Shown here: positions 1 through 39,224 of the stretch, piece after piece
Position numbering within the stretch: the stretch's first letter is position 1
Layout: each line of letters opens with the position of its first letter
DNA from: Acidimicrobiia bacterium
GTDB taxonomy: Bacteria; Actinomycetota; Acidimicrobiia; IMCC26256; JAGPDB01
Assembly (NCBI GenBank): GCA_018057765.1
Contig: JAGPDB010000018.1
Span: forward strand, 1-39,224
Length of the DNA stretch: 39,224 bases
Direction: 5' to 3'
Notes under the pieces: generated by a model
The model's database searches: none
What the model was told of the DNA's origin: nothing
What the model saw: only the letters and a program-made list of their open reading frames with translations
Translations under genes and position numbers: made by a program

Positions 1-662
1 GTGCTCACGCATACTTATCTTTAATATATTCTCCAAAAGATGAGATTCAAGGTGATGCCGTACGACTCTTATACCTACATGTACCTGTTGCTTGGCTAGC
101 TTATGTATCTTTTGCTGTTACCACCCTTTGTTCAGTGCTTTACTTGATACCTAAAACACGTTCTAACGTGTACGATATTCTAGCTGGGGCAAGTGCAAAA
201 GCGGGTATAATTTTTTGTTCACTAACACTGATACTTGGAGCTCTATGGGGTAAACCAATTTGGGGAGTTTTTTGGGCATGGGATGCCAGGATAACTTCAA
301 CGACAATACTGTTATTTTTATATATAGGATATGTTGCAATTCGAACATTGGCTCGTGACGAAAAATCTAGAAAACGAAATGCTTATGTTGCTCTTTTTGC
401 ATTTGTCGACGTTCCCGTTGTTCATTTTTCTGTTAGCTGGTGGCGTACATTGCACCAAGAGGGTACAGTTTTTAGTGAAGCAAAACAAGCAAATATTGAA
501 GGCTCGATGGCGGCAGCGTTACTAGTGGGTGTTGTAGCATTCACACTATTGTTTATATATATGCTCGATAGACAATTTATTAAAGATTTGCAGAATGAAG
601 ATATATTAGACAAAGGTCTTGATGATGCAATTAAGCTAAGAAAAGAAGAGGCAATGAAATGA
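1..662 (+). CDS. ccmC: Heme exporter protein CcmC, 5'-truncated by the window edge
   Basis: The reading frame is open from base 3, and the encoded protein continues upstream of the window. It belongs to the CcmC/HemY family, the membrane component that loads heme onto CcmE in cytochrome c maturation System I. Near the start it reads GDAVRLLYLHVPVAWLAY, typical of CcmC. The tryptophan-rich heme-handling motif shows as WGVFWAWDARITS, and several hydrophobic membrane spans follow. The C-terminal tail is charged. An internal GTG at 135 could be mistaken for the start, but conserved sequence lies upstream of it. The stop codon overlaps the start of the next small gene by three bases, which indicates translational coupling in the ccm operon. 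Family assignment is secure; the true start is not visible. Confidence 0.93.
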   Translation, partial: AHAYLSLIYSPKDEIQGDAVRLLYLHVPVAWLAYVSFAVTTLCSVLYLIPKTRSNVYDILAGASAKAGIIFCSLTLILGALWGKPIWGVFWAWDARITSTTILLFLYIGYVAIRTLARDEKSRKRNAYVALFAFVDVPVVHFSVSWWRTLHQEGTVFSEAKQANIEGSMAAALLVGVVAFTLLFIYMLDRQFIKDLQNEDILDKGLDDAIKLRKEEAMK

Positions 663-757
663 GCAACTGGGGATATGTTTCTATAGGCTGGATATCAACT
701 TATATCACTATAGCTTGCTGGTTTTATTATTCAAAGCCAAAAAAAATAGAAAAATAG
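659..757 (+). CDS. ccmD: CcmD-like single-span heme exporter subunit
   Basis: This small gene encodes 32 residues. Its ATG overlaps the ccmC stop (ATGA arrangement). The protein has a short polar N-terminus, one hydrophobic span (about residues 6-23, GWISTYITIACWFYY) and a lysine-rich tail ending KPKKIEK. Those are the features of CcmD, the small protein that helps release holo-CcmE from the CcmABC complex. Sequence conservation of CcmD is weak in general, so the call rests on size, topology and position between ccmC and ccmE. It is six bases upstream of ccmE. Confidence 0.75.
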   Translation: MSNWGYVSIGWISTYITIACWFYYSKPKKIEK

Positions 758-763
758 TTAATC

Positions 764-1168
764 ATGAAATCTAAAAGAAATCGTACTATTGCACTTATAG
801 TTATTTTATTATTTTCTATTTCTGCATTAGTATTTTTAGGTCTTAAAGGTAATGTTATTTATTATTATGATGTTACAGAAGCAGTCACTAAATCGAAAGC
901 GCAAGGTACAGATAGATTCAGGATAGCTGGCGCAGTACGAATTGGTAGTGTTAGCAAAAAAAATAATACCGTTGAATTTATTGTTACTGATGGTGGAACA
1001 AACGTAAAAGTCATACATCGAGGAGACCCGCCACAACTATTTAAAGATTCGGCACCTGTTGTATGCGAAGGTAGTTGGAAAAAAGGGTCCGAAGGTAAAA
1101 TATTTGAATCTGATCGTATATTAATAAAACATGGTAATGAATATAAGCCACCTGCAGTGGAGCAATAA
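764..1168 (+). CDS. ccmE: Cytochrome c-type biogenesis protein CcmE (heme chaperone)
   Basis: The 134-residue protein has one N-terminal membrane anchor (about residues 8-28) followed by a periplasmic beta-barrel (OB) domain. CcmE binds heme covalently through a histidine and hands it to CcmF. The C-terminal motif IKHGNEYKPP contains that histidine (H123) and the conserved tyrosine (Y127); it matches the HxxxY type rather than the cysteine variant found in some archaea and sulfate reducers. Length is near the family norm. It lies between ccmD-like and ccmF with gaps of about six bases on each side, so it is cotranscribed. Confidence 0.95.
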   Translation: MKSKRNRTIALIVILLFSISALVFLGLKGNVIYYYDVTEAVTKSKAQGTDRFRIAGAVRIGSVSKKNNTVEFIVTDGGTNVKVIHRGDPPQLFKDSAPVVCEGSWKKGSEGKIFESDRILIKHGNEYKPPAVEQ

Positions 1169-1173
1169 TTGAT

Positions 1174-3147
1174 ATGGTTAGCTTGATCGGAACATTTACT
1201 TTAGCAAGTGCTGTAATTTGTTCTTTATTTAGTGTTATTGGATTTTTTCTAAGTTTGATTTCAAAAAATCGTTCGAATTTTTATAATAGGAATGCAAGAA
1301 TATTAAATTATTTGTCAGCATTTTCTATTTTGGCAGCATTCATAGTATTAGAAGTCGGATTATTCCAAAGAGATTATTCAATTCAATATGTATATGAACA
1401 CACAGCTAATTCAACGTCTAAGCTATTCACTTTTACTGGTGTCTGGGCAGGCTTGGAAGGGTCATTGCTGCTATGGGCTCTAATACTTTGTGTATTTTCT
1501 GTGGCTACTTTAATGGCGACTAGAAAAAAGAAAGAAAAGAATCTGTCACTCGACGGCACTTCAGTTTTAGCGCAGTTAATTATCGCTTCTTTGGTATTTT
1601 TCTTCTCTCTACTAATTTCTATATCATCATCACCGTTTGCAAAAACGAGTGTCAATTATAAAAATGGCTTGGGTCCAAACCCACTACTTCAAGAACATTT
1701 CGCAATGGCAATGCACCCACCTTTATTATATATTGGGTATGTAGGATTTGTTGTTCCTTTTGCTTACGCAATTGCTTCATTAATTCGTAAAGATTTTTCA
1801 AAACTATATACTGCAAGAGTAAGAAGAACGTCGATCATTGCTTGGATATTCTTGACATGCGGTATTTTACTTGGTGCTTTTTGGAGCTATGAAGTACTCG
1901 GATGGGGAGGATACTGGGCATGGGATCCAGTAGAAAATGCTTCACTATTGCCATGGTTAACAGCAACGGCATTTCTGCATTCTACTATTATGCAGTCAAA
2001 AAGAAATATGTTAAGAGGCTGGAACTATACAGTTGTAGTAGCTACTTTTGCATTAACAATACTTGGAACATTTCTGACACGATCAGGAATTGTTAATTCT
2101 GTTCATGCTTTTTCACAAAGCAACATAGGGGCATGGTTGCTATCGCTTTTTGCACTCATAGTAATCGGCGGTGTATCACTTCTAATATGGAGATATGACT
2201 ATGTTAAAAGTGAAAAACCTTTAAAAGGAGCAGGTCTTAAAGATACACTTTTTCTATTAAATAATATAGTTTTCTGTATATTTACACTTGTTGTTTTAAT
2301 AGGCACTACATATCCTTTAATCGCCGATGAAATCAGAGGTGAACAGATATCTATTGGTACACCATATTTTGAAAAGTTTGTAATACCTTTAGGTCTTTCA
2401 ATATTGCTATTAATGGGTATTGCGCCAATGATGGCTTTTGGTGAAACAAATGTGAAACTTGTCCAGAGACTAAGAATGCCAGTGTTTTTTGCTGCATTAA
2501 TTATGGCAATAAGTATTATCCTTGATCAGAGCCTATTAACTAGTTTTGCGATAGGAATGAGCACATTTGTTGTTGTGGGTTGTATTCAAATACTTATACG
2601 TGCTGGTAAACAAAGTGGATTTAAAAGATTGCTCTTAGAAAGACCGAAAAAGGTCGGTGCTATGGTGTCTCACATTGGTATTGCACTTATAGGTTTATGC
2701 ATTGTTTTAAGTTCGCATACGTATTCCCATGAAGTATCTTTAATAAAAAATGTACCTAAAAAAGTTGGAAATTATTCACTAACTTTTGTATCAGAAAAGG
2801 TAATAGCTAACGCTGATGTAATATCTACATCTGTTGGTATTAATATTTCCAGAAGCGGCGAGAATTTTGGAGTTTATGCTCCTAAAGTTAAAGAGTATCC
2901 TGCTCGATCAATGAGTGTAGGAACGCCAAGTGTCCATACATCTTTAGTACGTGATTCATATTTGACTATACTTTCAACACCGCAAGATGAAGATGATACT
3001 AGAAGCGTAAGAATAAAAATTACAGAAAATCCTATGGTCTTATATATTTGGCTATCTGGTATTTTGATTGCATTAGGAGCTGGTATTTCTTTATTGCCAA
3101 CTAAACGAAAAGCTGAGATTATTAAAAAACAAAAGGTATTGAAATAA
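1174..3147 (+). CDS. ccmF: Cytochrome c heme lyase subunit CcmF
   Basis: A 657-residue polytopic membrane protein and the core heme ligation component of System I. It has the tryptophan-rich WWD domain at about residues 243-262 (GWGGYWAWDPVENASLLPWL), which presents heme to apocytochrome. Candidate heme-ligating histidines include H181 in the MHPPLLYIGY segment and H269. About 14-15 hydrophobic spans are apparent, with a large extracytoplasmic loop before the last span (about residues 540-625). The stop codon shares one base with the start of ccmG (TAATG). Length and motif order are normal for CcmF/NrfE proteins. Confidence 0.96.
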   Translation: MVSLIGTFTLASAVICSLFSVIGFFLSLISKNRSNFYNRNARILNYLSAFSILAAFIVLEVGLFQRDYSIQYVYEHTANSTSKLFTFTGVWAGLEGSLLLWALILCVFSVATLMATRKKKEKNLSLDGTSVLAQLIIASLVFFFSLLISISSSPFAKTSVNYKNGLGPNPLLQEHFAMAMHPPLLYIGYVGFVVPFAYAIASLIRKDFSKLYTARVRRTSIIAWIFLTCGILLGAFWSYEVLGWGGYWAWDPVENASLLPWLTATAFLHSTIMQSKRNMLRGWNYTVVVATFALTILGTFLTRSGIVNSVHAFSQSNIGAWLLSLFALIVIGGVSLLIWRYDYVKSEKPLKGAGLKDTLFLLNNIVFCIFTLVVLIGTTYPLIADEIRGEQISIGTPYFEKFVIPLGLSILLLMGIAPMMAFGETNVKLVQRLRMPVFFAALIMAISIILDQSLLTSFAIGMSTFVVVGCIQILIRAGKQSGFKRLLLERPKKVGAMVSHIGIALIGLCIVLSSHTYSHEVSLIKNVPKKVGNYSLTFVSEKVIANADVISTSVGINISRSGENFGVYAPKVKEYPARSMSVGTPSVHTSLVRDSYLTILSTPQDEDDTRSVRIKITENPMVLYIWLSGILIALGAGISLLPTKRKAEIIKKQKVLK

Positions 3148-3704
3148 TGGATAATATAGATGTGACGGTAAAGAATACAAAAAATATTCGTATTGGTTTA
3201 ATTATTATTTTTTTGTCAGTTTTTGGCGGAATTATTTTCTTCTTGTTTGGTAATTTGAAAACCCCAACCCAATATCAAGGAGGAAAAATTGCTGGAAAGC
3301 CTGCTCCAAGTATTCAACTCACTTCGATGATTGATAAAAAGACTTATTCTATTGATGCTTTAAAAGGTAAAACTATTTTTGTTAATTTTTTTAATACTTG
3401 GTGTATCCCTTGTAAAGAAGAGGAACCAGTATTGGAGGATTTTATTGCAGCAAATAAAGATAATCCTGATTTTATATTTATATCGATTGCGAGACAAGAC
3501 TCAAAAGATAATATTAATAAATGGATTTCAGAAAAAAATCCCACACAAGATGTTGTTTTTGATGACGGCGAAATTTCTTTAGCGTTCGGAGTGACAGGTC
3601 AACCTGAGACCTTTGCTATAGGTAAGGATGGTATAGTCAGTTCCACTTTATTAGCGCGTGCATCACAGAAATCGTTAAATGAAATGTTATCAGCATCGAG
3701 CTAA
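3147..3704 (+). CDS. ccmG: Thiol:disulfide interchange protein CcmG/DsbE (TlpA-like thioredoxin fold)
   Basis: A 185-residue membrane-anchored thioredoxin-fold protein. A hydrophobic anchor lies at about residues 15-35, followed by a periplasmic redoxin domain. The active site reads NTWCIPCKEEEP, with C86 and C89 forming the CxxC. It probably reduces the heme-binding cysteines of apocytochrome c or of CcmH. The cis-proline region is present as VTGQPETF (about residues 149-156). Its start overlaps the ccmF stop by one base, and it ends three bases before ccmH. The call is supported by both motif and operon context. Confidence 0.93.
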   Translation: MDNIDVTVKNTKNIRIGLIIIFLSVFGGIIFFLFGNLKTPTQYQGGKIAGKPAPSIQLTSMIDKKTYSIDALKGKTIFVNFFNTWCIPCKEEEPVLEDFIAANKDNPDFIFISIARQDSKDNINKWISEKNPTQDVVFDDGEISLAFGVTGQPETFAIGKDGIVSSTLLARASQKSLNEMLSASS

Positions 3705-3707
3705 GTT

Positions 3708-4697
3708 ATGAATATTACTAAAGATAAAAAAACAATTATTTTATGGTCTGCAACTATATTACTAGTACTCTTTGCGATATTATTTTCAGCAATAAAAAAC
3801 ACTAATTCTTCAAGTTCGGATAAAACAAGAATTGATTCAATCACCAAACAATTGAGATGTTTAGAATGCGAAGGTTTATCAGTATATGATTCAGATACAA
3901 CACTTTCAAGTGCAATAAAAAACGATGTAGAAAAAAAAGTTAAAAAAGGTGAATCAGATTCAAAAATCGTATCTTATTACGTGAGCACCTACGGCGAATT
4001 CATTCGATTGAACCCAACGAGTAATGATGGAAACTGGGCCGTGTATGTATTTCCAGTATCAGCCATATTGATTTTGTTGTTAGCGGTTTTTGTATATACT
4101 CGTAAATCAAAACAGATAAATATTGGGAGCAAGTTAAAATTAAATTCACACTTAATTTTATGGGTTTTCATCATTTTGACCATTTGTACATTGGGTGTTA
4201 TATATAAAATAGATATTTCAAATAGCGATAACAAAGTATTAAATACTACAAAAACACTAACAACTACAACTACAATACCTGAAGAATTAGAAAAAACGTT
4301 GATAAATGATGTGAGAACAAACCCTAACGCGCTTACATATCGTGCTTTAGGGCTATTCCAATTTGCACGCGAAAACTATCTAGATTCACTCAGGAATCTA
4401 GATATGGCTGCATCGCTAGATCCCAAAGATGCAGCTTCTCGCGCTTATGCGAGTTATATAGTACTAAGAGCTCAGCAATATGAAAGCGCAAAAACTAGAG
4501 CACAAAGCGCGATTGATGCAGACCATAATAATGTACCTGCATTATTCTTTCAAGGATTAATATTGCGTGAATCCCCAGTCCTTTCAGATGCTGAAAAACA
4601 GGAAAATATCGACAAATCGAATAAGAATTTTGACTTAGTGCTCCAACTAGACCCGAATGGTGAATTTTCTAGTCAAATCAATGAAATACGAAACTAG
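3708..4697 (+). CDS. ccmH: CcmH with C-terminal CcmI-like TPR domain
   Basis: The 329-residue protein joins two activities that many bacteria keep in separate genes. The N-terminal half is CcmH: a membrane span (about residues 9-28), then the motif LRCLEC with redox cysteines C51 and C54, and a second span near residues 105-125. A third span (about 148-165) leads to a C-terminal region with tetratricopeptide-like helices (about residues 190-325, for example around ALGLFQFARENYLDSLRNL). That matches the CcmI-type apocytochrome chaperone. A short threonine-rich linker separates the halves. Similar fusions exist in some proteobacteria (CycH/NrfG-like). It is the last gene of the visible ccm operon. 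Confidence 0.88.
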   Translation: MNITKDKKTIILWSATILLVLFAILFSAIKNTNSSSSDKTRIDSITKQLRCLECEGLSVYDSDTTLSSAIKNDVEKKVKKGESDSKIVSYYVSTYGEFIRLNPTSNDGNWAVYVFPVSAILILLLAVFVYTRKSKQINIGSKLKLNSHLILWVFIILTICTLGVIYKIDISNSDNKVLNTTKTLTTTTTIPEELEKTLINDVRTNPNALTYRALGLFQFARENYLDSLRNLDMAASLDPKDAASRAYASYIVLRAQQYESAKTRAQSAIDADHNNVPALFFQGLILRESPVLSDAEKQENIDKSNKNFDLVLQLDPNGEFSSQINEIRN

Positions 4698-4774
4698 TAT
4701 TTCAAGCTTTATAAAGTGCTTTGTTGCAATTATATAAACAATAAATCAATTCGATGTTATGTGTACATTTCTAA

Positions 4775-4780
4775 TAGAAT
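4775..4780 (+). promoter_or_regulatory. Leaderless -10 element of the cyclophilin gene
   Basis: TAGAAT ends exactly six bases before the ATG at 4787, and no Shine-Dalgarno sequence lies in between. That is the TANNNT spacing expected for a leaderless actinobacterial transcript. No convincing -35 hexamer is seen. Confidence 0.5.
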
Positions 4781-4786
4781 TTATAT

Positions 4787-5260
4787 ATGCAAAAACCTGA
4801 AATGAATATAGATGAATCAAAGATTTATGGTGTAACCATAAAAACAAACCGTGGAACAATAGAAATGGATTTAGATCCAAAGCTAGCTCCTAAGACAGTT
4901 AACAACTTCGTTAATTTAGCAAGAGAAGGTTATTACGACTCCTTAACTTTTCATAGAGTTGTACCTGGTTTTGTTATACAAGGTGGCTGTCCATCTGGTA
5001 CTGGAACTGGTGGGCCGGGATATAAATTTGAAGATGAACCTGTAACTGGCGAGTACACACTAGGAGCTCTAGCGATGGCTAACTCGGGCCCGAATACAAA
5101 TGGAAGTCAATTCTTTATTTGTATTGATGACTGTACTCGTAAACTGACAAAAGATTACAGTCTTTTTGGTTATGTTACTAATGGTATTGAAATTGCACTA
5201 GAGACAGAAGTTGGCGATACTATGACGTCAGTTGTCGTTGAAGAAAAAGAACGCGCTTAA
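4787..5260 (+). CDS. Peptidyl-prolyl cis-trans isomerase, cyclophilin type
   Basis: A 157-residue cytoplasmic cyclophilin with no signal peptide. It catalyses cis/trans isomerisation of proline peptide bonds and so acts as a folding helper. Conserved active-site stretches are visible: [13 protein letters not shown] (catalytic Arg and Phe), [18 protein letters not shown] and the following FIC segment, and [10 protein letters not shown] near the C-terminus. Length is typical for the compact bacterial PpiB form. The gene stands alone after the ccm operon and has its own candidate promoter. In actinobacteria such genes are called ppiA or ppiB; no specific symbol is given because the subtype cannot be settled here. 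Confidence 0.93.
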
Positions 5261-5283
5261 TATGCGACACTTTTTTTATCAAT

Positions 5284-6171
5284 ATGAATAAAGCAACTCC
5301 TTCAACTGTTGCTGGAGTTGCAACTGTTGGTGTCGCAAACGTTGGATGGGGCATAACCGACACGATTATAGCTCAATTAAGTTTGGGTGAGTTCACTGTT
5401 TGGGTGCACGGAGTAACTGGAGCAATATTCTTATTTACCATTATGGTGATACAAAAACAAAAATTCGTATTTAAAGAATTTTTAAATACTTTTTATCTTG
5501 GTATTCAGAGGTCAATAGTCTGGGCGGCATTGTTTATAGCTTTTCAAGAGGATAATCCAACAATAGCAATAACAATTGCTTCATTTTCGTCAGTGATCTC
5601 AATACTTGTTTTTTCAAGGTTCTTTCACGAAAAAATAACTCCCAGAGTCTTAACTTTAGCAATGTTTGGTATTGTAGGTGTTTTGTTTATTTCGTTAAAA
5701 AATTTAGATAACTTCACTTTTTCACGAGGGGCAATACTCGCTTTAATGATTTTACCACTTGCTTCGACTGGACCATATCTAGTTAGGAAAACTCAAGTTA
5801 AAGTTCCGGTAAAGAAATCAGCAATGTACATGTATCTTTGGGTAGCAATATTATTAAGTTTTACTTATCCATTTTTTCCAAAAAATATTCTTATTGGCAC
5901 ACATGAAATAGTATTAATTGCCATTTTGACAATTACTGGTGCAGGTGGACATATCTTGTATAACTACGCACAAGTGCATACTTCATACATATTGAGTATT
6001 TTAGTATCTAATATACACACTGTTTCTACAGCAATATTTGCATATATCATTCTTGGTCGAACACTTAATATTCACCAGATTATTGGTGTAATTATAACTC
6101 TATCTGTGGTTGGATTTGTGAGTTTTTACCATGGTAGAGACAAATATGTACTCGAAACTATAGATATATAA
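5284..6171 (+). CDS. EamA/DMT-family permease-like membrane protein
   Basis: A 295-residue integral membrane protein with about ten hydrophobic spans arranged as two repeats of five. This is the layout of the drug/metabolite transporter (EamA) superfamily. The second half ends in a typical EamA pattern around IFAYIILGRTLNIHQIIGVIITL. The substrate cannot be read from the sequence; relatives move amino acids, nucleotide derivatives or other metabolites. It starts 24 bases after the cyclophilin stop in the same direction and may be cotranscribed with it. No strong ribosome binding site precedes the ATG. Confidence 0.75.
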   Translation: MNKATPSTVAGVATVGVANVGWGITDTIIAQLSLGEFTVWVHGVTGAIFLFTIMVIQKQKFVFKEFLNTFYLGIQRSIVWAALFIAFQEDNPTIAITIASFSSVISILVFSRFFHEKITPRVLTLAMFGIVGVLFISLKNLDNFTFSRGAILALMILPLASTGPYLVRKTQVKVPVKKSAMYMYLWVAILLSFTYPFFPKNILIGTHEIVLIAILTITGAGGHILYNYAQVHTSYILSILVSNIHTVSTAIFAYIILGRTLNIHQIIGVIITLSVVGFVSFYHGRDKYVLETIDI

Positions 6172-6211
6172 ATTTCATCTAAAAATTAGGTTTTAGTCAC
6201 AAATTTATAGT

Positions 6212-6217
6212 TAGAAT
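6212..6217 (+). promoter_or_regulatory. Leaderless -10 element of the aconitase gene
   Basis: TAGAAT lies exactly six bases before the ATG at 6224, the same hexamer and spacing as upstream of the cyclophilin gene. No ribosome binding site is visible between it and the start. Confidence 0.5.
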
Positions 6218-6223
6218 TAATGT

Positions 6224-8506
6224 ATGACTACAAATTATAAATTGACCAATATTGAGCTCGCAAATAACACATATTTAAAATATGATGAAGCATTAAAGAT
6301 TATGCGAGATAGATTAGGACGTCAAAATTTAACTTATGCAGAAAAAGTACTCGCTGCACACGCTAATGATGTCAGTACTATTGGCTTGAATCGTGGTGAA
6401 GATTATGTCGATTATTTACCTGACCGTATTGCCATGCAAGATGCCACAGCTCAAATGGCATTGCTACAATTCATGACTGCAAATTTACCCAATGTTGCAG
6501 TTCCAACTACTATTCATTGTGACCATCTTATTCAAGCCCGTGTTGGAGCAAAAATAGACTTAGGTGTAGCTATTGATTCAAATGTAGAAGTATATGATTT
6601 CCTTTCTACCGTTAGTCAAAAATATGGGATTGGATTTTGGAAGCCGGGTTCTGGAATTATCCACCAAGTTGTATTAGAAAACTATGCATTTCCAGGAATG
6701 ATGATGATTGGAACTGATAGCCATACACCGAATGCAGGTGGTCTTGGAACCATAGCTATAGGTGTTGGTGGAGCAGATGCTGTTGACGTTATGGCAAATT
6801 GGCCTTTTAATACAAAAGTACCAAAATTAATAGGCGTTAAGCTTTCAGGCAAACTTTCAAAATGGGCAAGCGCAAAAGATGTCATATTGAAACTTGCAGG
6901 AATTTTAACTGTTAAAGGTGGCACAGGAGCAATCATTGAATATTTTGGAGATGGTTGTGAAACTATATCCGCTACAGGAAAAGCGACGATCTGTAATATG
7001 GGTGCAGAGATCGGGGCGACTTGTTCTGTATTTCCATATGATCAAACAATGGATAGATATTTACGCGCAACAGAACGTGTTGAACTTGCTAATATAGCAC
7101 TTGAAAATAAACACAATTTAACCGCTGATAATGATGTGCATTTAAATCCAAATAATTATTTTAATTCTGTAATAGAAATTAATCTTGATGAACTAGAACC
7201 CCACCTTGTTGGTCCATCTACTCCAGATTTAGATCGACCAATAAGTGAGGTAGCAAAGGCAGTGGAACTAGAAGGATATCCTAATGATATTTCTGCAACA
7301 CTTGTAGGTTCGTGCACGAATTCATCATATGAAGATATCGGTAGAGCCGCAAATGTTGCAAGACAAGCATCTAAACACGGGTTAAAAGTTAAAGTACCTT
7401 TAATGGTTACGCCCGGTTCAGAACAAGTTAGAGCGACAATAGAACGCGATGGGCTTTTAGCTGATTTAGAAGCAATAGGCGCGACAGTTCTGGCAAACGC
7501 ATGCGGCCCCTGTATTGGTCAGTGGAAACGTGACGATATAATCGAAGGCACGCCGAACTCAATAGTAAGTTCATATAACCGTAATTTCCCTAAAAGAAAT
7601 GATGGATCAGCTGCAACTTTGAATTTTATAGGATCTCCAGAAACGGTAGTTGGGTATGCATTATTTGGCAAACTGACTTCAGATTTTACAAAAGAATCAT
7701 TGATTGGAAAAGACGGTGAAGAGTTTATTCTAGAACCGCCAACTGGTGATGAACTTCCAACTAGTGGTTTTGTTAATGATCCAAATGATCCTTTCGGTTA
7801 TGTTGCACCTCACGAAGACGGTAATAAAATAACTATTACTGTTTCACCTAATAGCGACCGCATACAGCTGCTAGAACCGTTCAAAGCATGGGATAAGAAA
7901 GACTATAAAGGTCTTCGTGTCTTAATGAAAGCTGAAGGAAAATGTACAACAGATCATATTTCTGAGGCGGGTAGATGGCTTAAATATCGTGGTCATTTAG
8001 AAAATATTTCAGGAAACTTATTCTTAGGAGCTAATAATGCTTTTACTCCTGGCGAAGTCGGTATGGGAATTGATGTGCGTGATGGAGTACAAAATACACT
8101 CCCCGTATTAGCAAAGAAATATAAAGAGGCAGGTATTGCTTGGGTTGCAGTTGGCGATCAAAACTTCGGTGAAGGTTCTTCTCGTGAACATGCAGCAATG
8201 GAACCTAGATACATGAATGGTTTAGTGATACTTGTTCGATCTTTTGCTCGAATACATGAAGCAAACTTAAAGAAACAGGGCATGTTGCCACTAACTTTTT
8301 CAGACCCAGAGGATTATAATCTTGTTCGCTTTGATGATGCTATAGATGTTTTCGGATTAGCTGTGTTAAAACCTGGTAAACAAATAAAAGTTATGTTAAA
8401 TCATAGCGATGGAACTAGCGACGAGATAATGACCAACCATACCATGAGTGAAGAACATATAGAGTGGTTTAAGGCAGGTAGTGCATTGAATACCCTTAAC
8501 TCTTAA
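6224..8506 (+). CDS. acn: Aconitate hydratase, mitochondrial-type
   Basis: A 760-residue aconitase interconverting citrate and isocitrate in the TCA cycle. The three [4Fe-4S] ligands are C364 (GSCTNSSYED), C427 and C430 (NACGPCIGQW). Substrate-site stretches such as IGTDSHTPNAGGLG (residues 162-175) and GDQNFGEGSSREHAA (swivel domain) are intact. Residue spacing and the long block from residue 60 to 280 resemble the eukaryotic mitochondrial enzyme (cysteines at 358/421/424 in the mammalian protein). The roughly 890-residue AcnA/IRP type usual in actinobacteria is different. The gene is monocistronic, with a candidate leaderless promoter. Confidence 0.95.
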   Translation: MTTNYKLTNIELANNTYLKYDEALKIMRDRLGRQNLTYAEKVLAAHANDVSTIGLNRGEDYVDYLPDRIAMQDATAQMALLQFMTANLPNVAVPTTIHCDHLIQARVGAKIDLGVAIDSNVEVYDFLSTVSQKYGIGFWKPGSGIIHQVVLENYAFPGMMMIGTDSHTPNAGGLGTIAIGVGGADAVDVMANWPFNTKVPKLIGVKLSGKLSKWASAKDVILKLAGILTVKGGTGAIIEYFGDGCETISATGKATICNMGAEIGATCSVFPYDQTMDRYLRATERVELANIALENKHNLTADNDVHLNPNNYFNSVIEINLDELEPHLVGPSTPDLDRPISEVAKAVELEGYPNDISATLVGSCTNSSYEDIGRAANVARQASKHGLKVKVPLMVTPGSEQVRATIERDGLLADLEAIGATVLANACGPCIGQWKRDDIIEGTPNSIVSSYNRNFPKRNDGSAATLNFIGSPETVVGYALFGKLTSDFTKESLIGKDGEEFILEPPTGDELPTSGFVNDPNDPFGYVAPHEDGNKITITVSPNSDRIQLLEPFKAWDKKDYKGLRVLMKAEGKCTTDHISEAGRWLKYRGHLENISGNLFLGANNAFTPGEVGMGIDVRDGVQNTLPVLAKKYKEAGIAWVAVGDQNFGEGSSREHAAMEPRYMNGLVILVRSFARIHEANLKKQGMLPLTFSDPEDYNLVRFDDAIDVFGLAVLKPGKQIKVMLNHSDGTSDEIMTNHTMSEEHIEWFKAGSALNTLNS

Positions 8507-8509
8507 TGG

Positions 8510-8569
8510 GATCTAGGCACACACTTCACTTCCTTGCTTCTCACGTCAAGTTTTGTTCATACCTAGATC
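8510..8569. repeat. Hairpin-forming inverted repeat between convergent genes
   Basis: Perfect 8-bp arms, GATCTAGG (8510-8517) and CCTAGATC (8562-8569), enclose a 44-base pyrimidine-rich loop on the + strand, just after the aconitase stop. No T-run follows, so it is not a standard terminator. A second pair, TTCACTTC (8525-8532) and GAAGTGAA (8619-8626), interleaves with the first and could form a pseudoknot. Parts of the loop (CTTCACT, GTCAAGTT, TTCAT) resemble the core of the palindromic elements found in rho and the DUF1385 gene, but the match is gapped and tentative. The rest of the 132-base gap shows no gene. Confidence 0.4.
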
Positions 8570-8638
8570 ATAATTTCAAGTCAATCGCCAATTATTCAAA
8601 TCGCAACTGCAAATGTTCGAAGTGAAATTCAATCGACA

Positions 8639-9742
8639 TTAATTTACATTAAAAGATTTAGTTATCTCGTTTAATGCAGTGGCAAAAGTTTCTATATCTT
8701 GTGGCGTTGTTGCGTAACCCCACGAAATGCGAAAAACAGATTCTGCTTCAATTGCGTTTAATCCTAAATTTATTAATGCTGGTGAAATTTCAAATTCTTC
8801 AGATCCACAAGCAGAACCAGCATGAATATTAATCTGATGACGATTAAATTCGCTAACTACAGCACTTGCTGCAATACCTTTAATCATTCCAGAAACCATA
8901 TTTGGTAGCGAATTTTTATTTTTAGAAATCATCTCACAACAATTTTCTCTAAATATGTTTATAATTTGCTCTTTGTATTTTCGGAAAATATTGATTTCAT
9001 TTTCTAATTCTTCGTAACTTAGTTTGCATAACTCGCCGAACCCTGCAATTGCTAGTGTATTTTCGTTACCACTTCTTCTGGCACGTTCCTGGGTGGCTCC
9101 TTTTATAAGAGGTTCAATATGTAAACCATGCTTCAATATTAATGCACTAATTCCTATAGGACCACCCCATGTTGATGATTCAATACTCATTGCATCGACA
9201 TTAAGCTCAGAAAAATCAATTTTGACATAACCGCTAGCATTGCGAGCATCTAAATGTATTAGACAATCTTCTGATTTAGTTTTGATATTATCAATTATTT
9301 CTTTTAGATCAAAAATATCACCGGTATCGGGATGAGCATAGGAAATAAATATTGCTTTTGTATTTTCGTCAATTTCATTTTCTATATTTTCAATATCAAT
9401 TATTTGGTCATCATCACATTTTATTATTTCATAAATTATTTTTGATTCAAATTTAGATGTAAGTATTTTCTTCGAATTTTCAAAATTGATTCCATAAGCA
9501 AAACTAGCAAGCGATTCAGTACTTGATGATGTGAAAATTACTTCTGATGGGCTACATCCAAAATGATTAGCTACATATTGGCGTGATTCTTCAATTTCGT
9601 AGCGAATCTTGATAGCATCATCATAAAGTCTCCTTGGATCATAAAAATCATTCCTCGAAGCAAGCTCATCGAGCATTTTTTTTCGTACATTATCCCTAAT
9701 AGGGGCACTTGAAGCATAATCTAGGTGCGTGCGATAAGTCAT
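8639..9742 (-). CDS. Cysteine desulfurase-fold protein (NifS/IscS-like) lacking the PLP lysine
   Basis: A 367-residue aminotransferase class V protein aligning along its full length with IscS/NifS. Retained: the N-terminal LDYASSAP, the phosphate-binding-type SSSTES (72-77), D165 of HLDARNASG, RRSGNENT (222-229) and the mobile cysteine C312 in SACGSEE. Lost: the invariant HK of the lysine motif, which reads SSTWGGP, so the Schiff-base lysine position is T191 and the preceding histidine is S190. The E-H pair that stacks on PLP reads E99-S100, and the NNE segment reads HPD (137-139). Classical PLP-dependent sulfur removal is therefore doubtful. The gene is divergent from the Mrp-type gene with only 30 bases between starts, which suggests a link to iron-sulfur or sulfur metabolism. 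It could be a pseudoenzyme or scaffold. Confidence 0.85.
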   Translation of the reverse strand: MTYRTHLDYASSAPIRDNVRKKMLDELASRNDFYDPRRLYDDAIKIRYEIEESRQYVANHFGCSPSEVIFTSSSTESLASFAYGINFENSKKILTSKFESKIIYEIIKCDDDQIIDIENIENEIDENTKAIFISYAHPDTGDIFDLKEIIDNIKTKSEDCLIHLDARNASGYVKIDFSELNVDAMSIESSTWGGPIGISALILKHGLHIEPLIKGATQERARRSGNENTLAIAGFGELCKLSYEELENEINIFRKYKEQIINIFRENCCEMISKNKNSLPNMVSGMIKGIAASAVVSEFNRHQINIHAGSACGSEEFEISPALINLGLNAIEAESVFRISWGYATTPQDIETFATALNEITKSFNVN

Positions 9743-9772
9743 TAGGCTTCCATCTTAGTTAACATTGATGTT

Positions 9773-10660
9773 ATGGATAACTCTCAAGATAAAAATGTAA
9801 CTTCAGGACAAGAACAAGAGATTAAATTGACTAAAAAAGGTGAAACCGCTCAAAAAGCAGCTCCACAAAAAGGTCAAGCACCTCAATCAGGTCCCAACCC
9901 TTTCAAGAACTCAAAAACTAGAGTCATAGCAGTAGCATCTGGAAAAGGTGGTGTAGGAAAATCATCATTAACTACAAATTTAGCTATAGCTTTAGCAGCT
10001 GCAGGTAAAAAAGTTGGAGCATTAGACGCTGATGTATGGGGCTTTTCGATGCCAAGAATGTTGGGTATAGATTCACCACCAGAAGTTGTTGGAGAGAAAA
10101 TCATTCCACCGGAACAACATGGTGTAAAGCTCATTTCAATGGGGTATTTTGCTAGAGAAGACCAACCTGTCATGTGGCGAGGTCCTATGCTACATAAAGC
10201 ACTTGAACAGTTTTTAACAGATGTCGAATGGGGAGAACTTGATTATCTGATAATTGATATGCCACCGGGAACTGGTGATGTTTCTCTCTCCATTGCGCAG
10301 TTCCTACCCAAGAGTGAAATGATTGTTGTAACAACACCACAAAAGGCAGCGCAGAGTGTTGCACAACGTGCAGCATTTATGGCGGAAACTGTTGATATAC
10401 ATCTAATTGGCGTTATCGAAAATATGAGCTACTTTACTGGTGACGATGGAGTTAAATATCATATTTTTGGACAAGGAGGAGGAAAACTTCTTGCTGATAA
10501 GTTAAGTATTCCATTTTTGGGAGAAGTTCCACTTGAATCTCAACTACGTATTGGTGGAGATCAAGGGATTCCTATTGTTATTAGTGATCCAGATAGTGAA
10601 TCCGCAAAAGCTATAGAAAACATTGCAAAATCAATTATTGAAAACAATGTAATGGTATAA
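9773..10660 (+). CDS. mrp: Mrp/ApbC/NBP35-family iron-sulfur carrier ATPase
   Basis: A 295-residue P-loop ATPase of the Mrp/ApbC family, implicated in iron-sulfur cluster transfer. The deviant Walker A reads ASGKGGVGKSS (about residues 56-66). Family motifs include DADVWGFSMPRMLG, MWRGPMLHKAL and IIDMPPGTGD. The N-terminus is a polar Lys/Gln-rich tail of about 45 residues, not the DUF59/MIP18 domain of longer homologues. The C-terminal CxxC of classical family members is absent: the segment after GVIENMSYFT reads GDDGVKYH. From memory, several actinobacterial Mrp proteins also lack it, so cluster binding may differ. TAACAT lies seven bases before the ATG, a possible leaderless promoter. Confidence 0.9.
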   Translation: MDNSQDKNVTSGQEQEIKLTKKGETAQKAAPQKGQAPQSGPNPFKNSKTRVIAVASGKGGVGKSSLTTNLAIALAAAGKKVGALDADVWGFSMPRMLGIDSPPEVVGEKIIPPEQHGVKLISMGYFAREDQPVMWRGPMLHKALEQFLTDVEWGELDYLIIDMPPGTGDVSLSIAQFLPKSEMIVVTTPQKAAQSVAQRAAFMAETVDIHLIGVIENMSYFTGDDGVKYHIFGQGGGKLLADKLSIPFLGEVPLESQLRIGGDQGIPIVISDPDSESAKAIENIAKSIIENNVMV

Positions 10661-10687
10661 CCGAGATTTATAAAGTAAAAAAATTTA

Positions 10688-10693
10688 AGGAGA
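10688..10693 (+). promoter_or_regulatory. Ribosome binding site of the DUF3107 gene
   Basis: AGGAGA (10688-10693), inside the longer TTAAGGAGAATG context, precedes the ATG at 10702 by eight bases. It is one of the few canonical Shine-Dalgarno sequences in the window. Confidence 0.6.
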
Positions 10694-10701
10694 ATGAATT
10701 A

Positions 10702-10938
10702 ATGAGTATTGAAGTAAAAATAGGTATAATCCAACACCCACATGAAGTTGAATTGGAAATGGATATAACAGCAAAAGAACTTATGGCGACTATTAAATCT
10801 GCTGTCGATGCAGAAGAACCGTTAATATGGTTAACTTCTAAAAAAGAGAATCAAGTAGGGATTCCTGCAGCTAAAATAGCATTTGTAGAAATCAGAAATG
10901 TAGAAGAGTCTTCTAAAAAAATGGGATTCGGATCTTAG
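10702..10938 (+). CDS. DUF3107 family small protein
   Basis: A 78-residue protein with the layout of DUF3107, a family largely restricted to actinobacteria (relatives include the short Rv3208A/TB9.4 type). It begins IEVKIGIIQHPHEVELEM and ends with the conserved strand AKIAFVEIRN before a short tail. A compact alpha/beta fold is likely; the function is not known. It is preceded by a good ribosome binding site and sits between the Mrp-type ATPase and the first ArsA-like ATPase, 23 bases upstream of the latter, so it probably shares their transcript. Confidence 0.88.
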   Translation: MSIEVKIGIIQHPHEVELEMDITAKELMATIKSAVDAEEPLIWLTSKKENQVGIPAAKIAFVEIRNVEESSKKMGFGS

Positions 10939-10961
10939 GATTTAGATATTGGTTTTAAATT

Positions 10962-11855
10962 GTGGATATTGAGCAGAAATTAATATTTGTTACAGGTAAG
11001 GGCGGGGTAGGTAAATCATTTATCTGTTCCATGCTTGCACATAATTTATCATCGCTAAAAAATAAAAAAGTTTTACTTATAGAATCAGAACCGACGGGTT
11101 CATTAGCAAAATATTTTGAACATACACCCGTAGGATATGAACCTGTAGAAATATTTTCCAACATATTTCTTTGCCAAATTAACACACTAGATGCACTTAG
11201 CGAATACTTGAAACTATATGCAAAAATTCCTTCTTGGGCTAAATTTGGTCCACTTTCAAAACTCATAGATATAGTTGCCTATGGTGCTCCAGGGGTTAAA
11301 GAGATTTTAGTAGTTGGAAAAATATGTTTTGAATTTAAACAAATGTTGGAAAATAAGAGTGAATATGACTACATAATTGTAGATTCACCTTCAACAGGAC
11401 ATATATTATCGCTTTTAGATGCCCCTTGGTCATTACAGAACTTTATTTCTACTGGATTGGTTTCGAAACAAACAAAGTGGATGCGAGAAATCCTTGAAGA
11501 TAAAAATTCTTGTGGCGTTCTTGTAGTAACTTCTAGTGATGAAGTTGTTCTTAGTGAAACTAAAGAGTTAGTTGAAAAAGTTGAAGATGAAACACATAGT
11601 GATGTTATTGGTGTTTTGATTAATAAAGATGCTCAACCAATTGACGAAAACATTTTGAACCTACATGAAGAAACAATTCCACAAGTCCTAGCAAAGCAAA
11701 TTAAATATATAATAAATGAGAATATCCAAAACAGAAAAATTCTATTCTCGTTGAAGACGAAGGAGAATATGTCTTTTCCTTATATAAATAATCTTGCAAA
11801 TCCATTACGGAATATTATAAAAAATTCTAAATATTTTAGAGTTGATTCAGAATGA
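10962..11855 (+). CDS. ArsA/GET3-like ATPase, first of a tandem pair
   Basis: A 297-residue P-loop ATPase of the ArsA/Get3 group. The deviant Walker A TGKGGVGKS has the signature lysine at the first position. DYIIVDSPSTGHILSLLDAP is the switch/Walker B region typical of ArsA-like proteins. The start is GTG: the in-frame codon two positions upstream is a stop, so no earlier start exists. The gene overlaps the next ArsA-like gene by four bases (ATGA), which implies coupled translation and probably a heteromeric complex. The arrangement recalls mycobacterial Rv3679-Rv3680, adjacent ArsA-like ATPases beside a whiB gene. Substrate and role here are unknown; arsenite export is unlikely without ArsB. 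Confidence 0.88.
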   Translation: MDIEQKLIFVTGKGGVGKSFICSMLAHNLSSLKNKKVLLIESEPTGSLAKYFEHTPVGYEPVEIFSNIFLCQINTLDALSEYLKLYAKIPSWAKFGPLSKLIDIVAYGAPGVKEILVVGKICFEFKQMLENKSEYDYIIVDSPSTGHILSLLDAPWSLQNFISTGLVSKQTKWMREILEDKNSCGVLVVTSSDEVVLSETKELVEKVEDETHSDVIGVLINKDAQPIDENILNLHEETIPQVLAKQIKYIINENIQNRKILFSLKTKENMSFPYINNLANPLRNIIKNSKYFRVDSE

Positions 11856-13009
11856 GATTAATTGAATCATTATCTCAGAATCGTGTTGTGGTTACAACTG
11901 GCACAGGGGGAGTTGGCAAAACAACAGTTTCATGTTCAATGGCTATTGCACTTGCACATTCGAAAAACGCAAAAGTTTTAGTAATAACAATAGATCCGGC
12001 AAAAAGATTGGGTACAGTACTCTCTGAGCAAAATCTAGGTCATGAACCAAAGAAAATTGATCATTCTAAATTTTTTGATAATAAGATCGATGTAAAAGGT
12101 GAGTTGTACGGTGTAACTGTTGATATGTCTAAAGGTTGGGATGAACTTATAAATCGCTTTGCTGACTCTAAAGAAGATGCAACAAAAATATTGCAAAACA
12201 CTATGTATCAGAATTTAACAACTCGTTTTACACACAGTCATGACTTTATAGCAATGGATCAACTATATGAATATTACTATAGAGGTGAATATGACTATAT
12301 AATTCTTGACACTCCACCAATGAGCCAAGCACTAGATTTTTTTGATGCCCCAAAAATTATTTCAGAATTTTTCGGTGGTAAAATTATTGGACTTGTTACA
12401 TCTCCGTATCGTCTTAGCCAAACGTCAAAAAGAGCAAAAATATTTGATATAGCAAGTAAACCATTTTTTACCATTGCAAATAAGGTTTTGGGAGAAACAT
12501 TTTTAAATGATATCGGTGAATTTTTCTATCTTTTCAAAAAAATATACAGTCCATTAGTGCAACGCGCGAACGATATTAATGAGTTTTTAAAATCTGATTC
12601 ACTCGGATGCACATATATAATGAACCCATTACAATATATAGAAAAAGATTACGAAATTGTATTGTCAAAGCTATCAAGTCGTTCATTGAAAATATCGAAC
12701 ATGGTGATAAACATGCTTCCATTTAGTGATAGTGATGCAACCCTAGTAAAAGATTATATTGAATCGTCAAAAAATGAATTATTAAATAAAGCCATGAGCG
12801 AATACCTTGAAAAAGAACTAGAGATAGTTCAAGAAGTCCAGAATAGATTAAATATGGGATCTACTGGTTTTACAAATTCAGATAATTCTATAAACGATGA
12901 CCAACTAGAGGTATTCTTAGTTCCAAAATCATATGAAATTGATTTATCTATGCGTCTCACATACTTAGTAGATCTTGTTTTAGAATCTATGTCAGCAAAT
13001 AAAGATTAG
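11852..13009 (+). CDS. ArsA/GET3-like ATPase, second of a tandem pair
   Basis: A 385-residue ArsA-like ATPase overlapping the preceding paralogue by four bases. The P-loop reads TGTGGVGKTT: threonine replaces the signature lysine of the deviant Walker A (GKGGVGKT), while the second lysine is intact. The Walker B/switch region is DYIILDTPPMSQALDFFDAP. In the GET3/ArsA family the signature lysine reaches across the dimer to the other subunit's nucleotide. Its loss in one member of a tandem pair fits an asymmetric heterodimer with the first protein. It ends 18 bases before the PdtaS-type kinase gene, so the four genes from DUF3107 to the kinase may form one operon. Confidence 0.87.
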   Translation: MRLIESLSQNRVVVTTGTGGVGKTTVSCSMAIALAHSKNAKVLVITIDPAKRLGTVLSEQNLGHEPKKIDHSKFFDNKIDVKGELYGVTVDMSKGWDELINRFADSKEDATKILQNTMYQNLTTRFTHSHDFIAMDQLYEYYYRGEYDYIILDTPPMSQALDFFDAPKIISEFFGGKIIGLVTSPYRLSQTSKRAKIFDIASKPFFTIANKVLGETFLNDIGEFFYLFKKIYSPLVQRANDINEFLKSDSLGCTYIMNPLQYIEKDYEIVLSKLSSRSLKISNMVINMLPFSDSDATLVKDYIESSKNELLNKAMSEYLEKELEIVQEVQNRLNMGSTGFTNSDNSINDDQLEVFLVPKSYEIDLSMRLTYLVDLVLESMSANKD

Positions 13010-13027
13010 GAATATAGGTAAATATTA

Positions 13028-14524
13028 ATGGCATCTTTTAATGAGATTGTTCGACAACACACAGATCTGAATGATGAACAGATCTCGCACATAACAAAAC
13101 TGATCCGTGTATGGAATATTTTGGCGGATCTTTCATTTGCTGACTTAATTTTAGCGGTACCTGTCAAAGGTGATGAAACACAAAGAAGATTCATCGTAGC
13201 TTCAAACATAAGGCCCACTACCGGAACGACTCTGTACCAAAGCGATTTAACAGGAGTTGTCTTACATAGAGATGACAGACCACTCTTGGAAAAGTCATGG
13301 TCTAAAGGTGAAATAGTTGAAGGTGCATCTACGACAATAGGTAGGGGACAAGAAATTAGAGTAGAAGTAATACCTGTAGTTTATAAAGGTGATCTAATAG
13401 CTGTACTTCGTAGAGAGTATTCTCAAAATTATGTTCGTGTTAATTCTTCATTAGAAAGAGCATATATTAATGCTTTCGAACGTCTTGCACATATGATAAG
13501 TGATGGAACTTTTCCTTATAGTACAGAAATGGTTGAACCTGATGATGCCCCTCGAATTGGTGATGGTGTATTGGTTATAAATAATGATTCTGTAATTCAA
13601 TTTGCTTCTCCAAATGCGATATCTAATTTACATCGACTAGGAATCCATACAGCAGCTATTGGTGCAAAATTAAATCAACTTGGATGGGATGAAACGTCAA
13701 TACAGATGGCATCACGAACGAGCAATGCTGTAACTGAAGAGATAGAACGAGATGATGTTTCTGTTTTGATTAGGATATTTCCAATATTAAACATGGGGCG
13801 ATCAGACGGTATTTTAATGATGATGCGCGATGTTACTGAGGTCCGTCGTCGCGACAGGTTGTTGCTCTCAAAAGAAGCCACTATCCGAGAAGTTCATCAC
13901 AGAGTTAAAAATAATCTTCAGACCATTGCAGCACTATTGCGATTACAGGCACGTCGTCTTGAAACACCTGAAGCTAAATTAGCTTTAGCTGAATCCGAAA
14001 GAAGAATTCGTTCAATTGCCATTGTGCATGAGATATTGGCAAGAGAAGCTACTGATTTCGTTAAATTTAGTGAGGTTATTGTTCCACTAGTTGATGTAAT
14101 TCAAGAAGCAACAACGTCCGAGGATGTAAAAATAGAATTTAATGTTAAAGGTGATGCTGGAATATTGCCAGGTGAAATAGCTTCTCCATTGGCAATTATA
14201 TTAAATGAATTAATGCAAAACGCAGTTGACCACGCTTTTGATTTTGATAAAATGAAAAAGAATCATGAAGGAGCAAAAGTTGATATTCTTCTTAGTAGAG
14301 ATGATTCTGGTCTTTCAATAATAGTGGCTGATAATGGTATAGGTTTGAGTGAAAACTTTGATTTGGAATCATCTACAGGTTTAGGTACTGCGATTATGAA
14401 GGCATTGGTTATTACTGAATTATGTGGAACTATTACTATGAATAATGGAAATACTAGTGGTACGATTTCAAGGATTAAGATACCCCTAACTGCAAAACGT
14501 TCAGGTGCGCAGGATACTGAATAG
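13028..14524 (+). CDS. pdtaS: PdtaS-type sensor histidine kinase (GAF, PAS, HisKA_2, HATPase)
   Basis: A 498-residue soluble histidine kinase with no membrane span, close in length to mycobacterial PdtaS. Order: N-terminal GAF-like domain (about 1-155), PAS-like domain (about 175-275), HisKA_2 dimerisation helix with IREVHHRVKNNLQTIAALL (286-304; phosphoacceptor probably H291), and an HATPase domain with NELMQNAVDHAF and ADNGIGL. Its partner in mycobacteria is the antiterminator-type regulator PdtaR (ANTAR domain), not seen here. The gene is convergent with a WhiB1-type gene, the same arrangement as pdtaS (Rv3220c) and whiB1 (Rv3219). PdtaS in mycobacteria has been linked to c-di-GMP and metal/NO sensing; that role is only inferred here. 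Confidence 0.9.
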   Translation: MASFNEIVRQHTDLNDEQISHITKLIRVWNILADLSFADLILAVPVKGDETQRRFIVASNIRPTTGTTLYQSDLTGVVLHRDDRPLLEKSWSKGEIVEGASTTIGRGQEIRVEVIPVVYKGDLIAVLRREYSQNYVRVNSSLERAYINAFERLAHMISDGTFPYSTEMVEPDDAPRIGDGVLVINNDSVIQFASPNAISNLHRLGIHTAAIGAKLNQLGWDETSIQMASRTSNAVTEEIERDDVSVLIRIFPILNMGRSDGILMMMRDVTEVRRRDRLLLSKEATIREVHHRVKNNLQTIAALLRLQARRLETPEAKLALAESERRIRSIAIVHEILAREATDFVKFSEVIVPLVDVIQEATTSEDVKIEFNVKGDAGILPGEIASPLAIILNELMQNAVDHAFDFDKMKKNHEGAKVDILLSRDDSGLSIIVADNGIGLSENFDLESSTGLGTAIMKALVITELCGTITMNNGNTSGTISRIKIPLTAKRSGAQDTE

Positions 14525-14563
14525 CGTATAAATATTTAAAAGCTAGGTAAATAAAAGCATAAA

Positions 14564-14845
14564 TTATGCATAAATTATCTCTTTAGTTTTTTTCATAACT
14601 CTTCGTTCATCTTCGCTGTAACCACCCCATATGCCAGATTCTTGGTTAGTATCAAAAGAAAACTGTAGACATTGCATCTTTACATCGCATTGGTTACAGA
14701 CTTCTTTTGCAGCTTCAAGTATCTCTAACGCTCTACCTGTCGTGCCGACTGGAAAAAATAACTCTGCATTTGAACTGCGGCAAATAGCCTGATTTCTCCA
14801 ATTTTGGTCGTCCCAATCTGTATCACGTATCCATGTAAGCGTCAT
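14564..14845 (-). CDS. whiB1: WhiB-family iron-sulfur transcriptional regulator, WhiB1-type
   Basis: Encodes 93 residues from the ATG at 14845; a TTG at 14860 extends the frame by five residues, but the AAAAGAGAAAAG before the ATG looks like its ribosome binding region. The four [4Fe-4S] cysteines are C22, C50, C53 and C59 (CX27CX2CX5C). The signature GIWGGYSEDERR follows, then a basic tail (MKKTKE). The opening WRNQAICR and ELFFPVGTTG match WhiB1. WhiB1 proteins are NO-sensitive and bind the principal sigma factor. The whiB1 call is supported by sequence and by convergence with the pdtaS-like gene. An 11-bp perfect tandem repeat (14557-14578) spans the stop codon. Confidence 0.92.
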   Translation of the reverse strand: MTLTWIRDTDWDDQNWRNQAICRSSNAELFFPVGTTGRALEILEAAKEVCNQCDVKMQCLQFSFDTNQESGIWGGYSEDERRVMKKTKEIIYA

Positions 14846-14869
14846 CTTTTCTCTTTTCAAATTCTAAAT

Positions 14870-14881
14870 GTGATAAATCAC
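14870..14881. promoter_or_regulatory. Palindrome in the whiB leader (possible operator)
   Basis: GTGATAAATCAC is a perfect 5-2-5 inverted repeat lying between the candidate whiB promoter and the whiB start. Its half site resembles CRP/FNR half sites (TGTGA), but the spacing is two bases shorter than a CRP site. Mycobacterial whiB1 is controlled by CRP-family proteins, so the position is suggestive only. Confidence 0.35.
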
Positions 14882-14901
14882 TCTTTAAGTACTAAACAAC
14901 C

Positions 14902-14930
14902 ATTCTAGAGAAATTATTAAAATTTTACAA
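14902..14930 (-). promoter_or_regulatory. Candidate whiB promoter
   Basis: On the minus strand, TTGTAA (14925-14930) and TAGAAT (14902-14907) are separated by exactly 17 bases. The -10 matches the consensus in five of six positions and the -35 in four. Transcription would start near 14896, giving a leader of about 50 bases before the ATG at 14845. Confidence 0.5.
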
Positions 14931-14952
14931 GGGGTTTGACCTGGTAAAATGT

Positions 14953-15927
14953 CTAAGATTTAAAAGGTATTGCTATTTTTAGTGATTTTGGAAGAAAATT
15001 GACTTCTACTTTCATAGTTGAACCGAGATAATCTCCATCAACTTGATATGGAATAGCATTTTTATTTGCTTGAATAATGCAATGTGAAACGCCTTCACAA
15101 TGTGCAATATCTTTGTGATGCATAACAGTGTGATGTCGACCAATTGCACTAGCAGCAATTCTTAAAAGCTTAAAGATTGATAATGCGCGTATGGAAGTGA
15201 TTGTGAGCGCATGATTGATTGACGCCATAGGAGCAATAATGACTTCTTTTTTACCAAAGTATGTCCATGGAGATAGATTTGAAACAATTACCATGTTGGC
15301 ATCTTTAAAAACTTCTGGATCACTTGATAGCATTCGTATTTCTGGATTGACTTTTTCATCCAATATAACTTTTAGAGTTTGATTTTTTTTATCATAATCT
15401 GTTGCATATGTGATAAGTGCATTGTAAAAAGTATATGGGTGGGCTGCAATTTTTTTAATTTTAGCATTACGTTCAACGCGAGCTATCACTTCAGCATCTA
15501 AACCAAATCCAGCATTAAATAGAAATATCCTATCGTTAATTTTTCCTACACCAATTTTCTTATATGATTTATTTTCAATAGATACAATTAATTCTCCTAA
15601 GGCTTCAATTGGATCATTTGAATATCCTATTGCTCTAGCGAAAACATTGGTAGAACCTCCAGGAATTGGAGCGAGCACTGTATCAGTATTAATCAAGCCT
15701 TGTGCGGCCTCATTTAGAGTTCCATCACCAGCTAGTACAAAAACAATATCTTCATTGTTTTCTGCGCATTTCTTAGCAATTTCAATAGCATGTCCCCGTT
15801 TTTTGGTATTTTCAATTCGTAAGTTTCCAAAATTATTTAATGCAGTTTCTATCACCTTTAACTTACGGGGCGAAAAACTAGAAGCTGTTGTATTGACAAT
15901 AAGTGTTATATTTAATACTTCTTTCAT
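14953..15927 (-). CDS. Diacylglycerol/sphingosine kinase-family lipid kinase (YegS/BmrU-like)
   Basis: A 324-residue protein with a DAGK catalytic domain in the N-terminal half. VLAGDGTLNEA (about 73-83) is the nucleotide-binding GGDGT motif, with alanine replacing its first glycine. PIPGGSTNVFARAIG is the second conserved motif. The C-terminal half has the beta-sandwich region seen in bacterial DagK/YegS proteins, ending near YQVDGDYLG. It probably phosphorylates a lipid alcohol such as diacylglycerol, at the membrane surface. The gene reads divergently from dapA, and TATAAT (minus strand, 15939-15944) lies 11 bases upstream of its ATG. It is followed 107 bases later by the whiB start. Confidence 0.85.
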   Translation of the reverse strand: MKEVLNITLIVNTTASSFSPRKLKVIETALNNFGNLRIENTKKRGHAIEIAKKCAENNEDIVFVLAGDGTLNEAAQGLINTDTVLAPIPGGSTNVFARAIGYSNDPIEALGELIVSIENKSYKKIGVGKINDRIFLFNAGFGLDAEVIARVERNAKIKKIAAHPYTFYNALITYATDYDKKNQTLKVILDEKVNPEIRMLSSDPEVFKDANMVIVSNLSPWTYFGKKEVIIAPMASINHALTITSIRALSIFKLLRIAASAIGRHHTVMHHKDIAHCEGVSHCIIQANKNAIPYQVDGDYLGSTMKVEVNFLPKSLKIAIPFKS

Positions 15928-15965
15928 AATATACCTATATTATACATATTTTTATTCTAAGAACT

Positions 15966-15993
15966 TTGCGTGGCAGTATTAAACAAATAGAAT
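15966..15993 (+). promoter_or_regulatory. Candidate dapA promoter
   Basis: TTGCGT (15966-15971) and TAGAAT (15988-15993) are separated by 16 bases, upstream of the dapA ATG at 16018. The leader would be short, under 20 bases, with GTGAG as a weak ribosome binding site. Confidence 0.4.
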
Positions 15994-16017
15994 GGTTAAA
16001 AGAGATTGTGAGTAGAT

Positions 16018-16902
16018 ATGTATAAAGGTATTTATGTTCCCGTGATTACACCGTTTTTTGCTGACGGTAGTATTGATTTGGGTTCGTTATCTAAATTGTG
16101 TGAACGGTTTATAGAACAAGGTGTATCAGGGATAATACCTTTAGGAACAACTGGTGAGGCTAGCTCTTTAAGCACTACAGAGAGACATGAAGTCGTAGCT
16201 ACGTGTGCCAAAGCTATAGCTGGAACAGATGTTGAACTAGTAGTGGGTGCTGGTACCAACTCAACTACAACAACAATTGAGCGAATGGATGAGTTTGCAG
16301 AATTTTCTCCAAATGCTTTCTTGATCGTTACACCATATTATGTCCGTCCTAGTGAACAAGGTATAATTGAACATTTTTTAATCGCTGCACAAAAAGCAGA
16401 CGAAATTGGTAGTGATGTTTTGCTTTATAATATTCCAATACGTACAGGAAGATGTGTATCAACAGATGGACTCTTAGAATGTTCAAAACATAGTCGCATA
16501 GTAGGTGTCAAACAAGCTGTTGGATCTTTAGATGATGAGACTCTTTTACTAATATCTAAAAACAGAGATGATTTTTCAATTTTAGCTGGTGATGATTATT
16601 TAGCGGCTCCAATTACATTACTAGGTGGTAAAGGTGCAGTTGCAGCAAGTGCTCACTTAGCTACAAATATGTGGGTAGAAATGGTTGATGCAGCACTATC
16701 TTCAAACTTAGCAAGTACTTTAGAAATACATAATAAGTTGCTACCACTAGTAAAAGCTGGTTTTGGTGAACCTAACCCATCGGTATTTAAGGGTGCATTG
16801 GCAAGTACAGGCGAAATTGCTTCTGATTTCGTTCGACTTCCACTTATGACAGCTTCAAAAGAATCAATTAATCAGTATTTAAATATTTTAAATAAATTAT
16901 AA
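16018..16902 (+). CDS. dapA: 4-hydroxy-tetrahydrodipicolinate synthase
   Basis: A 294-residue class I aldolase condensing pyruvate with aspartate semialdehyde, the first committed step to diaminopimelate and lysine. The Schiff-base lysine is K165 in VGVKQAVG, the catalytic tyrosine Y137 in LYNIPIRTG, the carboxylate-binding arginine R142, and the threonine pair T44-T45 in PLGTTGEAS. These fall within four residues of their E. coli positions. The gene links with lysA, hom and thrC elsewhere in the window as aspartate-family metabolism, but it is not in an operon with them. It ends two bases before the convergent protease gene, with no terminator between. Confidence 0.95.
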   Translation: MYKGIYVPVITPFFADGSIDLGSLSKLCERFIEQGVSGIIPLGTTGEASSLSTTERHEVVATCAKAIAGTDVELVVGAGTNSTTTTIERMDEFAEFSPNAFLIVTPYYVRPSEQGIIEHFLIAAQKADEIGSDVLLYNIPIRTGRCVSTDGLLECSKHSRIVGVKQAVGSLDDETLLLISKNRDDFSILAGDDYLAAPITLLGGKGAVAASAHLATNMWVEMVDAALSSNLASTLEIHNKLLPLVKAGFGEPNPSVFKGALASTGEIASDFVRLPLMTASKESINQYLNILNKL

Positions 16903-16904
16903 TA

Positions 16905-18011
16905 TTAAAACTTAATTTTATGTAGTTTTGTAATACGATCACGCGTTGATGGATGTGTTGCAAAAAATCGCTCAAAATGTTTATGTTCAAAAGTTGTAAT
17001 ATTTTTAAAAAAGTCAACTAATGGCCGTATACTACCCATTGCGAGAACTGCCATTTTGTCAGCATAATACTCATGGGTTCTACGTATTGCATTTATTAGA
17101 ATAGTCAAACATAGTGGGAACCCTAAAGCGCATGCTGGTAGTATTACCGGCCATATACTTATGAACAATCCAGAAATCACATATGTGTACCATGACACTA
17201 ATGTGACACGCGAAATAATACTAGAAATAGACGAATGATCTTGATCAGGATTCGCAGGAACATTAAATGGTTCAAAAATCATATAAGCAGTCAATATAAT
17301 TGCGCCAATAAAGCCATAAGAAAAGTGATATTCAAGGCCATATGAAACTAGCATTGCCATAGACGAAGTAATTACAAATTGCTCGAATATTCCCGTGATA
17401 CTCGAATAACGAGTATTAAATCCCATAAGATGAGCTAACTCATGGCATAAAACAGCGACCACTTGCGACTGTGCCTTTTCGCGATCTTTTGGATCATCTA
17501 AAATATGTTGTAAGTTATTATCTACTACTACTACGGGGTGTCTTCCTGAATATAGTAACGATGCAGCACTTGGGCAACTACTGTCTATCCCTGTAAATTC
17601 ATCTAAAGGTATTACCAGCGCCATAGAGACACCTTGCTTTAAGCCAAGTAATCCTTCTGCTGTGTTAAGAGCTGATTTTATTTCTTTTGAGGGATGGGTA
17701 GAGGCTGGGATATAAGGTTGTACTTGCGTTCCTTTTAATTGTCGTGACATTTTATTTATGTATTGGTTTTCTTTAACTGCTAGACGTGCTCTAACAGCTC
17801 CTCTAATAAATCTCTGCGTTGAATATCGAGCGCATGAATAAGAAAGAATACTTGCAAGCAGAGAAACTAACGTTGTGCCAATCACACTTATAATATGAAG
17901 TTGTGTAATTTGAATTGTTATTAATACTATTGCTGCACTGATAGTTAATAGTGGTGCTAATCTAGATGTAAGACGTGAACGAAACAGAACACCTTTTATA
18001 CTGTTTCTCAA
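16905..18011 (-). CDS. M48-family zinc metalloprotease, membrane-bound (HtpX/Ste24-like)
   Basis: A 368-residue protein with the zinc motif HELAH (H190, E191, H194) and the downstream third-ligand motif EYYAD (E314-D318), the M48 pattern. Hydrophobic spans occur at about residues 20-58, 210-250 and 275-306, so it is an integral membrane protease. The start is TTG at 18011, chosen because AGGAG lies eight bases upstream and no better ATG exists nearby. Relatives degrade misfolded membrane proteins or process peptides; its substrate is unknown. It reads in the same direction as kgd but is separated by 224 bases. Confidence 0.82.
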   Translation of the reverse strand: MRNSIKGVLFRSRLTSRLAPLLTISAAIVLITIQITQLHIISVIGTTLVSLLASILSYSCARYSTQRFIRGAVRARLAVKENQYINKMSRQLKGTQVQPYIPASTHPSKEIKSALNTAEGLLGLKQGVSMALVIPLDEFTGIDSSCPSAASLLYSGRHPVVVVDNNLQHILDDPKDREKAQSQVVAVLCHELAHLMGFNTRYSSITGIFEQFVITSSMAMLVSYGLEYHFSYGFIGAIILTAYMIFEPFNVPANPDQDHSSISSIISRVTLVSWYTYVISGLFISIWPVILPACALGFPLCLTILINAIRRTHEYYADKMAVLAMGSIRPLVDFFKNITTFEHKHFERFFATHPSTRDRITKLHKIKF

Positions 18012-18235
18012 CTTTATTGCTCCTAATGATTCTCTTAGATATTATGATACAACAGTTTATATGTTATAGGAGAGACTTTTTGATAGGCTTTTAACTTATT
18101 TGTTTCCATGGCAGAGCTAGCAAGCGAAAGATAATTTATTATATATTTTAATATAGTAAGTCTCATTTGAACTTTTATACTTAATGGCTTACTTACAGGG
18201 CTAATCGCTGCAAACTGAGCCACAAGTATAATTAA
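18012..18235. other. Intergenic gap between kgd and the M48 protease gene
   Basis: This 224-base AT-rich stretch holds the M48 ribosome binding site at its left end. A 62-codon open frame on the minus strand starts at GTG, has no ribosome binding site and no recognisable domain, and is not called. No terminator or tRNA was recognised. Confidence 0.5.
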
Positions 18236-21200
18236 TCAATTCAACGCATCTTTTAATAATGTCTCTTGTTCAATTTCATGAACAGTTGCAGATCCAGTTG
18301 CAGGAGAAGCGCTTTCTTCACGAGCTACCAGTCTGAATCTTCGATCTGCTAATGCTTCTAGCTTTGGTAGCATATATGATGCAGCACCCATATTTTTAGG
18401 TTCTTCTTGAGCCCAAATTACTTCTTTTGAATTTGGATATAGATTCAAATTTATTGATATCAAATCAGAAGGGAATGGGAATAGCTCTTCGATTCTAATT
18501 ATTGCTATAGGAAGCTTTTCTGAATCACGACGCTCACGGAGTTCATGACCAAATTTACCTGAACAAAAAATAACTCTAGTCACTGTTGATTTATCAATTA
18601 AAGAATCATCTCCAAGTACTGGCATGAAACTGCCTTTTGTTAATGATTCGACGCTTGATTTTACAACCGGCATACGCAAATATTTTTTAGGTGTAAAAAT
18701 AACAAGTGGCTGAATTCTTTTTTCAGTCATTTGTCTTCTTAACACGTGAAAATATTGTGCTGCTGTAGTCGGGTAAACTACTCGCATATTATGATCGGCA
18801 CAAAGACTCAAGAATCTTTCAATACGAGCAGAAGAATGTTCGGGTCCTTGACCTTCATAACCATGTGGCAGAAGAAGTGTTATTGGAGAACGTTGTCCCC
18901 ACTTATCGTCAGCGACAGAAATGAATTGATCAATTATAGTTTGCGCACCATTTGCAAAATCTCCAAATTGGGCTTCCCAGAGAGTGAATGCATTTGGAGC
19001 ACAAACGCTATAGCCGTATTCAAAGCCTAATGCTGCAAATTCACTTAATACTGAATCATATATTTGTACAGGAGCCTGTTTTGGATCAAGATGTGCAAGA
19101 GGCATATAAGTATCTTCATTAACATTGTCGATTAAAACACTATGTCTCTGAGAAAAAGTTCCTCGGCGGGTATCTTGCCCAGCTAAACGAATTGGAATAC
19201 CCTCTAATAACAATGAACCAAATGCAAGCTGCTCAGCGGTAGCCCATTCGACGGATCCCGCTTCAAAATCAGTTTCATGTTTTTTGATAATCTTAACCAA
19301 CTTAGGATGTACTGTAAAAGTATCAGGCCATGAAGATAGATGATTAGAAATATTTTCCAATATAGTTTTTTCAACACCCGTGGGAATAAGATAAGCAGTT
19401 TCGCTCTTACGTCTTTCTGCTGGAAGTACTGGTTCTGCAGAGCCGCGTGTGTCTTCAAAAGCAACTTCTAGACGAGATTGGAAATCATTTAGCGATGCTT
19501 CAGCTTCTTCTACAGTTATATCTCCGCGATTGATTAGAGTTTCAGTGTATAGTTTTCTAATCGATCTTTTTTCGGCGATTAATGCATACATTATTGGCTG
19601 TGTGTAGGCTGGTTCGTCAGACTCATTATGGCCGTAGCGTCTATAGCAAATAACATCGACAACTACATCCTTAGAAAATGTTTGACGATATTCTAAAGCT
19701 AGTTTAATTACACGAAGACACGCTTCTGGGTCATCACCATTAACATGAAATATTGGAGCTTGAACCATTTTTGCAACGTCTGTTGCATAAGTTCCACTTC
19801 GACCAGAGACTGGAGATGTAGTAAATCCTAGCTGGTTATTAACCACTATATGTATAGTTCCACCTACGCTGTACCCATCAACATTGGAGAGATTAAAAGT
19901 TTCAGCAACCACACCTTGACCCGCAAATGCAGCATCACCATGTATGAGAATTGGCAGAACTGTTTTATGCTCTTTGTCACCTAAAGCATCTAATTTTGCT
20001 CTCACCATACCATCGACAACACCATCGACCGCTTCTAAATGCGAAGGATTAGATGCAAGTGTAATTTCTAGTGGCTTGCCATCTGGAGTTATATGAGTAC
20101 CAGTAGCACCTAAGTGGTATTTCACATCACCACTACCTAAAAAACTTCCAGAATCGAGTTGGCCATCGAACTCTTTGAATATCTGACCATAACTTTTGCC
20201 CATGGTGTTTGCCAAAACGTTAAGTCGGCCTCTGTGGCTCATTCCAATTACTGCTTCAGAAATAGAATTATCTACAGCTTTTGTCAATAATGTATCAAGT
20301 ATTGGGATTATTACTTCTGCGCCTTCCACTGAGAAACGTTTGTGTCCCATAAACTTAGTATGTAAGAAACGTTCGAAGGATTCTGCAGCATTTAGACGTT
20401 CTAATATTCTTTTCTTCTCTTCTAATGAAGTTTCATATTTTATGCCTTCAACGTTATCTTGAATCCATTTTTTATTTTCAGGATTTTGAATATGCATATA
20501 TTCAATACCTATAGTCCTCGAATAAGCATCACGTAATGTGCCTAAAATACTTTTCAGATCCATGCGCGATTTGCCATTAATGCCGCCTGTTGGGAATTCA
20601 CGATCTAAATCCCAAATCGATAGGCCATAATGTAAAATATCTAATTCTTCATAAGTAGATACAGGCAGTCTTCTTAGCGGATCTAAATCTGCAATCAGAT
20701 GTCCGCGAACACGGTATTGATTTATAAGTTGATACACGTTAAGTATCTTTTCGTACATCTCTATTGAAGATTCTTGTGGTCTAATATCTTTTTTCCATGA
20801 AGCTGCTTCATATGGAATTTGTAATGATTCAAATATCTCTTCATAAAAATTATGTTGGCCGGTTAACATTTCGTGAATTGTTTTTAGGAATTCACCAGAT
20901 AATGCTCCTTGAATAACACGGTGGTCATATGTTGACGTTAAGGTTAGGACCTTTGAGATACCTAGATTGGCAATTGTATCAGGATCAGCACCACCAAATT
21001 CTGCAGGATAATCAATAGAACCAGCACCTAAAATAAAACCTTGTCCAGGCATTAAACGTGGAACACTATGTACCGTGCCAATCATTCCTGGGTTTGTTAT
21101 CGTTGCAGTTGTCAAAGCAAAATCATCAGCAGTAAATTTATTAGACCTAACTTTACGAATTAGTATTTCGTAGGCTGCATAAAATTGTTGGAAAGTCATA

Positions 21201-21868
21201 TGGTTTGCATTACGGATATTTGGAACCATAAGAGTCCTTGACCCGTCTGGCTTTTGAATGTCTACAGCTAGACCAAGGTTCAAATTCTTATGGGTTATTA
21301 ATGTTGGTGTGTTTTTTTCGTCCACTCCATAACCAACATTCATGCCTGGAAATCTTTCTACAGCTCGAGCTATAGCAAAAGCTATAAGGTGGGTGAACGA
21401 AATTTTTCCACCACCATGTCTTGCTAATGAGTTATTAATAATCGTACGATTAACTTCCATTAGTTTTGCAGGTATAGAACGTACAGAAGTAGCAGTAGGT
21501 ACTTCTAATGATGCTTCCATATTTTCTACGATTTTTGCACCAACTCCTCTAATTGGTGAAGGAGTTGAGTTCTCCTCTACGGAAACCGGAGATGTTTTTT
21601 TAGACGGTGATGGTGCAACTATTTTTTGATCATTAATATGGGTATTATCAGTAGTTGTAAGGTCAGATCGAGAATCTCGGTTTGCTAAAGGTTTATAATC
21701 AGCGAAAAATTCAATCCAGCCCTCTCCAACAGAAGAAGGGTTCTGTAAATATTGTTGGTACATCTCTTCTACTAGACCAGAATTTGGTCCAAAAGCTTCA
21801 AAGTCTGAATTATGATAAGAAGCATTTGGGTTAGCTATTGAGGCTGAATTGTTTATTAGATCTGACAT
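18236..21868 (-). CDS. kgd: Multifunctional 2-oxoglutarate dehydrogenase E2/E1 (2-oxoglutarate decarboxylase)
   Basis: A 1210-residue fusion of the mycobacterial Kgd type. The N-terminal 50 residues carry the E1 start motif (FGPNSGLVEEMYQQYL). A polar linker follows (about 60-110). An E2-like acyltransferase domain (about 115-345) has YDHRVIQG (314-321), and no lipoyl domain is present. The rest is thiamine-diphosphate E1 with the GMSHRGRLNVLAN and GDAAFAGQGVVAET motifs. It converts 2-oxoglutarate to succinyl-CoA together with separate lipoyl-E2 and E3 proteins, or to succinate semialdehyde. In actinobacteria the FHA protein GarA/OdhI inhibits it; no such gene is in view. AGGA precedes the ATG by about nine bases. 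Confidence 0.96.
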   Translation of the reverse strand: MSDLINNSASIANPNASYHNSDFEAFGPNSGLVEEMYQQYLQNPSSVGEGWIEFFADYKPLANRDSRSDLTTTDNTHINDQKIVAPSPSKKTSPVSVEENSTPSPIRGVGAKIVENMEASLEVPTATSVRSIPAKLMEVNRTIINNSLARHGGGKISFTHLIAFAIARAVERFPGMNVGYGVDEKNTPTLITHKNLNLGLAVDIQKPDGSRTLMVPNIRNANHMTFQQFYAAYEILIRKVRSNKFTADDFALTTATITNPGMIGTVHSVPRLMPGQGFILGAGSIDYPAEFGGADPDTIANLGISKVLTLTSTYDHRVIQGALSGEFLKTIHEMLTGQHNFYEEIFESLQIPYEAASWKKDIRPQESSIEMYEKILNVYQLINQYRVRGHLIADLDPLRRLPVSTYEELDILHYGLSIWDLDREFPTGGINGKSRMDLKSILGTLRDAYSRTIGIEYMHIQNPENKKWIQDNVEGIKYETSLEEKKRILERLNAAESFERFLHTKFMGHKRFSVEGAEVIIPILDTLLTKAVDNSISEAVIGMSHRGRLNVLANTMGKSYGQIFKEFDGQLDSGSFLGSGDVKYHLGATGTHITPDGKPLEITLASNPSHLEAVDGVVDGMVRAKLDALGDKEHKTVLPILIHGDAAFAGQGVVAETFNLSNVDGYSVGGTIHIVVNNQLGFTTSPVSGRSGTYATDVAKMVQAPIFHVNGDDPEACLRVIKLALEYRQTFSKDVVVDVICYRRYGHNESDEPAYTQPIMYALIAEKRSIRKLYTETLINRGDITVEEAEASLNDFQSRLEVAFEDTRGSAEPVLPAERRKSETAYLIPTGVEKTILENISNHLSSWPDTFTVHPKLVKIIKKHETDFEAGSVEWATAEQLAFGSLLLEGIPIRLAGQDTRRGTFSQRHSVLIDNVNEDTYMPLAHLDPKQAPVQIYDSVLSEFAALGFEYGYSVCAPNAFTLWEAQFGDFANGAQTIIDQFISVADDKWGQRSPITLLLPHGYEGQGPEHSSARIERFLSLCADHNMRVVYPTTAAQYFHVLRRQMTEKRIQPLVIFTPKKYLRMPVVKSSVESLTKGSFMPVLGDDSLIDKSTVTRVIFCSGKFGHELRERRDSEKLPIAIIRIEELFPFPSDLISINLNLYPNSKEVIWAQEEPKNMGAASYMLPKLEALADRRFRLVAREESASPATGSATVHEIEQETLLKDALN

Positions 21869-21900
21869 ATGTATTTATCCTGGTTAAAGCTTTGATTGTT

Positions 21901-21930
21901 AATAGCACAATATCGCTATATTGCGCTATT
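21901..21930 (-). promoter_or_regulatory. Long hairpin/palindrome in the kgd leader
   Basis: Arms AATAGCACAATAT (21901-21913) and ATATTGCGCTATT (21918-21930) flank four bases. Twelve of 13 pairs are Watson-Crick; the exception is A-C on the + strand, a G-U pair in kgd mRNA. It starts 32 bases upstream of the kgd ATG. No T-run follows on either strand, so it is more likely an operator or leader hairpin than a terminator for the upstream permease gene. The minus-strand hexamers TTAAGA and GATATT, 17 bases apart, would place a promoter on top of it, though both are weak. Confidence 0.55.
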
Positions 21931-21982
21931 ATCTTAACGCTTAGCCAGTATCGACCCCGAAACCAAGCCAGTTAAGATTGAT

Positions 21983-22789
21983 TTAGATTTTTCTATATTT
22001 CCATACTGATAGTGGAATAAATATAATTAAAAATATAGCAGTCCACATAAGGGCTTTCCAGGCGCTATCCCAGACTGGACCACCCTGTGTCAACGATCTC
22101 ATAGTGGTTGCTAAAACTCCCACAGGTTGATATGCAGCAAAGCCTTGCAACCAAGAAGGAAAGTTTGCAACAGGTTGGAAAATTGTACTTGCAAAGATAA
22201 AAGGAAATAATGGAATAAAACTTGCTATCTGTGCCGTTTCTGGATCCTTCGAAATTATACCTATGTATGCTTGCATCCATGAGAATGCAAATGTGAAAAG
22301 CAACATTAGTCCGTAAGCTCCAAATATAGGAAAGAATCCATTATGGAATCTAAAGCCCATAATAAAACCTGCAATAGTTAATATTCCTAGAGTTGCGATA
22401 TTACGAATTGCATCTGCCAATGTTCGACCAGCTAGTACTGAGACTCTGGCAATTGGAAGTGATTTAAACCGATCTATCATCCCGCTTGCTAAATCTGTTG
22501 AAAGAGCAATTGCTGTTGTGCCACCAAAAAGTGAAGCTTGAACAAATATACCTGGTAATAAAAAATCGACATATGCACCTGTTGATTTTAAAGGACCTCC
22601 AAAAACATATCGAAATAATACAAAAAACATAATCGGTTGTATGCTAGAAAAAATTAATAAACGAGGAGTACGTATTACTCGTCTTAAATTCCTTTTCATA
22701 AGAATACGAGTATCATGAATAGCGCCCAAGATCGACAGTTTTTCTGGCGTGCTGGTTCTTATTACTGGAGTTGCATCAATTGTATTCAT
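21983..22789 (-). CDS. ABC-2 type transporter permease, DrrB-like
   Basis: About 268 residues from the ATG at 22789, which has AAGGA seven bases upstream. Another in-frame ATG at 22810, two bases after the ATPase stop, is possible. The protein has about six hydrophobic spans. The segment DLASGMIDRFKSLPIARVSVLAGRT is characteristic of the DrrB/daunorubicin resistance permease family and is given here only in part: DLASGMIDRFKSLP. With the ATPase gene just upstream it forms an exporter of hydrophobic compounds or lipids. A MarR-type regulator gene heads the operon. The exported compound is unknown. Confidence 0.88.
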   Translation of the reverse strand: MNTIDATPVIRTSTPEKLSILGAIHDTRILMKRNLRRVIRTPRLLIFSSIQPIMFFVLFRYVFGGPLKSTGAYVDFLLPGIFVQASLFGGTTAIALSTDLASGMIDRFKSLPIARVSVLAGRTLADAIRNIATLGILTIAGFIMGFRFHNGFFPIFGAYGLMLLFTFAFSWMQAYIGIISKDPETAQIASFIPLFPFIFASTIFQPVANFPSWLQGFAAYQPVGVLATTMRSLTQGGPVWDSAWKALMWTAIFLIIFIPLSVWKYRKI

Positions 22790-22812
22790 GTCTATTTCCT
22801 TTTCGATCATGA

Positions 22813-23802
22813 TTATCTTTTTATCTCAATAGTTTCAGCTTCTTCTGGAGTATGTCCAGTTAAGTTTAGGAATACGTCATCTAGAGATGGTCTGCGCAAA
22901 CCAATATCATGCAATTTGATTTTTGTACCATCCATTACTCTAAGAACATTCATCAATGTAGTTACGCCTTCTGGGGCAGGGATAGAAATACGACCTCGTG
23001 TTTTGTCTTTGATCGGCTCAGTTTTAGTAAGCTCTTTTAAAACATCTAAAGCTGTTTCAAAGTCATCGTTTTCAACTGTTAGTTCAACTACGTCTCCACC
23101 AACTTTATCTTTAAGCTCATCAGATGTACCAGTAGCAATCATCTTTCCTTTATCGATTACCATAATTTTGTGTGCTAGTCGGTCTGCTTCTTCGAGATAT
23201 TGAGTAGTCAAAAGTACTGTAACTCCCTGAGTTACTAATCGCTCAATTGCTTCCCACACTTCAATTCTTGTTCTTGGATCTAACCCAGTGGTTGGTTCAT
23301 CAAGAATAACAATAGGAGGGTTTACAATTAAGCTTGCAGCTAGATCTAAACGTCGCCTCATTCCGCCAGAAAAGGTTTTAACTCTTCGCGTTTTTGCATC
23401 AGCTAACGAAAATTGTTCAAGTAGTGCATCTGCTCTCCTGGCAGCTTCTTTATACGAAAGATGATATAGCTCACCGACCATAATGAGATTTTCGCGTCCT
23501 GTTAGTAAATCGTCTACTGACACAAACTGTCCAGTCATTCCAATGACCGATCTTACTTTCCCTGGTTCTTTTTTCACATCAAATCCTGCAATAGTTGCAG
23601 TTCCAGAAGATGCATGTAATAGTGTTGCTAATATACGAACGAGTGTTGTTTTGCCTGAACCATTTGGTCCTAGTAACGCGAGCACTTTGCCTTTTTCTGC
23701 TTGAAGATTCACGCGGGATAAAGCTTGTGTCTTGCCGTAATAAAAATCAACGTCTTTAACATCAATTACATATTCGATTTCTTTATTTTTATCTGTAGTC
23801 AT
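22813..23802 (-). CDS. ABC transporter ATP-binding protein, DrrA-like
   Basis: A 329-residue ATPase. Walker A is GPNGSGKTT (45-53), the ABC signature FSGGMRRRLDLA, and Walker B IVILDEPTTGLD. The C-terminal extension past residue 220 ends with the DrrA-type sequence LRRPSLDDVFLNLTGH. It pairs with the DrrB-like permease immediately downstream and is seven bases after the marR-like gene, so all three are one transcript. The order marR-drrA-drrB fits a drug- or metabolite-inducible exporter. Confidence 0.92.
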   Translation of the reverse strand: MTTDKNKEIEYVIDVKDVDFYYGKTQALSRVNLQAEKGKVLALLGPNGSGKTTLVRILATLLHASSGTATIAGFDVKKEPGKVRSVIGMTGQFVSVDDLLTGRENLIMVGELYHLSYKEAARRADALLEQFSLADAKTRRVKTFSGGMRRRLDLAASLIVNPPIVILDEPTTGLDPRTRIEVWEAIERLVTQGVTVLLTTQYLEEADRLAHKIMVIDKGKMIATGTSDELKDKVGGDVVELTVENDDFETALDVLKELTKTEPIKDKTRGRISIPAPEGVTTLMNVLRVMDGTKIKLHDIGLRRPSLDDVFLNLTGHTPEEAETIEIKR

Positions 23803-23809
23803 ATATTGC

Positions 23810-24292
23810 TCATTCGATTTTCATGTGGTTATATTGAACAACACACTCTAATAATTTTCTAAACGTTTCAATTTCCTTTTTATTAAGAGGGGTTAAAATC
23901 TCTTTTGCTACTTCATCACTTATTACTGTTATCTTATTTTTAGCTATTTCGCCTTTTCTAGTTAGACTTAAAATATGTTTTCTACGATCATTTTTATCAC
24001 GAGTTCTTATTACAAAACCAGCATTTTCTAATTGGTCAATTAGGGCAACAGTTTCACTTGGGTCTATTCCTAGAATAATGCTTATTTCTTTTTGGGAAGC
24101 ATTGCTTGTGTATCCAAGTACCTTTAAGACTCCAACGCACGCTAGACGAAAGTCTTTTGGGAACCATTTCTCGTTTGAAATCTGCTCTTTCATCTCGCTG
24201 CGAAATACCATTGCCATTTTCTGAAAAGCACTAGCTATGGGCATTGCATCATTTGGATAATGTTCTTGGTCCTCAGTTTTTTCGATGTTCAT
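23810..24292 (-). CDS. MarR-family transcriptional regulator
   Basis: About 160 residues from the ATG at 24292; a TTG six codons upstream (24310) extends the frame but overlaps the promoter. The winged-helix core is seen around SQKEISIILGIDPSETVALI (recognition helix region) and the wing motif RDKNDRRKHILSLT, the DxRxR pattern of MarR proteins. It heads the exporter operon and probably represses it, released by a small phenolic or toxic compound as in MarR relatives. An inverted repeat overlapping its -35 element is the likely operator. Confidence 0.9.
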   Translation of the reverse strand: MNIEKTEDQEHYPNDAMPIASAFQKMAMVFRSEMKEQISNEKWFPKDFRLACVGVLKVLGYTSNASQKEISIILGIDPSETVALIDQLENAGFVIRTRDKNDRRKHILSLTRKGEIAKNKITVISDEVAKEILTPLNKKEIETFRKLLECVVQYNHMKIE

Positions 24293-24298
24293 ACTTCT

Positions 24299-24326
24299 AG
24301 GGTAACACAATAGTTGGTAATGTCAA
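24299..24326 (-). promoter_or_regulatory. Leaderless marR promoter
   Basis: On the minus strand a perfect TTGACA (24321-24326) is followed after 16 bases by TACCCT (24299-24304), exactly six bases before the ATG at 24292. TACCCT fits the TANNNT -10 of leaderless actinobacterial genes. Confidence 0.55.
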
Positions 24327-24349
24327 TCATTTAATATATTGATGATTGA
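24323..24349. promoter_or_regulatory. Candidate MarR operator
   Basis: TCAATCAT (24323-24330) and ATGATTGA (24342-24349) form a perfect 8-bp inverted repeat with an 11-base spacer. It overlaps the -35 hexamer of the marR promoter, so binding would block transcription of the regulator and exporter genes. Spacing of the arms, about two helical turns end to end, suits a MarR dimer. Confidence 0.6.
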
Positions 24350-24412
24350 TATTAATAACTATATATTAGAATTTGTTCATGTTAACTGTAAATAAATTAG
24401 CTTAAAATGTGG

Positions 24413-25750
24413 TTATCTTCGGACAGTAAGTAATTCACTAATAGCAAAAGCCAAATCTAAACCTTGACGTGCATTAAGTCGAGGGTCACAACTTGTTTCG
24501 TATTTCGATTCAATCTCGTCAATCTCGTCAACTCCTCCAATACATTCAGTGACATCATCACCTGTAAGTTCTAAATGTACACCACCTGGCCAAACATTTG
24601 CGGCGGAACAGCTTTCAAAGAAACCTTTTATTTCCTTCATAACATCGTTAAATGCTCTAGTTTTATATCCACTTGAATGTGTGAATGTATTACCATGCAT
24701 TGGATCACTCATCCATGTAACATTTTTACCTGATTGTGAAACTTTTTGCATAAGAGGTGTAGCCATATCTACTATTGCATCAGCTCCAGCTCTTAATATA
24801 AGAACAATTTTTCCTTCTTCATTATTAGGATTAATCTTCTCTATCAACTTTAAAGCGTCATCGCCAGTCGCGCTAGGTCCAAGTTTTATACCAACGGGAT
24901 TATTGATACCTCGCATATATTCAACATGTGCACCATCTATGTCTCTTGTTCTTTCGCCAACCCAAACAAAGTGAGCTGAGCAATCGTAATAGTCTCCAGT
25001 GGTCGAATCTACTCTTGTCAATGCTTCTTCATAGGGAAGTACTAAAGCTTCGTGTGAAGTATAGAATTCAACCTGATGGAGTTGATGTTCTCTCTCTAAG
25101 TCAATTCCACATGCGTTCATGAAAGCAAGTGCACGTGTTATTTCGTCTGCAATGATATTATAACGATGGCCTTCTGCAGTTGAAGCTACGAATTCTTTGT
25201 TCCAAGCATTTACTCTTGCTAAATCTGCGAATCCACCTTTGGTAAAGGCTCGCAATAAATTCAATGTTGACGCACTCTGGTTATATCCTCGAAGTAGTCG
25301 TGAAGCATCGTGTACTCGGGCTTGTTCTGTGAATTCAATATCATTAATAATGTCACCGCGATAGCTTGGCAAAGATTTACCTTCACGAGTCTCTTCATTT
25401 GCAGAACGTGGCTTTGCAAATTGTCCAGCTATACGGCCGATTTTTACACAAGGAACACCACTTGAATAAGTCAGAACAACTGCCATTTGTAAAATAATTC
25501 TAAGTTTTTCTCTAATCGAAGGAGCATTAAATGCATCGAAGCTCTCTGCGCAATCACCAGCTTGTAATACAAAACCTTTTCCTTTTTCAACATCAGAGAG
25601 CGATTTACGCAAACTTCGAATTTCTCCAGCGAAAACTAAAGGTGGAACACTACTTAATTCTTTTAATGCTTTTTCAAGTTCTTTCTTCTCAAATTCTGGC
25701 TGTTGTTTAGCAATAAAATTTTTCCAAGAGTCAGGTGACCAATTCGACAT
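24413..25750 (-). CDS. aroG: 3-deoxy-7-phosphoheptulonate synthase, class II (DAHP synthase)
   Basis: A 445-residue class II (plant/actinobacterial) DAHP synthase, the entry enzyme of the shikimate pathway joining PEP and erythrose 4-phosphate. The metal cysteine is C67 in VLQAGDCAESF. KIGRIAGQFAKPRS is the PEP-binding segment. Further family motifs include WMSDPMHGNT and GGVHLELTGDDVTECIGG near the C-terminus. It starts one base inside the bpa stop (TAATG), so its translation is coupled to the proteasome-activator gene. No leader attenuator was recognised. Confidence 0.95.
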   Translation of the reverse strand: MSNWSPDSWKNFIAKQQPEFEKKELEKALKELSSVPPLVFAGEIRSLRKSLSDVEKGKGFVLQAGDCAESFDAFNAPSIREKLRIILQMAVVLTYSSGVPCVKIGRIAGQFAKPRSANEETREGKSLPSYRGDIINDIEFTEQARVHDASRLLRGYNQSASTLNLLRAFTKGGFADLARVNAWNKEFVASTAEGHRYNIIADEITRALAFMNACGIDLEREHQLHQVEFYTSHEALVLPYEEALTRVDSTTGDYYDCSAHFVWVGERTRDIDGAHVEYMRGINNPVGIKLGPSATGDDALKLIEKINPNNEEGKIVLILRAGADAIVDMATPLMQKVSQSGKNVTWMSDPMHGNTFTHSSGYKTRAFNDVMKEIKGFFESCSAANVWPGGVHLELTGDDVTECIGGVDEIDEIESKYETSCDPRLNARQGLDLAFAISELLTVRR

Positions 25751-26241
25751 TATAAGTAAGCTCCAGTTCCATTTCCTTCATTCCCTGAATATCCATCTTG
25801 TGGATGTAGGGCTCCAGATTCTAACATTCGTTTTTTTACTTCTTCCATTTGGCCTTGCGTACTCATCTGCTGAGTAAACAAAGTTGCTTGTATTCCATGA
25901 AATAATCCTTCTAACCAACCAACCAATTGTGCTTGGCTTATTCTCAATTCACTTTCGCTCGGTGCTTTGTTTTGGGTCAGTGGCAATACAACTCTATTTA
26001 ATTCCTCTTTTAATTCAGGTGACAGAATCTCATTTAGCTCTTTCATCGAACGTTCATGTATGTCAGCTAAATGTTTTCTGCCCTCTTCATCAAGCGGGGC
26101 CCTTCTAAGTTCTTCTAACATAGAACGAATCATCGATGCTATGCGTATCAATTTTGTCGGTCTAGAGACTTGTTCAATCGGGTTATTTACTGATTCTTGC
26201 TTGTCATCTACAATTTCAGGCTTGAATGGTTTCTTTGTCAT
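25750..26241 (-). CDS. bpa: Bacterial proteasome activator Bpa (PafE)
   Basis: A 163-residue protein matching Bpa/PafE, the ATP-independent ring activator of the actinobacterial 20S proteasome. A predicted helical bundle spans about residues 25-140, with the conserved stretches RPTKLIRIASMIRSMLEELR and QAQLVGWLEGLFHGIQATL. The C-terminus is GTGAYL; the mycobacterial protein ends GQYL, which docks in the alpha-ring pocket. The penultimate tyrosine and final leucine are kept, while the glutamine is alanine. It implies that the organism has a 20S proteasome, though prcA/prcB are not in the window. The gene is first in a two-gene unit with aroG and divergent from a dehydrogenase gene. Confidence 0.93.
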   Translation of the reverse strand: MTKKPFKPEIVDDKQESVNNPIEQVSRPTKLIRIASMIRSMLEELRRAPLDEEGRKHLADIHERSMKELNEILSPELKEELNRVVLPLTQNKAPSESELRISQAQLVGWLEGLFHGIQATLFTQQMSTQGQMEEVKKRMLESGALHPQDGYSGNEGNGTGAYL

Positions 26242-26295
26242 ATGATAATAGGCTAGCCTCTTTAAAAGTTGAACATATAATTGATTAAGGAAGTT

Positions 26296-27507
26296 ATGAA
26301 TATTTTAGTTTTAGGCTCAGGCGGCGTAGGCACGTCGATTGCAGTAATTGCAGCTGAACGAGATTTCTATGACCAAATAATATTGGGAGATATAGATGAA
26401 AGTCGCGCAAAAGCTTCGATAAAAGATCTTGATGAAAAGCATTTTTCTCACATGAGAGTTGATGCATCTTCAAAAGCCGATATAGTCAAAGTAATTAAAG
26501 ATAAAAAAATAGATATCGTAATGAATGCTTGCGACCCCAGATTTAACCCGCAAATATTTGATGCAGCATACGAATGCAAAATTAATTATATGGACATGGC
26601 AATGCATCTAAGCGAGCCACACCAAAGTAATCCATATGAAGAAGTGGGCATAAAGCTTGGTGATGCACAATTTGAAGTTGCAGATGATTGGGAAAATTCG
26701 GGTATCTTGGCTTTGGTTGGAATGGGTGTAGAGCCTGGAATGTCAGATGTATTTGCGAGATATGGCTCTGAGAAATATTTTTCTTCTGTGCAAGAGATTG
26801 GTGTTCGTGATGGTGCGAATTTGGTAATCGAAGGCTATGATTTCGCTCCTACTTTTTCAATTTGGACTACTATCGAAGAGTGTCTGAACCCGCCTGTAAT
26901 TTGGGAAAAAGAACGAGGTTTTTACACAACAAAACCATTTAGCGAACCAGAAACGTTTTTCTTTCCAGAAGGTATTGGGGAAGTTGAATGTGTCAATGTT
27001 GAGCATGAGGAAGTTTTATTGATCCCTAGATACATCGATTGTGAACGTGTAACTTTTAAGTATGGTTTGGGGGATGAATTTATTGAAGTTCTAAATGTGT
27101 TACACAAAACTGGTTTGGATTCTAAGGATCCAGTAAATGTTAAAGGCAATATGGTCTCACCTCGAGATGTAATTGCAGCCACTTTGCCGAATCCTGGCGA
27201 CCTTGGACATTTGATGAGTGGAAAAACTTGTGCTGGTACTTGGATTAAAGGTCTAGATAAAGAAGGTGAAGCATTAGAAAAATATTTTTACCATGTCTTA
27301 GATAATAAAGATTCAATGGAGCGTTGGGGACATCAATGTGTTGTTACTCAAACTGCAATCAACCCTGTTATTGCAATGGAACTTTTAGCGACTGGTCTAT
27401 GGTCAGGCAGTGGTGTACAAGGACCAGAATTTTTTGATCCAGAACCATTTTTACATTTGTTAAATGAATATAATTGCCCATGGGGTGAGATGGATGTTAA
27501 TAGCTAA
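26296..27507 (+). CDS. Saccharopine dehydrogenase/carboxynorspermidine synthase-family protein
   Basis: About 403 residues from the ATG at 26296, chosen because AAGGA lies four bases upstream; a TTG at 26281 is an alternative. The N-terminus is a Rossmann fold (LVLGSGGVGTS). The rest follows the saccharopine dehydrogenase family, with the C-terminal FDPEPFLHLLNEYNCPWGE resembling carboxynorspermidine synthase. It would reductively join or split an amino acid with an aldehyde or keto acid using NAD(P)H. A polyamine role needs a carboxynorspermidine decarboxylase, and the lysA-like gene at 29722 does not look like one. The specific substrate is not determined. Confidence 0.8.
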   Translation: MNILVLGSGGVGTSIAVIAAERDFYDQIILGDIDESRAKASIKDLDEKHFSHMRVDASSKADIVKVIKDKKIDIVMNACDPRFNPQIFDAAYECKINYMDMAMHLSEPHQSNPYEEVGIKLGDAQFEVADDWENSGILALVGMGVEPGMSDVFARYGSEKYFSSVQEIGVRDGANLVIEGYDFAPTFSIWTTIEECLNPPVIWEKERGFYTTKPFSEPETFFFPEGIGEVECVNVEHEEVLLIPRYIDCERVTFKYGLGDEFIEVLNVLHKTGLDSKDPVNVKGNMVSPRDVIAATLPNPGDLGHLMSGKTCAGTWIKGLDKEGEALEKYFYHVLDNKDSMERWGHQCVVTQTAINPVIAMELLATGLWSGSGVQGPEFFDPEPFLHLLNEYNCPWGEMDVNS

Positions 27508-27556
27508 AAATCAGTACTAGCGATTTCCTTGTCATCTTAAGCGCAGTCAAGAGATC

Positions 27557-28492
27557 TTAAGAGTTTGTAAGAGTCGCAACTCTATTTAGCGCATTTAGTG
27601 TTGCTCGCGCAGCAGCTTCAATTGGAGATTTTCCTCCAGCGATACCATGGCGAGTTTCATTCCCTTGATCATTTATGAGCCCTACGGCCACTAGGCTTGC
27701 ATGTTCTGCACCTGGCTCGAGCGATCTAGCCCATTCTCCGTGAAATTCGTTGATACCACAAAGTTCGCTGATTGCATTTACTGTTGAATCTATTGCTCCT
27801 AGTAAACCTCTATTTGATGGAGCACGACCAATAGTACGTGTGTCTCCTAAGCTCAAATGTATTTCTATCTCGTCATTTTCTGGAGAGGTACTTACAAGCA
27901 ATAATTCTATTCTGTCGCTTACCTTTTCGAGATTCTCTTTTGGTGTTGTTTCTTTTTTGTCATCTCTAATAGGTTGATTTTGTTCTTCTTCGTTTAAATT
28001 AATTTCAATATTGTCATCAACAAATTCATCTTCATTGAAACTATTAGATGGTACTTCTAAACTTGTTTCATGGGCATTGCCAGTTGGTCTAAAAAAATCT
28101 GCGTGTGTAGCTGTTTTTTGTTTTGACGATTCCATCTGTTGTTCTTTTTGTTTTGTTATTCCGATTGTTCCAGCACTAAAAGGGGAAACTTTATTTCCAA
28201 CATTATCTTTATCGTCATCATCGTTATGTATATATGCTGGATTGTTTCTATCATTTGGTGTGACAGAATTACCATCAACAAAATTTGATCTAACTAACTC
28301 GACAGCGACACTTTGGTTAGTGTGACGTTTAGCTATACGAGTTGCTTCAAATGGAAGTTGTCCGGTTTTAGATTTAGCGTCAATAAATAATTGTATATAA
28401 ATTGCTTCTTGTGCAGTTGAAAATCCGACTGTTCTAACACCATCTAGTTTTCGAAGTTCTAGTTCTAATGTATCTATCTGTGCGAGTGTCAT
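27557..28492 (-). CDS. Conserved hypothetical protein with a LeuA-regulatory-like C-terminal region
   Basis: A 311-residue protein in three parts. An N-terminal alpha/beta unit (about 1-68) includes ELELRKLDGVRTVGF and the helix KRHTNQSVAVELVR. A long polar, acidic linker (about 70-205) follows. The C-terminal domain (about 208-308) has an IGRAPSNRGLLGAIDSTVNA segment and ends SPIEAAARATLNALNRV. That end resembles the allosteric domain of 2-isopropylmalate synthase (GPxDA...A..AYVNALNR), but no catalytic TIM barrel is present. It starts 12 bases after the GGDEF gene, with AAAGGA upstream, so the two are cotranscribed. I do not recognise a characterised family; the resemblance is by eye. Confidence 0.75.
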   Translation of the reverse strand: MTLAQIDTLELELRKLDGVRTVGFSTAQEAIYIQLFIDAKSKTGQLPFEATRIAKRHTNQSVAVELVRSNFVDGNSVTPNDRNNPAYIHNDDDDKDNVGNKVSPFSAGTIGITKQKEQQMESSKQKTATHADFFRPTGNAHETSLEVPSNSFNEDEFVDDNIEINLNEEEQNQPIRDDKKETTPKENLEKVSDRIELLLVSTSPENDEIEIHLSLGDTRTIGRAPSNRGLLGAIDSTVNAISELCGINEFHGEWARSLEPGAEHASLVAVGLINDQGNETRHGIAGGKSPIEAAARATLNALNRVATLTNS

Positions 28493-28504
28493 TAATTTAA
28501 TCCT

Positions 28505-29539
28505 TTAACTGTTGACTTTGAGAGCAGTTTTTGCTTCGTAAAGTCTTTCATCCGCAAGTTTAAATGCGCTTTTAACTGAGTCTGCTTCATTAGGACATAA
28601 AACTAATCCGTAACTAAAACCAATTGATGGTTCATCACCGGTGGCCATTGCAGCCCTTTCTAATAGTGGAGCAACATCTTGTGGATCAGTTTCGGGCAAT
28701 ATCAATGCAAATTCATCTCCACCAATTCTTGCGGCATTGTCACCAAATCTTAATATTTGTCTGAACTTATCACCAAGATTTCTCAATACTTGATCACCAG
28801 CCTGGTGGCCTTGTTCGTCATTTAATTCTTTGAAGCCGTCTAAATCTATTAATACTAAAGTGAAAGGCCATTCGTAACGCACTGATCTAGCTATTGCCAT
28901 TTCTAAAAGTCTATCGAAACTTCTACGATCATAAAGCCCAGTCATAGGGTCATGCCATGCATCATATTTTAATAAATCAATTCTCAAACCAACAGTACAG
29001 AGTCGTGAGATAGATGTTGAATCTTCAGCACTCATCTCAATTTTTGGTGAGGTATAAAGTCCAGGATCTAAATTTAAATACTCTTCATCTTTTCCTTCTA
29101 GTGGTCTTCGGTCAAATGTAAATATTTGACGACCTATTCCAGGCTCATCTACAACTAATACCGCATCATTTAATGAATTCTCATTTACTAGTTCATTTAA
29201 TGCTTTGTATATTACCGATATTCCAGGCTTGTCACTTGTGAGATCAAAAAGAAGTCGTGATACTAAATTTGTCACTCTAGCCTCCTGCTCGTTTGTGTCA
29301 AATGACTGTGGAACTTTTCCACTATCTACAATAGCACTATTTGTCGCATTTTGTACAGTTGTGGATTGGTTTTTTACTGTATTTAATTCAATCTCATCAT
29401 TAATTAAATTGGATGTTTCCATTTTCGCTTCTTCATCATCTTTGGATTCACGAATTTTTTCCATCTTCGGAGTTTCGTAAAGGGATTGAGGGGGGAGTAG
29501 GGCTCCTAGCCCACGGCCTAGGCCACTTTGGCGACTCAC
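28505..29539 (-). CDS. GGDEF diguanylate cyclase with a ParB-like N-terminal motif
   Basis: A 344-residue protein whose GTG start is supported by GGAAGG nine bases upstream. Residues 6-16 read GLGRGLGALLP, nearly identical to the ParA-contacting peptide at the start of ParB/Spo0J proteins. A charged, disordered linker follows (about 17-85), then a GAF-like region (about 88-190), then a GGDEF domain (about 195-340). The active site is GGDEF (273-277), with the inhibitory I-site R264-F-G-D267 five residues before it, so it should make c-di-GMP under product feedback. No HTH or ParB nuclease-fold domain is present. It is cotranscribed with the downstream hypothetical. Confidence 0.88.
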   Translation of the reverse strand: MSRQSGLGRGLGALLPPQSLYETPKMEKIRESKDDEEAKMETSNLINDEIELNTVKNQSTTVQNATNSAIVDSGKVPQSFDTNEQEARVTNLVSRLLFDLTSDKPGISVIYKALNELVNENSLNDAVLVVDEPGIGRQIFTFDRRPLEGKDEEYLNLDPGLYTSPKIEMSAEDSTSISRLCTVGLRIDLLKYDAWHDPMTGLYDRRSFDRLLEMAIARSVRYEWPFTLVLIDLDGFKELNDEQGHQAGDQVLRNLGDKFRQILRFGDNAARIGGDEFALILPETDPQDVAPLLERAAMATGDEPSIGFSYGLVLCPNEADSVKSAFKLADERLYEAKTALKVNS

Positions 29540-29607
29540 TATATATTACCTTCCAAAATTACAGCGTAAATGCCCCCATTAATACACTTATTCCTATTCG
29601 GACTCTT

Positions 29608-29636
29608 TTGACCCGAGAAGGGTTTAATTCTAGTAT
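29608..29636 (+). promoter_or_regulatory. Candidate lysA promoter
   Basis: TTGACC (29608-29613) and TAGTAT (29631-29636) are 17 bases apart; the hexamers match consensus in five and four positions. Transcription would start near 29643, giving a leader of about 80 bases before lysA. No lysine riboswitch is recognisable in that leader. Confidence 0.5.
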
Positions 29637-29721
29637 AAATATTAGAGCTTGGCACATTGATTATAAAATTATTTATCATCAGTTATAAAGGTTGAAAATT
29701 GTTGTGTAGTAAATTTTATGA

Positions 29722-30972
29722 ATGAATATTTCAGACACAGAAGTTATAAAACCTCTTCCATTTCCAGATGAATTATTAGAAGAAGTTGCATCAACTTATG
29801 GTACTCCTGTTTTTGTCTACGATGAATCTGGAATAATAAAAAATGCAAAACAGATAAATGAGGCTTTCTCTTGGAGCCCTAACTATGTGAATTATTTTGC
29901 AGTCAAGGCAACACCCACACCAGCAATACTTAGAATTATTCATGACGAAAATATGGGCTTTGATTGTTCCTCGCGAGGTGAACTCGAAATGGTTTCACAC
30001 GAAAATTTATTAACTAATGGAATCTTTTATACATCGAATAATACTCCCGATGAGGATTATGTTCGTGCAAATAATATAGGTGCAACGATAAATATTGATA
30101 AATTTCAATATTTATATCAAGTAAAAGAAGCACTTGGCGAATTACCTAAAAAAATGGCTATCCGTTTTAATCCTGGTAAAGAAAAAGCTGGGAATGCAAT
30201 AATAGGAAATCCATTCGAATCAAAATTTGGTGATACCAAAGAGAATGTTCTGAGAGCCTTAAATGAAATGCAAAAAAATGGAGTTTTAGAAATTGGTTTG
30301 CATGCTATGGTCTCGTCGAACGAAAAAAATCCTGAATATTTTGGCGATACTGCAAGACTGCTAAAAGAATTATCTATTGAGGCAAAAAATCGACATGATA
30401 TCAATGTTTCTTTTATCAATGTTGGTGGGGGAATGGGGGTTAACTACCATGCAAGTGAAAACCCTGTCGATGTGAAGGGTATCGGCCAAGCAGTTAGAAA
30501 CCAGTTAGATGAATTAGGAATACAAATCGTTACTGAAAATGGACGTTATGTAACAGGCCCAAATGGATTTTTATTGACACGTGTTACCCATGGAATTGTT
30601 GAAAGCCACGAACCATTTGTTCAAATTGATTCATCAATAAATAATATGGCTCGTCTAGCAACTGTTAGTGCTGCTTTTCATCATATTAATGTATTAGGTC
30701 GAGAAAAAGATGAGAGACGTAAGATGCATATCACTGGATCGATGTGTGCCAACACAGACAAGATGTTTAAATGGCGTGATCTTCCAAAAACATTACAGTC
30801 AGGAGATTTAATGGTAGTGCATGATGCAGGTGCTCATTCGAGAGCGAATTCACATAATTATAATTTCAGGTTAAGAGCTGGTGAAGTATTAATAAATTCT
30901 GACGGTACACATAAATTAATACGACGCCACGAGACACTAGATGATATTTTTGCTACAACTAAAGGTTTATAA
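29722..30972 (+). CDS. lysA: Diaminopimelate decarboxylase-family PLP enzyme (LysA-like)
   Basis: A 416-residue fold type III decarboxylase. The PLP lysine is K62 in NYFAVKATPTP, the glycine loop is VGGGMGVNY (234-242), and the phosphate-binding ENGR is at 272-275. The C-terminal substrate motif, usually C-E-x-x-D, reads C342-A-N-T-D346, so the substrate-contacting glutamate is alanine. HDAGAHSRANSHNYN replaces the common DAGAY segment. These variants place it in a less common LysA subfamily (CENND type). Position before hom and thrC, the usual actinobacterial lysA order, supports meso-diaminopimelate as substrate, but another diamino acid is possible. Confidence 0.82.
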   Translation: MNISDTEVIKPLPFPDELLEEVASTYGTPVFVYDESGIIKNAKQINEAFSWSPNYVNYFAVKATPTPAILRIIHDENMGFDCSSRGELEMVSHENLLTNGIFYTSNNTPDEDYVRANNIGATINIDKFQYLYQVKEALGELPKKMAIRFNPGKEKAGNAIIGNPFESKFGDTKENVLRALNEMQKNGVLEIGLHAMVSSNEKNPEYFGDTARLLKELSIEAKNRHDINVSFINVGGGMGVNYHASENPVDVKGIGQAVRNQLDELGIQIVTENGRYVTGPNGFLLTRVTHGIVESHEPFVQIDSSINNMARLATVSAAFHHINVLGREKDERRKMHITGSMCANTDKMFKWRDLPKTLQSGDLMVVHDAGAHSRANSHNYNFRLRAGEVLINSDGTHKLIRRHETLDDIFATTKGL

Positions 30973-31494
30973 TTTTTTGATAAGTATATTGTCAGCACCG
31001 ACTTGTACTCCATTTTCAATAAATGGATTCTCTTTTCCAGTTTTAACAAATCCAAATGATTCATAAAGTTTCTGCACGTTTGGGCTAGTTTTATCAACCT
31101 CGATATATAAATTTGTGCAATCGTTTAGATATTCATGATTTAGGGCCATCGTCATCAATGTTGAACCTATTTTTTGTTTTTGGAATTCCTTAAGTAAGTA
31201 CAATCGGTCAATTTGGCGGTCGCTTTCTAAAGTCTCAAAAAGTTCATGAATTATTTTATCTAGTGTTGTTATTTGAAGATAGCCAACAATGCGATTGCTT
31301 TGAATGTCAACTGCGAGCAGAGTAATGAATCGCTCGACTGACTGTCTTATATATTCTTCAGATCTAGTATTACTAATAACATTGTCAACCACACTTTTGG
31401 AATATCGATCGCCGAAGGTATCAACCCAAGTCTTTATTGCTACAGCACGTAGCTCGTCGACATCATCACTTAGCGCTGGTCTGTATTCGATCAT
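30967..31494 (-). CDS. GNAT-family N-acetyltransferase
   Basis: A 175-residue protein with the GNAT fold. The acetyl-CoA motif A is visible as LYLLKEFQKQKIGSTLMTMAL (about 114-134), a Q/RxxGxG/A variant. The C-terminal strand-helix region has ESFGFVKTGKE. The closest general style is RimI/PhnO-like stand-alone acetyltransferases; the substrate is unknown. Its 3' end overlaps the end of lysA by six bases on the opposite strand. It is inserted on the minus strand between lysA and hom, interrupting an otherwise collinear amino acid cluster. Confidence 0.85.
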   Translation of the reverse strand: MIEYRPALSDDVDELRAVAIKTWVDTFGDRYSKSVVDNVISNTRSEEYIRQSVERFITLLAVDIQSNRIVGYLQITTLDKIIHELFETLESDRQIDRLYLLKEFQKQKIGSTLMTMALNHEYLNDCTNLYIEVDKTSPNVQKLYESFGFVKTGKENPFIENGVQVGADNILIKKL

Positions 31495-31583
31495 AAATAT
31501 ATCTTAACCGCTTTGAAGCTTTTAGGACATAAATAATAAGTAATGAACTTGAGTTCGTTTGTTGAATCGACGAGAATATATGA

Positions 31584-32903
31584 ATGCGAAGAATAAATAT
31601 AGGTTTAATAGGTGCAGGTGTTGTTGGATCAGCTCTTGTTTCACAGCTCGATTTAAAATATGATCGTATAAAAATGGAATTTGATATTGATATTCGTGTA
31701 AATAAAATTCTTGTTCGTGATCTAAGTACTAAACGCGATATTCCTAGTAAATCAATTTTATATTCTGATGATGATACTCAAAAAACTTCAGAAGGCATTT
31801 TTACTACTTCTCTAAATGACATAGTTGAATCGAAAGAGATTGATCTAGTTGTTGAAGTTGCTGGTGGTATTGATTCAGCATACAAAATTATTAGTTCTGC
31901 ATTAAAAAAATCTTTGCCAGTTGTTACTGCAAATAAAGCATTGCTTGCAGAGAAAGGTGGGCAACTATATTCTTTGGCAAACGAGAATAGTGTCGATCTA
32001 TTATTTGAAGCTGCTGTTGCTGGTGGTGTACCTGTTGTACGTCCATTAAGAGAGTCGTTAGCGGTTGAGCATATTAATTCTGTTCGCGGAATTTTAAATG
32101 GGACAACAAATTTTATTTTAACTCAAATGACAAAAAATGGAACTAGTTATAATGATGCGCTAAAAGAAGCTCAACAATTAGGTTATGCAGAAGCTGATCC
32201 TACTGCAGATGTGCAAGGTCATGACGCTGCAGCAAAGATAGCTATTATTTCTTTGATCGCTACAGGAACTATGGCATCACAAAATGATGTTAAGACGATT
32301 GGTATTTCAAATGTGTCATCTAGTGATATTGCTCAAGCAAAAGAATTGGGTTATGTTATAAAACTGATTGCAACTATTGAAGAAAAAAATGAAAAAGAAA
32401 TTTTCTTAAGAGTTGAACCTACTTTTGTTCCTAATAGTCATCCATTCTCTACAACAAATGACGGTTTTAATGCTGTGTTTGTTGTAGGAAAACATTTAGG
32501 TGAGATCATGTTTTATGGTCGAGGTGCTGGCGGGGATCCAACGGCATCTGCTGTTCTCGGTGATGTGATTGACGCAAGTATAAATATTTCGCGTAAAAGA
32601 AAAGGTTCAGTAGTTGGTGTCACATTTGAAAAAAGCGTGGCCAACCCCGATGAATGGAAATCTAAATTTTTCATGAGTGCAACTGTAAAAGATGAGCCAG
32701 GTGTTTTGGCTCAAATTGCACAAGTGTACGGAAATAACAATATATCTCTTGAAACTGTCCAGCAGGATGGTAAAGGTGTTTTTGCCGAAATGATTTTTAT
32801 AACCCATAGCGCAACTAGTGGTGATATAGAAAAAGCTATAAAAGCTTTATTGGAATTATCATGTGTAGAAAATATAGGTCAAATTTATCCCTTAATGGAT
32901 TAA
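31584..32903 (+). CDS. hom: Homoserine dehydrogenase
   Basis: A 439-residue NAD(P)-dependent enzyme reducing aspartate semialdehyde to homoserine. The Rossmann motif is GLIGAGVVGSAL (residues 7-18). The catalytic domain shows ANKALLAEKGGQ, FEAAVAGGVPVVRPL and GILNGTTNFILT, and the lysine of the EADPTADVQGHDAAAK segment is in place. A C-terminal ACT domain (about 355-430; DEPGVLAQIAQVYG) indicates feedback control, probably by threonine. The start is the ATG at 31584; another ATG at 31580 is out of frame. thrC follows in the same direction. Confidence 0.95.
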   Translation: MRRINIGLIGAGVVGSALVSQLDLKYDRIKMEFDIDIRVNKILVRDLSTKRDIPSKSILYSDDDTQKTSEGIFTTSLNDIVESKEIDLVVEVAGGIDSAYKIISSALKKSLPVVTANKALLAEKGGQLYSLANENSVDLLFEAAVAGGVPVVRPLRESLAVEHINSVRGILNGTTNFILTQMTKNGTSYNDALKEAQQLGYAEADPTADVQGHDAAAKIAIISLIATGTMASQNDVKTIGISNVSSSDIAQAKELGYVIKLIATIEEKNEKEIFLRVEPTFVPNSHPFSTTNDGFNAVFVVGKHLGEIMFYGRGAGGDPTASAVLGDVIDASINISRKRKGSVVGVTFEKSVANPDEWKSKFFMSATVKDEPGVLAQIAQVYGNNNISLETVQQDGKGVFAEMIFITHSATSGDIEKAIKALLELSCVENIGQIYPLMD

Positions 32904-32920
32904 AACAAGTCGATAATAGT

Positions 32921-32938
32921 CTTTTAAGGACATGTCCT
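32921..32938 (+). promoter_or_regulatory. Palindrome upstream of thrC sharing a motif with the hom upstream region
   Basis: AGGACATGTCCT (32927-32938) is a perfect 12-base palindrome in the hom-thrC gap. The sequence CTTTTAAGGACAT leading into it is almost repeated as CTTTTAGGACAT at 31519-31530 upstream of hom. This is consistent with a shared regulator site, but only half the palindrome is present before hom. Confidence 0.35.
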
Positions 32939-33000
32939 ACAAGACGAGTAAATCGCAGATGTTGCTAATGCTCATCAGCTTTGTGCGAGAATATATATAT

Positions 33001-34089
33001 ATGCTTAAAATGAATCAACAAATGGACAAGTTTACAAGTTGGCCAGGTGTCATTGAATATTATCGAGATCGTTTACCAATCTCTGAAAATGAAGAAGTTG
33101 TTACACTTCTTGAAGGTAATACACCTTTAATTCTTGCTCCTTATCTGAGTAAACTTGTACAAGCAAATGTTTATATAAAATATGAGGGATTGAACCCAAC
33201 TGGCAGCTTCAAAGACCGTGGTATGACCATGGCTGTTACTAAAGCAAAAGCAGAAGGCAAAAAAGTTTTAATATGTGCGAGCACTGGAAATACTTCTGCG
33301 GCACTTAGTGCATACGCAACTCGAGCAAATATTCCAAGTGTGATTGTTATCCCAGAAGGGAAACTAGCCCTTGGTAAATTGGCACAAGCATATATGTGTG
33401 GTGCTCATGTGATTCAAATAAAAGGAAATTTTGATGATGGTTTAAAAGTTGTCCGACAACTTAGTGAAATTGAGACCGTTGGAATTATGAATTCGGTGAA
33501 TCCATATAGATTACAAGGTCAAAAAACAGCTAGTTTTGAAATATGCGACGCACTAGGTCAAGCTCCGGATCAACATTTTATCCCTGTGGGTAATGCAGCG
33601 AATATTGCAGCATATTGGCTAGGTTACAAAGAATATTTTGACGATAAAGTAACAAGTAACCTTCCTCAGATGAGAGGTATTCAAGCTGATGGTTCAGCAC
33701 CTTTCGTACATGGTAATCCAGTATCTAATCCTAAAACTATTGCTACAGCAATTCTTATAGGAGCACCAGCTAGTTACGATTTAGCAGTTAGTGCGCGAGA
33801 TGATTCAGGTGGTTCAATTACTGCTGAGACTGATGATGAAATATTATATGCTTATAAATTGCTCGCACAACATGAAGGAATATTTGTTGAACCTGCTTCA
33901 GCAGCTTCAATAGCTGGTATTTTAAAAGCTCACAAGAATAAAGAAATAAAAAAAGATTCAATAATCGTTGCAACTGTGACTGGACATGGACTAAAAGATC
34001 CAGGTACAGCTACTAAAGATATTGAAATACCAACTCCTATGGATGCAAATATTGATGAGATAATGAAAGTTATCGATACTCTTATATAG
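33001..34089 (+). CDS. thrC: Threonine synthase
   Basis: About 362 residues from the ATG at 33001. The frame is open back to an ATG at 32932, but that extension lacks similarity and would contain the intergenic palindrome; an ATG at 33010 is also possible. The N-terminus (SWPGVIEYYRDRLP) and LLEGNTPLI match actinobacterial ThrC. The PLP lysine lies in NPTGSFKDRGM, and the phosphate-binding region follows as CASTGNTSAALSAYA. It makes threonine from O-phosphohomoserine. No thrB (homoserine kinase) follows, where many actinobacteria have one. Confidence 0.94.
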   Translation: MLKMNQQMDKFTSWPGVIEYYRDRLPISENEEVVTLLEGNTPLILAPYLSKLVQANVYIKYEGLNPTGSFKDRGMTMAVTKAKAEGKKVLICASTGNTSAALSAYATRANIPSVIVIPEGKLALGKLAQAYMCGAHVIQIKGNFDDGLKVVRQLSEIETVGIMNSVNPYRLQGQKTASFEICDALGQAPDQHFIPVGNAANIAAYWLGYKEYFDDKVTSNLPQMRGIQADGSAPFVHGNPVSNPKTIATAILIGAPASYDLAVSARDDSGGSITAETDDEILYAYKLLAQHEGIFVEPASAASIAGILKAHKNKEIKKDSIIVATVTGHGLKDPGTATKDIEIPTPMDANIDEIMKVIDTLI

Positions 34090-34107
34090 CAAGTAGAATC
34101 TAAACAT

Positions 34108-39224: not shown

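Follow-up and report, generated by a model that had tools for sequence, protein, structure and literature searches.

The window analysed here is a stretch of 39,224 nucleotides from an Acidimicrobiia bacterium (assembly GCA_018057765.1, contig JAGPDB010000018.1, positions 1 to 39,224). On its minus strand, positions 8639-9742 encode a 367-amino-acid, Mrp-linked homologue of NifS and IscS without the Schiff-base lysine, as recognized from the open reading frame and profile matches. The frame starts with an ATG at 9742 and runs down to 8639 over 367 codons, none of them an internal stop. Its codon-position composition (GC1-3 of 0.43/0.36/0.19, position-1 purine content of 0.68) is the same as that of the adjoining genes, and the gene thus looks to have been kept as coding sequence. 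The Pfam family Aminotran_5 (PF00266) matches residues 6-353 with 114.8 bits, against a gathering cut-off of 21.5. Among NCBIfam models, NifS TIGR03402 ranks first with 173.7 bits, well under its cut-off of 530.75. The top PDB matches are 1ecx, several recent cysteine desulfurase entries, and 4r5f/4eb5; chains labelled IscS 2 or probable cysteine desulfurase 2 (4eb5, 4eb7, 4hvk, 4r5f) are among the better ones. We take 1ecx to be the T. maritima NifS-like protein and these four chains to be A. fulgidus IscS. Structure prediction of the window protein from a two-row alignment gave a mean pLDDT of 37.9, too low for the model to carry meaning.

An Mrp/ApbC-type ATPase of 295 amino acids is encoded divergently at 9773-10660 on the plus strand. 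Profile matches place it in the P-loop ATPase family PF10609 (310.9 bits), and it contains no CxxC motif. The two start codons are separated by 30 bp (9743-9772), where relatives carry a regulator gene. The mrp gene is followed at 10702-13009 by a DUF3107 gene and two genes for ArsA-type ATPases, which resemble mycobacterial BagA and BagB with scores under the cut-offs. Farther along, the minus strand encodes a fused 2-oxoglutarate dehydrogenase of 1210 amino acids, comprising an acyltransferase domain and E1 (18236-21868). Both the intact reading frame of 367 residues and the divergently transcribed Mrp neighbor, as described in an earlier sequence-only reading of this DNA, are borne out.

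The sequence of the window protein departs from that of PLP-dependent cysteine desulfurases at six pocket sites (S100, H137, N168, E188, S190, T191). Alignment with 75 lysine-bearing relatives shows T191 (codon 9170-9172, minus strand, as for all codons below) where E. coli IscS has its Schiff-base lysine, K206. In place of the SxHK motif, residues 188-195 read E-S-S-T-W-G-G-P, with glutamate at the serine position 188 and serine at the histidine position 190. The PLP-stacking histidine (H104 of IscS), present in 75/75 lysine-bearing relatives, is replaced by S100 (9443-9445) in the pair E99-S100. Two further PLP contacts of IscS, N155 and Q183, are replaced by H137 and N168; the first lies in the segment H137-P138-D139 (9326-9334), which aligns with N-H-E in the Mrp-linked family and N-N-E in IscS. 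Other elements are retained. D165 corresponds to the aspartate that contacts the PLP ring nitrogen (D180), the segment Q218-E-R-A-R-R-S-G-N-E-N228 (9059-9091) is kept as in the family and overlaps the likewise present R222-R223-S224-G225-N226-E227-N228-T229, and the persulfide cysteine of the mobile loop is present as C312 (8807-8809) within GSACGS. All of the residues singled out in the sequence-only reading (T191, E-S, HPD, D165, RRSGNENT and C312) are therefore present.

In E. coli IscS, desulfurase activity is absent from each of the variants H104Q, Q183E and K206A, although some PLP remains bound to K206A, which also forms adducts with cysteine (PMC9978102). Since the window protein lacks the equivalents of all three side chains, with S100, N168 and T191 in their places, its sequence makes it very unlikely to be a working PLP desulfurase. 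The same replacements support the earlier proposal of a repurposed, non-PLP protein. No alignment column gains a lysine specifically in the lysine-less family members that could compensate for the loss. Position 196 was considered as a candidate and rejected, given that lysine occurs there in 9/16 lysine-less and 29/75 lysine-bearing members.

Desulfurase activity appears to be supplied elsewhere in the host genome (G000; 1.76 Mb, 97% complete), which encodes a canonical SufS (L001, lysine motif SAHKMLG) and a canonical IscS (L002, lysine motif SGHKLGG, adjoining mnmA). It had been suggested that the genome be checked for a second, canonical SufS or IscS, and both are found, each with its lysine. 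The genome also encodes one NifU_N scaffold and two Mrp-type ATPases (E <= 1e-70).

To place the protein within a family, we used a profile, A1, built from 29 relatives, one of which is the window protein itself. Within the host's order, A1 gave 51 matches of 368.9-638.8 bits, one in each of 51 genomes out of 58, with the next match at 352.6 bits. The window protein scores 463.1 bits and matches of other types in the order score 352.6 bits or less, such that A1 separates the Mrp-linked family from IscS paralogues there. One further member, in genome G014, reaches 241 bits over a partial stretch, yet lies divergently beside an Mrp gene. A class-wide search of 296 genomes detected additional members in other orders. 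Certain loci were dropped before counting, either as fragments (L154) or as not belonging to the family or this locus (L156-L159); L198, a canonical NifS by motif and without Mrp, was removed from family counts, and two truncated sequences (L152, L153) were excluded from trees. No relatives were found in viral contigs, and a scan of genome contigs gave a single distant relative from Butyrivibrio. Searches of open-licence PubMed Central papers brought up no account of a lysine-less NifS family linked to Mrp.

Gene order is strongly conserved in this family. Mrp is adjacent and divergent in 86 of the 91 loci fetched and scored. It was not found adjacent in the other five (L123, L127, L166, L176, L198): L123 is a contig of 4.2 kb, L127 and L166 are close to the ends of their contigs, and L176 has its own Mrp about 10 kb distant. 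Hence the earlier suggestion that the protein works with the Mrp is strengthened as regards the conserved divergent order; the interaction itself is a prediction. A close relative of the window copy carrying the locus was not found, the two congeneric genomes examined (G001, G002) included. We do not interpret this absence as a sign of dispensability, since in both assemblies the aconitase gene runs off a contig end at exactly the point where the gene would be expected; in addition, G001 has a BagA-like gene at the start of its contig.

Loss of the lysine is recurrent. Among 91 family members (the window protein included, L198 excluded), the site is K in 75, T in nine, S in three, P in two and R in two; the G014 protein adds a 17th lysine-less member, with L. 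Six lysine-less members, all with T, occur in two genera of the taxonomic family f11 and four, with S or P, in the genus g12. The others are single cases (G047, G006, G052, G292, G230 and the window). In a tree built without the motif columns, the site requires eight changes; this becomes nine or eight when G014 is added, with or without the outgroup, and six if only well-supported branches are counted. Although such counts alone cannot orient the changes, loss is the natural direction because outgroup IscS and most rows carry the lysine. A tryptophan directly follows the lost lysine in 12/16 lysine-less members, including f11 loci and the g12 loci L121, L135, L136 and L146, compared to 3/73 other tree rows. 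As a correlate of lysine loss it was set aside, not being significant on independent pairs (median p 0.25).

The IscS paralogues provide a control. His-Lys is retained in 39/39 IscS paralogues of the same order, a selection drawn from 40 further loci fetched at lower-scoring A1 places (the 40th proved to be the Mrp-linked member of G014), and in the 19/19 best-scoring NifS proteins of other classes. Most of the genomes compared are fragmented draft assemblies, which might invite the explanation that a single codon was misassembled or misread. We regard this as practically excluded: six f11 genomes from two genera share T, four g12 genomes have S or P, and the paralogues from the same order invariably keep His-Lys. 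Orthologues that keep His-Lys had been named as evidence for sequencing error or strain-specific decay; such orthologues do form the majority (75/91), but they do not refute the loss, as it has recurred. Six to nine separate losses, 0/39 in IscS paralogues and purifying selection on the lysine-less members together rule out strain-specific decay as well as sequencing error.

Constraint on the lysine-less members was assessed over 65 columns, each conserved in 95% or more of the 73 rows that have the lysine. All eleven lysine-less members checked, out of the 15 besides the window and G014 proteins, keep 62-64 of these columns; in five of them (L104, L107, L121, L145, L173), the lysine is the sole conserved column lost. 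Nei-Gojobori dN/dS is 0.10 and 0.14 in two lysine-less pairs of more than 80% identity, compared to 0.09-0.21 in 17 other pairs. The lysine was thus lost with no general decay following. The C312 position is cysteine in every readable row (89/89: 73 lysine-bearing, 15 lysine-less and the window).

Erosion of the remaining pocket is graded. Lysine-less members from f11 have lost little besides the lysine and keep the other PLP ligands H100, N137, D165 and H190. In g12, the serine and histidine positions before the lysine are also lost in three of four genomes, and in G047 the stacking histidine and the second histidine are both gone. The window and G014 proteins have lost most of the pocket. 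The f11 members raise the prospect that lysine-less proteins bind PLP or PLP-cysteine non-covalently, serving as slow enzymes or as sensors of cysteine or PLP. This would agree with the residual PLP and the cysteine adducts of E. coli IscS K206A (PMC9978102). We consider it improbable all the same, and unlikely for the window copy with its six replaced pocket residues; with five different residues at the site (T, S, P, R and L), a newly acquired catalytic residue common to these proteins is also disfavored.

Lysine-bearing members have themselves diverged from IscS. The glutamine at position 168 is absent in 48/75 of them and present in 39/39 IscS paralogues, and threonine at position 226 occurs in 4/75 (absent in 71/75) versus 38/39. 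These absences favor a wider hypothesis, in which the whole Mrp-linked family, its lysine-bearing members included, would have abandoned PLP chemistry and would act as a cysteine donor completing the cluster site of a CxxC-less Mrp. With no dependence on PLP, the lysine would drift away repeatedly and the cysteine loop never. We judge this unlikely overall, albeit with a real chance of being correct.

Of all family members, the window protein has the most eroded and derived sequence. It keeps 41/65 conserved columns, including D165, Q218-E-R, R222-R223, C312, E315 and R338, and has lost 24, including H100, N137, H138, E139 and K191. Its branch measures 5.1-5.8 changes per column, with an unsure placement that warrants a warning of long-branch attraction. 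As the end branch of its Mrp measures only 0.7, acceleration has occurred mainly in the NifS-like protein. Such a pattern might be expected of a desulfurase paralogue under relaxed selection, in the course of being lost from a genome that is small and AT-rich, and with no function of consequence; the absence of the regulator gene from the site and the presence of canonical SufS and IscS would fit as well. We give this explanation roughly a one-in-several chance, and regard it as unlikely. The frame has stayed intact over 367 codons despite the divergence, with a coding-type codon-position composition, and the losses have spared the cysteine loop, QERxRR, D165 and R338. Lysine-less relatives elsewhere are, moreover, under purifying selection.

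The survival of QERxRR in full, despite loss of the protein's own pocket, has another conceivable explanation. In IscS, this segment lies near the active site of the partner subunit, and in serine palmitoyltransferase LCB1 provides a precedent for a lysine-less subunit that pairs with a catalytic partner, LCB2. The window protein might likewise pair with the lysine-bearing IscS of the host and steer or regulate it. This seems doubtful to us: the gene lies on a different contig from iscS (C18 versus C9) and is therefore not adjacent to it, and the threonine at position 226, which in IscS binds the PLP phosphate of the neighboring subunit, is rare even in lysine-bearing members of the family.

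The genes around the family offer further indications of its role. CxxC was found in 0/77 Mrps with a readable region in family loci, whereas ApbC-type Mrps use this motif for a bridging cluster (PMC8593673). Mrps without CxxC may carry no clusters at all. The N-terminal FeS_assembly_P domain was not found in the window Mrp; it is present in that of G047, which adjoins a lysine-less NifS-like gene. Loss of this domain was rejected as a correlate of lysine loss on a crude test, as the window and f11 show it but so do many lysine-bearing loci. A SufR-like winged-helix regulator is encoded between the Mrp and NifS-like genes, codirectionally with the latter, in 75 of the 86 loci with Mrp in view. 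Its three cysteines are invariant (75/75); in the L129 regulator, they are spaced C-X13-C-X32-C by hand count. This protein matches HTH_20 and, weakly, SufR TIGR02702 (22.5 bits, cut-off 178.8), and reaches no NCBIfam cut-off. The regulator was not found in the other 11 loci, in the window or in G014, where 83 bp separate the Mrp and NifS-like open frames. The nearest match in the host genome, situated elsewhere, scores 54.8 bits at 27% identity. The company of Mrp and a SufR-like regulator suggests an Fe-S role for the locus.

On this basis, our tentative preference, which we hold at somewhat less than even confidence, is that the window protein acts as a PLP-independent partner of Mrp in Fe-S and sulfur traffic, in a manner resembling the IscS of Archaeoglobus (PMC7585200). 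The protein would not itself act as a PLP-dependent desulfurase and would retain the dimeric fold as a platform. Its mobile C312 loop could pass on persulfide sulfur produced by the host SufS or IscS or, alternatively, help to coordinate a nascent cluster through its cysteine. The recipient would be either the divergently encoded Mrp, itself lacking CxxC cluster ligands, or a scaffold of the SufU/NifU_N type, and in other genomes the three-cysteine regulator probably tunes the locus to Fe-S status. This proposal draws on the conserved divergent Mrp, the invariant C312, lysine losses seen in the Mrp-linked family (16/91 plus G014) and in none of the IscS and NifS controls, the continued conservation of lysine-less members, the three invariant cysteines of the SufR-like regulator, the lack of CxxC in the readable Mrps, and the SufS, IscS and NifU_N scaffold of the host. 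Certain observations weigh against it. The ligands kept by f11 members would be needless in a fully PLP-free protein, and most relatives still have the lysine. Gene order suggests interaction with Mrp and nothing further, and Mrp also occurs in many genomes of the class that lack a member of this family. In addition, the long branch and lost columns of the window protein also fit relaxed selection.

These findings document that the one residue considered essential to cysteine desulfurases has been lost repeatedly in nature, with the remainder of the protein conserved. Sister genera offer a ready test set of paired orthologues with and without the lysine. The family bears on the mechanism of Mrp carriers that lack CxxC. 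It also bears on the inactive A. fulgidus IscS, which may be an isolated oddity or belong to a broader class. If the family as a whole proves to be a cysteine donor, the Archaeoglobus IscS-IscU arrangement would have a bacterial equivalent based on Mrp. Members of this family cannot safely be annotated as "cysteine desulfurase".

Comparison with known systems shows both likeness and difference. With class I NifS/IscS (TIGR03402, TIGR02006), the window protein shares full-length homology, D165, the QER motif, the GSxC loop and R338; in contrast to them, it has no Schiff-base lysine, stacking histidine or Asn/Gln contacts to PLP, and it scores far under their cut-offs. Its Mrp neighbor belongs to the same P-loop ATPase family as the Mrp/ApbC/Nbp35 carriers (PF10609), but lacks the CxxC that ApbC uses for its cluster (PMC8593673). 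The regulator of its relatives has the winged helix, C-terminal conserved cysteines and Fe-S gene neighborhood of SufR (TIGR02702); it differs in its score of 22.5 against 178.8 bits and in the three invariant cysteines found, and the window locus has no such gene. There is also a likeness to A. fulgidus IscS and Methanosarcina acetivorans IscS1, which are IscS-like with the catalytic lysine replaced. The former is reported to have aspartate in place of the lysine, to be inactive and to contribute a cysteine to the coordination of a [2Fe-2S] cluster on IscU (PMC7585200). The window protein has the same combination of a replaced lysine and a retained loop cysteine. However, these proteins are archaeal and have been described in an iscSU setting, whereas the family of the window protein is bacterial and has Mrp as its neighbor, along with a SufR-like regulator in relatives. 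A further difference is that the lysine has been lost several separate times inside one family, its replacement being T, S, P, R or L.
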